Shown piece by piece: positions 1 through 64,000 of a stretch of DNA of 64,000 bases. A program made the position numbers and the translations under genes. The first letter of the stretch is position 1. Every line of letters starts with the position of its first letter. The stretch comes from Roseibium album (GTDB lineage: Bacteria; Pseudomonadota; Alphaproteobacteria; Rhizobiales; Stappiaceae): positions 62,001-126,000 of the forward strand of contig NZ_CXWE01000002.1 in the NCBI RefSeq assembly GCF_001404515.1, in the 5' to 3' direction. The notes below the pieces were generated by a model, which had not been told where the DNA came from, did not search any database, and was given only the letters and a program-made list of their open reading frames with translations.

Positions 1-543
1 TTTCAGGAAACGATGAGCAAGTGTTCGCAGTTGATGACGGCAATTGTCCATTGTCCCAAACCCGTGATTGCACAGGTACACGGCATCGCGACTGCCGCCG
101 GAGCACAACTGGTGGCCAGTTGCGATCTCGCGGTCGCGGAACGGGGAGCCCGATTTGCGACCCCTGGCGTCAATATCGGGTTGTTCTGCTCGACACCCAT
201 GGTGGCGCTGTCTCGCAATGTCTCGCGCAAGGCAGCAATGGAGCTTCTGTTGACTGGTGAAATGATCGAGGCGGACGAGGCAAGACGCATCGGCCTGATA
301 AACCGGATTGCCGAAACCGGATCGCTTGAGGAGGTAACGGAAGACCTGGCTGCCCAGATCGCCTCGAAGGCACCTGCCACGCTCAGGATAGGCAAGGAGG
401 CGTTTTATCGCCAAATTGAAATGCCGCTCACCGAGGCCTACAGTTTTGCTTCGCAAGTGATGACGGTCAACATGATGCTACCGGATGCCGAGGAAGGGAT
501 TTCGGCTTTTCTGGAAAAACGCGAAGCGAACTGGCAGCGTTAG
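1..543 (+). CDS. Enoyl-CoA hydratase/isomerase (crotonase) family protein, 5' truncated
   Basis: The reading frame is open from base 1, so the N-terminus lies outside the window; 180 codons are visible. The segment PVIAQVHGIATAAGAQLVAS is the crotonase oxyanion-hole region, followed by CDLAVAE and the typical C-terminal helices ending in FLEKREANW. Crotonases act on the double bond or alpha carbon of acyl-CoA thioesters in the cytoplasm. It lies 45 bp before an SBP56 homologue and upstream of thiolase and 3-hydroxyacyl-CoA dehydrogenase genes, so a role in breaking down a CoA-linked substrate is likely. Some crotonases (DmdD) release methanethiol, which would suit the next gene, but nothing visible shows that activity. 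Family is sure, substrate unknown. Confidence 0.9.
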   Translation, partial: FQETMSKCSQLMTAIVHCPKPVIAQVHGIATAAGAQLVASCDLAVAERGARFATPGVNIGLFCSTPMVALSRNVSRKAAMELLLTGEMIEADEARRIGLINRIAETGSLEEVTEDLAAQIASKAPATLRIGKEAFYRQIEMPLTEAYSFASQVMTVNMMLPDAEEGISAFLEKREANWQR

Positions 544-588
544 TGAATGACGCGGACCATCATAACAAATGGCGGGAGTAATTGACGA

Positions 589-1944
589 ATGGCGAAAGCA
601 TGTTGCGGACCAGGCTATGCGAGTCCCGCTGAAGCGATGCAGGCCCCACGTGAAAAACTTCTCTATACGATCGCGATTTACACGGGCACCGGCATCCAGA
701 AACCGGACTATCTGTGTACGATCGACGCCGACCCTGAGAGTCCGACCTATTCGCAGGTGATCAGTCGGCTGGAGATGCCCGGCATTGGCGATGAGTTGCA
801 CCACATGGGCTGGAACGCCTGCTCTTCTTGCCATGACGATGAAAACATGGAACGCAAGTATCTGATCGTGCCCGGTGTCCGGTCAACAAATCTGCACATC
901 GTCGACTGCGGCACGGATCCGCGCAATCCGACCCTCTTCAAGGTTATCGAAGGGTCCGAGATCAAAGCCACGACCAATCTGTCGGCGCCTCACACCGTGC
1001 ACTGCCTCGGGTCTGAAATCATTATCTCCATGCTGGGAGATGCCCAGGGCAATGCACCTGGTGGATATCTTCATCTGGACAAGGAATTCAACATCATCGG
1101 CCGGTGGGAAAACTCCATGGGCGAGATCAAGTTCGGTTACGATTTCTGGTACCAGCCTCGGCACAATGTGATGGTTTCATCCGAATGGGCCGCCCCAAAC
1201 ACCTTCATGCCGGGATTTGACCTGGAGGAGGTCGGACATCTCAAGTATGGCCGCGAATTGCATTTCTGGGACTTCGAGAAGAAGGAACCAAGGCAAACCA
1301 TGTATCTCGGGGAAGACGGTCTCATTCCTCTTGAAGTTCGCTTTCACCACAATCCCGACAGCAGCCATGGTTTCGTCGGCGCTGCCCTGTCCGCCAATAT
1401 CATCCACTGGTGGAAAGACACGGCCGGAGAATGGCAGTGGGAAAAAATCGTCGACGTTGACAACGAGCCGCATCCGGACTGGCCGATCCCGATCCCGGGC
1501 GTAATCTCGGTCATTCTTCTATCCATGGACGACCGGTTTCTCTACCTGTGCAACTGGCTCCATGGAGACATAAGGCAATATGACATTTCCGATCCGCACA
1601 AGCCGGTTTTGACGGGACAGGTCTGGATGGGCGGATTGCTTGGAAAAGCTCCGGAAGTCAACGGCGTCAAGGTAACCGGTGGTCCGCAGATGATCCAACT
1701 CAGTCTGGACGGGAAACGGCTATTTGTGACCACGTCCCTCTTTTCGACCTGGGACAATCAGTTCTACCCGGAGATCCGGACCAATGGCGGTTGCATGCTG
1801 ATGGTCAATTGCGACACGGAAAACGGAGGGATGGAAATCGATCCGGACTTTGTGGTCGACTTCGGCAAGGAACCGAATGGCCCGAGCCGGTGTCATGAAA
1901 CGCGCTACCCGGGCGGCGACTGTACAAGTGATATCTGGATATGA
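589..1944 (+). CDS. SBP56/SELENBP1-family protein, putative methanethiol oxidase
   Basis: 451 aa. The N-terminus (CCGPGYASPAEAM then PREKLLY) and the C-terminus (PGGDCTSDIWI) match the SBP56 family, whose characterised members oxidise methanethiol to formaldehyde, sulfide and hydrogen peroxide. The conserved CSSC pair is at residues 78-81, and the DELHH and His-rich metal-binding stretches are present. No signal peptide is visible, so it should be cytosolic like animal SELENBP1 and unlike the periplasmic MtoX of methylotrophs. The SCO1 and MauG-like partners of classical mtoX operons are not adjacent. Its last codons overlap the ferredoxin start by ATGA, which suggests co-translation. Substrate is inferred from family only. 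Confidence 0.88.
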   Translation: MAKACCGPGYASPAEAMQAPREKLLYTIAIYTGTGIQKPDYLCTIDADPESPTYSQVISRLEMPGIGDELHHMGWNACSSCHDDENMERKYLIVPGVRSTNLHIVDCGTDPRNPTLFKVIEGSEIKATTNLSAPHTVHCLGSEIIISMLGDAQGNAPGGYLHLDKEFNIIGRWENSMGEIKFGYDFWYQPRHNVMVSSEWAAPNTFMPGFDLEEVGHLKYGRELHFWDFEKKEPRQTMYLGEDGLIPLEVRFHHNPDSSHGFVGAALSANIIHWWKDTAGEWQWEKIVDVDNEPHPDWPIPIPGVISVILLSMDDRFLYLCNWLHGDIRQYDISDPHKPVLTGQVWMGGLLGKAPEVNGVKVTGGPQMIQLSLDGKRLFVTTSLFSTWDNQFYPEIRTNGGCMLMVNCDTENGGMEIDPDFVVDFGKEPNGPSRCHETRYPGGDCTSDIWI

Positions 1945-2312
1945 CCAAGGTCACCGTCACGCTGGCCAACCGGCAAGGCCAGACATTTGAGGTCGATCCT
2001 CGCAAAACCCTGCTGGCATCCTTGAGCGAGCAAGGCGTCGACCTGCCATATGGCTGCAAGTATGGCGGATGCATCACCTGCGCCGCCAGACTGATGAGCG
2101 GCTCGGTCAATCAATCGGCGCAGGTTGCCTTGAACAACCGCCAGATAAATGACGGCTACATCATCTTGTGTGTTGCACGACCGCTGAGCGACTGTTGCCT
2201 CGAGATAGGCGTCGACAGTCATGGCAAACTTTATCGCAATCCCTTCCTCGACCCGTTGGCTGATCATGAATTGAAGGCAGACATTGCGGCGCCCATGAAG
2301 GAAAACACATGA
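1941..2312 (+). CDS. [2Fe-2S] plant-type ferredoxin
   Basis: 123 aa. The beta-grasp ferredoxin fold carries the classic ligands: Cys39, Cys44 and Cys47 in PYGCKYGGCITC, and Cys77 in ILCVARP. It is a soluble one-electron carrier. Translation is probably coupled at both ends, with ATGA overlaps to the SBP56 gene before it and the CoA-binding gene after it. A C-terminal tail of about 40 residues beyond the last cysteine is longer than in minimal ferredoxins. A redox partner is not evident; an oxygenase or reductase upstream of the window, or the SBP56 protein, are possibilities. Fold and cofactor are sure; partner is not. Confidence 0.92.
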   Translation: MTKVTVTLANRQGQTFEVDPRKTLLASLSEQGVDLPYGCKYGGCITCAARLMSGSVNQSAQVALNNRQINDGYIILCVARPLSDCCLEIGVDSHGKLYRNPFLDPLADHELKADIAAPMKENT

Positions 2313-2758
2313 ACCACGACGAACCCTACACAGAAGCCTACCTTCAGGGGATTCTGAAATCCGTCAAGACGATCGCCATGGTCGGCGCGAGTCCGGACAA
2401 GACCAAGTTCAGCTATGGCGTTTTGAGGGTTTTGCACGAAACCGGATATGACATGATCCCGGTGAACCCGCGTGCAGGCCTCACGGAAATCCGGGGCATC
2501 CGTGTCTACCCTACACTCCAGTCGATTGACCGTCCTGTGGATATGGTCGAAGTGTTCCGGCGTTCGGAAGACCTTTTGGGAATTGCACGTGATGCCGTCG
2601 CCATTGGTGCGAAAGTCCTCTGGGGCCAGATTGGTGTCCGCGACGACGAAGCCGCCAGGCTGGCGGAGGAAGCCGGAATGAAGGTGGTGATGAACCGCTG
2701 CCCCAAGATCGAACTGTTCCGCCCGTTCTGGAAGCCGAAACTCCACCTTTCGATTTGA
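2309..2758 (+). CDS. CoA-binding domain protein (YccU type)
   Basis: 149 aa, the usual size of stand-alone CoA-binding Rossmann proteins. TIAMVGASPDKTKFSYGV near residue 20 is the nucleotide-binding loop, PVNPRA follows the second strand, and the C-terminal NRCPKIE motif is typical. Such proteins bind CoA but their reaction is generally unknown. It overlaps the ferredoxin stop codon by four bases (ATGA). Its place among acyl-CoA enzymes is consistent with a CoA-related housekeeping or sensing role in this pathway, which is inference. Confidence 0.88.
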   Translation: MNHDEPYTEAYLQGILKSVKTIAMVGASPDKTKFSYGVLRVLHETGYDMIPVNPRAGLTEIRGIRVYPTLQSIDRPVDMVEVFRRSEDLLGIARDAVAIGAKVLWGQIGVRDDEAARLAEEAGMKVVMNRCPKIELFRPFWKPKLHLSI

Positions 2759-2930
2759 ACAATGAGAACGAAGACGGTTGAACTTCATGGCAGCACCAGC
2801 GTGGGCACACCTGCTGCTGTCCCGGTGCTGCACCGACCCGGCTGACCCGTCCACCCGGTTGGAGACGCTCTTTCAGCCGCTGTCAAAAAAATTTCGAACA
2901 CTGCATGTCTGCACGAAGGAGACCAGCGCG

Positions 2931-3329
2931 ATGGCCCAGTCGATTACCGTCGGGATCAAGCACCTGCTCGAAGAGGCCCGGAAAGAAGTTACGACCCTGC
3001 CACTTGATGAAGCTGTCCGGCTTTCAGATAGGGATGATCACGTCTTCGTCGATTTGCGGGATATTCGCGAGATCAATCGGACCGGCAAGGTGCCGGGCGC
3101 ATTTTCCTGTCCGCGCGGCATGCTGGAATTCTGGATCGATCCTGAAAGCCCGTATCACAAGGAGATATTCAATCAGGACAAAACATACGTCTTCTACTGC
3201 GCAAGCGGCTGGCGATCGGCACTGAGCGCAAAAACAGCAATGACGATGGGCCTGTCCCCGGTTGCACATGTTGACGGCGGGTTCACTGCCTGGATAGCCG
3301 CGAATGGGCCGATTGAAACCATAGACTGA
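2931..3329 (+). CDS. Single-domain rhodanese-like sulfurtransferase
   Basis: 132 aa from the ATG at 2931, chosen because AAGGAG sits 10-15 bases before it; an in-frame ATG at 2778 lacks support. VFVDLRD near residue 38 and the active loop CASGWRS, with Cys90 as the persulfide-carrying residue, identify a rhodanese. The loop and its flanks are intact, so it is probably active. Rhodaneses move sulfane sulfur to acceptors such as cyanide, thiols or protein thiols in the cytoplasm. Placed after an SBP56 homologue that would release sulfide, it may deal with reduced sulfur; that link is inference from context. Confidence 0.9.
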   Translation: MAQSITVGIKHLLEEARKEVTTLPLDEAVRLSDRDDHVFVDLRDIREINRTGKVPGAFSCPRGMLEFWIDPESPYHKEIFNQDKTYVFYCASGWRSALSAKTAMTMGLSPVAHVDGGFTAWIAANGPIETID

Positions 3330-3390
3330 CATCGCGCCAGCCGGCGAGCCGGCGGCATGCAACTCAACTTCACTCTCAGAGGGACTTATC

Positions 3391-4584
3391 GTGCTCGAAA
3401 ACGTCGTCATAGCATCCGGCGTTCGCACTGCCATTGGTAGCTTCGGAGGCGCCCTGGCAGGTACAACACCTTGCGATCTTGCCCGGGCCGTTGCCGCCGA
3501 GGCAATCAGCCGTGCGGGAATAACACCAGATGCGGTTCAGCAGGCCGTTTTCGGCAATGTCATCCACACGGAACCGCGGGACATGTATCTTGCGCGCGTT
3601 GCTTCAATCGGTGCAGGCATGCCGGTTACGTCCCCTGCTCTCACGCTGAACCGCTTGTGCGGCAGCGGGTTGCAGGCCGTTGTGACGGCAGCAGAAGCAA
3701 TTGCGCTCGGCAATGCCGAGGTAGCGCTCGCAGGTGGCGCTGAAAACATGAGCCGTGCCGGACACCTGATCAGCCCGTCCCGCTTTGGACAAAAAATGGG
3801 AGACATCTCGGCAACCGACATGATGGTTGGGGCGTTGTCGGATCCGTTCGGCAACGGGCACATGGGCGTCACAGCGGAGAACATTGCCGTCGGCGAACGA
3901 ATTGACAGAGACACCCAGGATGCACTCGCGCTGCGCAGCCATAAACGGGCCGCCGCAGCGATAGAGGCAGGACATTTCAAAGATCAGATATTGCCGTTCG
4001 CTGTGAAAAGGGGCCGAAGGGAAACTGTCTTTGAAATCGACGAACACGTCAGATCCGATATTTCGGCGGAAGACCTCCGGAACCTGCGGCCCGCGTTCGC
4101 GCGCGAAGGCAGCGTGACAGCTGGCAACGCATCCGGCATCAATGATGGTGCCGCCGCCCTGGTGCTCGCGTCTCGCGAAGCGTCCGACAGGTTCAAACTG
4201 CCGCAACTTGCCTTCATCCGGTCCGCTGCGCTGGGCGGCGTGGCACCCGAGGTAATGGGTCTTGGGCCGGTGCCTGCCGTGACAGAGGCGCTCGACCGCG
4301 CCGGTCTGGGCATTGGCGACCTGTCGGTAATCGAATCCAACGAAGCCTTCGCGGCGCAGGCCTGTGCTGTGGCCGAAAAACTCGGGTTCCCGGAAGAGAT
4401 CACCAACCCGAATGGAGGGGCGATCGCGTTGGGACATCCGGTTGGCGCTTCCGGCGCAATCATTCTGATCAAACTTGTCTTCGAGCTGCGGCGGACCGCG
4501 GGCCGCTTCGGTCTTGCCACGATGTGCATCGGCGGAGGTCAGGGCATTGCCGTAATTGTCGAAAACGCGGAGCACTCAGCATGA
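3391..4584 (+). CDS. Thiolase family acetyl-CoA C-acetyltransferase
   Basis: 397 aa, the normal thiolase length, from a GTG start preceded by GAGGGAC. The nucleophile Cys90 lies in LNRLCGSGLQAV, the active-site His is in GHPVGASGA, and the second Cys is in CIGGGQG. Thiolases cleave 3-oxoacyl-CoA with CoA or condense two acetyl-CoA. The next gene, 3-hydroxyacyl-CoA dehydrogenase, starts inside the stop codon (ATGA), and the upstream crotonase supplies the step before. This gives the last three steps of a beta-oxidation-like route. No acyl-CoA synthetase or dehydrogenase is visible here; they may lie upstream. Confidence 0.95.
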   Translation: MLENVVIASGVRTAIGSFGGALAGTTPCDLARAVAAEAISRAGITPDAVQQAVFGNVIHTEPRDMYLARVASIGAGMPVTSPALTLNRLCGSGLQAVVTAAEAIALGNAEVALAGGAENMSRAGHLISPSRFGQKMGDISATDMMVGALSDPFGNGHMGVTAENIAVGERIDRDTQDALALRSHKRAAAAIEAGHFKDQILPFAVKRGRRETVFEIDEHVRSDISAEDLRNLRPAFAREGSVTAGNASGINDGAAALVLASREASDRFKLPQLAFIRSAALGGVAPEVMGLGPVPAVTEALDRAGLGIGDLSVIESNEAFAAQACAVAEKLGFPEEITNPNGGAIALGHPVGASGAIILIKLVFELRRTAGRFGLATMCIGGGQGIAVIVENAEHSA

Positions 4585-5630
4585 CAAAAATCGAAACCGT
4601 TGCGGTTGTTGGTGCCGGAACGATGGGAACGGGTATTGCGCTCTCAGCCCTGCGGACCGGGTTGAACGTCATTCTCGTCGACGCATCACGTCCTGCACTG
4701 GAACGGTCTCTATCGAAAATGAAGAGATTCTTCTCGCGACAGGTCGAAAAGGAAAAGATGAGTGCAGATGCGGCATCGCTTGCCCAGGAACGTTGTTTGT
4801 TTGCTGAAAACCTGGAAGAAGTCAGCAAGGCCGAACTCTGCATTGAAGCAGTCTTTGAGGATCTCGCGCTGAAACGGCAGGTTTTCAAGGACCTTGAAAG
4901 GGCCGTTGGTCCCGATACCACGCTTGCGACAAATACCAGCGCATTGAAGGTAAGTGAAATCGGAGCTGGTCTCGTGGCTCCGGAGCGGCTTTGCGGCATG
5001 CATTTCTTTAGCCCTGCGGAGGTCAATCCCGTTGTGGAGGTCGTACGCGGGACGAAGACAGCGGACACGACGATCCTTGCCGTTCTCGATTATCTGAAAT
5101 CCACCGGCAAGGAACCTATTGAGTGCCGTGACCACGCAGGGTTTGCGCTCAACCGTTTCTTTTGCCCCTATACCAACGAAGCAGCCCGATGCGTTGACGA
5201 CGGCCTTGGAACCTCGGCCCAGATCGACGAAATCGCCATGGAGGAGTTCGGCGTTGGCATTGGACCGTTTGCGGTCATGAACATCGTCAAGCCGCGGATA
5301 AATCTTGCCGCGGTTCGCAACCTTGCCGAACTGGGAGAGTTTTATGCACCCGCAGACAGCTTGCAGAGATTGGGTGATGCCGACGGATACTGGGATATGA
5401 GCTCTGCAAACGCACCACTGGACGAAAATACGGTCAGGCGAATTGGAGATCGTTTGAAAGGCGCGGTTTTTCTGGCCGTGCTCGAAGAGCTGGAGGAGCG
5501 GGTTGCCACCCCTGAAGCCATAGACAACGGCGCCCGCAAGGCATTCACGTTCGCAAGGGGCCCGGTTGAACTCATGCATCTCTCCGGCGAGCAGGAGGTC
5601 CACAGGCTCGTCGAGATGGTCAGGTCATGA
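4581..5630 (+). CDS. 3-hydroxyacyl-CoA dehydrogenase family protein
   Basis: 349 aa from ATG at 4581, overlapping the thiolase stop by four bases. The NAD-binding loop GAGTMG is at the N-terminus. The catalytic His is in MHFFSPAEVNPVVEVV and the C-terminal helical domain contains GFALNRFFCPYTNEA. It oxidises 3-hydroxyacyl-CoA with NAD in the cytoplasm. It is about 60 residues longer than the short mitochondrial-type enzymes (~290 aa), with extra C-terminal helices resembling the duplicated half-domain seen in longer members. Substrate chain length cannot be read from sequence. Confidence 0.93.
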   Translation: MTKIETVAVVGAGTMGTGIALSALRTGLNVILVDASRPALERSLSKMKRFFSRQVEKEKMSADAASLAQERCLFAENLEEVSKAELCIEAVFEDLALKRQVFKDLERAVGPDTTLATNTSALKVSEIGAGLVAPERLCGMHFFSPAEVNPVVEVVRGTKTADTTILAVLDYLKSTGKEPIECRDHAGFALNRFFCPYTNEAARCVDDGLGTSAQIDEIAMEEFGVGIGPFAVMNIVKPRINLAAVRNLAELGEFYAPADSLQRLGDADGYWDMSSANAPLDENTVRRIGDRLKGAVFLAVLEELEERVATPEAIDNGARKAFTFARGPVELMHLSGEQEVHRLVEMVRS

Positions 5631-5686
5631 TCTTGCCGTCAGGCAGCTCCTTGAGGGCCTCTGTCTGCCGATCAAATCGGCAACTT

Positions 5687-5710
5687 CCCGGCACTTTCCA
5701 GGGTGCCGGG
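5687..5710 (+). terminator. GC-rich hairpin after the acyl-CoA gene set
   Basis: CCCGGCAC and GTGCCGGG form a perfect 8-bp stem with an 8-base loop, 57 bases after the stop of the dehydrogenase gene. No T-run follows, so it is at best a weak or Rho-assisted terminator. A smaller perfect palindrome, GCCGAT-CAA-ATCGGC, lies just before it. Confidence 0.35.
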
Positions 5711-5910
5711 GCCGCAATCTTCAATCAGGACCGGGCGGAACAACACATAGCAAAACCGAATGAGTTTTACTGATGATTCTATTCGCTAAATGAGTGACGA
5801 CGGCTTTACCCTGTCTGGGATACCCGGACTGCGAGCGGTGAATTGCCGATGGCCGAAACTGCAAACCAAAGAGAAAAGTTGGAACGGGTACTGATGTCAG
5901 GGAGGACACC

Positions 5911-6924
5911 ATGAAGCAGCTAAACAAAGGTGCGAAAGCTATCCTGGTAGGCGCTATCGTTTCTGCCGGTTTTTTCGCCGGATCCGCCTTTGCGCAAGAG
6001 CACACCGCACGACTTTCTTTCCACTGGAGCCCCACTCATCACAGTGCAATACACGCACAGATGTTTGCCGACGAGGTCAACAAACGTGCCGATGGACGTT
6101 TGAAGATCGAGGTTTTTCCTTCGGGACAGCTCTTTGGTATTCGCGAACAACTCGGCGCGATTACGTCCGGTGCGGTTGAAATCGGTGGCATTGTGCCAAT
6201 CGTCAGCTTTCCACCGGTCAACAAGAACTACAACGTTGCCGCCTTTCCCGGCATGTTCAATTCCTATGACCAGCAACGCCGGTTCTTCGCGGAATCCGAA
6301 GCAGGACAGGAAATCTGGAATGACATAACCGGAAAGTCGGGCACCACGCTGCTGATGTACAATCCGGTCGGTCCGGTCATGACATTCAGCGGCGCCCACG
6401 AACTTGACAGCCTTGAGGCAATGAAAGGGCTGAAGGCACGTGCGCTCATCAAAAGCGAACGGCCAATGTGGGAAGCATACGGAGCCAACACGGTCTCCCT
6501 GCCGACCGGCGAAGTCTATACCGCACTTCAGACCGGGATGATCGACACCATCAACAGCCCACCCGGCAGCATCAGGGCCTACAGCTGGTGGGAGTATCTG
6601 GGATATGCCCAGCTTCCGTACCAGTATTTTTCTGACGCCTATCTGATGGCAAACACCGAATGGTACAACAGTCTGCCTGCCGACCTGCAGCAATTGCTTC
6701 AGGAAGTCGGGGCGGAAGTCGGTGCGATCTCGACCGACAAGATCATTGAAACCGGTGAGGAAACCCTCGCGCAGTTCAAGGAACGCGGCGGCGTCGTGAC
6801 GGAACTGTCGGGTGAAAAAAAGGCTGAATTCGACGCCTTGATGGCGGCCGAAGTCGTGCCTGCAATGGTTGATCTGATTGACGATTCAGTGCTCGGTGCA
6901 GCACAGGAGTTTGTTTCCGAGTAG
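5911..6924 (+). CDS. TRAP transporter substrate-binding protein (DctP family)
   Basis: 337 aa with a clear Sec signal peptide (Lys-rich start, hydrophobic core, cleavage after SAFAQ). GGAGG lies just before the ATG. Features of DctP-type receptors follow: FADEVNKRADGRLKIEVFP near residue 50, GQLFGIREQL, and the ligand-carboxylate region near LKARALIKSE. The protein binds substrate in the periplasm for the QM membrane pair encoded next. The ligand is unknown; DctP receptors usually bind organic acids. The gene precedes a molybdoenzyme, suggesting that the imported compound or its product is that enzyme's substrate (inference). Confidence 0.93.
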   Translation: MKQLNKGAKAILVGAIVSAGFFAGSAFAQEHTARLSFHWSPTHHSAIHAQMFADEVNKRADGRLKIEVFPSGQLFGIREQLGAITSGAVEIGGIVPIVSFPPVNKNYNVAAFPGMFNSYDQQRRFFAESEAGQEIWNDITGKSGTTLLMYNPVGPVMTFSGAHELDSLEAMKGLKARALIKSERPMWEAYGANTVSLPTGEVYTALQTGMIDTINSPPGSIRAYSWWEYLGYAQLPYQYFSDAYLMANTEWYNSLPADLQQLLQEVGAEVGAISTDKIIETGEETLAQFKERGGVVTELSGEKKAEFDALMAAEVVPAMVDLIDDSVLGAAQEFVSE

Positions 6925-6940
6925 ACTGTTTCTCCCAATG

Positions 6941-6968
6941 ACGGCGACTGTGCCCACACAGTCGCCGT
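6941..6968 (+). terminator. Strong hairpin between TRAP receptor and membrane subunits
   Basis: ACGGCGACTGTG and CACAGTCGCCGT form a perfect 12-bp stem with a CCCA loop, followed by TTTGCTTG. It begins 17 bases after the receptor stop. Such hairpins commonly give partial termination or shield the upstream mRNA, so that far more receptor than membrane protein is made. Function is inferred. Confidence 0.6.
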
Positions 6969-7000
6969 TTGCTTGAAAGTATCATGGACAGGTAGATCGT

Positions 7001-7534
7001 ATGAATGGCCTCTTGCTGGCGCTGCGTCGCGTCAATGGCGTCTTGGCGCGTCTGTCAAACTACTTGGGGATGACTATTGTCGCCATCATGGTGACGGCGC
7101 TCACCGCCAGCGCAATAACGCGCTACATATCCGGCACAGGTTACGATTGGCTGATAGAACTGCCCCCTGCCCTTGTGCCCTGGCTGGTGTTTCCGCTTTT
7201 GGGCCCTTTGCTGAGATCCGGTGATCATATCAAGGTCGATCTTCTTCCGACCTTTCTTCCGGCACGGAAAACGCTGTATCTGAATTTGTTCTGCTACACG
7301 CTCACATTTATCGGCGCTTTGATATTTCTTGTCGCCGGCAACGAGGCCGTGGCCCTGTTCCACAGGCTCGGACAGTTGATGGAACTCGAAATCGAAATTC
7401 CCATCTGGTGGATGTATCTCGCCTTCCCGGTTGGCTTTGGCATGCTGGCGCTTTTCGCGCTGGAACTGATCCTTGAGACGCTACGGGCACTGTTTGCCGG
7501 CACAAGGGCCGAGACGGCGGGAGAACCCTCATGA
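7001..7534 (+). CDS. TRAP transporter small permease subunit (DctQ family)
   Basis: 177 aa with four predicted membrane segments (about residues 18-38, 52-72, 90-110 and 132-155), as expected of DctQ subunits. The conserved ELPPALVPWLVFPLLGPLLR stretch follows the second helix. It pairs with the large permease, whose ATG overlaps its stop (ATGA). Gene order receptor, small, large is the common TRAP order. The substrate is the one bound by the receptor at 5911 and is unknown. Confidence 0.9.
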   Translation: MNGLLLALRRVNGVLARLSNYLGMTIVAIMVTALTASAITRYISGTGYDWLIELPPALVPWLVFPLLGPLLRSGDHIKVDLLPTFLPARKTLYLNLFCYTLTFIGALIFLVAGNEAVALFHRLGQLMELEIEIPIWWMYLAFPVGFGMLALFALELILETLRALFAGTRAETAGEPS

Positions 7535-8799
7535 ACCTGTTGGCAATCGGTTTCTCCACCATCCTCCTGTTCCTCTCGGTTCCGATCTTCATGGTTTTTG
7601 GTCTGGGCAGTTCGGCAAGTGCTATCTGGGGATTGAACCTGCCCTGGTCCACTCTCATCCAGGTCGCATTCGGCTCCATGACCAAGCATGTGCTCATTGC
7701 CGTTCCCCTGTTCATATTCACGGGTATGGCAATGTTGCGCGGCGGAGCCGCTGCGCGTCTCGTGGGATTTGCGACCGCTCTTGTCGGTCACTGGCCAGGC
7801 GGACTTGGAATTGCGATGGTGATCGCAATGGGTTTCTTCGCCGCCTTCTGTGGCTCCATTCTCGCAGCCATTACGGCAGTGGGCACAATAATGATGCCCA
7901 AAATGATCGAGCAAGGCTATCCCAAGCCGTTTGTTATTGTGCTGGCTGCCTCCGCAGCTCTGCTGGAGTCCCTCATTCCACCTTCGAACGCGGCAATTCT
8001 GTTCAGTGCGCTTACGGATGTTCCCGTCGACCGGACGTTTGCGGCCGGCATGATACCTGGTCTCATTCTCCTTGTGCTCATGTCAGCGGTGGTCATGTGG
8101 AAGTGCCGGCACTTGCGAAATCCGGTACGCTCCAGCGGATCCGAAAAGTTGAACGCCTTCTTCGCCTCGATTCCGGCCCTTTTTTCTCCGGTAATCATTC
8201 TGGGTGGCATCTATGCCGGGTTGCTGACACCATCTGAATCTGCCGCCATGGCAGGGGTTTGGGCATTGTTCATCGGGTTTTTCGTCTATCGGGAACTCAC
8301 GATCGGCGGCCTGATGGAGTGCCTCAGACAAACGGCAAAGATTACCGCGGTGATTTTCGCCATCATAGCGATGGCAACCTTCCTGAGTGTCGTTCTGACC
8401 TACACTCAGGCGCCGCAGAAGATCATCACCTACTTCACGGAACTCGGTGGAACGCCAATGATGTTCTGGCTCGCAGTAGCCATGATCTGCCTCATCCTGG
8501 GAACATTCGTTGAGATCGTCCCTGTCTTTTACCTGACGGTGCCGATCTTCGCTGCCCTTGCATTGTCACTGGGTCTGGACGTTTTGCACCTCTACGTCGT
8601 TTTCGTCGCTTTTGCCGGTATCGGCATGATTACGCCGCCGGTTTGTGTCGGAGTTTACACAGCCGCAGGGGTCGTGCGGGAAAGCCCCGAAAAAGCATTC
8701 CGGGAGGTGCCCCTGTTCATCCTTGTCGGCATTGTCTTCGGCCTGATCCTGATCTTTCTGCCGGGGTCCGCAACCTGGTTGCCAAGCGTCCTGAATTGA
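7531..8799 (+). CDS. TRAP transporter large permease subunit (DctM family)
   Basis: 422 aa, the usual DctM length, with about a dozen hydrophobic segments. PLFIFTGMAMLRGG near residue 60, GSILAAITAVGTIMMP near residue 108 and the C-terminal FAGIGMITPPVCVGVY match the repeated DctM core that binds sodium and moves substrate. It is a secondary transporter in the inner membrane. Translation is coupled to the small subunit by an ATGA overlap. The molybdoenzyme gene starts only 12 bases after its stop, so the two are in one transcript. Confidence 0.93.
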   Translation: MNLLAIGFSTILLFLSVPIFMVFGLGSSASAIWGLNLPWSTLIQVAFGSMTKHVLIAVPLFIFTGMAMLRGGAAARLVGFATALVGHWPGGLGIAMVIAMGFFAAFCGSILAAITAVGTIMMPKMIEQGYPKPFVIVLAASAALLESLIPPSNAAILFSALTDVPVDRTFAAGMIPGLILLVLMSAVVMWKCRHLRNPVRSSGSEKLNAFFASIPALFSPVIILGGIYAGLLTPSESAAMAGVWALFIGFFVYRELTIGGLMECLRQTAKITAVIFAIIAMATFLSVVLTYTQAPQKIITYFTELGGTPMMFWLAVAMICLILGTFVEIVPVFYLTVPIFAALALSLGLDVLHLYVVFVAFAGIGMITPPVCVGVYTAAGVVRESPEKAFREVPLFILVGIVFGLILIFLPGSATWLPSVLN

Positions 8800-8811
8800 G
8801 AGAACAATTCT

Positions 8812-11061
8812 ATGCCCGAGAAGGATATGGCGCTTACCAGCACCCACTGGGGTACCTACCGCGTGGAGGTTTCCGACGGACGGGTCGTTGCCCTGCATCC
8901 GTTCGAACGCGATCCTGACCCCTCGCCGATCGGACATGGAATTGCGGCGACGATTGATGATGACAAGAGAATTCGCACTCCCATGGTCCGGCGAGGCTGG
9001 CGAAACGGCACGTCGAAATCGGCAGACGGGGAACGAGGACGGGACACTTTCGAAGCGGTAAGTTGGGATGAAGCCGAAAGTCTTGTTGCGGACGAGCTCA
9101 ATCGCGTACGCCGTACTTTTGGAAACAGCGCTATCTACGGAGGATCTTATGGTTGGGCATCCGCAGGCAGGTTCCACCACGCGCAAAGCCAGATCCATCG
9201 GTTCCTGAATTGCATAGGTGGCTATACCCGCTCCGTGAACACCTACAGTTACGCCGCGGCCGAAGTCGCGATCCCTCATGTGCTCGGCGACTTCAAGACC
9301 TTTGTGAATTCAACGACCAGCTGGAGTTCAGTGTCTGGAAATACCGAACTGTTTGTCGCGTTTGGCGGTGTGCCGGTCAAGAACGGCCAGATAGACAATG
9401 GGGGTGTCGGTGAACATGGTCAGCGCACCGGCATTCTGGAAGCCGCCCGCAACGGCACGTCTTTTGTAAATGTCAGTCCCACGCGGGCATCCATGCCCGC
9501 AGAGGTCAATGCCGAATGGCTCGACATTCGCCCATGCACAGACACGGCGCTTATGCTTGCTCTTGCCTATGTCCTGCTGGAAGAGGATTTGGCCGATCGG
9601 AAATTTCTGGAACGGTTTACAGTCGGCATTGAAAAAGTTGAGCAGTATCTTCAGGGCCGGATTGACGGTGTCGCCAAAACACCTGATTGGGCAGCCGGCA
9701 TCTGTCAGATCGCCTCTGAAGACATTCGAAGCCTTGCTCGCAAGATGGCAGCAAAACGTTGCAAGATCTCTGTGAGCTGGTCGCTGACCCGTCAACAATA
9801 CGGCGAGCAGCCGTTCTGGGCCGGGATAACCGTTGCCGCGATGCTGGGGCAGATCGGATTGCCGGGCGGCGGCATCGGTTTTGGATACAGCGCCACAAAC
9901 GGGATAGGCGCCCAGTATCAACGCCTGCCTTATGCAAGTCTTCCCCAGGGTGAAAATCCGGTCTCCGGCTTTATTCCTGTCGCGCGCATAGCCGACATGC
10001 TTTTGAATCCGGGATCAACCTTCACCTATGACGGAGAAACACACACCTATCCGGACATCCGGCTGGTTTACTGGGCTGGCGGCAATCCGTTTCATCATCA
10101 CCAGGATCTGAACCGCCTGGACCGGGCGTGGCAGGTGCCTGAAACGATCATAACGCATGACTGGTGCTGGACGTCGACCGCCCGCTTCTCCGACATCGTC
10201 CTTCCCTGCACAACACACCTGGAAAGAGCTGATTTGGCCCTGTCTCCGCGCGATGCCTATGTCGTGTCCATGCAACAGGCCATCCAGCCCACGGGGAATG
10301 CGCGCGACGACTATTCGATATTTTCCGCAATTGCGCGGAAAATGGGCCTGGAGCTCGAATTCACAGAGGGGAAGACTGCCGAGGAGTGGGTCACATGGAT
10401 TTATGACAGTTCGCGACAAAGGTTTGCCCGGGCGGGGCTCGAACTCCCCACACTCGACGACTTGAAAAGCGCCGGTTGGCACAAGATTGACATGCCCGAC
10501 GAGCCAACGGTAATGCTCGAAGCCTTTCGAAAATCGTCCGAAACTGCTCCGCTGAAAACACCTTCGGGTCGTATCGAACTTTTTTCCGAAAAGGTTGCCG
10601 CTTTCGGTTATCGCGACTGTCCGGGTCATGCAGCGTGGCTACCGCCGGATGAATGGTTGGGAAGTCCTGATAAGGAACGCTATCCATTGCACCTGATCTG
10701 CGTTCAACCCCAAACGAAATTGCATTCGCAGCTTGATCACGGGCCGGTCAGTCAGGCCGCAAAAATTGACGGTTGCGAACCAGTGCATATCTGCCCTGCG
10801 GATGCGGCTGCCCGGGGAATATCCAACAGGCAACGCGTAAAGATCTTCAACGAGCGCGGCACATGCAGGGCGGCAGCGGTTCTGGACGATGACATTCGTC
10901 CAGGCGTGGTTCAGATCAACACCGGTGCCTGGTATGACCCTGACGAAAACGGGACATGCAAAGGCGGTAACCCGAACGTGCTTACACCCGATATCGGCAC
11001 GTCCAGTCTTGCACAGGGTCCTTCTGCGCATTCCTGCCTGGTGGAGATTGCTCCCGCATGA
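8812..11061 (+). CDS. BisC/DMSO-reductase-type molybdopterin oxidoreductase
   Basis: 749 aa, close to cytosolic BisC. No Tat signal and no N-terminal [4Fe-4S] Cys motif are present, which places it in the DMSO/TMAO/biotin-sulfoxide reductase subgroup. THWGTY opens the protein. GGSYGW supplies the active-site Tyr113 and Trp115, and NTYSYAAAEVAIPHVLG supplies the expected Mo-ligand Ser146. The C-terminal GNPNVLT and GTSSLAQG bind the second cofactor half. Such enzymes reduce S- or N-oxides in the cytoplasm, though some work oxidatively. It follows a TRAP importer by 12 bases and lies in the same neighbourhood as an SBP56 homologue, so an organosulfur oxide is a reasonable candidate substrate (inference). 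Confidence 0.9.
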   Translation: MPEKDMALTSTHWGTYRVEVSDGRVVALHPFERDPDPSPIGHGIAATIDDDKRIRTPMVRRGWRNGTSKSADGERGRDTFEAVSWDEAESLVADELNRVRRTFGNSAIYGGSYGWASAGRFHHAQSQIHRFLNCIGGYTRSVNTYSYAAAEVAIPHVLGDFKTFVNSTTSWSSVSGNTELFVAFGGVPVKNGQIDNGGVGEHGQRTGILEAARNGTSFVNVSPTRASMPAEVNAEWLDIRPCTDTALMLALAYVLLEEDLADRKFLERFTVGIEKVEQYLQGRIDGVAKTPDWAAGICQIASEDIRSLARKMAAKRCKISVSWSLTRQQYGEQPFWAGITVAAMLGQIGLPGGGIGFGYSATNGIGAQYQRLPYASLPQGENPVSGFIPVARIADMLLNPGSTFTYDGETHTYPDIRLVYWAGGNPFHHHQDLNRLDRAWQVPETIITHDWCWTSTARFSDIVLPCTTHLERADLALSPRDAYVVSMQQAIQPTGNARDDYSIFSAIARKMGLELEFTEGKTAEEWVTWIYDSSRQRFARAGLELPTLDDLKSAGWHKIDMPDEPTVMLEAFRKSSETAPLKTPSGRIELFSEKVAAFGYRDCPGHAAWLPPDEWLGSPDKERYPLHLICVQPQTKLHSQLDHGPVSQAAKIDGCEPVHICPADAAARGISNRQRVKIFNERGTCRAAAVLDDDIRPGVVQINTGAWYDPDENGTCKGGNPNVLTPDIGTSSLAQGPSAHSCLVEIAPA

Positions 11062-11209
11062 ACTCCGCAATGCTCCTGCATTCGCAATCACGCACGCATG
11101 CACGGCAAGAACCCGGTTCAATCCGGGAGACGTGATATTGGAGGTGCACTGCAAGCAGGGAAAAGTCGGTGGTCTGAACAAAGCGCAGCAGCCTGGAGGT
11201 TCCGGACCT

Positions 11210-11740
11210 TATATGCGCGTTGCCTGCCTAAACCAGTCGAGGCCATCTCGGGTTCCGTTTCACGGAGTGTATTTGCAACCGACCCAGCCTCCATACCCGA
11301 TCTCGTCCATGTGCCGAAAGATCTCGGAGTAGTTCAGTTCACCCGAATCCGGCTCGTGACGATCCGGAACGCCGGCAATTTGAATTTGATCGATCCGGTC
11401 TGAGCAGTTCGTCATCGACTGAATGCCTTTGGGTGACAAGCGATCGGCCGCGTGGTGGATGTTGTCGATATGGACCTGCTCCGTTTCGGCAACACGATCC
11501 GCTATTCCCGCCATGACATGAAGCTGCCATGCACCTGTCGCCTCCGCTCCAGTTTCCCGGATGAAGATTGAAAACGGATATGACGAGGCCGTTTTCTTGC
11601 ACCGCGTTTCCCACCTCATCGGCTGAAAAGTCGTAGGGAAACAGAAACTCTACAGCTTCGAAGCCGGATTCCCTGGCCGCAGCAAATCGCGGCACATTAT
11701 CCTCCGTGGTGAAAACGGGTATTTCCGATCGCTATTCTTA
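11210..11740 (-). pseudogene. Decayed hydroxypyruvate isomerase (hyi-like)
   Basis: Two fragments of a hydroxypyruvate-isomerase-like TIM barrel survive on the minus strand. One, around 11530-11700, reads [20 protein letters not shown] and then [14 protein letters not shown]. The other, around 11260-11400 in another frame, reads [19 protein letters not shown] and [12 protein letters not shown]. After CKYTP a stop codon stands where the family has Arg, and the same frame then continues NGTRDGLDWFRQ, the normal end. Roughly 80 central codons are missing. A deletion, a frame change and a nonsense mutation together make this a clear pseudogene. It lies downstream of the LacI gene and may be a relic of that regulon. 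Confidence 0.85.
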
Positions 11741-11823
11741 CCGGTGGCCAATTGTTTTGGAAGCACAGCGCCGCACCGAGGCAAGACAGATGCATCTTGG
11801 AAGGTGGCGATGGCCGTGTGCAA

Positions 11824-12837
11824 TCACTCATCGACAGGTAGGCGCGCGGACCCGCGAACAACCAGCGGTCCATCGAGCGCAATACGGCAAGGTAACGATT
11901 CCTCGTTTTCGATCATCTGCAATAGAATACGCACGGTCTCTTCGGCCATGCGATTGGTGGGTTGTCGCACAGTGGTCAGATCGAAACACGGCCACTCCGA
12001 CATTGCGACGTCGTCGTAGCCGACAATCGAGATGTCTTCCGGAATTCGCAGTTTGAATTCAGAGCGAATGACGTCCATCACGGCAAATGCCATGTGGTCG
12101 TTGGATACGAAGATTGCATCGGGGCGTACTTCGGCCCGCAACAGCACACGCGCCGCTTCCTGCGCCTGATCACGGTGGAAATTGCCGCAGCTTCTTGCGA
12201 ACAGGGTCATTCCATGGGCAGCCAGTCCCGACAGAAATCCTGCCTCGCGGTCGCGCTGCGTCGATGCACCGTCCCATCCCGCAACATGCGCAATCCGTTC
12301 ATGCCCGCCGCGCACCAGAAACTCGGCAAGTTTGCGGCCTCCGGTAAAGTTGTCCGACGTCACAGCGGACAATTTGTCGTCGTTTTGATGCCGGTTGAAC
12401 AGCATGACGGGAATACCGGCAGCTTCGCATCTTTTGGTCAAAACATCTGTCACACCGACAGAAGCGGCAATGATTCCGTCGACCTGGTAGTCCAGCAGGT
12501 CGTTGATCACCGTCTCGGGTGCTTCCGTTTCGTCCCAGGACATGAACATGAGCACGTGGTAGTCGTTTGCTTGCAGTGTATTGGCCAGTTTTTCAATGGC
12601 CTCCGGGTAAAACTGGTTTTCAAAATAAGCGACGACCAGACCAATAATGCGGCTTCGCCCCGACGCCATTGCACGTGCGAGGGTATTCGGTCGATATCCC
12701 AGTTCCTCCGCCGCCTTGCGAACCTTGCGCGCGGTTTTTTCAGAAACGGAGGAACCTGGCTTGAAAACCCTGCTTACGGCCGACTGGCTGACCCCTGCCC
12801 TTTTCGCCACCATATACGAGGTGATTTTTTCGCCCAT
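11824..12837 (-). CDS. LacI-family transcriptional regulator
   Basis: 337 aa from the ATG at 12837, chosen because AAGGA precedes it and the helix-turn-helix then begins at once. The N-terminal SYMVAKRAGVSQSAVSRVF is the LacI DNA-binding helix pair, followed by the hinge YRPNTLARAM. The periplasmic-binding-protein-like core includes GLVVAYFENQFYPE, DGIIAASVG, SNDHMAFAVMD and the end segment PEDISIVGYDDVAMSEW. It probably represses the divergent SnoaL and ABC genes by binding the two near-identical operators at 13349-13368 and 13608-13627. The inducer is unknown, probably a sugar-like molecule. Confidence 0.94.
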   Translation of the reverse strand: MGEKITSYMVAKRAGVSQSAVSRVFKPGSSVSEKTARKVRKAAEELGYRPNTLARAMASGRSRIIGLVVAYFENQFYPEAIEKLANTLQANDYHVLMFMSWDETEAPETVINDLLDYQVDGIIAASVGVTDVLTKRCEAAGIPVMLFNRHQNDDKLSAVTSDNFTGGRKLAEFLVRGGHERIAHVAGWDGASTQRDREAGFLSGLAAHGMTLFARSCGNFHRDQAQEAARVLLRAEVRPDAIFVSNDHMAFAVMDVIRSEFKLRIPEDISIVGYDDVAMSEWPCFDLTTVRQPTNRMAEETVRILLQMIENEESLPCRIALDGPLVVRGSARLPVDE

Positions 12838-12847
12838 CTGAATTCCT

Positions 12848-13318
12848 TCACGACGCTCCCGGTGGGATCCTGGCCCCTGTATCAAAGGCCTCCCAGCCAT
12901 GACCGTTGAAGACATCTGTGCCCAGTTGCGCCAGCACATCCGCAAAGTCCACGCTTACGCGGTTTTCAATGATCTTTCCATCGGCAAATCGCCAAAAGTC
13001 AATATAGGGAATGCGCACGGATTTGCCTGTTGGAGCAAGACCCATAAACGGTCCGTCATGCGTGGCATGGCAGGCGCCAAAACAGGCAGCCCAGTCCCCG
13101 TCTGCCAGATATCTTTCTGTCTTGAATACCTGGTTTCCGAATATCGCCCGCCAGGGTCCATACCAATTTCGCTCAAACGCCTCCAGACCGTTTTTTGTGC
13201 CGCATCCCTTGTTGGCGCTCCAGACAAAATCATCGTGAAAGAACTCCGACAAGTCGGTCTGGCCACGGCCGAGTGCGGCCTCCATAGCTTTGATAATTTC
13301 CAATGGGTTGTTCGACAT
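12848..13318 (-). CDS. SnoaL-like (NTF2-fold) protein
   Basis: 156 aa from the ATG at 13318, preceded by GGAG; a longer frame to 13366 is less likely. A single NTF2-fold domain is visible: DLSEFFHDDFVWSANKG, then a central pocket strand, then GLAPTGKSVRIPYIDFWRF and DGKIIENRVSVDFADVL. SnoaL-like proteins are small cone-shaped cyclases, isomerases or hydrolases, or have unknown roles. The gene ends 10 bases before the LacI start and so forms a two-gene transcript with it. Two larger double-domain relatives are encoded on the other side of the shared control region. Confidence 0.85.
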   Translation of the reverse strand: MSNNPLEIIKAMEAALGRGQTDLSEFFHDDFVWSANKGCGTKNGLEAFERNWYGPWRAIFGNQVFKTERYLADGDWAACFGACHATHDGPFMGLAPTGKSVRIPYIDFWRFADGKIIENRVSVDFADVLAQLGTDVFNGHGWEAFDTGARIPPGAS

Positions 13319-13348
13319 ACCAAATTCTCCGCTTCCGTTTGCATCATT

Positions 13349-13368
13349 TTTTGCATGCGCAGTCAAAA
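13349..13368. promoter_or_regulatory. Operator copy 1, near the SnoaL gene
   Basis: The 20-bp sequence TTTTGCATGCGCAGTCAAAA is an imperfect palindrome: arms TTTTG/CAAAA and centre TGC/GCA match, with two mismatched pairs. A centre containing CG is typical of LacI-family operators. It lies 31 bases upstream of the SnoaL start. An inverted near-copy lies at 13608-13627. Confidence 0.65.
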
Positions 13369-13607
13369 TGTCAATCTATCTGTTTAATGTGATCAAATCC
13401 GCAGTGATCGCGACGCGGTTTTCCTCCTGACCAAAGGCAACGCGATGGAGCAATTTTTATCGTTATTCAATGTATTTGGGCGTTTTTGACTTGGTATCAG
13501 ATAAACCATTGAGCAAAAAGATCCGTTTCAGTCGAGCAGTTTTCGATCTCGCTGTTTTGAATTGTTTGGGAGATTGCTATTGTGTTTTTGTATGTTTTGT
13601 CCAATAA

Positions 13608-13627
13608 TTTGACTACGCATGCAAAAA
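13608..13627. promoter_or_regulatory. Operator copy 2, near the ABC binding-protein gene
   Basis: ATTTGACTACGCATGCAAAA matches the reverse complement of copy 1 at 18 of 20 positions. It lies 51 bases upstream of the binding-protein start. Two inverted copies of one 20-mer at the two ends of a divergent region fit coordinated repression, possibly with DNA looping over about 260 bp. Confidence 0.65.
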
Positions 13628-13678
13628 TATGCGAGCGACCTGCGTCAATTCAAGTGACGCAAACCCTGGGAGGACATC

Positions 13679-14914
13679 ATGGGGAAATTTCGGATATTTG
13701 GGGCCGTCGCCGCCCTGTCTCTGACCGTCGGCATGGCACACGCCGATTGCGGGATATCGAGTGGCAACATCAGCGTACTGGCCAATGATTTTCCAGCGCT
13801 CCACGCGGTGGTCTCTACCGCCGAGAGCTGCGCCGGCGACGGGATCACGTTCAACAAGAACCACACGGCAAAGCACAACGAAATCTCGGTTGCGGCACTG
13901 AGCGCCGATCCTGCCGAATACACGTCCAAAATCGTTGCGAATTCCTCGATCGTTCCACTCCTGAACAAGGATCTCATACGCCCGCTTGACGACCTCGTTG
14001 CCAAACACGGTCAAAGCCTGAAGCCCAACCAGCTGATCCGGATAGACGGAAAGGTCATGGCCGTGGCATTCATGGCCAACGCGCAACACCTGTTTGTGCG
14101 TCAGGATATCCTGGACCAGATCGGCATGCCTGCCCCCACGACATGGGAAGAGGTGCTTTCGACCGCCAAGGCGATCCGTGAAGCCGGCATCATGGAGTAC
14201 CCGTTTGCAGCGCTCTTCAAGTCTGACTGGAACCTGGGCGAAGAGTTCGTGAACATGTATGTGGGACATGGCGGGAAATTCTTTGAACCGGGAACTGCAA
14301 AGCCCGCCATCAACAACGAGACCGGCACTGCAACGCTCAACATGCTCAAGGCGTTGACCGAGTACACAAATCCGGACTTTCTGACCTACAACACGTCTAC
14401 CGTGGCGCCATTGTGGGAGTCGGGAGAAATCGCCATCGCCCAACTCTGGGGCTCGACGGGCGGACAATTGCTTGATGATGAGGGATCAACGCCTGAGGTT
14501 GTCGCGGCAACTGTTCCGCTTGCCGCGCCGACGGTTGCCGGTGGCAACACGCCCGCATCCACGCTGTGGTGGGACGGCTTCACGATTGCAAAAAACATCA
14601 GCGATGAAGACGCCGAAGCCACATTCATCGCGATGGTACACGGTATTTCGGACGATATGGTGCGAGCCAACAACGACAGTGCGGTCTGGCTGATGGACGC
14701 TTATGTTCCAGGCAAGGCGGCGGAAGGCGTTGCCGCGACGGCTGCTGCCGGCGCAGAACCTTATCCGATGCTTCCCTTCATGGGCTTGATGCATCAGGCA
14801 CTCTTCCAGGAATTGCCTGACTTTCTTCAGGGAAATGAGACCGCCGAACAGGCTCTCGCCGATATCGAAGCTGCCTATGTCACGGCTGCGACGGAGCAAG
14901 GCTTCTTGAAGTAA
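13679..14914 (+). CDS. ABC sugar-type solute-binding protein (family 1)
   Basis: 411 aa with a Sec signal peptide ending near MAHAD. The mature part has the layout of family-1 receptors: SVAALSADPAEYTSKIVAN, LIRPLDDLVAKHG, then VRQDILDQIGMPAPTTWEEV near residue 140 and a C-terminal helical lobe. Such receptors deliver sugars, oligosaccharides or polyol phosphates to MalFG/UgpAE-type permeases. Two permease genes follow, but no ATPase gene does. Cysteines near residues 23 and 58 of the precursor may form a disulfide. Ligand unknown. Confidence 0.9.
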   Translation: MGKFRIFGAVAALSLTVGMAHADCGISSGNISVLANDFPALHAVVSTAESCAGDGITFNKNHTAKHNEISVAALSADPAEYTSKIVANSSIVPLLNKDLIRPLDDLVAKHGQSLKPNQLIRIDGKVMAVAFMANAQHLFVRQDILDQIGMPAPTTWEEVLSTAKAIREAGIMEYPFAALFKSDWNLGEEFVNMYVGHGGKFFEPGTAKPAINNETGTATLNMLKALTEYTNPDFLTYNTSTVAPLWESGEIAIAQLWGSTGGQLLDDEGSTPEVVAATVPLAAPTVAGGNTPASTLWWDGFTIAKNISDEDAEATFIAMVHGISDDMVRANNDSAVWLMDAYVPGKAAEGVAATAAAGAEPYPMLPFMGLMHQALFQELPDFLQGNETAEQALADIEAAYVTAATEQGFLK

Positions 14915-14922
14915 CGGAAAAC

Positions 14923-14948
14923 GCGTGACGGCGCGCGTGCCGTCACGC
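14923..14948 (+). terminator. Hairpin between binding-protein and permease genes
   Basis: GCGTGACGGC and GCCGTCACGC form a perfect 10-bp stem with a GCGCGT loop, 9 bases after the receptor stop and followed by TGTTTC. This is the same receptor-versus-permease position as the hairpins at 6941 and 35490, and probably tunes relative expression. Confidence 0.55.
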
Positions 14949-14968
14949 TGTTTCATAGCGGGCCGACC

Positions 14969-15997
14969 ATGCCACATCGATACTTTTTCTGGTTCATCCT
15001 GCCGGCACTTGCAGCGATGGTCCTGTTCATCGCCTTGCCGATTTTCTCCGTGGCAATCCAGTCGCTGTTTGTTGAACACGAACAGGTCATGAAGGAAGTT
15101 GAAAACTGCGGCCCGTTCAAGTGCGAGACAGTTCTTCAGGTGGACAACGAAACCACGGCGCGACTGCAGGAAGAAGCCCCGCTCGGGCGTTTCAACGGCC
15201 TTGGAACCTACACCAATCGAGCTCATTTGGCATTCGAGGAAGTGGGGCAAATCTGGGCAAAGACAGAGACTTGGGAGGACTTTGTTGCAGGTGTCTACAA
15301 CTTGCCGCTTTACAAGGCGCTGTTCTTTACTCTGAGTTATACAATCGTGGTCACGCCGCTGGTTCTGATCCTCGGCCTGTTTATCGCCCTGGGTGTGAAT
15401 CGCCTGCCTCCGATCACAAAGGGGCCGACAATTTTCGCGTCACTCCTGCCGATGATCGTCACGCCGCTCATCGGTTCCCTGATCCTTTTCTGGATGGTCG
15501 ACGCCGACGGCATTCTGGGGGCAACGCTGCAGGTTTTGTTTCAAGACGGCGATCTTTCACTCAAGGCGTCCGCACCATTGACGTGGATCATGCTGTTTGT
15601 TTACGGCGTCTGGCACAACACCCCCTTCGCCTTCGTCGTGTTCTACGCCGGGCTCCAGGCGGTGCCGCACGAAACGCTTGAAGCCGCCAGGATTGATGGA
15701 GCTTCGCGCTGGCAGCAGGTGCGCTATGTCGTTGTACCCTTCATGATGCCGCTGGTTATTTTCATCACGCTGATGCAGCTCATGGACGGTTTGCGCGTGT
15801 TTGAGCCCATCGTCGGATTTTCGGCATCGGCAAAGGCCACATCGCTGAGCTGGATCATCTTCAACGACCTTTTCGGAGACAGCAAACTCTACGGCTCTGC
15901 CGCCGCCACTTCGGTGATCACGATAACTGCCGTTTGCATCTTGCTGACGCCCGTGTTGATCCGGACCTGGCGCGATTTCCACCGCAAGAGCACTTGA
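14969..15997 (+). CDS. ABC transporter permease (MalF/UgpA type)
   Basis: 342 aa with an N-terminal membrane helix, a soluble stretch of about 70 residues (roughly 35-105) and a six-helix core. The EAA loop that docks the ATPase is TLEAARIDGASRWQQVRYVVVP near residue 235. The extra periplasmic stretch after helix 1 resembles MalF-like subunits. It partners the permease gene 12 bases downstream. Start chosen at the ATG at 14969, although its ribosome-binding site is weak. Confidence 0.9.
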   Translation: MPHRYFFWFILPALAAMVLFIALPIFSVAIQSLFVEHEQVMKEVENCGPFKCETVLQVDNETTARLQEEAPLGRFNGLGTYTNRAHLAFEEVGQIWAKTETWEDFVAGVYNLPLYKALFFTLSYTIVVTPLVLILGLFIALGVNRLPPITKGPTIFASLLPMIVTPLIGSLILFWMVDADGILGATLQVLFQDGDLSLKASAPLTWIMLFVYGVWHNTPFAFVVFYAGLQAVPHETLEAARIDGASRWQQVRYVVVPFMMPLVIFITLMQLMDGLRVFEPIVGFSASAKATSLSWIIFNDLFGDSKLYGSAAATSVITITAVCILLTPVLIRTWRDFHRKST

Positions 15998-16009
15998 GTG
16001 GGGAGAAAA

Positions 16010-16891
16010 ATGTCCACAATGGCAAAAGGCAATTACGGATTGTTCGGCTGGTTTGCAACCAGCATGGTGGTCTTTTGGCTTCTGATCGCTATCGGGCCAT
16101 TTGTGTGGACCTTGTGGGGCTCGTTCAAGGTACAGGGAGACTTTTTCTCCAAGGCCGATTGGCGCAATGCGATTTACGGGGTGATGACCACAATCGAAAC
16201 CGGTGAGCCTTTTACCGGCAACGGTTACTGGGGCGCCTGGGTTCAGGAAGAATTCTGGCGAAATGCCCTGAACACTGCCGTCGTGGTTGTCTTCACAGTC
16301 ATTATTTCGCTAACGCTCGGCACTCTCGGGGGCTACGCTCTTGCCCGCTCGGGATACCGCTATGCGTTCATTATCCTGATTGCCGCGCTGATCTTTCGGG
16401 CAATGCCCCACATCACCCTGGTCTCAGGTTACCTGCTTCCCTTCTTTGAGTGGAATCTCTGGGGACGTCTCAGCACCACGATCATTGTCCTGGTGGCCAT
16501 CAACCAGCCCTTCACCCTCTGGATGCTGCATTCCTTTTTTCTCAACATCCCGCAGGAACTGGATGAAAGCGCACTGGTTGACGGCTGCACCCGTTTTCAG
16601 GCCTTTTGGCATGTCATCGTTCCGGTCATGTGGCCAGGTGTGATTACCACCGGCCTGTTCAGTTTCCTGCTTGCCTACAACGACTTCGCCGTAACCTCGA
16701 TGCTTCTGAGTTCCGAGAACCAGACCATGGTGCCGCGTATCGCAAGTTTCCTTGGAACGGTGCGCGAGCAGGGCAATGTGATGTTCGCGGTGTCCGCGGT
16801 CGTCAGTGCCATTGTGCCCCTGTTCTTCCTTGTTCTCTTCTTCCAACGCCAAATCGTCAGCGGCCTGACCGCAGGCGCTGTCAAAGGATAA
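16010..16891 (+). CDS. ABC transporter permease (MalG/UgpE type)
   Basis: 293 aa from the ATG at 16010, which has GGGGAG five bases before it; a GTG at 15998 is an alternative. Six membrane helices are visible. The EAA loop is ELDESALVDGCTRFQAFWHV near residue 185, with the usual conserved Gly. It forms the heterodimeric channel with the preceding permease. Since no ATPase is encoded nearby, the complex must use one encoded elsewhere, as is known for some shared MsmK/MalK-type ATPases. Confidence 0.92.
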   Translation: MSTMAKGNYGLFGWFATSMVVFWLLIAIGPFVWTLWGSFKVQGDFFSKADWRNAIYGVMTTIETGEPFTGNGYWGAWVQEEFWRNALNTAVVVVFTVIISLTLGTLGGYALARSGYRYAFIILIAALIFRAMPHITLVSGYLLPFFEWNLWGRLSTTIIVLVAINQPFTLWMLHSFFLNIPQELDESALVDGCTRFQAFWHVIVPVMWPGVITTGLFSFLLAYNDFAVTSMLLSSENQTMVPRIASFLGTVREQGNVMFAVSAVVSAIVPLFFLVLFFQRQIVSGLTAGAVKG

Positions 16892-16896
16892 TCAAA

Positions 16897-17904
16897 TTGG
16901 ACTTTCAATCTGAAAAGCAACTCGTTCGCGATTTCTACGTCGCATTGGACGCGGCTCCGGAAAACGAGCTGGTTGCGGTCATGGATCGTTTTGTTGGTAC
17001 GGATTACCTGTGGCGCGGCTACCATCCCTTTCACGAGCAGAGCAGCGGCAAGGCAGTCGTTGAGCAATTCTGGCAACCTTTCCGCAGCGCCTTTCGTCAC
17101 ATGCAGCGCCGAATGGATATCTTCATTGCCGGAAAGAACGAGATCGACGGCTTCAAGTCGACCTGGGTGACTTCCATGGGTCACCTGATGGGAAATTTCG
17201 ATGCGCCCTGGCTCGGCATCCCGCCGACGGGCAAGATCGCGATGATGCGTTATTGCGAATTTCACAAGGTTGAAAACGGCAAAATCACCGAAACGGCGCT
17301 TTTCTTCGACATTCCCCAGGTGATGATACAGGCAGGGCTCCAACCGTTTCCGCGACAGACCGGTGCCCACCTGATCCAGCCCGGGCCCGCCACCCACGAG
17401 GGCCTTTGCTTTGAACCGCAAGACCCTGTCGAGGGCGACAAAACCCTTGGCGCAATCAATTTCATGATTGGCGACATGGGCGATTGGGAAGGCAAGGAAG
17501 AACGCCCCCTTGAGGTCGAGCTGCCGCGCAGCTGGCACCACGATATGATCTGGTGGGGTCCGGCCGGCATCGGCGCGTCCTACACCATCGAAGGCTACAT
17601 CAAGGGACACTCGGGACCCTTCCGGGACGGTCTTGGTACCCGGCATTTCAACGGACATGTCTGCCGTATGGCGGAAGGCAAGTTCGGAGGGTTCTTTGGC
17701 TGGCCGAATCTGACCCTGACACCAACGGGCGGCTTCATGGGTATGCCTGCCACAGGCAAACCTTCGGATATGCGGGTCATCGACATGTATCGCAGGGATG
17801 GCGACAAACTTGCCGAGAACTGGATTTTCATCGACTTGCTGCATTTCTGGAATCAGCAGGGCGTAGATATTCTGGCTCGTTGCCGTGAGGTTGGCCGGAC
17901 ATGA
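16897..17904 (+). CDS. Double-domain SnoaL-like (NTF2-fold) protein
   Basis: 335 aa from a TTG start at 16897, supported by AAGGA eight bases upstream inside the end of the permease gene. Two NTF2-like domains are visible, about residues 5-140 and 175-330. The first has the ester-cyclase-like pattern YHPFHEQSSGKAVVEQFW, then WLGIPPTGKIAMMRYCEFH. The second repeats WHHDMIWWGPAGIG, TRHFNGHVCRMAEGKFGG and GMPATGKPSDMRVIDMYR. SnoaL relatives act on cyclic or polyketide-like compounds, but no activity can be assigned. Co-transcription with an importer suggests it acts on the imported compound (inference). Confidence 0.82.
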   Translation: MDFQSEKQLVRDFYVALDAAPENELVAVMDRFVGTDYLWRGYHPFHEQSSGKAVVEQFWQPFRSAFRHMQRRMDIFIAGKNEIDGFKSTWVTSMGHLMGNFDAPWLGIPPTGKIAMMRYCEFHKVENGKITETALFFDIPQVMIQAGLQPFPRQTGAHLIQPGPATHEGLCFEPQDPVEGDKTLGAINFMIGDMGDWEGKEERPLEVELPRSWHHDMIWWGPAGIGASYTIEGYIKGHSGPFRDGLGTRHFNGHVCRMAEGKFGGFFGWPNLTLTPTGGFMGMPATGKPSDMRVIDMYRRDGDKLAENWIFIDLLHFWNQQGVDILARCREVGRT

Positions 17905-19049
17905 CGAATTTCTCAACCAATCGCGACCAAGGTTCAAACCATCCTGCTTCCGCCTTGGACCGTGCTCACATGCCAGACGGCTTTGATGTCTCTCTTGCGG
18001 GCTACACAAGTGGCCGCACTGTTCGCATTCCTGAAAATTTCGGACCACGGCAAAGCCTGGAAGGATTTGATCCGGACTATCGCAATATTGTCGACTACAT
18101 CGTTCGCATCACGCATAGAATTTGGGAAACCGATGCAAATGGCGTTGAGTATATTGCGGACTGCTACGCGCCCGACAGCCTGGTTTATGACGACTATGGG
18201 CTGCAAACGGGCAACAAGAAGATCGTGGCCGACACGCACCACACCACACGCGCTTTTCCGGACATCATACTGGACGCCGAAGAAGTCATCTGGGCAGGCG
18301 ACGACACGATCGGGTTTCATACCTCTCACAGGACTCGCATTATCGGCACCAACACCGGTCCCAGCCGGTATGGCGCTCCAACCGGTGCCAGGGTCAACTT
18401 GCTGGTGATCGCGAATTGCGTCGCGCTCGGAAACGACATCTTTCTGGAGCACGTGCTTTACAACACATCGGCAATGCTGAAGCAGCTTGGTGTCGATCTG
18501 TGGCAGGAAGCAGAGCGACTTGCGGCGGATCCACCCGCCGGCTGGCCACGCAGCAATCAGCTATGGAATGATCTGCGCCGCGCAGTTGCCCCGGACGAGC
18601 CTCTTTCAGTTGCCGATCCCATTGCCGGCTTTGATCCCGACCAGTTCGCACGTGCGGTCCACGACAACATCTGGAACGGTGACCAGACGACAATCGTCAC
18701 CTGCTATGCGCCGGGGTTTGAGTTTGAGGGAACCACGGAAAGACGATTTGCCGGGCACGCAGCCTTTCTCGGCTACACAAAGGAAATGCGTGAGGCGTTT
18801 CCCGATTTGAAGCTTCAGGTGGACGAGGTCTATTGGATGGGCAACGATGAAGACGGGTGGCTCGTCTCAACCCGCTGGAGCGCGGAGGCCACCCACACGG
18901 GAGGAACGCTTTACCGGTCTCCCACGGGCAAGGCATGCCAGATTTGGGGAATTACCCAGTGGCAGGTGGAAAACGGCAAGATCACGAAGGAATGGCAACT
19001 GTTCAATGAGCTTGACCTGATGATGCAGATTGCGGCCGCGCGGATCTGA
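17901..19049 (+). CDS. Double-domain SnoaL-like (NTF2-fold) protein
   Basis: 382 aa, starting inside the previous stop codon (ATGA). Two NTF2-like halves are visible. The first (about residues 55-190) contains ECYAP-like DCYAPDSLVYDDYG and HTSHRTRIIGT. The second (about residues 235-375) contains NIWNGDQTTIVTCYAPGFEF and STRWSAEATHTGG and ends with ENGKITKEWQLFNELDLM. It is a different architecture from its neighbour at 16897, so the pair is not a recent tandem duplication. Role unknown; the operon context points to processing of the ligand imported by the adjacent ABC system. Confidence 0.82.
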   Translation: MTNFSTNRDQGSNHPASALDRAHMPDGFDVSLAGYTSGRTVRIPENFGPRQSLEGFDPDYRNIVDYIVRITHRIWETDANGVEYIADCYAPDSLVYDDYGLQTGNKKIVADTHHTTRAFPDIILDAEEVIWAGDDTIGFHTSHRTRIIGTNTGPSRYGAPTGARVNLLVIANCVALGNDIFLEHVLYNTSAMLKQLGVDLWQEAERLAADPPAGWPRSNQLWNDLRRAVAPDEPLSVADPIAGFDPDQFARAVHDNIWNGDQTTIVTCYAPGFEFEGTTERRFAGHAAFLGYTKEMREAFPDLKLQVDEVYWMGNDEDGWLVSTRWSAEATHTGGTLYRSPTGKACQIWGITQWQVENGKITKEWQLFNELDLMMQIAAARI

Positions 19050-19550
19050 TCTTCAGTTTCGAACATCCGGTTCATGGCTGTTTGGGCAGCTACATCTTGG
19101 CACTCCAGCACCTTGAAACACATTTCAGCGCTGGCTGACTGCATTCATCTTTCTTGGGAATGAAATCGGACAGCCTGACTGTTGCGGAGCTTCCGGGCAC
19201 CAACAGCACTTTCAGTTACTCGAGTTGCCAGTTTCCGCCCCGTCGACGGGAACAACATCCCTCTCGGGTTGCGTCGTCCGGTTTATGCCGGACCACTTTA
19301 TTCACGTATTGGATTTGGACAAGCGTTCACCGAACGGGCGAGTGAATGGTGCCGGCCGCTGAAAGTCCGGCGCATGACCTGCTTGCAGATATCCCAATCC
19401 ACGCAATTCCTTTCTGTGTGTCGACCCGGTTCCGTAAAATTATCTAATTTAATTCGATATCGGACTTTATTTGTTCGACATCGGACTATATAGTCCGAAT
19501 TCGCACTATATTGAAATCCCCTTTCGGTTACACAGACAAGGTTGAGCGCG
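19050..19550. other. Intergenic region without a convincing gene
   Basis: About 500 bp between the SnoaL operon and a membrane-protein gene. A small hairpin, GTCCGG-TTTATG-CCGGAC at 19276-19293 followed by CACTTTATT, could end the upstream transcript. The last 100 bases are AT-rich and hold the repeated elements listed next. The open frames here look like chance frames. Confidence 0.6.
19460..19512 (+). promoter_or_regulatory. Tandem TCGGACTWTAT repeats with a 16-bp palindrome
   Basis: TCGGACTTTAT begins at about 19460, TCGGACTATAT at 19481 and TCGCACTATAT at 19501, spaced 20-21 bases, which is two helical turns. The middle copy is part of a perfect 16-bp palindrome, CGGACTATATAGTCCG, at 19482-19497. 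The array ends about 40 bases before the membrane-protein start. Face-phased repeats of this kind are typical of cooperative regulator sites. The regulator is not identified. Confidence 0.6.
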
Positions 19551-20498
19551 ATGACGCAAACAAGGAAGTCAGCACGTCTCCTGGCACCTGTCGCCTTTTG
19601 GCTCGCAATGCTGGCAACATTCATCTGGGCAAATGGTTCGGCCGGCTTGACGCCGCCAATCGCCGCAGAAGGGTTACGCGATGTATGGCAGTTTTATCTG
19701 CCGCTAATGGTATTCACGTTGGCCACCGTGTTCTATTTCACACGGAACAGAACAAGACCGACATGGCAAGGTTTTGCGGTCGCGAGGCATTCGATGACGC
19801 GAGACCTTGCTTTTGCGCTTGCTTACCTGGTTGCGGGCCACCTGATTTTGGGCGCGGTCTTCAACACCGGGCTGCATTTTCCCGGACCCGATGTCTTTGA
19901 AAACGGAAGTCACGACCATCAGGAGGTCATCCGGTGGGCTGCCCTCCAGGTAACCGTTTTCGTGCTTTTGCCCTATATCTGGCTTCGACGACGCGGCTTT
20001 GGTTTCAGAAAACTCATAACCGGCATCGACTGGAAGCGTGACGTCTGGCTGATGATCGCTTTTTGGGCAGGGGAATTCCTGTCGGTCGCCTTCATATCCG
20101 ACTTTTTCGATGTCGCGCCCGCGGACTATTCCTATGCAATTCCGTTCGGGATTGTAGCCAATACGATCGGTGCAGGTTTGCCGGTTCTGGTGATGATCCA
20201 TCTGATCATTCTGCCGCGCCTGAGCCTTCTCCTGGACAACCAGTTGCTTGTCATCATGCTTGGCGGGCTCGTCTATGCAATGTTCAGCCTGTTTGATCCG
20301 GGAACGAGCTATTCGAGCGCCACAAACGGATGGGTTTCGGTGAGCTACATTTTCCTCACTCAGACACTCATCGGCATGGGCAAGGCTGTGTTCACGGTTC
20401 GGACCGGAAATCCGTTCATACACTTCACCAGCTATCACATACTAGGCGCTCGTGTTGCGTTCGACACATCCATGTATGCTGACATCTTCAGAAGATGA
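19551..20498 (+). CDS. Polytopic membrane protein of unknown function
   Basis: 315 aa from the ATG at 19551; a TTG at 19542 would add three residues but leaves no room for a ribosome-binding site. About eight hydrophobic segments alternate with short charged loops. I do not recognise the family. The C-terminal HILGARVAFDTSMYADIF and the membrane layout are loosely reminiscent of CPBP/CAAX-protease-like proteins, but the diagnostic paired Glu motif is not seen. The gene stands alone, behind the tandem repeat array at 19460-19512. Confidence 0.75.
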   Translation: MTQTRKSARLLAPVAFWLAMLATFIWANGSAGLTPPIAAEGLRDVWQFYLPLMVFTLATVFYFTRNRTRPTWQGFAVARHSMTRDLAFALAYLVAGHLILGAVFNTGLHFPGPDVFENGSHDHQEVIRWAALQVTVFVLLPYIWLRRRGFGFRKLITGIDWKRDVWLMIAFWAGEFLSVAFISDFFDVAPADYSYAIPFGIVANTIGAGLPVLVMIHLIILPRLSLLLDNQLLVIMLGGLVYAMFSLFDPGTSYSSATNGWVSVSYIFLTQTLIGMGKAVFTVRTGNPFIHFTSYHILGARVAFDTSMYADIFRR

Positions 20499-20603
20499 TT
20501 TCCTTATGCTGCCGTCTGACTATCGTTGCAGGACGGAACGGCGGAATCGTTCGACGTCCGGGGTTAAGTTGAACCCGGGTCTCAATGTGGAAGGAAGGAC
20601 TTT

Positions 20604-21023
20604 ATGAGCTTTGAAGGAGGCTGCCTTTGCGGGCAAGTCAGATATGTAAGCAACGTCGCGCCGATCACCACGGTTCATTGCTGCTGCACCGATTGCAGAA
20701 GGATTGGCGGTACCGGTCACGCCACACACACTGTCGTCACGACGGATGCATTCGAGTGCTCGGGTGCGTTGACGGAATATGAAAAAGTCGCCGATAGCGG
20801 CAATCGCATCAACAGGCGTTTCTGTCCGACATGCGGCAGTGCAATCTTCCACACCCGCGATGGTCTCGAAGGCATGGTGGTGCTGAGGACATCTTCGCTG
20901 GATGATCCCGAGGCCGTTAAACCCGAACGGGTCCTGTACACCGGCAGCGCAGTGTCCTGGGACGTCATCGACCGGTCGATCCCGGCATTCGAAAAGATGT
21001 CGAGACCGCCAACACGTCGGTGA
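20604..21023 (+). CDS. GFA-family zinc protein (glutathione-dependent formaldehyde-activating type)
   Basis: 139 aa. GGCLCGQVRY at the N-terminus, CCCTDCRRIGG near residue 35 and FCPTCGSAIF near residue 73 are the Cys sets that hold two zinc ions in this family. The name derives from Gfa, which speeds formation of S-hydroxymethylglutathione, but most members are uncharacterised. GGAAGGA precedes the ATG. Methanethiol oxidation by the distant SBP56 protein would produce formaldehyde, but the genes are 18 kb apart and no link can be claimed. Confidence 0.9.
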   Translation: MSFEGGCLCGQVRYVSNVAPITTVHCCCTDCRRIGGTGHATHTVVTTDAFECSGALTEYEKVADSGNRINRRFCPTCGSAIFHTRDGLEGMVVLRTSSLDDPEAVKPERVLYTGSAVSWDVIDRSIPAFEKMSRPPTRR

Positions 21024-21096
21024 ATTCTTGGTCAGGCGTCCCACGAATTTATGACTTCAAAACGGGACATGATCTTCGCCTTTGAAAAGGCACGGC

Positions 21097-22077
21097 TCAG
21101 GACGAGCCAAACCTTTCCCGATACGCGCTCGGTGAAACCTGCACGTTCCGATGCATGGCGCGCCTCATCCGTTCTTCATCTCCAAATCCGGTCTTTGCGG
21201 CAATCGTCTTGACCGGCAACTTGCTGTCTTCCAACAGTCTGCGTGCGGCGTCCACGCGGATGGCCTCGACGGCCTTGGACGGAGACTGACCCGTATGCTG
21301 TTTATAGACACGCGAAAAATTTCTGGGGCTCATTTTCGCGATCTCGGCCATGGCTTCAATGGTGATTTGCCGGAAAAGATTGTTTTCAATCCAGTAATGG
21401 AGGACATCAAATCGTCCAGCGTTGTCTTTCGACTGATTGGACAAAATAGCGCTGAACTGCGACTGGCCACCAGGCCGCACCATATAGGTAACCAGCGACC
21501 GCGCCACCGCGAGCGACGCGGATTTCCCGCAATCCTCCGCCAGCATGGCAAGCGACATGTCGATGCCGGCCGTGACACCTGCAGAGGACCAGACACCGCC
21601 GTCATTGACGTAGATCGGGTCCAGTTCAACAAGAGTTTCAGGAAAATCGGACTGGAGTTGCGCGCAATCGTTCCAGTGGGTGACGACCCTCCGGCCATTG
21701 GTCAGTCCTGCCGCAGCGAGTACATAAGCGCCCGTACAGACAGACCCTACCCGCCGGCTGCGCTGCGCGAGTTTTTCTATGCATTCCACGAATTCTGCAT
21801 CGCGTGACGCAGCGAGTGCGCCACTCCCTCCCGAGATGATCAATGTGTCGAGCGCAAGATCCTTGAGCTCCTCAAGCCCAACCGTCGCAATTGGCAGAAC
21901 CGTATCCGATGCAACAAGTCCGCCTCCGGCCGAGGCGACCAGCACTTTGTAGACATCGTTCAACTGTTCATTTGCATCTGAAAAAACCTGGAGCGGACCG
22001 GCAATATCAAGAAGTTTCACCTGCGGAAAAACAACGAACAGAATTGTCTTCCGGGATATGGCATTTTTCGAGGGCAT
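21097..22077 (-). CDS. GlxA-family AraC-type regulator with DJ-1/PfpI domain
   Basis: 326 aa. The N-terminal DJ-1/PfpI domain has the elbow VCTGAYVLAAAGL near residue 115, with the Cys preserved. Two AraC helix-turn-helix motifs follow: ITIEAMAEIAKMSPRNFSRV and, after it, LPVKTIAAKTGFGDEERMRR. Such proteins usually activate nearby catabolic genes. A TGGCA-TTTG-TGCCA palindrome at 22080-22093 lies just upstream of its start and could be an autoregulatory site. Its target is not clear; the divergent DUF1272 gene is the nearest. Confidence 0.92.
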   Translation of the reverse strand: MPSKNAISRKTILFVVFPQVKLLDIAGPLQVFSDANEQLNDVYKVLVASAGGGLVASDTVLPIATVGLEELKDLALDTLIISGGSGALAASRDAEFVECIEKLAQRSRRVGSVCTGAYVLAAAGLTNGRRVVTHWNDCAQLQSDFPETLVELDPIYVNDGGVWSSAGVTAGIDMSLAMLAEDCGKSASLAVARSLVTYMVRPGGQSQFSAILSNQSKDNAGRFDVLHYWIENNLFRQITIEAMAEIAKMSPRNFSRVYKQHTGQSPSKAVEAIRVDAARRLLEDSKLPVKTIAAKTGFGDEERMRRAMHRNVQVSPSAYRERFGSS

Positions 22078-22140
22078 AATGGCATTTGTGCCAAATCCCG
22101 TTGCGATAGTCTAGCCGTCTTCTCGTGAAAGGAGCCAGGA

Positions 22141-22410
22141 ATGCTACTTCTCAAGCCAAATTGTGAATGCTGCGACAGGGATCTGCCACCGTCCTCGCCT
22201 GACGCCCGGATATGCACCTTTGAGTGTACATTCTGCACAGAATGCAGCGACACGTATTTTGACAGGATCTGTCCGAATTGCGGCGGCGACCAGGTTCAGC
22301 GCCCCCGGCGACCCGACCGGCTGCTGAAGGACAATCCACCGTCGGACAAACGGTTCGTCAACACAAACGCCGCCTGGTTCAAGAACCTGTTTCCGGACCC
22401 GCGTGAATGA
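22141..22410 (+). CDS. DUF1272 Cys-rich protein
   Basis: 89 aa. The N-terminal half is a zinc-ribbon-like set of cysteines (NCECCDRDLP, then CTFECTFCTECS, then CPNCGGD), which matches the DUF1272 family. The C-terminal half is polar and ends ... WFKNLFPDP. AAAGGAG precedes the ATG. Function unknown; a small metal-binding or nucleic-acid-binding protein is likely from the Cys pattern. Confidence 0.85.
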   Translation: MLLLKPNCECCDRDLPPSSPDARICTFECTFCTECSDTYFDRICPNCGGDQVQRPRRPDRLLKDNPPSDKRFVNTNAAWFKNLFPDPRE

Positions 22411-22577
22411 CGTGGCCTGCAAGGCATGGCAATGATGTCCAGCGCTTCTTGCGGGAATTCCGGAGGCCGGAAAAGCTGCAACCGCACAATGATACGATCA
22501 CATCCACAGCAAGGTTGTTGACGTTTCAAAACGTGGCGACCATCGGCAACACCCGGAGACATTGCCGCTGAGCAGAG

Positions 22578-24071
22578 TTACATCGCCCTTGTCTGGATCC
22601 AGATGGTTTTTGTCTGGAGATACTGGTCGAGCGCCTCGGTGCCGTTGTCACGCGCCAACGACCCGGACTGCTTGTAACCACCGAAGGGTGTCTTGATATC
22701 GCCCTCTGAAAAGCCGTTGACCGATACAGTGCCACAAGGAAGAGATCGGGCCATGTGAAGCGCGCGGTCTATGTCCTGCGAGAAGACCGTCGCATGAAGG
22801 CCGTAGTCGGTGTCGCTGGCAACCCGGAGCGCCTCGTCCGCGGTTTTGAACGGCATGATACCCAGAACCGGACCGAAAATTTCTTCCCGCGCGATTTTCA
22901 TGTCCGGTGCGACGCCCTGAAACACGGTTGGCTCTATGAAATATCCAGGCAGGTCGCTGCCTCCTCCCGTCAGGAGGCGCGCGCCGTCATCGATGCCACT
23001 CTGGATGTAGTTCATCACCATGTCCTTGTGGTCCTTCGTGATCATCGATCCGATATCGGTATCCGGATCCAGCGGATCCCCCAGTTTGAACGACTTCACC
23101 CTGTCCATGATGCGTCCGGTGAAGTCTTCAACCAGGGGCGCTGCAATCAACTGGCGCATGTTTGCAGAACAATTCTGCCCCCCGTTCCAGAAGGCCGACA
23201 TGGCGGCATGTTCAATCAGATCATCGTTGAGCAGGGCGTCTTCCAGCACAATGAACGGACTTTTCCCTCCCATCTCAAGACCGACGCCCTTGAGGTTGCT
23301 GTCACCGGAATACCGCATGAACATGCGGCCAACCTCGGTCGACCCGGTAAAAGAGACGGTGTCGATATCATTGTGAAGACCGATTGCCTTGCCTGCAGTC
23401 TCACCAAACCCCGGCACGATGTTTACGACGCCGTCGGGCACACCGGCTTTTTGCATCAATTCGGCCAGAAATATCGTGCTCAACGGGGTTTGCTCCGCCG
23501 GTTTGATGACTGCGGAACAGCCAACTGCAAGCGACGGCGCGATCTTCCACGCAGCCATCACCAGCGGAAAGTTCCACGGCAAGACGGCGCCGGCAATCCC
23601 GGCAGGTTCCTTGGTGATCAGCGCCAGAGCCTCGGGTCCGGTCGGCGCGATTTTCCCGAAAACCTTGTCGGCCAGCTCCGCATACCATTGGAAGAATTTT
23701 GGCACTTCTCCGCCGATTTCATCCATGCAGTCATTGATCGTCTTGCCGGTGTCCAGGCTCTCCAGAACCGCCAGTTCATGCGTGTGATCGCGTACCAGAT
23801 CGGCGATCTTGAGCAAGACCTCCTTGCGAGCTTCGGGCTCTGCGCGAGACCAGACACCGGCGTTGAATGCCCTTCTGGCGGCAGTCACCGCACGGTCCAC
23901 ATCCGCAGCTTTGCAATGCGCGACACTGCACAACACCTGGCCGGTCGCGGGATTGGTTGTCTGAAAGGTTTCGCCATCGGACGCATCACAGAACTTGCCG
24001 TCAATGAACGCCTGCCCGTTTGGCCTGAGCTTGTTTGCGATAGCCTGATATTCAGCATGCGAAAGGGTCAT
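22578..24071 (-). CDS. NAD(P)-dependent aldehyde dehydrogenase (PuuC-like)
   Basis: 497 aa, standard aldehyde dehydrogenase length. PWNFPLVMAAWKIAPSLAVG holds the Asn of the active site, GLEMGGKSP the general-base Glu, and NGGQNCSANMR the catalytic Cys. The closing motif GDIKTPFGGYKQSGSLARDNG resembles gamma-glutamyl-gamma-aminobutyraldehyde and related amino-aldehyde dehydrogenases. GGAG precedes the ATG. It lies just downstream of an epoxide-hydrolase-like gene on the same strand, which suggests that an epoxide- or diol-derived aldehyde might be its substrate (inference). Confidence 0.94.
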   Translation of the reverse strand: MTLSHAEYQAIANKLRPNGQAFIDGKFCDASDGETFQTTNPATGQVLCSVAHCKAADVDRAVTAARRAFNAGVWSRAEPEARKEVLLKIADLVRDHTHELAVLESLDTGKTINDCMDEIGGEVPKFFQWYAELADKVFGKIAPTGPEALALITKEPAGIAGAVLPWNFPLVMAAWKIAPSLAVGCSAVIKPAEQTPLSTIFLAELMQKAGVPDGVVNIVPGFGETAGKAIGLHNDIDTVSFTGSTEVGRMFMRYSGDSNLKGVGLEMGGKSPFIVLEDALLNDDLIEHAAMSAFWNGGQNCSANMRQLIAAPLVEDFTGRIMDRVKSFKLGDPLDPDTDIGSMITKDHKDMVMNYIQSGIDDGARLLTGGGSDLPGYFIEPTVFQGVAPDMKIAREEIFGPVLGIMPFKTADEALRVASDTDYGLHATVFSQDIDRALHMARSLPCGTVSVNGFSEGDIKTPFGGYKQSGSLARDNGTEALDQYLQTKTIWIQTRAM

Positions 24072-24127
24072 GGGACTGCTCCACTCTCATCTGGTCAATT
24101 GCGAATTCATCGATTTCGGAAACCGGA

Positions 24128-25300
24128 CTAACTGCGCAATGTGCGCGCGAATTTGCGGATGTCATCGAGCAGCATCTCCGGCTCCTCCATTGCAGCGAAA
24201 TGGCCGCCGCTTGGCATCTCGGTCCAGTGCCGGATGTTGTAGAGCCGCTCGGCATAAGAGCGCGGAGGCCAGTTGAGCATTTCGGCCGGGAACACTGCGC
24301 ATCCGGTAGGAACTTCAACCCGGCGCCCTTCCGGCGAGAGTATGCGCCCGCCTTCCTCGCGACGTCCGTAGTAGATCCACGACGCCGTATTGAATGTTCG
24401 CGTCGTGATGTAGATCATGATGTTGGTCAGCAACGCATCCTTTGAATGGGCGCTTTCGATGTCCCCTGTTTCGACATCCGACCAGTCGTGAAATTTTTCA
24501 ATCAGCCAGGCCGCGACACCAACCGGACTGTCGATCATTGCATAACTGAGTGTCTGGGGCCGGGTCGCCTGCTGCGTGCGATACCCGTTTTGCATCACCT
24601 GATCTCGATCGAACTGTGCTTCCCATGCCTCCTCTTCAGGGGTCTGGGCACCGTCCGGGTGGCGCATCGTCAAAACGTTGATGTGTATGGCCGAACAGGC
24701 GGGTGCGTGATCAAAGCCAAGCCAGGAGCAGATCGCACCACCCCAGTCGCCACCTTGTGCGAGATAGCTTTCAAAGCCCAACGTGTCGGTCATGAGCCCG
24801 TTGATCACGGAAGCCATTTTGCGCGGCCCGTATGGACGTGGTGGCCGTCCGGAAAAACAGAATCCGGGCAAGGAGGGCGCAACCACGGTGAACGCGTCGC
24901 TGACATCGCCGCCGAAACGCTCCGGATGTGCAAGCGGTTCGATCAGGTCAAAGAACTCGGCAACCGACCCGGGCCAGCCATGGCTGATCATCAGCGGCAT
25001 CGGGTCCGGTCCACTTCCTTCTTCGAAGATGAAGTGCATGCCGATGCCGTCTACCGGCGCCTTGTAGTGGGAAAAGGAGTTGATCCGGGCCTCCTGGGCG
25101 CGCCAGTCGAACTCGTCAATCCAATAGGTGCACAGGTCCTTGAGGTAGTCGATGTTCGTGCCATAGTTCCAGCCGCCATCGTCAGGCATTTCGTGCCATG
25201 GATAGGTTGCGACGCGGTGCTCGATATTCGCCAGAACCTCATCTGGTACATGAAACTGAAACGGCCTGACATGTGGATTGGATGTAATGCAGTGTTTCAA
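24128..25300 (-). CDS. Epoxide-hydrolase-like alpha/beta hydrolase (EHN type)
   Basis: 390 aa. The N-terminal EHN cap region (FQFHVPDEVLANIEHRVA) is followed by the oxyanion motif HGWPGS near residue 110. The nucleophile Asp is in GGDWGG near residue 185, and the catalytic His in GGHFAAMEEPE near the end. This arrangement marks active epoxide hydrolases of the juvenile-hormone/microsomal type, which open an epoxide to a diol in the cytoplasm. It is transcribed with the aldehyde dehydrogenase 56 bases downstream. Substrate unknown; some relatives act on esters or amides. Confidence 0.9.
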   Translation of the reverse strand: MKHCITSNPHVRPFQFHVPDEVLANIEHRVATYPWHEMPDDGGWNYGTNIDYLKDLCTYWIDEFDWRAQEARINSFSHYKAPVDGIGMHFIFEEGSGPDPMPLMISHGWPGSVAEFFDLIEPLAHPERFGGDVSDAFTVVAPSLPGFCFSGRPPRPYGPRKMASVINGLMTDTLGFESYLAQGGDWGGAICSWLGFDHAPACSAIHINVLTMRHPDGAQTPEEEAWEAQFDRDQVMQNGYRTQQATRPQTLSYAMIDSPVGVAAWLIEKFHDWSDVETGDIESAHSKDALLTNIMIYITTRTFNTASWIYYGRREEGGRILSPEGRRVEVPTGCAVFPAEMLNWPPRSYAERLYNIRHWTEMPSGGHFAAMEEPEMLLDDIRKFARTLRS

Positions 25301-25447
25301 AAGGCCAGTTCCCCGGATCGAAAGGAAAAGTCACTCGAGGCTGTCTGCCTGGAGCAATTGGTGTTCAGCTAAAAGCAAATCCGGGAACGTGACGAGTGAC
25401 AGGTGCGGCCTTTCGAAGGGACAGATGCATCCCATACAGGCAGTTTG

Positions 25448-26914
25448 TCACATCAGTGTCAGAACTTCGTCCGCGATAACCTTGACGCCATCTTCGAGTT
25501 TCGAAACAGGGACATAGGCAAAGCCCAGCCGGAAACTCCGGCTGTCGTCGTAGTTGAGATAGTAGTCCTGACCTCTGTCAATCAGAACTCCCTTTGCCCG
25601 CAACCTTACCGCCAGCTCCGACGCGTCAAAATCCTTGGGACCGGTCAGCCAGAAGGACGTGCCGCCCTCTGAATTCGTCCGTTGCAGCATGCCCAGATGC
25701 CTGGACAGCGCGATGTCCATCGTGTGCCACCGTTTCTGGTAGCGCCGCTCGATGTTTCTCAAATGGGCATCGTAATGGCCTAGTTGAAAAAACAGCGCCA
25801 CTATCTCCTGAACGATTGTTGGCGGATGACGCATCATTACGCCGCGCGCGATACGCGCCTCGCGAATGATGTCGCGATGCGCCACGATAAACCCAAGTCG
25901 AATGCCTGGTGAAACCGTCTTTGAAAGACTGCCCACGTAGATCACACGCCCGGACTTGTCCATCGACATCATGGAGGGAGAAGATTTGGCGACATAATTC
26001 ATCTCCGCCTCATAATCGTCCTCAATGATCAGGAAGTCTTTTTCGACGGCGGTCTCCAGCAGTTCCGCACGACGCTGCTGGCTCATGGTGACCATCGTGG
26101 GGAACTGATGGCTCGGCGTTGTAAACACCAGCTGGCAACTATCCGGTATCGCCGAGGGAATGATGCCGTTCCCGTCGATCGGAACGCCGATCAATTCGCT
26201 GCCGACGAGACGAAACGCGTTGCGCGCACCAAAAAAACCGGGGTCTTCAAGCGCGACGGGTTTACCGAACCCGGCAAAGATGGATCCCAGGATATACAGC
26301 GCATTCTGAGACCCCAATGTGATCAGGATCTCGTCGTCTTCGGCATAGATGCCGCGCGTGTTCAGCAGACGCTGGCGCAGTTGCTGCACCAGTTGCGGGC
26401 TGTCGCTCTCGACGGAATCGCTGGCCCAGACAGGCATTTTCTTTCGTCCCAGTGCCTGCCGGGTACATTCGCGCCAACTGTCGACTGGAAACAGGTCCGG
26501 GTCGATCTGATTGTAAATGAACGGGTAGGGATAGGTGTGCCAATCAAGCGGATTGACCACGGGCATAAGGCCATTGGGAGAAAAGGAAACTGGACAGGGA
26601 ACGACGTCGCCATCATCGGAGTCCGCGTCGTCCTGCGGTTTTCGAAGGTTCGAAATTTGCGGATTGACAAAATAGCCGGATCGATCCCGCGAGACCAGAA
26701 AATCGAGATCTATCAGGCGATTATAGGCGGCAAAGACTGTATTCCGGGATACGCTGAACTGTTCCGCGAGTTCGCGGCAGGAAGGCAGGGGACGGTCATA
26801 AGCCAACGACTCGGACATGATCGCCGCACTCACCACTTCACAGATCTGATCGCGCAGACTGAGGCTCGAGGTTTCCGGGAGTTTCAGAAATCGAGGCGTG
26901 GTCGAACTCAACAT
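25448..26914 (-). CDS. MocR/GntR-type regulator with aminotransferase domain
   Basis: 488 aa. The N-terminal GntR winged helix includes PLPSCRELAEQFSVSRNTVF. The larger C-terminal part is a class I aminotransferase fold with the PLP-lysine motif GSLSKTVSPGIRLGF, so it should bind PLP, and DDYEAEMNY upstream of it. MocR proteins sense an amine or amino acid through PLP. AGGAGG precedes the ATG. It diverges from a TRAP operon starting at 27090 and probably controls it, possibly together with the epoxide-hydrolase and aldehyde-dehydrogenase genes. Confidence 0.93.
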   Translation of the reverse strand: MLSSTTPRFLKLPETSSLSLRDQICEVVSAAIMSESLAYDRPLPSCRELAEQFSVSRNTVFAAYNRLIDLDFLVSRDRSGYFVNPQISNLRKPQDDADSDDGDVVPCPVSFSPNGLMPVVNPLDWHTYPYPFIYNQIDPDLFPVDSWRECTRQALGRKKMPVWASDSVESDSPQLVQQLRQRLLNTRGIYAEDDEILITLGSQNALYILGSIFAGFGKPVALEDPGFFGARNAFRLVGSELIGVPIDGNGIIPSAIPDSCQLVFTTPSHQFPTMVTMSQQRRAELLETAVEKDFLIIEDDYEAEMNYVAKSSPSMMSMDKSGRVIYVGSLSKTVSPGIRLGFIVAHRDIIREARIARGVMMRHPPTIVQEIVALFFQLGHYDAHLRNIERRYQKRWHTMDIALSRHLGMLQRTNSEGGTSFWLTGPKDFDASELAVRLRAKGVLIDRGQDYYLNYDDSRSFRLGFAYVPVSKLEDGVKVIADEVLTLM

Positions 26915-27089
26915 TCCCTCCTGTGCACTGAAGCGAAAAGTCTTTCATCGGAAACTAGATTGTTCAACACCGGTCGTCAGCGTTGAAACGCATCTGTCCT
27001 TTTCATTCAAGTCATCTGTCACTTTCCTTGGTCGGGGCAGCGGTAAAAGATGATTTCCAGCATGCATCATTCAACGGGAGGTGAGTTTG

Positions 27090-28130
27090 ATGAGGTTTGA
27101 AACCGTCTGCAAGGCCGTGTGCATTGCGTCCACACTTGCACTTTTTGCACAACCTGCTGCCGCCGAAAAAGTTCTGAAACTCGGTACGGTCGGCTTTTTG
27201 GGAATGCCGATTGGCGATGCCATCGACCAGGCCCTGATACCGACGCTGGAGGAAGTCTCCGGCGGCAAGATGACCATCGAACCGCATTACCGCAAATCGC
27301 TGTGCAGCGAACAGTCCTGCGGTGAACAGGCCAATCAGGGCCTGATCGCGCTATGGACGAGTTCGACTGCGAATTTCGGCAATTTCGGAACGTCGCTGGC
27401 CATTTTCGATCTGCCCTACATCTTCAAGAGCATTGAAGATGCCGATCGTATTTCGTCGGAGTGGCTCGCCAAGAAGCAGTGCGACATCGCAGCCGAGGAA
27501 GCAGGCCATGTGTGTCTGACGGTCTATTCCAGCGGCGGTTTTCGCCAGCTCGGCAATGCCCACGGACCCGTACACGTTCCTTCCGACATGGAAGGCATCA
27601 AGTGGCGCGTAACCAAAAGTCCGATTGAATACACGCTGGTCAAGAACTGGGGAGCGGTGCCTGTACCGTATGATTGGTCCCAGCTCTACCAGGGCCTGCA
27701 GACCGGAGTCGTTTCAGGACAATACGTGGCAACGCCATGGCAGCACGTTGCAAAGTTGCACGAGGTTGCGAAGTATTTCACCGAGATCGGTGGATCCTGG
27801 TCAGGCAACCAGTTGTCGATAGACAAACGACAATACGATGCCTTGACGGAGCAGGAACAGGAATGGCTGCAGATTGCCGCCCAGGCTTTCGGACAGAAGG
27901 TGCAGGAACTTGACCGCGCCTGGGTCGAGGCCGGTGAAACCGCCATCAAGGCCGAAATCGACGAATGGTATGTTCCCTCCGAAGAAGAGCTCGTACAATG
28001 GCGTGCCGGTGCCATCGACGCATGGCTCAACGCAAAGGGCACATATGATCCGCAAACCGCCCGTCGCGTTCTGGAAGAACAGGGAATGACCGGCTTTATC
28101 ACTCAGCTGGAAGAAGCCGGCGCTCTGTAA
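27090..28130 (+). CDS. TRAP transporter substrate-binding protein (DctP family)
   Basis: 346 aa from the ATG at 27090, five bases after GGGAGGTGA; a GTG at 27081 overlaps that site. A signal peptide ends near QPAAAEKV. The mature protein has the DctP pattern, with LPYIFKSIEDAD, the Arg-containing GIKWRVTKSPIEY and GLQTGVVSGQ regions. Extra cysteines (CSEQSC near residue 73) are unusual for the family and could form a disulfide. Ligand unknown; control by an adjacent MocR protein would suit an amino-group-containing compound (inference). Confidence 0.92.
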   Translation: MRFETVCKAVCIASTLALFAQPAAAEKVLKLGTVGFLGMPIGDAIDQALIPTLEEVSGGKMTIEPHYRKSLCSEQSCGEQANQGLIALWTSSTANFGNFGTSLAIFDLPYIFKSIEDADRISSEWLAKKQCDIAAEEAGHVCLTVYSSGGFRQLGNAHGPVHVPSDMEGIKWRVTKSPIEYTLVKNWGAVPVPYDWSQLYQGLQTGVVSGQYVATPWQHVAKLHEVAKYFTEIGGSWSGNQLSIDKRQYDALTEQEQEWLQIAAQAFGQKVQELDRAWVEAGETAIKAEIDEWYVPSEEELVQWRAGAIDAWLNAKGTYDPQTARRVLEEQGMTGFITQLEEAGAL

Positions 28131-28236
28131 GCTACAGCGGATCTTTTCCAATTCAGGTGGCGCGGGTTCAATTCGCGCCGCTTGTTCTATCTGACGCCGA
28201 CTTCACCAGCCCAGCTGCAAACAGGACTGCCCCTAC

Positions 28237-29520
28237 ATGGAAAGCGTTGTGCTTCTGATAATACTGGTGGTGCTGATCATGCTCGGCGCTCCGGTCGGCT
28301 TCACCATGGTTCTGATCCCCGTGGTGTATATCCTGATCACCGACGCGGCTCCGATGATCCTGATCCCGAGCCAGATGTTCAGCGCGATCGACTCCGTTCC
28401 CCTCACTGCGATCCCGTTTTTCATGCTGACCGGCGAGCTTATGACCAGCGCCACGATCACCGACAGGCTGGTCGAACTCAGTCAACGCCTGATTGGCCGG
28501 ATGCGAGGCTCGATGGCTCAGGCCAATGTCCTGGTGAGCATGTTCTTTGCAGGCATGAACGGTTCGGTGGTGGCAGACACGGCCACGGTTGGTTCCCTGC
28601 TGGTTCCCGCCATGAAGAAGGCAGGTTATCCAGCGTCATTTGCAGCAGCAATCACGGCGGTCAGTTCGACTATCGGCGGCATTATTCCGCCCTCGATCAT
28701 GATGATTGTTCTGGCCAATGCCGGCGGCATCTCGGTCGGAGCCCTGTTTGCGGGGGGGATAGTGCCGGGCATCATGATCGGCCTGTTGCTGATGATTATC
28801 AACTACATCATTGCCCGCCGGAACAATTTCGAACGCAGCGAGGAGCCATTCAGTCTGAAAGCCATTGCGATCGTCAGCTACAAGTCTTCTTTTGCGCTGC
28901 TGATCCCGATTGTTCTTGTCGGCTCGGTGGTCTTTGGAATTGCTGGTGTTGTCGAAGCCGGCGCCCTGACGGCAACGATAGCGCTCCTGGTCGGGTTGTT
29001 CATCTACAGGACGATCACCTGGACCAATTGCAAGAGCGCGGTCGTGCGGGCATTCAGGAACTCTGCAATGGTTTTCATCATCATTGCCGCCTCCGGTCCG
29101 TTCAGCTGGCTGCTGACCTCCCTCGGTGCGATCAACCAGCTGGAAATGTGGCTGCTGAGTTATACCCATAACGCACTGCTGTTTGCCCTTGTGCTGGTTC
29201 TGTTCATCTGCCTTCTGGGGATGGTCATGGACTCGGCAGCGAATATCATCGTTGTCGGGCCCGTGCTCGTCGACGTGATGGTGAAGGCCGGATACCCTGA
29301 CGTACAGGCGGCATTGGTCGTCGTGGTCGGGTTCCTGATCGGGTCCGTAACGCCACCTGTGGGCGTTGCATTCTTCACCGCGGGCGCCATCGCCGAAGTG
29401 CGTCTGGAAAAGGTGGCCGTCGCCATGTTGCCCTATCTGGTGGCTCTTTTTGCACTGTTGTTCGTTTTGATCATTGCGCCCGATATCACGATGTTCCTGC
29501 CACGTTTGTTCGGGTTTTGA
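28237..29520 (+). CDS. TRAP transporter large permease (DctM family)
   Basis: 427 aa with about twelve hydrophobic segments. AIPFFMLTGELMTSATITDRL near residue 55, GSVVADTATVGSLLVPAMKK near residue 110, STIGGIIPPSIMM and the C-terminal GSVTPPVGVAFFTAGAI are the repeated DctM elements. It carries substrate across the inner membrane with sodium. Here the large subunit gene precedes the small one, the reverse of the first TRAP operon in this window. Confidence 0.93.
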   Translation: MESVVLLIILVVLIMLGAPVGFTMVLIPVVYILITDAAPMILIPSQMFSAIDSVPLTAIPFFMLTGELMTSATITDRLVELSQRLIGRMRGSMAQANVLVSMFFAGMNGSVVADTATVGSLLVPAMKKAGYPASFAAAITAVSSTIGGIIPPSIMMIVLANAGGISVGALFAGGIVPGIMIGLLLMIINYIIARRNNFERSEEPFSLKAIAIVSYKSSFALLIPIVLVGSVVFGIAGVVEAGALTATIALLVGLFIYRTITWTNCKSAVVRAFRNSAMVFIIIAASGPFSWLLTSLGAINQLEMWLLSYTHNALLFALVLVLFICLLGMVMDSAANIIVVGPVLVDVMVKAGYPDVQAALVVVVGFLIGSVTPPVGVAFFTAGAIAEVRLEKVAVAMLPYLVALFALLFVLIIAPDITMFLPRLFGF

Positions 29521-29569
29521 CATCATGCCATCGCCACTTGATCTCAGGAAGACATAGGAAACCACTGCG

Positions 29570-30133
29570 ATGTTAGCTGCCATGTCGTTCATCGATCGTA
29601 TCGTCAGAAACACTCTCACGAGCTTCTGTGCGATCCTGCTTCTGCTCATGGTTGCCTTCACCGTCTATTCCGTGGTGATGCGTTATGTGTTCGAGAACCC
29701 CCCGGTCTGGGGCGATCTGTTGACCGTTCTGAGCAACATCTGGCTCGTATTCTTTGCTCTGGCACTGACAGTCCGCGACAAGGACTACATTGCCCTGGAT
29801 CTGATCTATTCCTGGCTGCCGCCGAAAGTCTCGTTCTGCATCCAGCAATTCTGGTCAATGGTCATATTCGGTCTCGGCCTGGTGATGATCATCTGGGGAA
29901 TTGAAGTGGTCACAACCATGGGCGGGAAATACTGGGAGATGTGGTACTTTGCCTGGGAAGACGGCCAGATTGTCTTCAAGCCGAACTACATGCCCAAGAA
30001 ATATGCCGTTGCCATCGTTCCGATATCCGGCTTCCTTGTCTGTGTGGCAGCTATCGCTTCGATATGCGAAGACGTCTTCCGGCTAAGGACCGGCACCTAC
30101 AAATGGTCCAAAAACGTCGACATTCAGAGCTAG
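29570..30133 (+). CDS. TRAP transporter small permease (DctQ family)
   Basis: 187 aa with four membrane helices at about residues 18-38, 50-72, 95-118 and 142-165. Conserved DctQ elements are present: VVMRYVFENPPVWGDLL and FFALALTVRDKDYIALDL. It is the last gene of the P-M-Q operon. A 150-bp gap without a gene follows before the convergent class V PLP enzyme gene. The alternative start at 29582 would shorten it by four residues. Confidence 0.9.
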   Translation: MLAAMSFIDRIVRNTLTSFCAILLLLMVAFTVYSVVMRYVFENPPVWGDLLTVLSNIWLVFFALALTVRDKDYIALDLIYSWLPPKVSFCIQQFWSMVIFGLGLVMIIWGIEVVTTMGGKYWEMWYFAWEDGQIVFKPNYMPKKYAVAIVPISGFLVCVAAIASICEDVFRLRTGTYKWSKNVDIQS

Positions 30134-30285
30134 ATCAACAGCATGTTGCAGTTTCCGATTAACGTCCCGGACATTCAGATCTTCAACAAGTCGCCCATTG
30201 CGCCTGACTTCCGGGTTCGCCTGTCCAGTCGATGTCGCGTGTGCAGATCCTTGAAGTTGCGGCTGTCATCAGCAAACATGACCAA

Positions 30286-31467
30286 TCACGCGATCTTGGA
30301 CACGATACGACCAAACCGGTCAACTTCTTCTTCTGTATTGTAGTAGTGCACGGACGCCCGGAGCACCGGCGGCAGACTTCTGCGACCGAGGTCGAGGCGG
30401 GCGGATGACGGTTCTGAAACGGAAACATTGCATCCCTGCGCCTTTAGCAATGCAGCAATCTCGCGAGCCTGTTTGTTTGCCAGCGAAAACGTGACAATCC
30501 CGCATTTCCTCATTCCCTGATCGTGAACGGTCGCACCGATATCGGACAGCGTCGCACGAAGGCGGGCTCCCAGGCTTTCCACCCGCGTTCCGATTTCGGC
30601 GAGGCCAATATCAAGTGCGTAATCCACGGCTCTTGCGAGACCGATCCGCCCGGCGACATAGCTTTCCCAGTTTTCGAACCGCTTTGCGCCTGGCGAAAGC
30701 TCATAGGTATCCTCGTTGATCCAGGTGGCGGCATGCAGATCGATGAAAGGCGGTTCAAGCTGGTCAACGATCTGGTTCGAAACATATAGAAAACCTGTGC
30801 CTCGCGGCCCGCGAAGGAATTTCCGGCCGGTTCCGGACAAGATGTGACACCCGATTTCCCTGACGTTCACGTCCATCTGACCGACCGACTGGCAGGCATC
30901 GAGCAGATAGGTCAGACCATGTTCGCGTGCGACTTTCCCAACTTCGGCTGCCGGATTCACGAGGCCGCCCTGGGTCGGTACGTGGGTAATCGCGATCACC
31001 CGTGTTTTGGGAGTGATCAGACTGCGCAAGGCGTCAACATCGATCTGTCCGCTTGCGTCGCTCGGCGCGACATCGATTTCCAGGCCCCGGCTTCGAGCCA
31101 GTTGCAGGAAGGCGAGATAATTGGAAGCATATTCCGAGGTATGCGTGAGTATCCGGTCACCCTGCTTCAGCGGCAAGGCGTAAAATGCCATGTCCCATGC
31201 GCGCGTGGCGTTCTCCACATAGGCAATTTCGCTCGCATCGGCATGCAGCAATTGTGCGAACGCTTCATACATGTGCTCGATTGCTCCACGTGCGCTTGCT
31301 TCTGCTTCATAACCGCCAATGTCGCGTTCGAGCGCAAGATGCTGAAAAACGGCATCGCACACGGGCTGCGGCATCAGCCCGGCCCCGGCATTGTTGAAAT
31401 GCAGAACTTCGGAACAGGCGGGAGTGTCGGCGCGAAGTCTGGCCAGTTCATTGGCTGAAAATGTCAT
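30286..31467 (-). CDS. Class V aminotransferase/cysteine-desulfurase-fold PLP enzyme
   Basis: 393 aa. LHFNNAGAGLMP opens the fold, DACQSVGQMDVNV holds the PLP-pyridine Asp, and SGTGRKFLRGPRGTGFLY contains the PLP lysine. The closing VLRASVHYYNTEEEV is typical of the family. There is no obvious Cys-bearing desulfurase loop, so an aminotransferase, epimerase or lyase role is as likely as desulfuration. Its ATG overlaps the stop of the GntR gene by four bases, which points to tight co-regulation. Substrate unknown. Confidence 0.88.
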   Translation of the reverse strand: MTFSANELARLRADTPACSEVLHFNNAGAGLMPQPVCDAVFQHLALERDIGGYEAEASARGAIEHMYEAFAQLLHADASEIAYVENATRAWDMAFYALPLKQGDRILTHTSEYASNYLAFLQLARSRGLEIDVAPSDASGQIDVDALRSLITPKTRVIAITHVPTQGGLVNPAAEVGKVAREHGLTYLLDACQSVGQMDVNVREIGCHILSGTGRKFLRGPRGTGFLYVSNQIVDQLEPPFIDLHAATWINEDTYELSPGAKRFENWESYVAGRIGLARAVDYALDIGLAEIGTRVESLGARLRATLSDIGATVHDQGMRKCGIVTFSLANKQAREIAALLKAQGCNVSVSEPSSARLDLGRRSLPPVLRASVHYYNTEEEVDRFGRIVSKIA

Positions 31468-32117
31468 CGGTCTGTGTCTTTCCTTGAAAACAGCTCCGCA
31501 ATCGCACGACCGCCTTCCGCTATGTGCGGGTGCAGAATTTCGACAGCAAGCTCCGTGTCCCCGGCCATGGCCGCATTCAACAGGGCTTCGTGCTCCTCGC
31601 GGTCTTCCTCTGTTACCTGCAATCGCGAGCGTTCGACACGAAGGTAACGCTCGGCCAATTTGATGTGTTGTTCGATCAGCGCCTTGAGGCGCGGCCCCGC
31701 TCCGGCGTAAAGTGCGTTGTGAAATTCCAGGTGACGCGCCGGATAATCGCGCTCTGGTGATACGACCAGTTTTTCGTGCGCGCGAGAGATGTGCTCACGC
31801 TGCTTGGAAGACAGGCCTCGCAAGGACAGTCTGACGGCGAGGCACTCAAGTTCTGCGCGAATTTGAAAGAGCTCCAGCGCGTCATCGGCAAAAAGCGGCG
31901 CAACGATCGCCTTCCTGTTCGGTCTTTCGATCACGAGCCCTTCGGCCGCCAGCGTACGTATCGCCTCACGCACCGGCATGCGGCTGACGCCCAGTCGGCT
32001 GGAAATCGCATCCTGCTTCAACGGTTCACCGTGACGCAACTCCCCCGACAGAAGTTCTTCCCTCAGTGTCAGGGTTGTCCATTCAAGGACTGTCAACGGA
32101 CGTTGCTCTCGTTTCAT
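31464..32117 (-). CDS. GntR-family regulator (FadR/FCD subgroup)
   Basis: 217 aa. The winged helix near residues 10-75 includes SSRLGVSRMPVREAIRTLAAEGLV, the FadR-subgroup signature. The all-helical FCD ligand domain keeps likely metal-binding histidines in HLEFHNALYAGA, REEHEALLNAA and LHPHI. Such proteins often bind small carboxylates through that metal. A perfect ATGGATCCAT palindrome lies ten bases upstream of the start. It is co-transcribed with the PLP enzyme gene. Confidence 0.93.
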   Translation of the reverse strand: MKREQRPLTVLEWTTLTLREELLSGELRHGEPLKQDAISSRLGVSRMPVREAIRTLAAEGLVIERPNRKAIVAPLFADDALELFQIRAELECLAVRLSLRGLSSKQREHISRAHEKLVVSPERDYPARHLEFHNALYAGAGPRLKALIEQHIKLAERYLRVERSRLQVTEEDREEHEALLNAAMAGDTELAVEILHPHIAEGGRAIAELFSRKDTDR

Positions 32118-32126
32118 AAATAAATC

Positions 32127-32136
32127 ATGGATCCAT
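32127..32136. promoter_or_regulatory. Candidate GntR operator
   Basis: ATGGATCCAT is a perfect 10-bp palindrome inside an AT-rich stretch, 10 bases before the GntR start codon. TGGATCCA-type cores are known for several FadR-subgroup regulators, so autoregulation is likely. Only one copy was seen in this gap. Confidence 0.5.
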
Positions 32137-32204
32137 TTTGTCAGAACGTCAATCCGGTTTCTTTCTGCTCTGTGCCGGCGTCATGCGAATGCCGAATAAG
32201 GCAC

Positions 32205-33233
32205 TCACCCGCCCGAGCTGTAGCCGCTTTCCACAAGGCGGTGAATTTCCGGGTGCTCGGCAAAGCGCTGTTTCTGCCTTAGACGCAGTCGAAACTGCGA
32301 CGGCGACTGTCCGAACTGGTTCTGGAAACATCGCGAGAACGTGGCCGGATAGGAAAAGCCGGTAGCTTCCGCAATTTCCTTGATCGAATGTTCTTCATAG
32401 AAAAGAAAGTTGCGGGCTGCCTGAAGCCTGATACGCAGGTAAAGCCGCATGGGTGACACGCCGAACGTCGCCTTGCAGATCCTCGACATGGTTCGCGACG
32501 GCATGCTCAGCCGAAAGGAGAGTTCCTCAAGCGCCAGGGGCGTATCGAGATTGTCCTTCATGAGACTTACGATCCGCGCGGAAGGTTTCAGCGGTTCCCC
32601 GTAAAAGCTCTGGTCGCTGCGCTGGCGCGTGTGGCTGCCGCGCCGCGTATGGATGAGGGCATTGGCAACTTCATTTGCCATCGCCTCGCTTGCAAAACGC
32701 GCGATGAGTTCGAGCATGAGATCGAGAGTCGCAATTCCGCCCGCGCACTGGGCCCTGTTCTGTGTAAGTTGGAAGATCCTGTTGAGCGGCCTGGCATCAG
32801 GAAACCACTCGCGAAATGACGGGACGGCTTCCCAGTGAAGAACGACTTCCGGCGAAGTCTCCGTTCCGACGAGCCCCGTCTGGCTCAAGGCATAAGCCGC
32901 ACTGTCCAGGCCACCGACCACAGACCCGAAACGCGCTGCCCTCCGAAGGTATCCCAGCAGATGTTTCGACAGGTGTTGCGTTGGAAGATTGCCCTCGAAA
33001 AGCAGTGTCACGTCGGCAATTTCAGCCGACGCCAGATCGCAATCGGCGGCAAACCACAGTCCGCTGCTGGCGCGAACATTCCCGCCATCTTCGGAAACAA
33101 TCTGCCAGTCGAACAGCCGCTGTCCCGAATTTTGGTTCGCAATGCGCAAGGCCTCCGTTGCGATTGTCAGCGTGGTCAGAGAAAACTCCGGTTGCAGGAC
33201 AAGGGCAAACCGGGCGCACCGGTCTTCCGGCAT
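32205..33233 (-). CDS. GlxA-family AraC-type regulator
   Basis: 342 aa from the ATG at 33233, which has GGAGG six bases before it; a longer frame to 33299 has no such site. The N-terminal DJ-1/PfpI-like domain has the elbow VVGGLDSAAYALSQTGL, where the Cys is replaced, as in the carnitine/betaine-type GlxA regulators. Two helix-turn-helix motifs follow: LALEELSFRLSMPSRTMSRI and SIKEIAEATGFSYPATFSRC. It diverges from the aldolase/ABC operon starting at 33468 and probably activates it. Confidence 0.92.
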   Translation of the reverse strand: MPEDRCARFALVLQPEFSLTTLTIATEALRIANQNSGQRLFDWQIVSEDGGNVRASSGLWFAADCDLASAEIADVTLLFEGNLPTQHLSKHLLGYLRRAARFGSVVGGLDSAAYALSQTGLVGTETSPEVVLHWEAVPSFREWFPDARPLNRIFQLTQNRAQCAGGIATLDLMLELIARFASEAMANEVANALIHTRRGSHTRQRSDQSFYGEPLKPSARIVSLMKDNLDTPLALEELSFRLSMPSRTMSRICKATFGVSPMRLYLRIRLQAARNFLFYEEHSIKEIAEATGFSYPATFSRCFQNQFGQSPSQFRLRLRQKQRFAEHPEIHRLVESGYSSGG

Positions 33234-33405
33234 TTCAACACCTCCGTAAAAATTCGCAAAATTGGCAAGAAGAGTTAAATCGGCAGCCATTTTAGTCAAG
33301 CCATTTCAAAAATCCGGGCCGACTATGATTTCACGCCGCGCAAAGGAAGCTCGCCTTGAGCAGCGCGGAACGTAGGGAAAATACTTTTGAGCAGATATTC
33401 CTCAG

Positions 33406-33426
33406 CGCGGCATGCGGCATGCCGCG
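33406..33426. promoter_or_regulatory. Perfect 21-bp palindrome upstream of the aldolase operon
   Basis: CGCGGCATGC and GCATGCCGCG are exact inverted repeats around a single central G. The element lies 41 bases upstream of the GTG start at 33468. Its perfection, and its GC-richness in a less GC-rich gap, make it a likely regulator site. AraC proteins usually use direct repeats, so a dimeric regulator other than the divergent GlxA-type protein may bind here. Confidence 0.6.
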
Positions 33427-33467
33427 AACGGCAGAATTTTGCCCGTGGCATGGAGCGATAGACCGAC

Positions 33468-34427
33468 GTGGACCAATTGAAGAAAATGCTGGAAGGGTGT
33501 TACGTAACCATACCAACGCCGTTCCACGACACGCCCGACATGGAGCTGAACGTCCAGGCGTTGCGCGCCTACGTGCGATTTCTCGTCGATTCCGGCCTGA
33601 ACGGCAATTACGCAACCCTGCTTGCCGGCGGGGCCGCCGGGGACTTTTCCACGATGAGTTTTGAAGAACGGTTGCAGGTGGCTGAGATCGTCGTTGACGA
33701 AGCTGCCGGCGCTGTTCCGATCGCGATGGGCGCGCAGACGACCAGTACGCTGGAACTGGTTCGGCTCGCCCATGCCGCGAAACGGATCGGCGTGGATTTC
33801 ATCCAGGTTTCCTGCCCGTTCTACTTCGCCCATACGGAAGCTGACTTTGAGGAGTATGTCCGAGCTGCAGCCGATGCCGAACCCGAATTGGGGATCATCG
33901 TTTACAACACCTTCTGGACAAGCCGGGACCTGTCATATTCGATGGTCGAGAGGCTGGCGGAGATTCCGAATGTCGTCGGCCTCAAATGGGCGGCGCCGCG
34001 CACCGACGCAATGGAATTCGAGGACGTCTGCTCCCATTTTTCGAGCCGGTTCACGATCATCGACAACAATCTCTTCTTCGGTCTCAGCGCCATGCCCTCC
34101 CTCGGTGCGCGCGCCTTTGAGGTGCACCACTGCAATTTCTGGCCCGAGTGGGGCATCAAGCTGATCGATGAAGTCCGGACCGGCAATTATGCCGAGGTCA
34201 CCCGGATGCTCGTTGAGGAAGGCATGCCCTTCTACAAGCTCTGGATGGATATCGAGCGAAACTACACGTCGGGCGACGGATATCTCGACAAGCTCTGCAT
34301 GGAACTCATCGGCTTGCCGTCCAGCCGGTGCCGTCCGCCGACGCGCGATATCCGCCGGACACATCACACCGCAACCCACGAAATGATGAAAAAGATCGGC
34401 GTACCGAGGCTGCGGAATTCCCCCTGA
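33468..34427 (+). CDS. DHDPS/N-acetylneuraminate lyase family aldolase
   Basis: 319 aa from a GTG start. The TIM-barrel Schiff-base enzyme pattern is visible: TIPTPFHD near residue 15, the catalytic Tyr in IIVYNTFWTS near residue 146 and the Schiff-base Lys in VVGLKWAAP near residue 173. The usual GTTGE loop reads AGGAAGDF, so it is not a canonical dihydrodipicolinate synthase. The C-terminus, with RPPTRDI, is also atypical. Members cleave or condense pyruvate with an aldehyde, or dehydrate sugar acids. Its operon includes an importer, a hydroxyacid dehydrogenase and an enolase-superfamily enzyme, which suggests sugar-acid or similar catabolism (inference). Confidence 0.88.
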   Translation: MDQLKKMLEGCYVTIPTPFHDTPDMELNVQALRAYVRFLVDSGLNGNYATLLAGGAAGDFSTMSFEERLQVAEIVVDEAAGAVPIAMGAQTTSTLELVRLAHAAKRIGVDFIQVSCPFYFAHTEADFEEYVRAAADAEPELGIIVYNTFWTSRDLSYSMVERLAEIPNVVGLKWAAPRTDAMEFEDVCSHFSSRFTIIDNNLFFGLSAMPSLGARAFEVHHCNFWPEWGIKLIDEVRTGNYAEVTRMLVEEGMPFYKLWMDIERNYTSGDGYLDKLCMELIGLPSSRCRPPTRDIRRTHHTATHEMMKKIGVPRLRNSP

Positions 34428-34475
34428 ATGGCTGACCACAAAGCCAGCAAAAAAACCTAACAGAGGAAGACGACG

Positions 34476-35477
34476 ATGAAAAAGACTCTCAAAATCGTAA
34501 TGCTCGCCATGACCGCCAGTGCGGTGGTCGCAACAAGTGCTATCGCGGAAGACGATATCCGTCTGCGGCTGAACTGGATGTACTACGGTTCGCATGCCGG
34601 TTTCGCCTTCGGCAAGGACAGCGGCATCTACGACAAGGCAGGTATCGATCTCGATATCCGCTCGGGCAACGGATCAAGCTCTGCGCACCGGCTCGTCGCC
34701 AACGGCGACAGCGATTTCGCCTATGGTTCCTGTGGCGCGCTGATCAATCTCGCAAGCCAGGGTGCGGAGATCACCTCGGTGGCAGTCATCGACGCGATGG
34801 GCGCGGAAGCCGTGATCCTGCGGCCGGACAGCGGTGTCAGCTCGGTCGCGGATCTCAAGGGCAAAACCATCCTGACCACAGCCAATGCAGGCGTGAACAC
34901 GTTTTTCCCGATCGTTCTGGCGAATGCCGGATTGACCCCTGACGATGTCACGATCACCAACGTGCCGGATGGGGCACTCGTCTCCAGCTATCTGCAAGGA
35001 TCAGGTGGAGCGGTCGGCATCCTGGGTGGCCTCGACGACAAGCCGGCGGAAATTCGCGCCAATGGAGGTGAGGATCCTGTTCTGCTCCCCTACTCGGACT
35101 ACGGTGTCGACCAGGTCGGTTACTGCATTTCAACGCGTAAGGAGCTGATCGAGGAAAATCCCGATCTGGTGAACAGGTTCGTCGACGCGACCATCCAGGC
35201 ATACAAGCAGACCGAGGCCGACCCTGACGCAGCGGTAAACGCCATAGCCGATATCGTTGGTGGCACGATGGCTGAAGATCAGGGCAAGGCACAGTCGCGC
35301 GCAGTTCTCGATGTGACCCTGGGGCTGCTCTATTCAGGAGCGAACCAGGACAAGCAACTGGGCCTGAATGTTGCGTCCGACTGGGAGAGCATGGTCAAGT
35401 TGATGAAGGAATACAACGACCTGGACTCATCCGCCAAAGCATCGGACTTCTACACCAACCAGTTCGTGACTGAATAA
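34476..35477 (+). CDS. ABC substrate-binding protein (NMT1/ThiY/SsuA-like)
   Basis: 333 aa with a Sec signal peptide ending at SAIAED. RLRLNWMYYGSHAGFAFGKDSGIY is split over the first strands and is typical of NMT1/ThiY-type receptors for pyrimidines, taurine, sulfonates or nitrate. VADLKGKTILTTANAG near residue 115 is the second conserved loop. It serves the ATPase and permease genes that follow. Ligand unknown. Confidence 0.92.
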   Translation: MKKTLKIVMLAMTASAVVATSAIAEDDIRLRLNWMYYGSHAGFAFGKDSGIYDKAGIDLDIRSGNGSSSAHRLVANGDSDFAYGSCGALINLASQGAEITSVAVIDAMGAEAVILRPDSGVSSVADLKGKTILTTANAGVNTFFPIVLANAGLTPDDVTITNVPDGALVSSYLQGSGGAVGILGGLDDKPAEIRANGGEDPVLLPYSDYGVDQVGYCISTRKELIEENPDLVNRFVDATIQAYKQTEADPDAAVNAIADIVGGTMAEDQGKAQSRAVLDVTLGLLYSGANQDKQLGLNVASDWESMVKLMKEYNDLDSSAKASDFYTNQFVTE

Positions 35478-35489
35478 GTACTTCCCAAG

Positions 35490-35511
35490 CCGGGGCCTTG
35501 CGAGGCCCCGG
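35490..35511 (+). terminator. Hairpin between binding-protein and ATPase genes
   Basis: CCGGGGCCT and AGGCCCCGG form a perfect 9-bp stem with a TGCG loop, 12 bases after the receptor stop and followed by TCATT. It probably causes partial termination or stabilises the receptor mRNA. Confidence 0.5.
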
Positions 35512-35531
35512 TCATTCCGAAAGCAAGAGCA

Positions 35532-36299
35532 ATGAGCCATCACATCGAATTTGCCGGTCTGAAGAAGGTGTTTGGAACCGGCCCTGATGCCGTCCAGGCC
35601 TTCGGCCCGGTGGATCTGAGCATCGCCGAGGGCGAATTCATTTCGCTTCTCGGTCCCTCCGGCTGCGGAAAGTCCACCTTGATGATGATGACGTCGGGCT
35701 TGCTGGAAGCAACCGAAGGCACCGTCACCATCGGTGGTTCTCAGGTAAAGGGTCCGCAGACCGACATCGGTGTGATGTTCCAGGACAACACCCTGGTGCC
35801 CTGGCGAACGGTGCGCGGCAATGTCGAGCTGCAACTGGAAATGCGCGGCAAGTCGCTGAAGGAATTCAGCGACAAGATCGACAATCTGCTCGCCTCCGTT
35901 CATCTGGAAGATTTCGCGGATAGACACCCCTATGAGCTGTCCGGGGGGATGCAACAGCGTGCAGCATTCTGCCAGGCCATGGTGCACGATCCCAAGACCA
36001 TGCTTCTCGACGAGCCACTGGGAAAACTTGACGCGATGACCCGGGAGCGGATCCGCAGTGACCTTCAGCGTCTCTGGATGCAGGAACGCGCCACTGTCAT
36101 CTTCGTCACCCACTCGATCGAAGAAGCGGTCCAGCTGTCCACGAAAGTTGCGGTCATCACGCCGAGGCCGGGCACGATCGAACGCATCATCGAAATCGAC
36201 CTACCGTTTCCGCGTGATTTCGACGTCAAGAATTCCCCGGAATTTGCCGCATACGTACGCGAAATACAGGAGATCTTTCGAGGCTATGGAGTCATTTGA
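35532..36299 (+). CDS. ABC transporter ATP-binding protein (SsuB/TauB-like)
   Basis: 255 aa. Walker A is GPSGCGKST near residue 40, the Q-loop is FQDNTLVPWRTV, the signature is LSGGMQQR, and Walker B is TMLLDEPLGKLD with the switch His in FVTHSIEEA. All ATPase motifs are intact. It powers the permease whose gene starts 14 bases before its stop. The family imports taurine, sulfonates, nitrate or pyrimidine precursors. Confidence 0.95.
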   Translation: MSHHIEFAGLKKVFGTGPDAVQAFGPVDLSIAEGEFISLLGPSGCGKSTLMMMTSGLLEATEGTVTIGGSQVKGPQTDIGVMFQDNTLVPWRTVRGNVELQLEMRGKSLKEFSDKIDNLLASVHLEDFADRHPYELSGGMQQRAAFCQAMVHDPKTMLLDEPLGKLDAMTRERIRSDLQRLWMQERATVIFVTHSIEEAVQLSTKVAVITPRPGTIERIIEIDLPFPRDFDVKNSPEFAAYVREIQEIFRGYGVI

Positions 36300-37086
36300 C
36301 AAGAAACCGATGTTCGCGGCGATGAAACTTCGTCTGCAGAATTCCTGGATGTTCGTGGCCTTTTTCATCGGCTTCTTTCTGGTCTGGGAATACTCGGTCA
36401 TTTTTTTCGACATTCCGCTCTATATCCTGACACCTCCTTCCCTGATCGTGGAAAAGGGTGCCGCAGATCTCGACCGGCTCCTGTACTACACCTACGTCAC
36501 CGGAACGGAAGTCGTTCTGGGTTACGGGGTGGCCGTCATTCTGGCGTTGCCCCTCGGTCTTGCAATCGCCTTTTCCAGCCTGCTGAAGCGGACGATCTAT
36601 CCTTTCATCGTATGTATCGAGATGGTTCCGAAGATCGCCTTCGCCCCGCTGTTCATATCCTGGCTTGGTTTCGGTCTGCTGCCGAAGGTCATAATCGTCT
36701 TTCTGGTCTGCTTCTTCCCGATCGTCCTGAACGCAATTCTGGCGTTCAGCTCTCTCAGCGAGGAACTCACGCTGTTCTGCCGATCCACGGGAGCAGGGGT
36801 CTGGCGCACGTTTTTCAAGGTTCGGTTGCCGGCCGCCCTGCCCCAGTGTTTCGTCGGATTCAAGTACGCTGCGATCAACGCCACCGTCGGAGCGGCAATT
36901 GCCGAATTCATCGGATCCGACAAGGGGCTCGGGTTCTATATCCAGATCGTTACCGGCAACATGAGACCTGATCTGGCCTTTGCGGGAATATTCTTCCTGA
37001 CATTACTGGGCCTGTCGCTTTTCGGCATTGTGACACTTGCCGAACGTCTGCTGATCCCGTGGCACATCTCGGTACGGCGCACCTGA
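36286..37086 (+). CDS. ABC transporter permease (SsuC/TauC-like)
   Basis: 266 aa from the ATG at 36286, overlapping the ATPase gene by 14 bases. Six membrane helices are predicted. The cytoplasmic coupling loop is LTLFCRSTGAGVWRTFFKVR near residue 165, followed by LPAALPQCFVGFKYA and AAIAEFIGSDKGLGF, all typical of the SsuC family. An internal ATG at 36310 is possible. Confidence 0.92.
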   Translation: MESFDKKPMFAAMKLRLQNSWMFVAFFIGFFLVWEYSVIFFDIPLYILTPPSLIVEKGAADLDRLLYYTYVTGTEVVLGYGVAVILALPLGLAIAFSSLLKRTIYPFIVCIEMVPKIAFAPLFISWLGFGLLPKVIIVFLVCFFPIVLNAILAFSSLSEELTLFCRSTGAGVWRTFFKVRLPAALPQCFVGFKYAAINATVGAAIAEFIGSDKGLGFYIQIVTGNMRPDLAFAGIFFLTLLGLSLFGIVTLAERLLIPWHISVRRT

Positions 37087-37113
37087 CCCGTCTTCCTGAT
37101 GCTGGAGAAACAA

Positions 37114-37230
37114 ATGGGCATGACACGTGAGCTGAGCGGACTTCTCGGCACTGACAGCCGCAATCTTTTGATGATTGGGAAAAAACTCGAAACCGGAATC
37201 CTGTCGACCAACTCGGGACATGCCGCATGA
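37114..37230 (+). CDS. Candidate 38-residue small protein
   Basis: The frame reads MGMTRELSG, then LLGTDSRNLLMIGKK, and ends TNSGHAA. GGAG lies six bases before its ATG, and its TGA overlaps the ATG of the following dehydrogenase (ATGA), so it could be translated and could couple translation of that gene. An in-frame ATG at 37099 is an alternative start. I do not recognise the product. It may be a short leader, or a chance frame. Confidence 0.4.
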   Translation: MGMTRELSGLLGTDSRNLLMIGKKLETGILSTNSGHAA

Positions 37231-38132
37231 CGAGGGTCGCTCTTCTGGTAGAGCTTTCTGCCGATCAAACGGACCGGCTGCGAACCGGCATCGGCGATGC
37301 GGACCTGCGTGAGGACGGCAGCGTCGCCGATTGCGAAATTGCATTCGGAAACCCTGCTCCCCGGGAACTTGCAGATGCCCCGGACTTGCGATGGGTTCAG
37401 CTGGAATCTGTCGGTTTCGGTGAATATGTCGATCTTGACTGGACCGATATCGGCGCGCGCATCACCTTGACCAACCTTGCCGGTTTCTTTTCCGAAGCCG
37501 TGGCTGAAACAGCCCTGGCGGGTCTGCTCGCCCTCGCGCGCCGGATCGACACGCTCGTCCTTGCTCAAAGCGACGGAAGCTGGCTTGGAGACCCTGTCAG
37601 GACCCGGGCCCGAACCCTAGCAGGGTCGCATGTCGTGATGGTTGGCTACGGCGCGATCAACAGGCGCCTCGCAGATTTGCTGGCACCCTTTTCTTGCAGG
37701 ATAACGCCGATCCTCAGCACAACGTCGCTTGAACAGCTGGACGACTCCCTGGCAAGTGCGGATATCGTTGTCTGCACGGCACCTGACACACCTGCGACCC
37801 GCGACCTGTTCGATACGCATCGGATCAGTTTGATGCCGGACCATGCCGTGTTCGCGAGTTTCGGTCGTGGATCGATCGTTGATGAGACGGCGCTTTCCCA
37901 TGCTCTCAACGCCGGGCAACTGGGAGGAGCAGTCCTTGATGTCACACAGGAAGAGCCCCTGTCACCCGACCATCCATTCTGGCAATGCCCCAATACCCTT
38001 CTCACGCAGCACTCCGGCGGCGGAAGTCACGATGAGCTGGACCGGAAGATTGACGTTTTTCTAAACAATCTATCTCGATACCGCCGAGGCGAACCCTTGT
38101 CGGGCGTCGTTGACATCGCAAGAGGATACTGA
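37227..38132 (+). CDS. D-isomer-specific 2-hydroxyacid dehydrogenase
   Basis: 301 aa. The NAD(P) loop reads VMVGYGAINRRLADLLAPF, a shortened variant of the usual GxGxxG. The catalytic Arg is in FGRGSIVDE, the Glu in DVTQEEPLSPDHP and the His in TQHSGGGSH, so the active-site trio is complete. The enzyme interconverts a 2-oxoacid and a D-2-hydroxyacid. The next gene starts within its stop (TGATG). It probably acts with the enolase-superfamily enzyme and the aldolase on one sugar-acid-like substrate. Confidence 0.91.
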   Translation: MTRVALLVELSADQTDRLRTGIGDADLREDGSVADCEIAFGNPAPRELADAPDLRWVQLESVGFGEYVDLDWTDIGARITLTNLAGFFSEAVAETALAGLLALARRIDTLVLAQSDGSWLGDPVRTRARTLAGSHVVMVGYGAINRRLADLLAPFSCRITPILSTTSLEQLDDSLASADIVVCTAPDTPATRDLFDTHRISLMPDHAVFASFGRGSIVDETALSHALNAGQLGGAVLDVTQEEPLSPDHPFWQCPNTLLTQHSGGGSHDELDRKIDVFLNNLSRYRRGEPLSGVVDIARGY

Positions 38133-39334
38133 TGTCCAGAATTACGGAAATTCGCTGCGTTCTTTTGAGCTCGCCTTATGCCGACAAGGACGATCCCGAA
38201 ATCAAGGAGTGCTTTCCAAACGGTCCGAAACGCACGATCGGAATGGTGGAGGTGACGCTGGAGAACGGTGTTACCGGACTGGGAGAAGGATATCTGGCGG
38301 TCTTCGCACCGCTGGTCTTCAAATCCATCGTCGAACTCTGCGCACCGCAGGTAAGGGGCAAGGATGGCTTCGATATCGCGCGGCGTGTGCGCGATCTGCG
38401 GTCGCTTTGCGATTATTGGTCCCTGCAGGGCGCCGCACGCCATGTGATCGCTGCCTTCGAAACCGCGTTGCAGGATGCCAAGGGCAAGTCTCTGGGGTTG
38501 CCGGTTTACGATCTCCTTGGTGGCGCGAAATCCGACAAGATACCGATTTACGGATCGGGTGGCTGCTGCGATGCAAAGGAACAGTTTCGCCGGGAGTTCG
38601 ACCAGCTCGCTGGCCTGGGGATCACGCGCTACAAGATCCGGTCGGTGAAAACCGACATTCTGCGCACTGTCTGGGTTCTCGAGGAAGCCGGCAAACGCGG
38701 TGTCCGGGTCGGCGTCGACATGTGTCAGAACCTTGCGGACCCGCCGCAAGCGGTGGAGGATGTCGTCTCATTCGTCGAAGCGGTGCATGCCCGGACTGAT
38801 CAGCGGATGATCTTCGTCGAGGAGGCACTGGGCCCCGACTGTCCGGATGAATTCAGGGAACTGCGGAGCCGGATCGATGTGCCGGTGTGCGGCGGTGAAA
38901 TCATCACGACGCCGAAGGAAATGATCGAACGAATCAATGCCGATGTTTATGATTTCGTGCAGCCGGATGCATCGGTCATGGGCGGCATATCGGCTGTCAT
39001 GGACGTGTTTGCAGCTGCGGGAAAAAAAGAGACCGATGTTGTTGTCCACGCCTGGGGCGGAGCTGCTGCGATCATGGCAAGCTACCACGCGGCTTTCGCG
39101 GCAGGCGGCAAGCTCGTCGAATATCCGATGCTGACCTTTCCGCTCGGAGCCGAGATGATTGGCGACCAGGGCAGGATCGTCGATGGCGAGCTGTTGCGTC
39201 CGACGGCCGCCGGCCTGGGTTTGACCCTGACACCGGACATGGAAGCACGCTATCCCTTTGACGAAACGGCCGTCTATTCCTGCGCCTTGATCGACTTCGG
39301 CCCGCCACCTGACAGTTATTGGGCGCCCGCCTGA
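38132..39334 (+). CDS. Enolase-superfamily enzyme (mandelate racemase/muconate lactonizing type)
   Basis: 400 aa. The N-terminal capping domain is followed by the barrel. The metal-ligand acids appear as VGVDMCQN, IFVEEALG and VCGGEIIT in order. The catalytic Lys region is RYKIRSVK near residue 170, and a His lies in VVHAWGGAA near residue 310, an arrangement close to mandelate racemase and acid-sugar dehydratases. These enzymes abstract the proton next to a carboxylate, to racemise or dehydrate it. The family is secure; the reaction is not predictable from motifs alone. Confidence 0.91.
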   Translation: MSRITEIRCVLLSSPYADKDDPEIKECFPNGPKRTIGMVEVTLENGVTGLGEGYLAVFAPLVFKSIVELCAPQVRGKDGFDIARRVRDLRSLCDYWSLQGAARHVIAAFETALQDAKGKSLGLPVYDLLGGAKSDKIPIYGSGGCCDAKEQFRREFDQLAGLGITRYKIRSVKTDILRTVWVLEEAGKRGVRVGVDMCQNLADPPQAVEDVVSFVEAVHARTDQRMIFVEEALGPDCPDEFRELRSRIDVPVCGGEIITTPKEMIERINADVYDFVQPDASVMGGISAVMDVFAAAGKKETDVVVHAWGGAAAIMASYHAAFAAGGKLVEYPMLTFPLGAEMIGDQGRIVDGELLRPTAAGLGLTLTPDMEARYPFDETAVYSCALIDFGPPPDSYWAPA

Positions 39335-39541
39335 GTGACAACGCCTGTACGATTCCAGACCCGCCACAGGCAGATGGAATGGCGCCCGGCATGCCTAACA
39401 TGAGCGACCCCGTCGGCCATAGCGCAGTTCCGCTGTCAGGCCTCAATCCGGTCTTGAGCGGCAAGGTCAAGACGGTGCAGGTCCTGGCTGCGGAACCTTC
39501 TCAGGTATGTGTGAGCGACCTGATGTGCTCCCCGGTTGCGC

Positions 39542-40387
39542 CTATTGGATTTCCTGGACCTTCATGACAAGTTCGTTCCAGTTTCTCTGGTTTTCAATGT
39601 CGTGTTCAAGGCCCTGTTCATCCGCAATTGTAAACCGCTTGAGCGCCGGCGTCTTGCTGGTTGCCTGATAGAGCCAGTAGGCTTCCGCCTTCAGGGCTTC
39701 GTTGATGGGTCGATCGATGGATTCATAAACGGCCTGTTTGCAGGCGTTGATTGATTCCGCCGGGAACGTGGCGATCCGTCTGGCAAGAGCTTCGACGTAG
39801 TCACCGATCTCGTCTGGATCCAGGGCCTTGTTGATGGTGCCGAGGGCCTCTGCTTCGTCGGCATCAAAGTCGCGGGCACTGAGGATGATCTCGAGCGCGC
39901 GGCCCAAACCCGTCTGCCGCGCCATCCGCGACGCCCCTCCTCCACAAGGTAGAATTCCCATGCCAACTTCCATCTGCATGAACTTGTATTTTCCGCGTGC
40001 TGCAAATCTCATGTCCAGCGCCAGCGCAAGTTCATGCCCACCGCCGCGCGCAAACCCTTCAAGCTTTGCAATTGTAGCCTGGGGAACTTTGCTGATCCGC
40101 TCGCAGACCGCTTGCAGGTCGAGCAACTGAACCTCTTCGCGCGAAACCGCCTCGTCTGACATGTCCTTCAGCAGCTCGGTGTCGTAGTGACACACCCAGA
40201 TTTCCGGATTGGCGGACTGGAATACGACCACTTTTGTTTCGCGGTCTCGCTCCAGTCGCATGGCAAGACTGTTCAGGTCAGCCAGCATCTGCTGGCCCTG
40301 AACATTCACAGGTGGGAAATCGAACGTCACCCAGGCGATGCCGTTGTCGGTGCGAACGTTGAATGTGTTGAAGTTATCGTACTTCAT
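39542..40387 (-). CDS. Enoyl-CoA hydratase/isomerase (crotonase) family protein
   Basis: 281 aa from the ATG at 40387; the frame stays open upstream but the crotonase fold begins here. ATIAKLEGFARGGGHELALA near residue 105 is the oxyanion-hole region, and the trimerisation helices follow. The stretch MGILPCGGGASRMARQTG holds the usual catalytic segment. It is not closely similar to the crotonase at the left window edge. It is a single-gene unit between the enolase-superfamily gene and a LysR gene. Substrate unknown. Confidence 0.9.
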   Translation of the reverse strand: MKYDNFNTFNVRTDNGIAWVTFDFPPVNVQGQQMLADLNSLAMRLERDRETKVVVFQSANPEIWVCHYDTELLKDMSDEAVSREEVQLLDLQAVCERISKVPQATIAKLEGFARGGGHELALALDMRFAARGKYKFMQMEVGMGILPCGGGASRMARQTGLGRALEIILSARDFDADEAEALGTINKALDPDEIGDYVEALARRIATFPAESINACKQAVYESIDRPINEALKAEAYWLYQATSKTPALKRFTIADEQGLEHDIENQRNWNELVMKVQEIQ

Positions 40388-40781
40388 CAGGAATTCTCGC
40401 TTTCTGTCTCCCGCGACCGCACATGATCTGCAATCGCTTGTTTGGCCAGGATCTGAGAAAGGACCGGAAGAGTCTGGCCCCAACGAGAACATATCTATTA
40501 TCTATAAATTCAAAAGAAACGGCGCTAAAATAGATTCAGTATTCTGATTTATAATATAATTAAGCACCCGTGCCTTAGATTTGGGGCCAGACGGTCGTGA
40601 TCGCGGAAAAACTTCCTGATGGAAGCAGGACCCGATTGTGAGCGGGATAGGACACACTCTCCCGGCATGGTTTCCACTTTCCACCATCCGCGCTTTTGCA
40701 AATGCCGGACACCTTCCCTTTGGGCCTGGAACATGCTGCCGAAAATATTTCAGGTTGAACACCTGTAAGCCTTTGCAGAGC
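40388..40781. other. Gap upstream of the crotonase gene
   Basis: About 390 bp without a convincing gene, between the crotonase start and the end of the LysR gene, both on the minus strand. A strongly AT-rich tract at about 40495-40562 probably holds the crotonase promoter. No clear operator was seen. Confidence 0.5.
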
Positions 40782-41705
40782 TCATTGAATTGAGGGCCTG
40801 TCTTTGGGTGACATTCGACGCAAGCGGTAGTGATCCAAAAAGGCGCGAAGCAATCCGAAATCCTGCAGCGGTTTCGGGAAGTAGAGATGAAAACCCGGTC
40901 TGCAAGGTGTCATACCGGGCAGGATCTCGACGAGCCTTCCGGCATCAAGGTCCTCGGCAACGCCGCGGCGCAATGACCACCCGATGCCGAAGCCACGCAA
41001 GGCAGCGTCGACCACCGTCCTCAAATCGTTGAAGACAAGGTTGCCGGAAACATCGATCGACGTCATCCCTTCTGGTGTTTCGAGCCGCCACGCGGCGATT
41101 CTTCCTGTACTCATACCCCTGTGACGAATACAGGCATGAGACAGAAGATCCATCGGTGTGTCGGGTCTGCCATGCCGCTTGAGATAATCCGGTGAAGCAA
41201 CCAATACTGCCTGCTCGTCTTCGGACAGACGGACGGCAATCATGTTGTCCTGGAGATGGTCACCCAGCCGTATGCCTGCATGGTATCCGCGAGCAACGAT
41301 ATCTGTCAGTGCTTCTTCTATCGTCAGATCGAGTTCGATACCCGGATGCAGGTTCTGGAAGGCCTGCAGCTCCGGCGCAACGACGGTCTGCCACGCCCGG
41401 AAAGGCAGCGTAACCTTCAACCGTCCGCTTCCCGCGTATTTCGCATTGCGTGCGGTTTCAAGCGCTTCACTGACTGCCTCAAGCAAGTGCCCGCTGCTGT
41501 CGAGAAGACGTTGCCCGGCATCGGTCAACGCCAGGGAACGCGTGGTCCGCACGAACAACCTGGTTCCGAGACGCTCTTCGAACGTCTTGAGTTGGTGAGA
41601 AACAGCTGGCGGATTGATCCCCAGGGCGCGGGCTGCAGCGCGCAACGACCCGTGCCTGGCAATCATGACAAATGTCTGCAATGCCGCCAGATCCGATCGA
41701 TCCAT
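40782..41705 (-). CDS. LysR-family transcriptional regulator
   Basis: 307 aa from the ATG at 41705, supported by AGGAAA seven bases upstream. LQTFVMIARHGSLRAAARAL and AVSHQLKTFEERLG form the LysR winged helix. The rest is the periplasmic-binding-like effector domain, with LPFRAWQTVVAPEL and GYHAGIRLGD. It resembles the AaeR/DsdC-independent group often divergent from transporters. It diverges from an EamA exporter gene 101 bases away and probably regulates it. Confidence 0.93.
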   Translation of the reverse strand: MDRSDLAALQTFVMIARHGSLRAAARALGINPPAVSHQLKTFEERLGTRLFVRTTRSLALTDAGQRLLDSSGHLLEAVSEALETARNAKYAGSGRLKVTLPFRAWQTVVAPELQAFQNLHPGIELDLTIEEALTDIVARGYHAGIRLGDHLQDNMIAVRLSEDEQAVLVASPDYLKRHGRPDTPMDLLSHACIRHRGMSTGRIAAWRLETPEGMTSIDVSGNLVFNDLRTVVDAALRGFGIGWSLRRGVAEDLDAGRLVEILPGMTPCRPGFHLYFPKPLQDFGLLRAFLDHYRLRRMSPKDRPSIQ

Positions 41706-41806
41706 TATTCGATTTCCTGTAACATTCAATTATTATTAGCACGCCTATTCGAAACAATCTCGCATTGTCAAACTCTGGTTCGCACCCGGGCACAGGGGAG
41801 AACACC

Positions 41807-42754
41807 ATGCGCGACCATCAAAGCCACCAGATCCTTTTCGGCATCGTCACAATTCTCGTCACGGTTTTCGCGATGGCGCTCACCGACGCCATTGTGAAGC
41901 TCGCAAGCAGTGACATGACCCTTTGGCAAATCTACGTGCTGCGAACGCTGCTTGTAGCACCGGTCCTCATGTTTCTGGCCCGCCGGACGCTCCGGCCAAT
42001 TGCCTTTGGATGGGTTCTCCTGCGCAGTCTGGCGTTGACGCTGATGTATCTCGGCATCTATGCAGCGATACCTTTGCTCGACCTGTCGGTGATTGCCGCA
42101 TCGCTATACACCGGGCCGCTGTTCATCGTTGCGTTGTCGGCACTCGCCTTGCGTGAACCGATCACGACACGACACTGGGCGGCAATCCTGATCGGTTTCC
42201 TTGGCGTTCTGCTGATCGTCCGGCCCGCTGCGGCGGATTTCTCTCCGTTTGCGCTGATACCGGTCTCCGCCGGGTTTCTCTACGCTCTGGCGGCCGTGAT
42301 TACCAGGTCCAGGTGTGCAGCCGTTCCCGCGTTCACGCTCGCGCTCTGGCTAAACGTCACATTGTTCGCGTTGGGGGCCACCGCTTCGCTACTGATTGCA
42401 GGTTTTGGCGCAGGGTCCGGTATCGACTATCCGTTCCTGTTCGGCACCTGGTCTGTGACCAGTTGGCCGGTCGTAATCCTGCTGGCCGTATTGATGATCG
42501 GTATCAGCATTGGATTGGCAAGGGCCTACCAGTCACCCAAACCGCAGGTCATCGCGACCTTCGACTACGCCCATCTGCCATTCGCCGGATTTTGGGGGTT
42601 CGTGTTCTTTGGAGAAATCCCCGACAAATATAAATTGGGCGGGATGGCTCTGATCGTGTTCGCCGGTTGTGTCGTCTTCTGCCTTGATGGGCGGACAAAG
42701 ACACAAAAAGGTGCTGACATTCCGGAAAACAGGACCGGATCCCGGACAACCTAG
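41807..42754 (+). CDS. EamA/DMT-family transporter
   Basis: 315 aa from the ATG at 41807, with GGGGAG seven bases upstream. Ten hydrophobic helices fall into two EamA repeats; the first ends near LREPITTRHWAAILIGFLG and the second near HLPFAGFWGFVFFGEIPD. DMT proteins mostly export metabolites from the cytoplasm. The divergent LysR regulator suggests induction by its cargo. Cargo unknown. Confidence 0.9.
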   Translation: MRDHQSHQILFGIVTILVTVFAMALTDAIVKLASSDMTLWQIYVLRTLLVAPVLMFLARRTLRPIAFGWVLLRSLALTLMYLGIYAAIPLLDLSVIAASLYTGPLFIVALSALALREPITTRHWAAILIGFLGVLLIVRPAAADFSPFALIPVSAGFLYALAAVITRSRCAAVPAFTLALWLNVTLFALGATASLLIAGFGAGSGIDYPFLFGTWSVTSWPVVILLAVLMIGISIGLARAYQSPKPQVIATFDYAHLPFAGFWGFVFFGEIPDKYKLGGMALIVFAGCVVFCLDGRTKTQKGADIPENRTGSRTT

Positions 42755-42898
42755 ATGCATATCGCTGCAATCGGGGCGCAGGCTCCGCTTTGAAAGGTCT
42801 TTCGGTCAGCCTGCGATGGAACTGAACAAAACCATTCAAAAAGCGATACGGCGAACAGCTGCCCGAGATCACTCAAAGTCCACGACAGGCAAGCAATA

Positions 42899-43621
42899 TC
42901 AGGCTTCTCGGACAAGCCCTCTGCCCTCGGCAGCCCATATAGAGCCGCGCCGGATCATTTCCGTAACCTGCGGGATTTTCAGATCGTCCAGTTCATGACC
43001 GATGGAGCAATAAAAGACACGCCCCTTGTCCCAGCGTCGCTTCCAGATGACGGGGATAACCGTACCCTCGATCCACCACAGGTGTTCGCCGGAAAAAGTC
43101 GTGGTCGCAAGCACTTCATTCGAAGGATCGACGAGCATGTAGTATTGCTCGGATGTCAGGCGGAAACTCCTGATGCCCTTGACGATCGGGTCCGCCGGTC
43201 GGCAGATGGTCACATCGTAGTCGATATAGTCTTCCCTGGGCTGAAGGTTGTCAGGCCAGCCCGGAGGATGCGCGACGAACTGGCCTCCGATCAGAAAGTG
43301 GTAGGTCGGTCGATCACGGAACGCATCTCCCATGTGCCCGTGCCAGCCGGCAAGCCCGCATCCGTTGGAAACAAGCTTCAGGAGCCCGTCTTCCTGCGGC
43401 TTGGTCATGTTGCCGAACTCCAGTTTGTGTCCGGAGCGGGCGGAGGACCAGATCGGGGTGATCAGATCGACATCGGCAAGGTCCTCCGGTCGTTCCAGTG
43501 GCTCCATCGTGTCGTAGACGTCGACCTCGAACCCGTTCTCGCTCAGCAACGCCTCATACCAGTCACTGAATTGCGTGGGGGCGTGACCTTCCCAACCACC
43601 GACAAACAATACGGCTTTCAC
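42899..43621 (-). CDS. ThuA-like protein
   Basis: 240 aa from a GTG start overlapping the preceding stop. It has the glutamine-amidotransferase-like ThuA fold: KAVLFVGGWEGHAP at the N-terminus, GLAGWHGHMGDAFRDRPTYHFLIGG over two segments near residue 92, and the DPIVKG and WKRRWDKGRVFY elements. ThuA was first linked to trehalose and sucrose use through 3-keto sugars in rhizobia; most members have no assigned reaction. It is the last gene of the leftward transport operon, which supports a role in early carbohydrate conversion (inference). Confidence 0.88.
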   Translation of the reverse strand: MKAVLFVGGWEGHAPTQFSDWYEALLSENGFEVDVYDTMEPLERPEDLADVDLITPIWSSARSGHKLEFGNMTKPQEDGLLKLVSNGCGLAGWHGHMGDAFRDRPTYHFLIGGQFVAHPPGWPDNLQPREDYIDYDVTICRPADPIVKGIRSFRLTSEQYYMLVDPSNEVLATTTFSGEHLWWIEGTVIPVIWKRRWDKGRVFYCSIGHELDDLKIPQVTEMIRRGSIWAAEGRGLVREA

Positions 43622-44493
43622 TTAAATCCCTTTCTCACAAATGACAGGACCGACGCCATGTCGCGGGCGTCATACCCGGCTTCGCAGGCAGCGGTCAGCA
43701 TGGCCTCGTTCAGATCCGCCTGCGGCAGGGTGATACCGAGCGAACGGGCAAGGTCCAGCGCCAGACCCACATCCTTGCGCGCCAGGGCGACAGTGAAACT
43801 GACATCATGTGCTTCCTCATCAAGATAAAGCCCCTTGCGGTAGGAAATGAATGGGGCAGCGGCTGCCGAGTTCTCAATGACTTCATAGGCCGTTTCCGTG
43901 GCAATTCCGGCGTCTGACACAAGCGTCAAGGCTTCTGCTAGACTGTGGTTGAGCCCATGAAGCAGCATGTTGACGCCAAGTTTCATGGCTGCCCCCCGGC
44001 CAGGTCCGCCAAGCCAGATTGTACGCTTGCCGAGAGCCTCAAAGGGCGCATCAAGCAGAGGGACACTCTTGTCTTCCGCACCTGCCATGATCAGAAGCTG
44101 CGCGTCCTGGGCAGCCTTGGTGGCACCTGAGACGGGGGCATCGACAAAACTCAGGCCCGCGTCTGCCATTGCCTCGTGGATCCTCGCCGCGCTTTGAACG
44201 GATATCGTTCCCATCTCTGCAAAAACGGATGCGCCACCCGGTCCAGTGAGCAGGCCGTCGGATCCGAAATAGACAGCCTCGACCGCAGCATCATCGGCCA
44301 GCATCGTGATGACGACATCCGACCTGGCTCTGAGTTCTGACGGAGACGGCGCACTCTCAGCATTGTGATCTCGTGCAAAGGCCTCGGCTTTTTCACCGGT
44401 CCGGTTCCAGACAGTCACCGTGTGACCCGCGGTCACCAGATTGGCGGCCATGCGCACGCCCATCCGGCCAAGCCCGGCAAACCCTACCCGCAT
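43618..44493 (-). CDS. Beta-hydroxyacid dehydrogenase (3-hydroxyisobutyrate dehydrogenase-like)
   Basis: 291 aa from the ATG at 44493, which shares one base with the ATPase stop (TGATG). GFAGLGRMGVRMAANL is the NAD-binding loop, PVSGATKAAQDAQL the substrate-binding segment, and AAMKLGVNMLLHGLN holds the catalytic Lys. The family includes tartronate-semialdehyde reductase and 3-hydroxyisobutyrate dehydrogenase. In this operon a sugar- or polyol-derived hydroxyacid is the likely substrate. Confidence 0.92.
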   Translation of the reverse strand: MRVGFAGLGRMGVRMAANLVTAGHTVTVWNRTGEKAEAFARDHNAESAPSPSELRARSDVVITMLADDAAVEAVYFGSDGLLTGPGGASVFAEMGTISVQSAARIHEAMADAGLSFVDAPVSGATKAAQDAQLLIMAGAEDKSVPLLDAPFEALGKRTIWLGGPGRGAAMKLGVNMLLHGLNHSLAEALTLVSDAGIATETAYEVIENSAAAAPFISYRKGLYLDEEAHDVSFTVALARKDVGLALDLARSLGITLPQADLNEAMLTAACEAGYDARDMASVLSFVRKGFK

Positions 44494-46004
44494 CACGCCA
44501 CTTTCTCCGGAATGATTCCGGAGATCGCCTGAATGAGATTGTCTTCTGTCACTTCATCGGAGGTGAATGTGCGAATGATCTCGCCGTTGAACATTGCGAT
44601 GATCCGGTCACTGACATGTAGTACTTCCGGCATTTCCGAACTGATGACGATGACCGCGTAGCCCTGGCTCGCCAGTTCCCGGATCAGATTGTGGATCTCG
44701 GACTTGCTGCCGACATCGATCCCGCGGGTGGGTTCATCGACGATCAGGATGTTCGGGTGCATGGAGAGCCACTTGCCGATGACAATCTTCTGCTGATTGC
44801 CGCCCGACAGGTTGCCGACAAGCTGTTTCCAACCCGGTGTGCGGATATCGAGCCGATCGCGATATTGGTCGAAAATGGCAATTTCCGCCCCTTCGGCCAC
44901 AAACGGCCCGGCTTTCAGGTCGTTGACCTGGGGCAGGGTCATGTTGTCCCGGCAGTTCATGCCGAGAACAAGCCCCTGTCCCTTGCGGTCCTCGGGAACC
45001 AGCGAAATGCCTTTTTCAATCGCGTCTGCCGGCGAATGGATCGTGGTTTCCTGGCCATCCAGAAGAATTTGCCCTGCTGTCGGGTCGCGAAGACCGAAAA
45101 GCGTCTCGGCAATTTCCGTGCGGCCTGCCCCGACCAATCCGTAGAACCCGACGACTTCGCCCCGACAAACGCTGAAACTGACATTGTGGAACAGCTTGCC
45201 GCATTCAAGACCACGAACCTCCAGCGCAACGTCACCCAATTCGTGGTGGCTGACATTTCGAGACAGATCGAGCTTTCGTCCGATCATCAGCTGGGTCACT
45301 TCCTCTTCGTCCGTTTCCGGCGTTTCGAGCGTTCCGCGATACTGACCATCTCTCAAGACACTTATCCGGTCGGTGATCCTGAAGATTTCCTCCATGCGGT
45401 GAGAAATGTAGATGATGCCGACACCATGCGTTTTCAGATCGCCTATGACGTCGAAAAGCACGACCTTTTCCGCATCGGTCAGTGAAGCGGTCGGCTCATC
45501 GAAAATCACGGCTTTCGCCTCGACGGTCAGAGCCCTGGCAATCTCGACCATCTGCTGATTTGCGATGGACAGGTCACCGACCTTGGTTTTTGCGTCGAAA
45601 CCGACCTTGAGCCTGCCGAGAATCTCGTTGGTTTCGGAATAGAGTTTTTGCCAATCGACACGGCCGAAGCTCTTTTTCGGCAATTCACCAAGATAGATGT
45701 TCTCGGCAACGCTGAGTTCTTCGGCAAGGCTCAGTTCCTGGTGGATGAACATGATGCCCTTGCTTTTTGCCTGCAGTGGCGACGTCATCACAACCGGCTG
45801 CTCGTTGACAACGATCCTGCCTTCATCCGGCTGGTAGATACCGCCGAGAACCTTCATCAGCGTCGATTTTCCGGCACCATTCTCACCCATCAGGGCATGG
45901 ACTTCCCCGGGCATGACGTCAAAGGACACATTGTCGAGCGCGCGCACGCCGGGAAATGTCTTGACGATCCCTTCAAGGCGCAGGGCCGGTGTTTGACTGC
46001 TCAT
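44493..46004 (-). CDS. Sugar ABC transporter duplicated ATP-binding protein (RbsA type)
   Basis: 503 aa with two ATPase halves. The first has Walker A GENGAGKST near residue 37 and signature LSIANQQM. The second has the degenerate Walker A region GLVGAGRTE near residue 290 and signature LSGGNQQK, with Walker B NILIVDEPTRGID. This tandem layout is specific to ribose/xylose/galactose-type importers. It is coupled to the permease gene by an ATGA overlap at 46001-46004. Confidence 0.95.
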   Translation of the reverse strand: MSSQTPALRLEGIVKTFPGVRALDNVSFDVMPGEVHALMGENGAGKSTLMKVLGGIYQPDEGRIVVNEQPVVMTSPLQAKSKGIMFIHQELSLAEELSVAENIYLGELPKKSFGRVDWQKLYSETNEILGRLKVGFDAKTKVGDLSIANQQMVEIARALTVEAKAVIFDEPTASLTDAEKVVLFDVIGDLKTHGVGIIYISHRMEEIFRITDRISVLRDGQYRGTLETPETDEEEVTQLMIGRKLDLSRNVSHHELGDVALEVRGLECGKLFHNVSFSVCRGEVVGFYGLVGAGRTEIAETLFGLRDPTAGQILLDGQETTIHSPADAIEKGISLVPEDRKGQGLVLGMNCRDNMTLPQVNDLKAGPFVAEGAEIAIFDQYRDRLDIRTPGWKQLVGNLSGGNQQKIVIGKWLSMHPNILIVDEPTRGIDVGSKSEIHNLIRELASQGYAVIVISSEMPEVLHVSDRIIAMFNGEIIRTFTSDEVTEDNLIQAISGIIPEKVA

Positions 46005-47002
46005 ATCCTCAGTGCCTCCCTGCCCTTCAGATTTAGCTGGCGATCGAGAAACAGGACCGCGATCAGGATCAGGCCGATCACAAGATTGACCGTTTCCGTA
46101 TCTGCACCGATGTGCCCCAACCCCTTGCGCAGGAGCTGGATTGCCAGCACCCCTCCAAGCGTCGACAGGACCGAGCCAGCGCCACCGGTCAGTTTCGTTC
46201 CTCCCAGGACCACCGCCGTAATGACCCAGAGTTCGTACAGCTCACCGTCATTCGGGTTCACCGACCCGGATTCGGAATAAAACACCACGGCGGAAAGAGA
46301 CGCGAGAAAGCCGATGATCATGAAGTTGATCATCATGTGCGGTCCGACCCGAATGCCGGCATTGATGGCCGCCGTCCTGTTGTCACCGATCGCATAGGCA
46401 TTGCGGCCATGCACCGTCCGGTTCATGACGAACCAGATAACGGCAGTCACAACGAGCAGAAACCAGGTCGCCGTGTGAAGGCCCATGAACTGGGCTTCCG
46501 CGAAGTCGACCAGGGTCCAGTTGAGGTGGGAAGTCGGCTGCTCGCCGTTATACATGAAGACGAGCCCGCGATACCCGAGCATGGATCCGAGCGTGACGAT
46601 AAACGCGTCGACGCCGGTCTTCCAGACGATCAGGCCGTTCAAGGCACCCAGCAGAATGCCGGTCACAAGAGCAAGTGCCCATGCAATCGGAATGACGCCG
46701 TCGCCGAGGCCGGCAAACACCGGCCATGTCATGCTGTTGAGCAGCACGATGGCACTGAGGGCAAAGGTCGCGCCGACGCTGAGGTCGATGTTGCCGTTGA
46801 CCATGATGATCGTCATGCCGATGGCGATAATACCGATTGGTGCCGACTGTTTGAACAGCAGCAGCATGTTGTCCAGATCCATGAAGGCCTTGTTGCTGAG
46901 CGACAGGTATTCGCCGGCGATCGAGAAGAAGAGCAGCTCGACAACGATAAATCCCCAGATCGCGCCGCGTTTCAAAAAGGTACTGAGAGTTCCAGGTTCC
47001 AT
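46001..47002 (-). CDS. Sugar ABC transporter permease (RbsC type)
   Basis: 333 aa from the ATG at 47002, with AAGG just upstream; a GTG five codons earlier is possible. About ten membrane helices are visible. VNGNIDLSVGATFALSAIVL near residue 85 and GALNGLIVWKTGVDAFIVTLG near residue 125 are the conserved RbsC segments, and TAVVLGGTKLTGGAGS lies near the end. A second RbsC-type gene lies immediately upstream, so the channel is probably a heterodimer. Confidence 0.93.
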   Translation of the reverse strand: MEPGTLSTFLKRGAIWGFIVVELLFFSIAGEYLSLSNKAFMDLDNMLLLFKQSAPIGIIAIGMTIIMVNGNIDLSVGATFALSAIVLLNSMTWPVFAGLGDGVIPIAWALALVTGILLGALNGLIVWKTGVDAFIVTLGSMLGYRGLVFMYNGEQPTSHLNWTLVDFAEAQFMGLHTATWFLLVVTAVIWFVMNRTVHGRNAYAIGDNRTAAINAGIRVGPHMMINFMIIGFLASLSAVVFYSESGSVNPNDGELYELWVITAVVLGGTKLTGGAGSVLSTLGGVLAIQLLRKGLGHIGADTETVNLVIGLILIAVLFLDRQLNLKGREALRI

Positions 47003-47013
47003 GTATCCCTTCC

Positions 47014-48045
47014 TCACGCGATCGGTGACCAGAGTTTGCCGCGCTTGGCGGCAACATCGAGCCAGACGGCAAGTATGATGATGATCCAGGTCACGACGTA
47101 TTGGACGTAGAACTGAAGTCCGACGAGGAGAAGTCCGTTTTGGATGAAACCAAGGATCAGGACGCCAATGACGGTCTTGAAAATGGTGCCCGACCCGCCA
47201 AGCAGGGACGCACCGCCCAGAATCACCGCCGCCAGAACCTCCAGCTCAAGCCCCTGCCCGACCGTGTTCTGACTTCCAAGAGACCTGCTGGCCTGGATGA
47301 GGCCGGCCGTAGCCACGCAGAAGGCAGACATCAGGTAACAGGTAAACACGACCCGGGCTCTCTGGATGCCGGAGAAAGTTGCGGCCGTGCCGTTGCCGCC
47401 CACAGCATAGACCTTGCGCCCGAACGGTGTCTTGGCCAGCACGATGCCGAGCACCGAGGCGACAAGCGCAAAGAGCAGGATCGGAATTGGAATACCCAGT
47501 GCGTCGGACTGACCGAACATGCTGAACCAGGTCCCTTCCTTGTCGGCGATATCCATGTTCTTGCCGCCGGAATAGGTCAGCGTCAGCCCGTGAATGGCCG
47601 ACAACATGCCAAGCGTCACAATCAGCGAGTTGAGCTTGAGGTATCCGACAAGAAATCCGATGAAGGCACCGAGACACAGGACCATCGCATACATGGACGG
47701 GATGGCAAGTGCCGGGCCGATCTGGTCGTGAAGATCCAGAACCACGATCGTTGCGAAAGACATCATGGATCCGACTGAGAGATCGAGATTTCCGCTGATG
47801 ACGACAAACGTGACGCCCAGCGCCATCACGCCGAGGATCGCTGAAGAGCGCACGACGCCCATGATGTTGTCAGGGGCCAGAAAACGCTCATTGGCGATCG
47901 TGAAGCCGATGATGAACAGCGCGAATGCGACAAGTATGCCCTGCTTGGCCAGAAATCCGCCAATGCCTGACAGGTTGAATGGCCGCATCGTCTTCTCCTT
48001 CGATCCACTTTCGGGACCGGCTGACTTGCTTGAGACGTCAGACAA
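47014..48045 (-). CDS. Sugar ABC transporter permease (RbsC type)
   Basis: 343 aa from a TTG start at 48045 with GGGAGG six bases before it. An ATG at 47988 with its own GGAG would remove a polar N-terminal tail. VVISGNLDLSVGSMMSFATIV and AFIGFLVGYLKLNSLIVTLGM are the RbsC hallmarks, and AVILGGASLLGGSGT lies near the end. It is clearly a paralogue of the permease at 46001. Two permease genes with one ATPase and one receptor point to a heterodimeric channel. Confidence 0.93.
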   Translation of the reverse strand: MSDVSSKSAGPESGSKEKTMRPFNLSGIGGFLAKQGILVAFALFIIGFTIANERFLAPDNIMGVVRSSAILGVMALGVTFVVISGNLDLSVGSMMSFATIVVLDLHDQIGPALAIPSMYAMVLCLGAFIGFLVGYLKLNSLIVTLGMLSAIHGLTLTYSGGKNMDIADKEGTWFSMFGQSDALGIPIPILLFALVASVLGIVLAKTPFGRKVYAVGGNGTAATFSGIQRARVVFTCYLMSAFCVATAGLIQASRSLGSQNTVGQGLELEVLAAVILGGASLLGGSGTIFKTVIGVLILGFIQNGLLLVGLQFYVQYVVTWIIIILAVWLDVAAKRGKLWSPIA

Positions 48046-48070
48046 CAGATCCTCCCTAACCTGTTGATTT

Positions 48071-48868
48071 CTATAAAAGCGTCATACCGCCATCGATCAT
48101 CACAATCTGCCCGGTCATGTAATCGCTTTCGCGCGAAGCCAGAAAGGTCGTCGTCCCGGTGATATCCGCAGGGGTCGCGACCCTGCCGCGCAGGATGTCC
48201 GCGGAAAACTCTTCCATGGCCTGACCCGGACGCTCCGCGGCGCCGATCTGCATGAGATCCTGATCCACCTGTTCCCACATTTCCGTGGCAACGACACCCG
48301 GTGCAAACCCGGTGACCGTTATGTTGTGTTTCGCCAGATCCCTTGCGCCCGATTGCGTCAACGACACGACCGCCCACTTGGAGGCGCAGTAGGGCGCCAC
48401 GTTATCAAAGCCCTGGCGGCTGGCTATGGAAGCCGTGTTGATTATCTTGCCACCCCCGCCCTGCGCGATCATCTGCCGGGCGGCCTCCTGCGTCCCGATC
48501 AGGCACCCAAGGCCGTTCACGGTCATGATGGAGTTCCAGTTGTCCTCGGTCACATCGAGAAAATTCATCGGTTTGTTGACGCCGGCATTGTTGAATTTTA
48601 CGTCGAGTTTGCCGAATGCCGCCACTGCCTTTTCAATCATCGCACAGACCTGATCCCGCCGGGTCACATCGACCTGCGCCCAGGTGACGTTGGCGTGATT
48701 GACCCTGGCGCGGGCTTCATTGGTCGCGGCAACCGATTGAACGAGATCGCCGTTGATGTCGGCGAAACAGACGTCGGCACCTTCGCTCAGTAGTGCTTCA
48801 CCGATGGCCCGGCCAATACCTCTGGCCGCGCCGGTCACAATACAGGAACGCCCGGACACACGGCCCAT
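48071..48868 (-). CDS. Short-chain dehydrogenase/reductase
   Basis: 265 aa. The Rossmann loop is VTGAARGIGRAIG, NNAGVNKP is the structural Asn motif, and the catalytic Ser and YxxxK are in NTASIASRQGF and YCASKWAV. The end reads SDYMTGQIVMIDGGM. It resembles sorbitol, galactitol and acetoin/diacetyl-type SDRs that oxidise polyols or reduce ketones. It sits between the receptor and permease genes of the leftward operon. A related SDR is encoded in the rightward operon at 51955. Confidence 0.94.
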   Translation of the reverse strand: MGRVSGRSCIVTGAARGIGRAIGEALLSEGADVCFADINGDLVQSVAATNEARARVNHANVTWAQVDVTRRDQVCAMIEKAVAAFGKLDVKFNNAGVNKPMNFLDVTEDNWNSIMTVNGLGCLIGTQEAARQMIAQGGGGKIINTASIASRQGFDNVAPYCASKWAVVSLTQSGARDLAKHNITVTGFAPGVVATEMWEQVDQDLMQIGAAERPGQAMEEFSADILRGRVATPADITGTTTFLASRESDYMTGQIVMIDGGMTLL

Positions 48869-48897
48869 GGTTTTCCTCCCGGTTGAAATATCTCATG

Positions 48898-48924
48898 AAA
48901 AAAGGCGCGGGAGTATCCCGCGCC
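48898..48924 (-). terminator. Intrinsic terminator after the RbsB-type receptor gene
   Basis: On the minus strand GGCGCGGGA-TAC-TCCCGCGCC forms a 9-bp stem followed directly by TTTTTT. It is the best intrinsic terminator in the window. Placed right after the receptor gene and before the rest of the operon, it should make most transcripts stop after the receptor and so give it higher expression. Confidence 0.85.
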
Positions 48925-48931
48925 GTTGGGA

Positions 48932-49894
48932 TCAGAATACCGGTTTGCTGTATTCAGCCATGTTGTCCTGTGTGATCTTCGGTGTGTCGAAGTAGTTCAG
49001 GAACGGGACTTCGGTACCGGAAAGAACATCGATTGCAGTTTTCAGGGCTGCTTCCGCGTCATCCACCGGAGACTGGTAAATGGAACCCCAGTATTCACCG
49101 CGCTCCATCGCTTCGTATCCGACGGAGAAGTTGGTCGCCCCCACAAAGATGATCCCTTCGCGCCCGGCAGCCTTGGCGGCGTTCAGGGCACCGACGCCCA
49201 TGTTGTCATCGCCTGAATAGACACCGTCGATGTCATCATACTTGACGAGGAAGGCTTCCATGACCTTCTGGGATTTTTCGCGGTTCCAGTCGCCGGGTTG
49301 CGTTTCCACCAGGGTGACGTTCGGACAAACTTCCGGGAGCCGATCTTCAAAGCCCTTGGCGCGCTCGATCGCTGTCGTATATCCCGGCTGACCGGAAATC
49401 TGGACGATTTTGGCTTCGTTCTCGATGCCCATGTCCTTGAACTTGTCACACATGATCTCGGCAGATCTCGACCCTTGGGTGATGTTGTCCGGCCCGGAGA
49501 AGGACTTGACGAAATCGAACCCCTGCTCGGCGATGTTCGAGTTTGTGACAATCACGGGAATGCCCGCCTTGTGCGCCTTGCGGACAGCGGGAATGACCGC
49601 CTCGCCATTTGTTGGCCAGATGATGATGGCGTCGACTTCCTGCTGGATCAGATCTTCCATCTGTGCAATCTGGCGCGCAACGTCGCCACCGGCGTCGAGA
49701 ACAACAGCCTCGACATTCGAATTGGCATCCGAAGCGGCAATAAAGGCCTTTTCATAGGTCGTCTGGTAGCTGTCCACACCGACATTGTTCTGCGTGATGC
49801 CGATTTTCATCGATTCAGCAGAAGCTGCGCCGGTCAGCGCCAGACCAGTGATGGCAGTCGTTGCCACAAGCAACGAACGAAACTTGCTCGTCAT
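48932..49894 (-). CDS. Sugar ABC transporter substrate-binding protein (RbsB type)
   Basis: 320 aa with a Sec signal peptide ending near GAASAES. The type-1 periplasmic fold is shown by MKIGITQNNVGVDSYQTTYE, then DLIQQEVDAIIIWPTNGEAV near residue 82 and DGVYSGDDNMGVGALNAAK near residue 225. Such receptors bind monosaccharides or polyols. It is the first gene of the leftward operon and shares the 49895-50187 control region with the fused regulator. Confidence 0.94.
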   Translation of the reverse strand: MTSKFRSLLVATTAITGLALTGAASAESMKIGITQNNVGVDSYQTTYEKAFIAASDANSNVEAVVLDAGGDVARQIAQMEDLIQQEVDAIIIWPTNGEAVIPAVRKAHKAGIPVIVTNSNIAEQGFDFVKSFSGPDNITQGSRSAEIMCDKFKDMGIENEAKIVQISGQPGYTTAIERAKGFEDRLPEVCPNVTLVETQPGDWNREKSQKVMEAFLVKYDDIDGVYSGDDNMGVGALNAAKAAGREGIIFVGATNFSVGYEAMERGEYWGSIYQSPVDDAEAALKTAIDVLSGTEVPFLNYFDTPKITQDNMAEYSKPVF

Positions 49895-50187
49895 TCCGAA
49901 ATCCTCCCTTGGGAACCCTTGAAGGTTCTGTCATGTCCGCGTCCCCTCCGGACGTGGAATGCGCACTCATCGCGAGCGTCGTTCTTAAACCTGCACAGCT
50001 CTTCGTGATGCTGCCCTATCGAAAATATCCAAAATGGATGTTTTAATATTCAATATGAACATTTTGCCGGTTTAGCCTCGATGCAGGCTCACCCACTCTT
50101 TGGAGGAAGGTCAATGTCGATCCAAAAAATATTCATTTTGAGGAAATGCAAAAGTGGTTTGTCCCGTCCGGAAACTGGAGACGCGAG
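49895..50187. promoter_or_regulatory. Divergent control region of the 42899-59541 locus
   Basis: This 293-bp gap separates the leftward importer operon from the rightward regulator and catabolic operon. It holds three copies of a 15-bp motif: 50030-50044 (CAAAATGGATGTTTT), 50051-50065 (CAATATGAACATTTT) and, on the minus strand, 50126-50140 (CAAAATGAATATTTT). The first two start 21 bases apart, so they lie on the same DNA face. Each copy approximates the palindrome CAAAAT-N4-ATTTTG. They are the obvious sites for the adjacent fused regulator. Confidence 0.7.
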
Positions 50188-51942
50188 ATGAACCATCATA
50201 AGGGAGAGCTGGTTCAGGAGACGTCTTTTCTCACGCCTCAGGCCAAAACGGAAATTCTCAAGGCGCTTACGTTTCTGGAGAGTTTCGAAGACGAGCTTGA
50301 CGGTCTGATCGAAATTTCGGCTCCCAACCCATATGTCAAAATGTCGGCATACCTGGTCAGGAGACATCTGGAGGCAAAGGTCGTGACGCCGACATCGCTG
50401 ATCGGCGCTTCGGGCGTTCCGTATGCAACCGCCACCCGGCGTCTGAGGAAGATGATCGACGACGGATTGGTCGAGCAACGGCCCCGAACCTCAAGCGGAC
50501 GTTCCTTTTCTCTTCATCCAAGTGCAGAGATGCTCGAAGCCTGGACCCAGTTCAGTGGCAGGATGCGCAGGTTGGCGGCACAGGCCTTCGGGTCGGACGC
50601 TCCCCGGGCCGACACGCAGGATTACTATTTCGCGGGCTCCTACCTGGAAGCCCAGACCATCCAGCCTCCGCAGGTTCTGCTCGAACCTCTCAAGCTCTCG
50701 GGCGGGCTGCGGGTTCTGGTTCACGGTGACCCGACCTTCATGGTCATGCACGGGCTCAAGCGGCAATTCGAACAGGTCGTCGGCTGCCCGATCCAGCAAC
50801 GGGCGTTTTCAATTGACCGGCTTCACGAAGAGGCAGTCAAGAACGCCCAGCGCACGACCAGCAGGTATGACCTGATCGCGCTTGACCTGCCCTGGGTCGG
50901 AGAATTCGCGGCGAAGGGCTACCTGCACCCGATCGATGCAGTTCTGGACGTCGAACGGCTGAGCCCAAGCGATTTTCACACAGCCGGTTGGATGGCAGCC
51001 CATTGGGACAAGCGGCCTTTCGGCGTTCCCTCGCAGACAACGCCTGAACTTCTGTTCTACCGCAAGGACTTGCTGGCAGAAGCCGGGCTTGAACCCCCGC
51101 ACACGACCGATGCCCTGCTGGAGGCAGCCGAGGAACTGCATGAACCGACCAAGGGACGCTACGGCATCGCCTGGAACGCGGCCCGCGGCACAGCGCTCGG
51201 CCACACATTCATGATGGCCTGTGCCGACTTTGGTCAGCCTGTACTTGATCTTGCAAAGCAGGCCGGCGGTTACGATGCATCCAGGCTCGCACAGGAAGAC
51301 TACCGACCAACGATCGATACCGAGCGCGGTCTGCTTGCCGCCGAGTATCTGATGGCGCTCCTGCGCTATTCTCCGCCGGATATCCTGTCCATGGCCTGGT
51401 ACGAACGTGTTCGGCCCTTTGCCAACGGCAAGGTTGCAATGGCATATGGCTATACCTTGCTCGCCCCTTATTTCGAGCAGAACCCTGCCTGCGCTGCCTT
51501 TGGAAAAGTCGGTTACCTGCCGCATCCGTCCGGATGCAAGGCACCCAATATCGCACCGGTCGGCGGATACCTGCTCTGCATTCCGGCCAACATCGCGCCA
51601 GACCGCCTTGAAGCCGCCACCGAGGCCCTGATCGTTTTCACATCGCCTGAAGCGCAAAAGCTCTACGTGGAAAACGGCAGCAGGACGAATCCGAGATACT
51701 CCGTGGGCGCCGATCCCGAAGTACGCAGGCTCTCACCGATCTTCGAAGCCGTGGATTCCATGTCCTGGCACGACGAGCTGCAATTCTGGCCGCGGCCGCC
51801 AATCCCGGAAATCAACGACATCATCCGCATCTGCGGAGAGGAATGCCACGACATGCTGCGCGGCGTTCAATCACCAAAAGCTGCGCTTCAAGCAGCCCAG
51901 AATCGTGCCGACCGGATCTTGAGGGAGGCAGGAAAACTCTAA
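50188..51942 (+). CDS. Winged-helix regulator fused to a family-1 solute-binding domain
   Basis: 584 aa from the ATG at 50188, with GGAG seven bases upstream; an earlier ATG at 50146 would add 14 residues. There is no signal peptide. Residues about 35-125 are a helical, winged-helix region (VKMSAYLVRRHLEAK, then PTSLIGASGVPYATATRRLR, then DDGLVEQRPR). From about residue 170 the chain is a family-1 solute-binding protein: LRVLVHGDPTF, DLIALDLPWVGEFAAKGYL, then FYRKDLLAEAGLEPPHT and a complete C-terminal lobe. It is best read as a cytosolic one-component sensor, comparable in plan to E. coli SgrR, which uses a different binding-protein family. The adjacent importer has an RbsB-type receptor, so the sensor domain was not taken from it. 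Confidence 0.85.
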   Translation: MNHHKGELVQETSFLTPQAKTEILKALTFLESFEDELDGLIEISAPNPYVKMSAYLVRRHLEAKVVTPTSLIGASGVPYATATRRLRKMIDDGLVEQRPRTSSGRSFSLHPSAEMLEAWTQFSGRMRRLAAQAFGSDAPRADTQDYYFAGSYLEAQTIQPPQVLLEPLKLSGGLRVLVHGDPTFMVMHGLKRQFEQVVGCPIQQRAFSIDRLHEEAVKNAQRTTSRYDLIALDLPWVGEFAAKGYLHPIDAVLDVERLSPSDFHTAGWMAAHWDKRPFGVPSQTTPELLFYRKDLLAEAGLEPPHTTDALLEAAEELHEPTKGRYGIAWNAARGTALGHTFMMACADFGQPVLDLAKQAGGYDASRLAQEDYRPTIDTERGLLAAEYLMALLRYSPPDILSMAWYERVRPFANGKVAMAYGYTLLAPYFEQNPACAAFGKVGYLPHPSGCKAPNIAPVGGYLLCIPANIAPDRLEAATEALIVFTSPEAQKLYVENGSRTNPRYSVGADPEVRRLSPIFEAVDSMSWHDELQFWPRPPIPEINDIIRICGEECHDMLRGVQSPKAALQAAQNRADRILREAGKL

Positions 51943-51954
51943 TGGGAGGAACTC

Positions 51955-52764
51955 ATGGACCCCAATCGTCTTAAGGGAAAGAACATTCTGATCACCGGAG
52001 CCGCACAAGGCATGGGTGCAGCGAATGCCGAATATTTTGCCGCACACGGCGCCAATGTTGCGCTCGGCGACATCAATGTCGACGGGGTCAACGAGGTTGC
52101 CGGCCGGATCAATGCCCGCGGCAACGGCAAGGCGATTTCCATGAAACTCGATGTGACCAAAAGACCCGACCACACAGCCGCGGTCAACGCCACGGCAGAT
52201 GAATTCGGTTCGATCAATATCATGCTCAACAATGCCGGCGTGAACAAACCCAAGATGTTCCTCGACATCGACGAGGACAACTGGGATCTGATCATGAACA
52301 TCAACGCCAAGGGCATGCTGTTCGGCATGCAGGAAGCGGCCAGGAAGATGATCGATCAGGGGCCGATGGATGATCATCCTTACAAGATCATCAATGTCGG
52401 CAGCATCGTGTCCCGCACCGCGTTTCTGGATGTAGTGCCGTACTCCTGCTCCAAATACTGCGCCCTGGCAATGATCATTGGCGGTGCAAAGGCTCTCTGG
52501 CAACACAAGATCACGGTCAATGGCTACGGGCCGGGCGTCGTGAAGACAGAGCTATGGGAGCAGCTCGACAAGGATCTCGTCGAGATCGGCATGTTCGAGA
52601 AGGAAGGCCAGTCGATGGATCACCTGGCAGAAACCATGATCCTGATGAAACAACTTTCCACGCCAGACGACGTCAAGGGAACCGCCGCGTTCCTGTGTTC
52701 CGACGAAAGCGACTACATGACCGGCCAGCTCATCATGATCGATGGCGGCATGATCATGCAATGA
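51955..52764 (+). CDS. Short-chain dehydrogenase/reductase
   Basis: 269 aa, starting 12 bases after the regulator stop with GGAGGAA before the ATG. The cofactor loop is ITGAAQGMGAANAEYF, NNAGVNKP matches the SDR at 48071 exactly, and Ser and YxxxK are in NVGSIVSRTAF and YSCSKYCA. The end SDYMTGQLIMIDGGM also echoes that paralogue. It probably oxidises a polyol or alpha-hydroxyketone. Two related SDRs in one locus suggest successive oxidations or two stereoisomers. Confidence 0.93.
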   Translation: MDPNRLKGKNILITGAAQGMGAANAEYFAAHGANVALGDINVDGVNEVAGRINARGNGKAISMKLDVTKRPDHTAAVNATADEFGSINIMLNNAGVNKPKMFLDIDEDNWDLIMNINAKGMLFGMQEAARKMIDQGPMDDHPYKIINVGSIVSRTAFLDVVPYSCSKYCALAMIIGGAKALWQHKITVNGYGPGVVKTELWEQLDKDLVEIGMFEKEGQSMDHLAETMILMKQLSTPDDVKGTAAFLCSDESDYMTGQLIMIDGGMIMQ

Positions 52765-52827
52765 CCTGAAAACCCGTCAATCTTGAAACGTAACATGCGG
52801 CGGTAACAACGCCCGCAGGAGAGACTT

Positions 52828-54126
52828 ATGTCCCGCGCACTGACACCACACGTCCTGACCCCTCAGGACCTCGAACCAAACTGGAGATGGGAAGGCCGTT
52901 TGCCGGCCTGGGGCCATACGTCGGTGGATTTCGAACGCCGAGTAGACCATGACAGACTGCGCCGCTACAGGTTGTCGCGGACGCGCCAGGCCCTGAAGGC
53001 CTCCCCGGCGGGAACGCTTTTGTTGTTCGACGTGAACAACATCCGTTATGTGTCGTCAACCAAGATCGGCGAATGGGAACGGGACAAGATGTGCCGGTTC
53101 TGCCTGCTGACTGGTGATGATTCCCCCTATGTCTGGGATTTCGGTTCCGCCGCCTACCACCACAAGAAATTTTCCGACTGGCTCGAACCCGATCATTGTC
53201 TTGCGGGCGTCGTCGGAATGCGGGGTACGATTCCACCGGAATTCGGCCTGATGCGCAAATACGCAAAGCAGATTGCGGGGCTCATCAAGGATGCAGGCAT
53301 GGCCGATATGCCGGTGGGTGTCGACTACGCGGAGACGGCAATGTTTCACGCATTGCAGGAAGAAGGACTGAATGTCATTGACGGGCAGCAGATCATGCTG
53401 GCCGCGCGAGAGATCAAGAACTGGGATGAAATCCAGTTGCTCACCCAGGCTGCCTCCATGGTCGATGGCGTCTATCACATGATCTACGAGGCACTGAAAC
53501 CGGGCATTCGGGAAAACGACATCGTCGCCATGTCCAACAAGATGCTCTACGAGATGGGCTCGGACGATGTCGAGGCGATCAACGCAATCTCGGGCGAACG
53601 CTGTAATCCGCATCCACACAATTTCACCGACCGCTATTTCCGTCCGGGCGATCAGGCCTTCTTCGATATTCTTCAATCTTATCAGGGGTATCGGACCTGT
53701 TACTACCGAACGTTCAACATTGGCCGGGCAACACCGGCACAGCATGATGCCTATGTAAAAGCGCGCGAGTGGATCGATGCCTCCATCGCCATGATCAAGC
53801 CGGGTGTCTCCACGGACAAGGTGGCCGAGGTCTGGCCGAAAGCGGAAGAATTCGGCTTTCCGAACGAAGATGCTGCCTTCGGCCTGCAATTCGGTCACGG
53901 CCTGGGTTTGGCCTTGCACGAACGTCCGATCATCTCCCGGGCCATTTCCATTGATCATCCGATGGAAATCAAGACCGGCATGGTGTTCGCGCTGGAAACC
54001 TACTGCCCTGCCGCCGACGGCTATTCTGCCGCCCGTATCGAAGAAGAAGTGGTCGTGACCGACACGGGTGTCGAAGTCATCAGCCTGTTCCCGGCAGAGG
54101 AACTCCCGATCGCGAACCGGTACTGA
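52828..54126 (+). CDS. M24-fold (creatinase/Xaa-Pro peptidase-like) protein with altered metal site
   Basis: 432 aa. The C-terminal pita-bread domain runs from about residue 195. The first metal Asp is Asp280 in FFDILQSY, but the second Asp, eleven residues on, is Cys291 (GYRTCYYRTF). His357 in FGHGLGLALHE, Glu390 in ALETYCP and Glu405 in RIEEEVV are kept. An N-terminal creatinase-like domain precedes it. The altered ligand argues against an ordinary dinuclear metallopeptidase. A different metal, or a non-peptidase hydrolase or lyase as in creatinase and DddP, is plausible. It sits between an SDR and dehydrogenase-complex genes, so it may process the imported compound. Confidence 0.85.
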   Translation: MSRALTPHVLTPQDLEPNWRWEGRLPAWGHTSVDFERRVDHDRLRRYRLSRTRQALKASPAGTLLLFDVNNIRYVSSTKIGEWERDKMCRFCLLTGDDSPYVWDFGSAAYHHKKFSDWLEPDHCLAGVVGMRGTIPPEFGLMRKYAKQIAGLIKDAGMADMPVGVDYAETAMFHALQEEGLNVIDGQQIMLAAREIKNWDEIQLLTQAASMVDGVYHMIYEALKPGIRENDIVAMSNKMLYEMGSDDVEAINAISGERCNPHPHNFTDRYFRPGDQAFFDILQSYQGYRTCYYRTFNIGRATPAQHDAYVKAREWIDASIAMIKPGVSTDKVAEVWPKAEEFGFPNEDAAFGLQFGHGLGLALHERPIISRAISIDHPMEIKTGMVFALETYCPAADGYSAARIEEEVVVTDTGVEVISLFPAEELPIANRY

Positions 54127-54139
54127 CTTCCCCAACTTG

Positions 54140-54166
54140 CCCGGCCCTCCAGGGGCCGGGTCCTTT
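54140..54166 (+). terminator. Hairpin before the E1-alpha gene
   Basis: CCCGGCCC and GGGCCGGG form an 8-bp stem with a TCCAG loop, followed by TCCTTTTC, 13 bases after the M24 gene stop and 16 bases before the E1-alpha start. It may reduce read-through between the early and late parts of the operon. Confidence 0.5.
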
Positions 54167-54181
54167 TCTAGGGACAAAGAC

Positions 54182-55204
54182 ATGAGTGCTGCCAAGAACA
54201 GGCACAACACGGAAGATTACCTGCAGATGTACAGGCAAATGGTTCGTATCCGCGCCTTTGAAGACAATGCGAACCAGTTGTATCTCTCCGCCAGGATGCC
54301 CGGTCTGACCCATATGTATTCCGGGCAGGAAGCGGTGGCCGTCGGCATTTGCGAAGCCTTGACCGATGAGGATCGCATCACATCGACACACCGCGGGCAC
54401 GGTCATTGCGTTGCCAAGGGCGCAGACCTCAAGACGATGTTCTGCGAATTGCTGGGCAAGGCTGAAGGCTACTGCCGCGGCAAGGGCGGATCGATGCACA
54501 TTGCAGACCAGTCCCATGGAAATCTCGGCGCCAACGCCATCGTGGGCGGATCCATGGGCATTGCCACGGGCGCTGCGCTTTCGGCCAAACGTTTGGGCAG
54601 GGAGTTTGTGACGGTCTGCTTCTTCGGGGACGGCGCCACTGCCCAGGGTCTCTGGTATGAAGTGATGAACATGGCTGCACTCTGGCGGCTTCCGGTCATT
54701 TATGCGTGTGAAAACAATGGCTACAGCGAATACACCCGAACCGAGGAAATCGCGGCGGGTTCGCTGATCGCGCGTGCGCAGGCATTCGGCGTCGAAGCCT
54801 TTCAGGTCGACGGACAGGACGTGCTTGCGGTGAACGAGCTGACACAACAGCTCGTCGGTCGTTGCCGAAAGGGAGAAGGCCCGTTCTTCATCGAGCTGGA
54901 CACCTACCGCTATCACGGTCACCACGTTGGAGACATCAATCGCGACTACTACCGCTCCAGGGACGAGGAAGCCGAATGGAAGAAGCTCCGCGATCCGATC
55001 ACGAATTTCGGCAAATGGCTGATCGACCAGAAGATCATGTCCGCAGACGAGTTGGTGGCGATCGACGAAGAAATAAGCGCTGACGCACAGGCAGCGGTCC
55101 AATACGCGCTGGACGCACCTTATCCCGACGTCAACGAGGTCGACATGCATGTCTTTTCCGGTGTCGACCACGCACTGGAATATACAGGAGGAGCGCACCG
55201 ATGA
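54182..55204 (+). CDS. 2-oxoacid/acetoin dehydrogenase E1 subunit alpha
   Basis: 340 aa from the ATG at 54182. The thiamine-diphosphate motif runs from GDGATAQGLWYEVMNMAALW to ENNGYSEYTR, near residues 165-195. GLTHMYSGQEAVAVG and STHRGHGHCVAKGAD are the other family hallmarks, the latter with the conserved active-site histidines. The small size, like AcoA and PdhA, fits the heterotetrameric E1 type. It decarboxylates a 2-oxoacid or cleaves acetoin and passes the acyl group to lipoamide. It overlaps the beta-subunit gene by four bases. Confidence 0.94.
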   Translation: MSAAKNRHNTEDYLQMYRQMVRIRAFEDNANQLYLSARMPGLTHMYSGQEAVAVGICEALTDEDRITSTHRGHGHCVAKGADLKTMFCELLGKAEGYCRGKGGSMHIADQSHGNLGANAIVGGSMGIATGAALSAKRLGREFVTVCFFGDGATAQGLWYEVMNMAALWRLPVIYACENNGYSEYTRTEEIAAGSLIARAQAFGVEAFQVDGQDVLAVNELTQQLVGRCRKGEGPFFIELDTYRYHGHHVGDINRDYYRSRDEEAEWKKLRDPITNFGKWLIDQKIMSADELVAIDEEISADAQAAVQYALDAPYPDVNEVDMHVFSGVDHALEYTGGAHR

Positions 55205-56199
55205 CCCGCGAAATCACTCTCTCCAAAGCGGTCAACGAGGCGATCGCTGAAGAAATGCGTCGCGACGCATCTGTCATCCTGCTTGGCGAAGATGTTGCCG
55301 AAGCCGGAACGCCATTCAAGGTCCTTTCGGGACTGGTGGAGGAATTCGGGACCGACAGGGTCATCGACACGCCGATATCAGAGCCGGGTTTCATGGGCAT
55401 TGCTGTCGGAGCCGCCATGACGGGCTTGCGGCCGGTGGTCGATCTCATGTTCGGAGATTTTTTGTATCTGGTCATGGATCAACTCTGCAATCAGGCGGCA
55501 AAGACCCACTACATGTCAGGTGGCAAGCTGACGGTTCCCCTTGTTCTCAGGACGAATATGGGTGCGACACGCCGCTCCGCAGCTCAGCACAGCCAGTCCC
55601 TGCAGGCTCTAGTCGCGCACATTCCCGGACTGAAAGTCGCCATGCCGTCGTCGGCCTATGAGGCCAAGGGCCTCCTGAAAACGGCCATTCGGGACGACAA
55701 TCCGGTCGTGATCTTCGAAGACAAGCTCATGTACCAGGACAAGGCGCCCGTCCCGGAAGAAGAATACCTTGTCCCTTTCGGAAAGGCGCATATCAAACGC
55801 GAAGGTCGTGATGTGACGCTGGTCGCAACGTCCTCAATGGTGCAGGTTGCGGAAGAAGCTGCCGAAGCGCTGGCCGGGGACGGGATCAGCGCCGAGGTCA
55901 TAGATCCTCGGACGATCGTTCCACTTGATGAACAAACGATCCTGAATTCGGTCCGAAAGACCTCCCGCGCCATCGTGATCGATGAGGGTCATCAAAGTTA
56001 CGGTGTGACGGCGGAAATCGCTGCACGGATCGGAGAAAAGGCTTTCTATCATCTGGACGCCCCGGTGATCCGGATGGGCGCAATGGATGTACCGGTTCCC
56101 TTCTCGCCTGCCCTTGAGGATCTGACGGTGCCCAACGCCGCCGGCGTTGCCGAGAACGCACGCAGGATCTGCCGCGGAGAGTTGATCCATGCCGCATGA
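55201..56199 (+). CDS. 2-oxoacid/acetoin dehydrogenase E1 subunit beta
   Basis: 332 aa, coupled to E1-alpha by ATGA. VILLGEDVAEAGTPFK near residue 25, RVIDTPISEPGFMGIAVGAA near residue 58 and the C-terminal RMGAMDVPVPFSPALE are typical of AcoB/PdhB subunits. It completes the active site at the subunit interface. The following lipoyl-protein gene starts 11 bases before its stop. No dihydrolipoamide dehydrogenase gene is seen in the window, so E3 must come from elsewhere. Confidence 0.95.
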   Translation: MTREITLSKAVNEAIAEEMRRDASVILLGEDVAEAGTPFKVLSGLVEEFGTDRVIDTPISEPGFMGIAVGAAMTGLRPVVDLMFGDFLYLVMDQLCNQAAKTHYMSGGKLTVPLVLRTNMGATRRSAAQHSQSLQALVAHIPGLKVAMPSSAYEAKGLLKTAIRDDNPVVIFEDKLMYQDKAPVPEEEYLVPFGKAHIKREGRDVTLVATSSMVQVAEEAAEALAGDGISAEVIDPRTIVPLDEQTILNSVRKTSRAIVIDEGHQSYGVTAEIAARIGEKAFYHLDAPVIRMGAMDVPVPFSPALEDLTVPNAAGVAENARRICRGELIHAA

Positions 56200-57196
56200 G
56201 GTCATCATGCCTGCCCTCGGCATGGCCCAGGACACCGGGCTCCTGGTCGGCTGGCTCAAGCAACCCGGTGAAGCGGTAAACGCCGATGATGTTCTCTTCG
56301 AGGTTGAAACCGACAAGAGCACCATGGAGGTCAATGCCGGTTTCGACGGTTTTATCGCCAAACTTCTGGCTGAAGCCGGCCAGGAAGTGCCCGTCGGCGA
56401 AACCATTGCCGTCATTAGCGCAGAACAACCCGACCTAGCGGCGGTAGAGGAAGAAAGTTCCGGGCCGATTGTTCCTGACAAGGCTGCCGGCAACACGCGC
56501 GTCGAGGAAGCACCGGGGGCTTCAGACGGTCTCAAATCCGCGAGGTTGCCGGAAAAGGCACCAATCGCCATTCCGAAAAGCGAGGGAAAAATCCTGGCTT
56601 CGCCCAAGGCGCGCCGGCTCGCCGGAGAAATGGATCTGGACCTCAATCGCCTTGTCGAGGCAGGCCATGTTCAACCCTTCCACGTGAAGGACCTGGAAAC
56701 GCTGAAAACGCTGCCGCCAACCGGAACCGCGGCATCGGGCCCCCACACAGTGCGGCGCCTCGTTGCCGAAACCGGGGACGACGACGCCTTCGCTGATTTT
56801 GCAGGTTGGGCGGCAACCACCGGGGCCTGTCAGGATCAGGGGGCTCTGCTTGCAGGATTTGCCGCGCTTAGTCTGGGACGCTTGCCGGCAAACGTTGCGG
56901 TCGATCGTGCTGGTGACCGGACGATCTATGCGGTTCCCTCGACCTGGCTGGGTCAGGTCGCCGCTGCGGAGAGTAGCAAGCCTTTCGATCTTCATGTGCG
57001 CGACTTGCGTTTCACCAGGATCAGCTCCGTAGACCTTGGCGCTGAGGATTGCCCGACAATTAGCATTTCACGCGCGGGACGCGGCCTGCGCCTGACACTT
57101 GAAATTGCGGGTCATCGTCTCACCGCAGAAGAGGCTGTGAACCTGCTTTCCAATTTCGCGGGTCGGATGGAGCAACCGCTCCGCCACCTGCTTTGA
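56189..57196 (+). CDS. Lipoyl-domain protein with E3-binding and vestigial E2-like C-terminus
   Basis: 335 aa. Residues 1-78 are a lipoyl domain with the modified Lys in EVETDKSTMEV near residue 45. A linker rich in Ala, Glu and Pro follows. A peripheral-subunit-binding domain begins at ILASPKARRLAGEMDLDL near residue 132. The remaining ~165 residues look like a shortened E2 catalytic fold. Its end (LTLEIAGHRLTAEEAVNLL) aligns with the DHRxxxG region but has GHR in place of DHR and lacks the usual core. I infer that it carries lipoate but does not transfer acyl groups; the separate E2 at 58651 would do so. Confidence 0.85.
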   Translation: MPHEVIMPALGMAQDTGLLVGWLKQPGEAVNADDVLFEVETDKSTMEVNAGFDGFIAKLLAEAGQEVPVGETIAVISAEQPDLAAVEEESSGPIVPDKAAGNTRVEEAPGASDGLKSARLPEKAPIAIPKSEGKILASPKARRLAGEMDLDLNRLVEAGHVQPFHVKDLETLKTLPPTGTAASGPHTVRRLVAETGDDDAFADFAGWAATTGACQDQGALLAGFAALSLGRLPANVAVDRAGDRTIYAVPSTWLGQVAAAESSKPFDLHVRDLRFTRISSVDLGAEDCPTISISRAGRGLRLTLEIAGHRLTAEEAVNLLSNFAGRMEQPLRHLL

Positions 57197-57211
57197 CCCG
57201 TGGGGTGCATC

Positions 57212-58642
57212 ATGGACTTTACCGACCTTTATATCGATGGCGCCTGGCGACAGGGAGCAAGGGGCGAGCGTTTCGACGTCATCAATCCGGCAACCGAAGG
57301 CGTGCTTGCGTCCGTTGCATCGGCGGACATCGAGGATGCAGACCTCGCCTTGTACGCAGCCGAGCAGGCCATGAGGGACTGGGCGGCCAGAACACCACGG
57401 CAGCGTTCTGAAGTCCTGCGCAAGGCCTGGGAGCTGATGACCGTGCGCCTGGACGACTTTGCGCGACTGATCACTCTTGAAAACGGCAAGGCACGTGCGG
57501 ATGCCATGGGCGAAGCGGCCTATGCAGCGGAGTTTTTCCGCTGGTTTGCCGAGGAAGCCGTCCGCGCAGATGGCCTGATCACGACTGCCCCGGCGTCCGG
57601 GGCACGCATCATCGTGCAGCACAAACCCGCCGGTCTGGCTGTTCTGGTAACACCTTGGAACTATCCGGCTGCCATGGGCACCCGGAAAATCGCACCTGCG
57701 CTCGCCGCCGGATGCGCAGTCATCATCAAACCGGCCTCGGAAACCCCGCTTACAATGCTTGCATTGATGCCGTTGCTGGAGGAGGCAGGCGTGCCTCCCG
57801 GGCTGGTCAATGTCCTGCCGTCAAAGCGCACGGGTGCGCTGGTCGATCACATGCTGCATGACCCGCGTGTGCGCGTCGTATCCTTCACCGGTTCGACGGC
57901 GGTTGGACGCAAGCTGCTTCATTCTGCGGCCGACCAGGTTCTCAAGCCGGCAATGGAACTCGGAGGAAACGCGCCGCTGATCGTCTTCGACGATGCCGAT
58001 CTTGACGTTGCCCTGGAAGGCGCAATGCTCGCCAAGATGCGCAATCTGGGAGAAGCCTGCACCGCGGCCAACCGCATCTATCTGCATGAGGCAATCGCGG
58101 AAGAATTCACCAGCCGGATGGCAGAAGCCATGGGCAAATTGAAAGTCGGTGACGGCACGGATACTTCCGTCGATGTCGGGCCACTCGTCAATGCTGAAAC
58201 ACGCGACAAGGTTGCAGATTTTGTCGCGGACGCCGTGGCAAAGGGTGCGCGCATCGAAGTCGGGGGCCAGGCTCCCGACGGCAAAGGCTTCTTCTATACG
58301 CCGACCGTGCTTTCCAATGTGCCCGAGACGGCCGAATGCGTTCACGACGAAATCTTCGGCCCTGTGGCCGCTCTCCAGACATTTACTGACGAAGACGATG
58401 TCATTCAGCGTGCAAACGACACGGAGTATGGTCTGGTGGCATATGTATTCACCGAGGACATGAAACGCGGACTCAAGGTTTGCGAACGCCTGGACTACGG
58501 TATGGTCGGCCTCAATCGAGGCCTGGTTTCGGACCCGGCTGCCCCGTTCGGCGGCACCAAGCAGTCCGGCCTCGGACGCGAAGGCGGGCATGAAGGCATG
58601 CTGGAATTCATGGAAACCCAGTACATTTCTGCTGGCTGGTAG
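57212..58642 (+). CDS. Aldehyde dehydrogenase (succinate-semialdehyde dehydrogenase-like)
   Basis: 476 aa from the ATG at 57212, with GGGG six bases before it. PWNYPAAMGTRKIAPALAAG has the active-site Asn, MELGGNAPLIVFDD the Glu, and GEACTAANR the catalytic Cys. The closing APFGGTKQSGLGREGGHEG and size are those of GabD-like enzymes. It separates the two E2-type genes, so it is integral to the pathway. It probably oxidises an aldehyde formed from the imported compound, or released by the M24 or E1 step. Confidence 0.94.
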   Translation: MDFTDLYIDGAWRQGARGERFDVINPATEGVLASVASADIEDADLALYAAEQAMRDWAARTPRQRSEVLRKAWELMTVRLDDFARLITLENGKARADAMGEAAYAAEFFRWFAEEAVRADGLITTAPASGARIIVQHKPAGLAVLVTPWNYPAAMGTRKIAPALAAGCAVIIKPASETPLTMLALMPLLEEAGVPPGLVNVLPSKRTGALVDHMLHDPRVRVVSFTGSTAVGRKLLHSAADQVLKPAMELGGNAPLIVFDDADLDVALEGAMLAKMRNLGEACTAANRIYLHEAIAEEFTSRMAEAMGKLKVGDGTDTSVDVGPLVNAETRDKVADFVADAVAKGARIEVGGQAPDGKGFFYTPTVLSNVPETAECVHDEIFGPVAALQTFTDEDDVIQRANDTEYGLVAYVFTEDMKRGLKVCERLDYGMVGLNRGLVSDPAAPFGGTKQSGLGREGGHEGMLEFMETQYISAGW

Positions 58643-58650
58643 GGGGCAAT

Positions 58651-59541
58651 ATGTCTGACATCATCGCCCCACCCTCCGTCAGGGCGCTCGCGCGCCAAAA
58701 GGGGATCGATATCGAAGCGCTGGCCAGGGACATCGGCCGAACGTCCATCGCACGCGAGGATCTGGAAGCAGATGGTGCAGCTCCGGCCGCGACGCAGTTT
58801 GCGGCCTCCGACAGGTCCTACTGGGACGTTGACCATTCTCAATATGGACCTGTGCGGCAAGAACCAATGAGCCGATTTGCCCAGGTAGCCGCTCGGAATA
58901 TGGCGGCAGCACAGGCGCTCATTCCGGCCGTGACCCATCACGACCGGGCTGATGTCTCCGTGATAGAGGAATTCCGGAAGGACCTGAAATCCGAAGCCAG
59001 GGATCGCGGGCTCAAGCTGACGGCACTTTCCTTTTACGCGAAGGCGCTTGCCAGGGCCTTGCGTGAATTTCCCTGGTTCAACGCATCCCTGAGCTCCGAC
59101 GGCAAGACCCTTTTTTTGAAGGAATATGTTCACATCGGAATTGCGGTCGATACGAAACATGGTCTCATGGTGCCGGTCCTGCGGGATGTTGACAGCAAGG
59201 GTCTCTGGCAGATCGCGCGCGAGATTACCGATCTTGCCGCAAGGTCTCAGGAGCGGAAGGTCCGTCCGGACGAAATGGGCGGAGCCTCAATGACAATCAC
59301 CAACCTGGGAGGCATCGGCGGCACCGCGTTCACTCCGATCGTCAATCCGCCGGAAGTCGCTATTCTTGGCATCACCCGAACCGAAATCGCCCCTGTCTGG
59401 GACGGTGAAGTCTTCCTGCCCGCACCAATGGTTCCGCTGGATCTCAGTTACGATCATCGCGTGATCAACGGAGCGGAAGCCGCGCGGTTCCTGACATACT
59501 ACGCTGGTCTTCTCAAGGACCCGAGACGCATGTTGGTCTGA
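58651..59541 (+). CDS. Stand-alone E2 acyltransferase without a lipoyl domain
   Basis: 296 aa. It opens with an E3/E1-binding domain (APPSVRALARQKGIDIEALA) and goes on to a full catalytic domain. ITNLGGIGGTAFTPIVNPPE near residue 215 and the active-site DLSYDHRVINGAEAARFL near residue 270 closely resemble the AceF-type pyruvate dehydrogenase E2 of gamma- and beta-proteobacteria. It has no lipoyl domain, so the lipoate must come from the protein at 56189. It closes the rightward operon. Confidence 0.92.
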   Translation: MSDIIAPPSVRALARQKGIDIEALARDIGRTSIAREDLEADGAAPAATQFAASDRSYWDVDHSQYGPVRQEPMSRFAQVAARNMAAAQALIPAVTHHDRADVSVIEEFRKDLKSEARDRGLKLTALSFYAKALARALREFPWFNASLSSDGKTLFLKEYVHIGIAVDTKHGLMVPVLRDVDSKGLWQIAREITDLAARSQERKVRPDEMGGASMTITNLGGIGGTAFTPIVNPPEVAILGITRTEIAPVWDGEVFLPAPMVPLDLSYDHRVINGAEAARFLTYYAGLLKDPRRMLV

Positions 59542-59577
59542 AGATCGGTCAAATGAGCAAGGGTAATGAAAAGAGGC

Positions 59578-59623
59578 GGAAGCGATTCAACCCGCTGCAC
59601 CAGCACCGGATTGAATCGCTTCC
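59578..59623. terminator. Perfect 13-bp inverted repeat with 20-base spacer
   Basis: GGAAGCGATTCAA at 59578-59590 and TTGAATCGCTTCC at 59611-59623 are exact complements. It lies 36 bases after the end of the E2 gene, in the convergent gap before the methyltransferase gene, so it may end transcripts from both sides. No T-run follows. It could also be a dispersed palindromic repeat. Confidence 0.5.
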
Positions 59624-59760
59624 AATAACCTGATCGGCGTTCTTCCCCTGCGATACCAACTCATCGCCGATGCAAAGCGCCGGATATCCCGATTTCAGTG
59701 CTGGATCTAGAAATCACACACCGATGACACACCGCTGGCTGGGTTCGACGGACAACAGGC

Positions 59761-60630
59761 TCAAGCGGCGAACAGGCGCTCGATGGGCAGTTCTGCGGCC
59801 TCTTTTTCAGGGCGAGACAGATAAAATTCGGCAAGGAGTTCACCATCAGCTTCCTTCCCGGTCGCATCGATTCCCTCGTCGCTCAGCCGCGCCAAAACCT
59901 GGTCGCGTTCTTCCGTCGATGCGAAGTCGCGTTGAACGTAGGTCTGGCCTTCATATTTCTCCGTGACGTAGCCAAATCGCGAGAGAGACTCCTCGATCGT
60001 GTCAAACGGAAACATCCGCAGCACAAAATTTGCGATCCAGGGTTGGCGTCCGCGGGTGATCGTCGGCAGCAGGTGATCGAAGCTCTTTTCCGTGATGTAG
60101 CCAACGCACCCCGTCGACGTTACCAGATCGACAGCGGCCAATTCTTCTTCTGCCGATGCCGGTACCGGTTGAGCTTCCAGGTTGCAGGTCAGGCCTTTGT
60201 CCAGGAGACCTATGTCTTCTGCAAAGGAGACCGCGTTTTCTGCCACATCAAGTCCAATGACTTCAATGGTTTCAGGGCCATCGAGGTTGGCGAAAAAACG
60301 CTTGTGATACTCTACGTTTTCCTTCGGCGTTTCGTCCGTTGTTCTTTTCTGACCCCAGTGTTGATAGAGCTCCGACATCGACAAGTCGTGCTTGAGAATA
60401 GCCGAATTGACGCCATAGGAGCAGCCCAGATCCAGAAGTTTGACAGCGCCCTCCTGCCGTTGCTGCAGGTGATCGATCAGCCTTTGAAAAACCGGCTTGG
60501 CTTCGTTGGGAATTGCATAGCCGAGTTTTTTCAGTTCACGAAAATAGGGCCTCGGGTCAGCCTGATCATAGATGTTGTCCATGCAGGCCTTGGCTTCATT
60601 GATCTCGTTGAAATCGGAATTGCTCGTCAT
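59761..60630 (-). CDS. Class I SAM-dependent methyltransferase, substrate unknown
   Basis: 289 aa. Motif I is LLDLGCSYGVNSA near residue 65 and the acidic motif II region is VIGLDVAENAVSFAED near residue 125. DLVTSTGCVGYI near residue 168 corresponds to motif IV. The N-terminal helical part (MDNIYDQADPRPYFRELKKL) is family-specific. I do not recognise the subfamily. It lies 84 bases downstream of metK on the same strand, so SAM made by MetK may be dedicated partly to this enzyme. A small-molecule substrate is more likely than DNA, given the absence of NPPY-type motifs. Confidence 0.82.
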   Translation of the reverse strand: MTSNSDFNEINEAKACMDNIYDQADPRPYFRELKKLGYAIPNEAKPVFQRLIDHLQQRQEGAVKLLDLGCSYGVNSAILKHDLSMSELYQHWGQKRTTDETPKENVEYHKRFFANLDGPETIEVIGLDVAENAVSFAEDIGLLDKGLTCNLEAQPVPASAEEELAAVDLVTSTGCVGYITEKSFDHLLPTITRGRQPWIANFVLRMFPFDTIEESLSRFGYVTEKYEGQTYVQRDFASTEERDQVLARLSDEGIDATGKEADGELLAEFYLSRPEKEAAELPIERLFAA

Positions 60631-60714
60631 CTACTCACTCCATGGATTGCCCGCAGAAACACCCTGCGACACTGCGAATGCCGCGGGTGTTCTCTGCAAA
60701 TTCAGGTTTGAATC

Positions 60715-61902
60715 TCACTCGGCCGCGTCGGCGCGCGCGCCAAAATGAAGTGCCAGATCCTGCGCCAGGTCTGTCCGCTCCCAGCCAAATCCGCCGTCTT
60801 CATCGGGAGAGCGGCCGAAATGGCCGTAGGCTGCAGTGCGCGCATAAATCGGTTTCGACAGGCCGAGATGATCACGAATGCCGCGTGGGGTCAGACGAAC
60901 CGTCTCTCGCAGGACCTTTGCAAGTTCTCTCTCGTCGACCTTTCCGGTGCCGTGCGTATCAACGTAAACGGCAACCGGGTCGGGAACACCGATTGCGTAG
61001 GCAAGCTGGATCAGGCAGCGGTCCGCCAGGTTGGCGGCAACCACGTTTTTCGCCAGGTATCGAGCGGCATATGCCGCCGACCGGTCCACTTTGGTCGGAT
61101 CTTTTCCGGAGAAGGCACCCCCACCGTGGGGAGCCGCGCCGCCATAGGTATCGACAATGATCTTGCGGCCCGTCAGGCCGGCATCGCCGTCAGGCCCGCC
61201 GATCACGAACCGTCCGGTCGGATTGATGAATATTCGATCCTGAGGCACGCTCCAGCCGACCGGCAGTGCATGCAGAATGAACGGCAACACCGCATCGCGA
61301 ACATCATCCTGGCTGACATCTTCACCATGCTGTGTGGAGACGACGACCGCATCGATCCCGATCGGGCGACCGTTTTCATATTTTAGCGTCAGCTGGCTTT
61401 TCGAATCCGGACCCAGACGCGTTTCTTTCCCGTTTTTTCGTGCTTCGGCCATTGAGCGCAAAATGTTATGGGACAGCAGAATTGGTGCTGGCATGAGTTC
61501 TTCGGTCTCGTTACAGGCATATCCGAACATGATGCCCTGATCGCCTGCCCCCTCTTCACCCTTACTGCCTTCATCCACGCCCATGGCAATGTCTGCGGAT
61601 TGCTGGTGCAATCTGTTGACGACTTCCAGCGTCTGCCAGTGAAATCCGTCCTGCTCGTAACCGATGTCCCGGACCGCATCTCGTACAAGCTGCTCAACGT
61701 CCTTCAACACGTTTTCAGGTCCGCGCACCTCGCCGGCAACCGTCACGTGATTTGTCGTCGTCAGTGTCTCGCAGGCGACGCGGGCATGCGGATCAACGGC
61801 GAGAAACGCATCAAGAATAGTATCGGAAATACGGTCGCATACTTTGTCGGGATGACCTTCTGACACGGATTCACTGGTAAAAAGCCATGTTCTACTGCTC
61901 AT
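60715..61902 (-). CDS. metK: S-adenosylmethionine synthetase
   Basis: 395 aa. [20 protein letters not shown] at the N-terminus, [16 protein letters not shown] near residue 110 and the P-loop-like [19 protein letters not shown] near residue 260 are the family signatures. It makes SAM from methionine and ATP as a homotetramer in the cytoplasm. AAAGGAAG precedes the ATG. The leader just upstream can form a long hairpin (61961-61995). A methyltransferase gene follows on the same strand. Confidence 0.97.
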
Positions 61903-62978
61903 TAGTCTTCCTTTTTCAGTTTAAAAGTACCTGTGAAAGGCAATGGTTCAGGCGCAATACGGCTCACGTCCCGGAACGTTGTCCGTTCCGGAGCCAAAGA
62001 GACCTGATTGCGAAAAACCTGTTGCTCCGAACGCACGAACCCGACCCGATCGAGAAAGACCCGAACGGCTCTTCTGGAATTCCTCGCTGGATGCGCTTGC
62101 GATTACCGGTGGGTGCAAACCAGGTAGACTGTTTGCGTAACCCGGAATAAAGGCGCTCTTTACTTTCGTGTCATGCGATGCATTCAACAAATTTCATTCG
62201 GATTTCGTCGACGATTGCCCTGGCTGCGTGGCCCCGATCTCCTATTTTGAAATCCGAATGTACGGCGCAGTGCAAGACGCATACGCGTTGGCAAACCGCC
62301 TGCGTGGCAGGTGGCTTCAAACGGATCTTTTCAGCATTGCGTCCGGCCAGAAGTGCATGGCAAATGCACGGAGTGGAAAGATGCCCCTGAGATAGGGCCA
62401 TAGCCGGACCTGGAGGCACGATGCGCACATCGGCAGAGCAGGAGGCCCCGGCCAGCTGCGGCGACAGATTCAATCTCTGTACTTGCAGCTTTCTGTTCGC
62501 ACGCATCTTGGCGCCAAATTCTGCGCGGACATTAACAAGCTGAGGGTGCATTGCAACAGTCGCCCCTCAACTTATGCTGACAAAATTGACAATTCTGTAC
62601 GTAACCATATGAAAAGAATAACATAATTTTTTTAAGAAACTTTTGTTCGAACCGCAAAACGTCAAACAACCGCCCCGCACGGCGTAACTCCGTGTCGGCG
62701 AATAGGCCAGGAAATCATGATCTGCGCAAACCAACTTCGACTGATTTCCAGGATAACCGTCCAGACGGTTTCCGACCCATACCTGGCGTTTATCTGATCG
62801 GTGCCTGCTGTGTCGCAGCTTCCTCAATCCAGTTATTGGCCATCAGTCGTTGTGGACCTCATTGAGGTCGAAATTTTCGGGTCGGGTCCTCTGAAACGCT
62901 CCTGAATGTCGCATTCGTAGGATATGAGATCTGCCGCAATGTTTATCGTGCAGGCGAAACTTCATCGAATGGCAGGAC
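61903..62978. other. About 1.1 kb without a convincing gene
   Basis: No open frame here shows family motifs, a good ribosome-binding site or plausible composition. The part next to metK is its leader, and 62560-62660 is AT-rich. A good sigma-70-like promoter, TTGACA-N16-TATGAA, is at 62586-62613 on the plus strand, but it faces no gene before 62979. An unannotated small RNA is possible but not shown. Confidence 0.5.
61961..61995 (-). ncRNA. Structured leader hairpin upstream of metK
   Basis: On the minus strand CCGGAACG-GACAA-CGTTCCGG forms a perfect 8-bp stem. An outer GGCTC/GAGCC pair closes the element around a short bulge. It ends about 58 bases before the metK start. metK genes often have SAM-sensing leaders, but I could not match this to the SAM-I, SAM-II or SAM/SAH consensus. 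Confidence 0.4.
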
Positions 62979-63896
62979 ATGACATCTCCAACCCCTCCCA
63001 CGTCCGCAGCGGATGCTCACAAATATGGTGTGCTTTTCGTCTTTGCGGCAGGGGTTCTGTGGTCAACGGTTGGTCTTGGCATTCGCATGGTGGAAGACGC
63101 CGTCGTCTGGCAAATTTTGCTCTACCGGTCAATCAGCATGTCGCTGTTTCTCTACGTGGTCATTCGGGTGCGGTCGGGCGAAAGCCCCTTTGTTCAGGTT
63201 CGCCGCCTCGGCTTTCCTGCAGTTATCGCCGGTCTTTCACTGGTTGCAGCCTACTCCGGTGGGATCTACTCGATCCAGAATACCTCGGTCGCGAATGCAA
63301 TGCTGCTTTTTGCAACGGCACCCTTCATGGCTGCGGTCCTGGGCTGGATAATCTTGCGTGAGCCAGTGCGCGTGGCAACCTGGGTTGCAATCGCCGTTGC
63401 CATTGGCGGGATCGCAATCATGGTTGCCGACCAGTCAGGCAGCATCGTCCTGAAAGGCAGCCTTGCCGCGCTCGGGTCCGCATTTGGCTTCGCTGTCTTT
63501 ACCGTGGCCTTGCGATGGGGACGAACCGGCGAAATGCTCCCATCTGTGTTCCTGTCAGGTCTGTTCGCTGCCTTCGTCACATATGGAATTTGCCAATTGT
63601 CGGGGCTGTCTGTCTCTCTCGGCATTCGCGACGGCGCAATATCCATGGGCATGGGCGTTTTCCAGGTCGGGGCCGGATTGATCCTCTACACGCTTGGATC
63701 GCGTAGCCTCCCCGCGGCAGAGCTTGCCCTGCTCTCACTTGCCGAGGTTTTGCTTGGCCCGGTTTGGGTCTGGCTTTTCCTTGGTGAGACAGCAAGCCCG
63801 GACACGCTGATTGGCGGTACCGTGCTGCTTGCCGCGATTGCCGGAAACGCAATCTCCGGCAAGCGTCGCAAACCTCCGCCAATCATTGCACCCTAG
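62979..63896 (+). CDS. EamA/DMT-family transporter
   Basis: 305 aa with ten membrane helices in two EamA repeats. The first repeat ends near ATAPFMAAVLGWIILREPV and the second near LSLAEVLLGPVWVWLFLGE. Both closing motifs (P-F and E-V-L-GP-W-W-E) are typical of the drug/metabolite transporter superfamily. It probably exports a metabolite. It stands alone at the right edge, and the start has only a weak ribosome-binding site. It is a distant paralogue of the protein at 41807. Confidence 0.9.
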   Translation: MTSPTPPTSAADAHKYGVLFVFAAGVLWSTVGLGIRMVEDAVVWQILLYRSISMSLFLYVVIRVRSGESPFVQVRRLGFPAVIAGLSLVAAYSGGIYSIQNTSVANAMLLFATAPFMAAVLGWIILREPVRVATWVAIAVAIGGIAIMVADQSGSIVLKGSLAALGSAFGFAVFTVALRWGRTGEMLPSVFLSGLFAAFVTYGICQLSGLSVSLGIRDGAISMGMGVFQVGAGLILYTLGSRSLPAAELALLSLAEVLLGPVWVWLFLGETASPDTLIGGTVLLAAIAGNAISGKRRKPPPIIAP

Positions 63897-64000
63897 GGAG
63901 ACCGCGAACGCATCTAACGATGGATGAGTGGTCCAGTTTGATGGTGTCATCGCTACCATGCAATCTGGCCAAGAACTCTTTTGGCGATTTGTTTTTGCCA

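Follow-up and report, generated by a model that had tools for sequence, protein, structure and literature searches.

A predicted winged-helix regulator with a leaderless family-1 solute-binding domain at the divergence of an importer operon and a catabolic operon

The gene at 50188..51942 (+ strand) of the window, the whole 64,000-nucleotide stretch of Roseibium album DNA that was analysed, encodes a protein of 584 amino acids, here called REG, in which a predicted winged helix is joined to a leaderless family-1 solute-binding protein (SBP) domain. REG is probably (about 0.7) a cytosolic one-component regulator, with a MarR-like head that would sit on tandem palindromes, a family-1 SBP domain that would act as sensor, and control over both of the operons diverging at its gene. 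REG seems to govern the uptake and breakdown of one nutrient in marine bacteria. The earlier sequence-only reading of REG as a regulator that may sense a cytosolic ligand is supported by the two folds, the absence of a signal sequence, the gene order, and a conserved operator whose occurrence is linked to REG, all obtained by computation. Among leaderless regulators built on an SBP, SgrR is the main known case; REG represents a second family, seemingly of independent standing, whose operator can be read. Both halves of the protein can be tested together, the operator in a DNA-binding assay and reporter and the SBP domain in a ligand screen. Knowing the ligand would reveal what a conserved marine catabolic cluster, so far unexplained, acts on.

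Domain architecture

The open frame of REG begins at 50146; a start at 50188 gives 584 residues, the length at which several close relatives are listed in databases. The C-terminal part matches the Pfam models SBP_bac_1 (90.2 bits, cut-off 26) and SBP_bac_8 (78.4 bits). Matches to MarR, TrmB, MarR_2, IclR and HTH_24 fall within residues 63-106, each below its own cut-off (16.4 bits against 24.6 for MarR, 15.4 against 27 for MarR_2), and MarR_2 is matched in 36 of the 44 REG family members (lowest E 2.2e-6). Because a profile of the N-terminal domain returned nothing significant from PDB sequences, its fold was compared instead. The AlphaFold2 model places helices at residues 17-40, 48-61, 68-74 and 79-91, strands at 95-99 and 107-111, and a further helix at 113-134, and this piece alone matched mostly MarR-family chains in the PDB (Foldseek/VIA). 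A MarR-type winged-helix fold is therefore predicted, with fold-comparison scores that are moderate, for residues 17-134 (50236..50589, + strand). The presumed recognition helix (50422..50460; residues 79-91), seen in the model, keeps the motif (V/L)(P/S)Y(A/G)TxxR in relatives. It is followed by a wing (50470..50520; residues 95-111) recognised from the model and from conservation of RPRTxSGxSFSLHPS. The sequence-only reading had proposed a DNA-binding-like N-terminal third and had staked itself on structure prediction of this region; a DNA-binding fold is indeed predicted there, but in what is closer to the first quarter of the chain.

A linker (50590..50703; residues 135-172) modelled with low confidence, with pLDDT below 50 at residues 137-158, leads to the family-1 solute-binding domain (50704..51939; residues 173-584). 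As had been proposed, the binding fold is full, beginning in the model at about residue 173. Many of its residues are invariant among the 44 members, relatives down to about 30% identity still share conserved stretches, and among solved structures its closest kin are receptors for sugars or polyols. Apparent internal stops in REG matches were dismissed in the two cases checked, one being the normal end stop (G047) and the other lying in bases upstream of the start (G383).

The genome holds 42 SBP_bac_1 matches, and export was compared across 30 loci. In REG, hydropathy over 11 residues near any possible start peaks at 1.31, the lowest value among these 30 SBP_bac_1 proteins, against 1.50-2.71 in the other 29, all of which carry ordinary or twin-arginine-like signal sequences as judged by eye. 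The proposal that REG is leaderless and not exported is supported by this comparison.

Gene neighbourhood and the divergent operons

Opposite REG, on the minus strand, lie genes for an RbsB-type importer receptor (Peripla_BP_4; 48932..49894), a short-chain dehydrogenase (SDR1; 48071..48868), two RbsC-type permeases (47014..48045 and 46001..47017) and an RbsA-type ATPase (44493..46004), after which the operon continues with further genes. The Peripla_BP_4 receptor of this importer, whose permeases are of the BPD_transp_2 type, is of the unrelated RbsB type anticipated by the sequence-only reading, and next to REG there is no BPD_transp_1-type importer that could partner an SBP_bac_1 protein. 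REG and the importer receptor belong to different SBP families, so that the ligand of one cannot be deduced from the other.

Downstream on the plus strand follow a second dehydrogenase (SDR2; 51955..52764), a DddP-like M24 protein (52828..54126), the alpha (54182..55204) and beta (55201..56199) subunits of a 2-oxoacid dehydrogenase E1, a lipoyl-bearing E2-like protein (56189..57196), an aldehyde dehydrogenase (57200..58642), and an E2 catalytic-domain protein (58651..59541). The E2 is thus split, the first part having a lipoyl domain without a catalytic-domain match and the second a catalytic domain without a lipoyl match, with the aldehyde dehydrogenase gene between them. A DMSP lyase pathway was rejected, the M24 protein scoring 116.6 bits against the DddP cut-off of 600; aligned to 4s01, it lacks two aspartates that we take to be metal ligands. 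The SDRs resemble polyol or acetoin dehydrogenases, with scores below the cut-offs of those models.

The placement of REG at the divergence of the two operons, noted from the window alone, recurs in all 23 related loci (REG 63-100% identical), in each of which rbsB points away from REG and the gene next to REG on its other side is SDR2. The M24 gene comes after REG and SDR2 in 19 of the 23; of the remainder, L010, L018 and L021 are short contigs, and L013 truly has no M24 gene next door. One locus, from a Methylocystaceae metagenome-assembled genome (L016), has two tandem REG-like matches (63 and 65%) between RbsB and SDR2.

The operator

The region 49895-50187, which had been put forward as the DNA target of REG, contains a conserved tandem palindrome at 50027-50060. 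Its candidate operator sites are O1 (50027..50039; ATCCAAAATGGAT) and, 21 bp away, O2 (50048..50060; ATTCAATATGAAC). The consensus is RTYCR-N3-YGRAY, and exact pairs 21 bp apart are present in 18 of the 23 rbsB-REG intergenic regions, with the remaining five carrying a pair that agrees at 19 of 20 constrained positions. Across the 415,089 bp of the 23 loci there are 113 single palindrome matches and 18 exact 21-bp pairs, one per region. There are 27 sites that agree with at least 9 of the 10 bases of the consensus, where dinucleotide shuffles give 0.42, and the pair is unique in the window, where 0.02 would be expected. The half-site RTYCA ranks first of 120 permutations both in L001-L023 and in the more divergent loci L047, L048, L052 and L053, and third of 120 in L054-L056.

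The distance from the pair to the rbsB start (122-155 bp, with some starts extrapolated) is steadier than that to the REG match (161-234 bp). Nine of the 23 loci have an exact third site, 45-75 bp upstream of the REG match; in the window its counterpart is an imperfect, weak candidate (50131..50143; ATTCATTTTGAGG) that, in a count by eye, agrees at 8 of the 10 constrained positions. A scan of 49880-50260 for sigma-70 promoters and terminators found nothing, and the sign of control thus cannot be read from the geometry. Elsewhere in the genome, a second exact ATCCAWWWTGGAT (C2:340357) was discarded as an operator, lying inside an RbsB-like gene without a partner site. Allowing one mismatch, the whole genome (G000) holds 18 copies of ATCCAWWWTGGAT against 3 of the reversed control, and a partner site accompanies one of the four copies examined.

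Divergent relatives and loci without REG

More divergent relatives of REG are 51, 47, 40, 38 and 30-32% identical to it. L047 retains the 21-bp palindrome pair. L048 and L052 have another RbsABC-type importer in its place (RbsB match 25-26%); there REG is found some 5 kb downstream, inside the operon, and a pair spaced 20 bp is located between SDR2 and the importer genes (RbsB). L054 has single perfect palindromes upstream of RbsB and upstream of SDR2, and L055 and L056 have three palindromes each. These last three loci, whose REG relatives are 30-32% identical, come from three 1.4-Mb genomes, and the perfect palindromes at their promoters read ATTCA-N3-TGAAT. No convincing palindrome pair was found in L053, where a second REG of genome G461 (L053:8778-10490; 38% identical) has a GMC oxidoreductase-like gene and a further RbsABC-type importer as neighbours but neither SDR2 nor M24; it may be a paralogue that serves a different substrate. 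Of the strict sites, 24 of 31 in L001-L023 and 14 of 18 in seven divergent loci are located outside genes.

As a control, nine loci were taken from ten genomes that have the M24 gene without REG (G695 was left out). These contain no strict sites and no pairs in 158,613 bp. The two sets of REG-bearing loci yield 31 strict sites over 415,089 bp and 27 over 219,561 bp, with at least one site in 21 of 23 loci and in 12 of 12. By eye, a LacI-like gene is near the M24 gene in four of the nine control loci (L094-L097), E1/E2 or aldehyde dehydrogenase neighbours accompany it in L094 and L097, and LIV-like ABC genes lie beside it in L094 and L096. The catabolic core seems to exchange its import and control modules.

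Comparison with known regulators

SgrR, cited as precedent in the sequence-only reading, is the right kind of parallel: its homologue DsvR is described as having an N-terminal HTH and a C-terminal SBP_bac_5 domain (PMC13060122). REG shares with these proteins a predicted N-terminal HTH and the leaderless C-terminal solute-binding domain, may likewise control sugar-related genes, and differs in its SBP_bac_1 domain, gene setting and operator. Its architecture and operator are those expected of a leaderless HTH-SBP regulator. The Pfam scan of REG found SBP_bac_1 and SBP_bac_8 without SBP_bac_5, and up to E 10 it listed MarR-like models and no SgrR_N, although HMMER filters may drop weak matches. 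In general terms, a survey states that SBP Pfam domains act as sensors in transcriptional regulators (PMC9602780); with the SgrR/DsvR case, this means that REG is no new category.

The predicted winged helix, with its wing and flanking helices, is like that of MarR-family proteins such as MexR, MepR and HpaR in the PDB. MarR-family regulators bind short palindromic sites, as REG is proposed to do. They are, however, proteins of about 140-150 residues that sense at the dimer interface, whereas REG has 584 residues, a separate SBP domain as putative sensor and scores below the Pfam MarR cut-off. LacI/GalR proteins likewise fuse a receptor-derived sensor to a DNA-binding head, but theirs are a LacI-type HTH and a type-I periplasmic-binding fold, in contrast to the winged helix and type-II family-1 fold of REG, in which the Pfam scan found no LacI or Peripla_BP match. 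In Btr/YbbB of Bacillus subtilis an SBP domain serves as cytosolic sensor, as proposed for REG, although there an AraC-type HTH is joined to a siderophore-type SBP. Arad_9887 (5iai), the ligand of which is presumably ribitol, is, unlike REG, an exported stand-alone family-1 ABC receptor with no DNA-binding domain. Other HTH-SBP_bac_1 architectures, such as GntR-headed ones, may exist; no description of winged-helix SBP_bac_1 regulators was found in titles and abstract openings of the literature.

Proposed mechanism and alternatives

Dimers of the REG winged helix would bind the two adjacent palindromes, which are two helical turns apart, on one face of the DNA, and from there would control the importer operon, the catabolic operon and the REG gene itself. 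The SBP domain, presumably descended from an exported ABC receptor, would be the sensor: its two lobes may close on the substrate once imported, or on the first product of its oxidation, and closure would alter how the DNA heads are spaced or oriented and so change transcription. Relief of repression by the ligand is slightly preferred over activation. REG, SDR2, M24 and E1 remain neighbours even where the importer has been replaced, which suggests sensing of the substrate or an early intermediate rather than of the transporter. The likeness of the SDRs to polyol or acetoin dehydrogenases, together with the prediction, in the survey, that nearly all SBP_bac_1 proteins bind sugars (PMC9602780), makes a polyol, sugar or ketose a guess for the ligand.

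It is conceivable, if unlikely, that REG binds its operators but that the SBP domain has ceased to sense a small ligand and is a module for dimerisation or protein contact, for example with an importer subunit or a pathway enzyme. In favour of this, ligand binding by REG is a prediction, and the importer receptor, being of another SBP family, gives no guide to the ligand; against it stand the retention of the entire fold, with its invariant residues and stretches conserved to about 30% identity, and the kinship with sugar or polyol receptors. Less probable still is that the palindromes serve another regulator and that REG acts elsewhere or only as co-regulator. Candidates do exist, in a LysR gene that is the nearest other regulator gene in the window (40782-41729) and, by eye, in a LacI-like gene near the importer of L047 and a GntR-like gene near SDR2 of L052. 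Yet no recurrent regulator was seen by eye among the 14 largest clusters of unmatched neighbours, and the sites occur in REG-bearing loci but not in the nine REG-less loci with the same M24 gene. Most relatives are named ABC transporter substrate-binding protein in databases, as they would be if REG were an ordinary receptor, exported and merely extended in an odd way at its N-terminus, or if it bound its ligand in the cytosol without binding DNA; the signal sequences present in 29 of 29 other proteins and absent from REG, the predicted winged helix and the operator make this very improbable.

Distribution and origin

Full-length REG occurs in 16 of 61 family genomes and M24 in 20, 16 of these with REG; an RbsB orthologue is present in 15, all 15 of which also have REG. 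Among 385 genomes of the class, eight contain full-length REG, a ninth match covering part of the SBP region only, and 14 contain M24, eight of them with REG. In the phylum sample, four of 299 genomes have REG. The REG family is sizeable, residues 12-165 being matched by at least 288 database clusters. A tree was built from the SBP domains of 11 REG proteins together with 29 exported SBPs, the latter all from the genome of the window; in it REG forms one clade (support 1.000) adjoining L064 and L070 (0.895), a pattern that, in this small sample of sequences, fits a single fusion.

The odds seem about even on a broader proposal, that REG typifies a transcription factor class of single origin, in which a MarR-like head captured an exported family-1 ABC receptor once, the export signal was lost and the ligand came to be read in the cytosol. 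REG would then remain with its operator and catabolic genes as an unrelated importer takes the place of the one beside it, and would govern an undescribed pathway with the DddP-like M24 protein at its centre, together with a dehydrogenase complex for acyloins or 2-oxoacids, in the 1.4-Mb streamlined genomes as well. Many members are listed in databases merely as transporter substrate-binding proteins, so that transporter counts are slightly wrong for these genomes.
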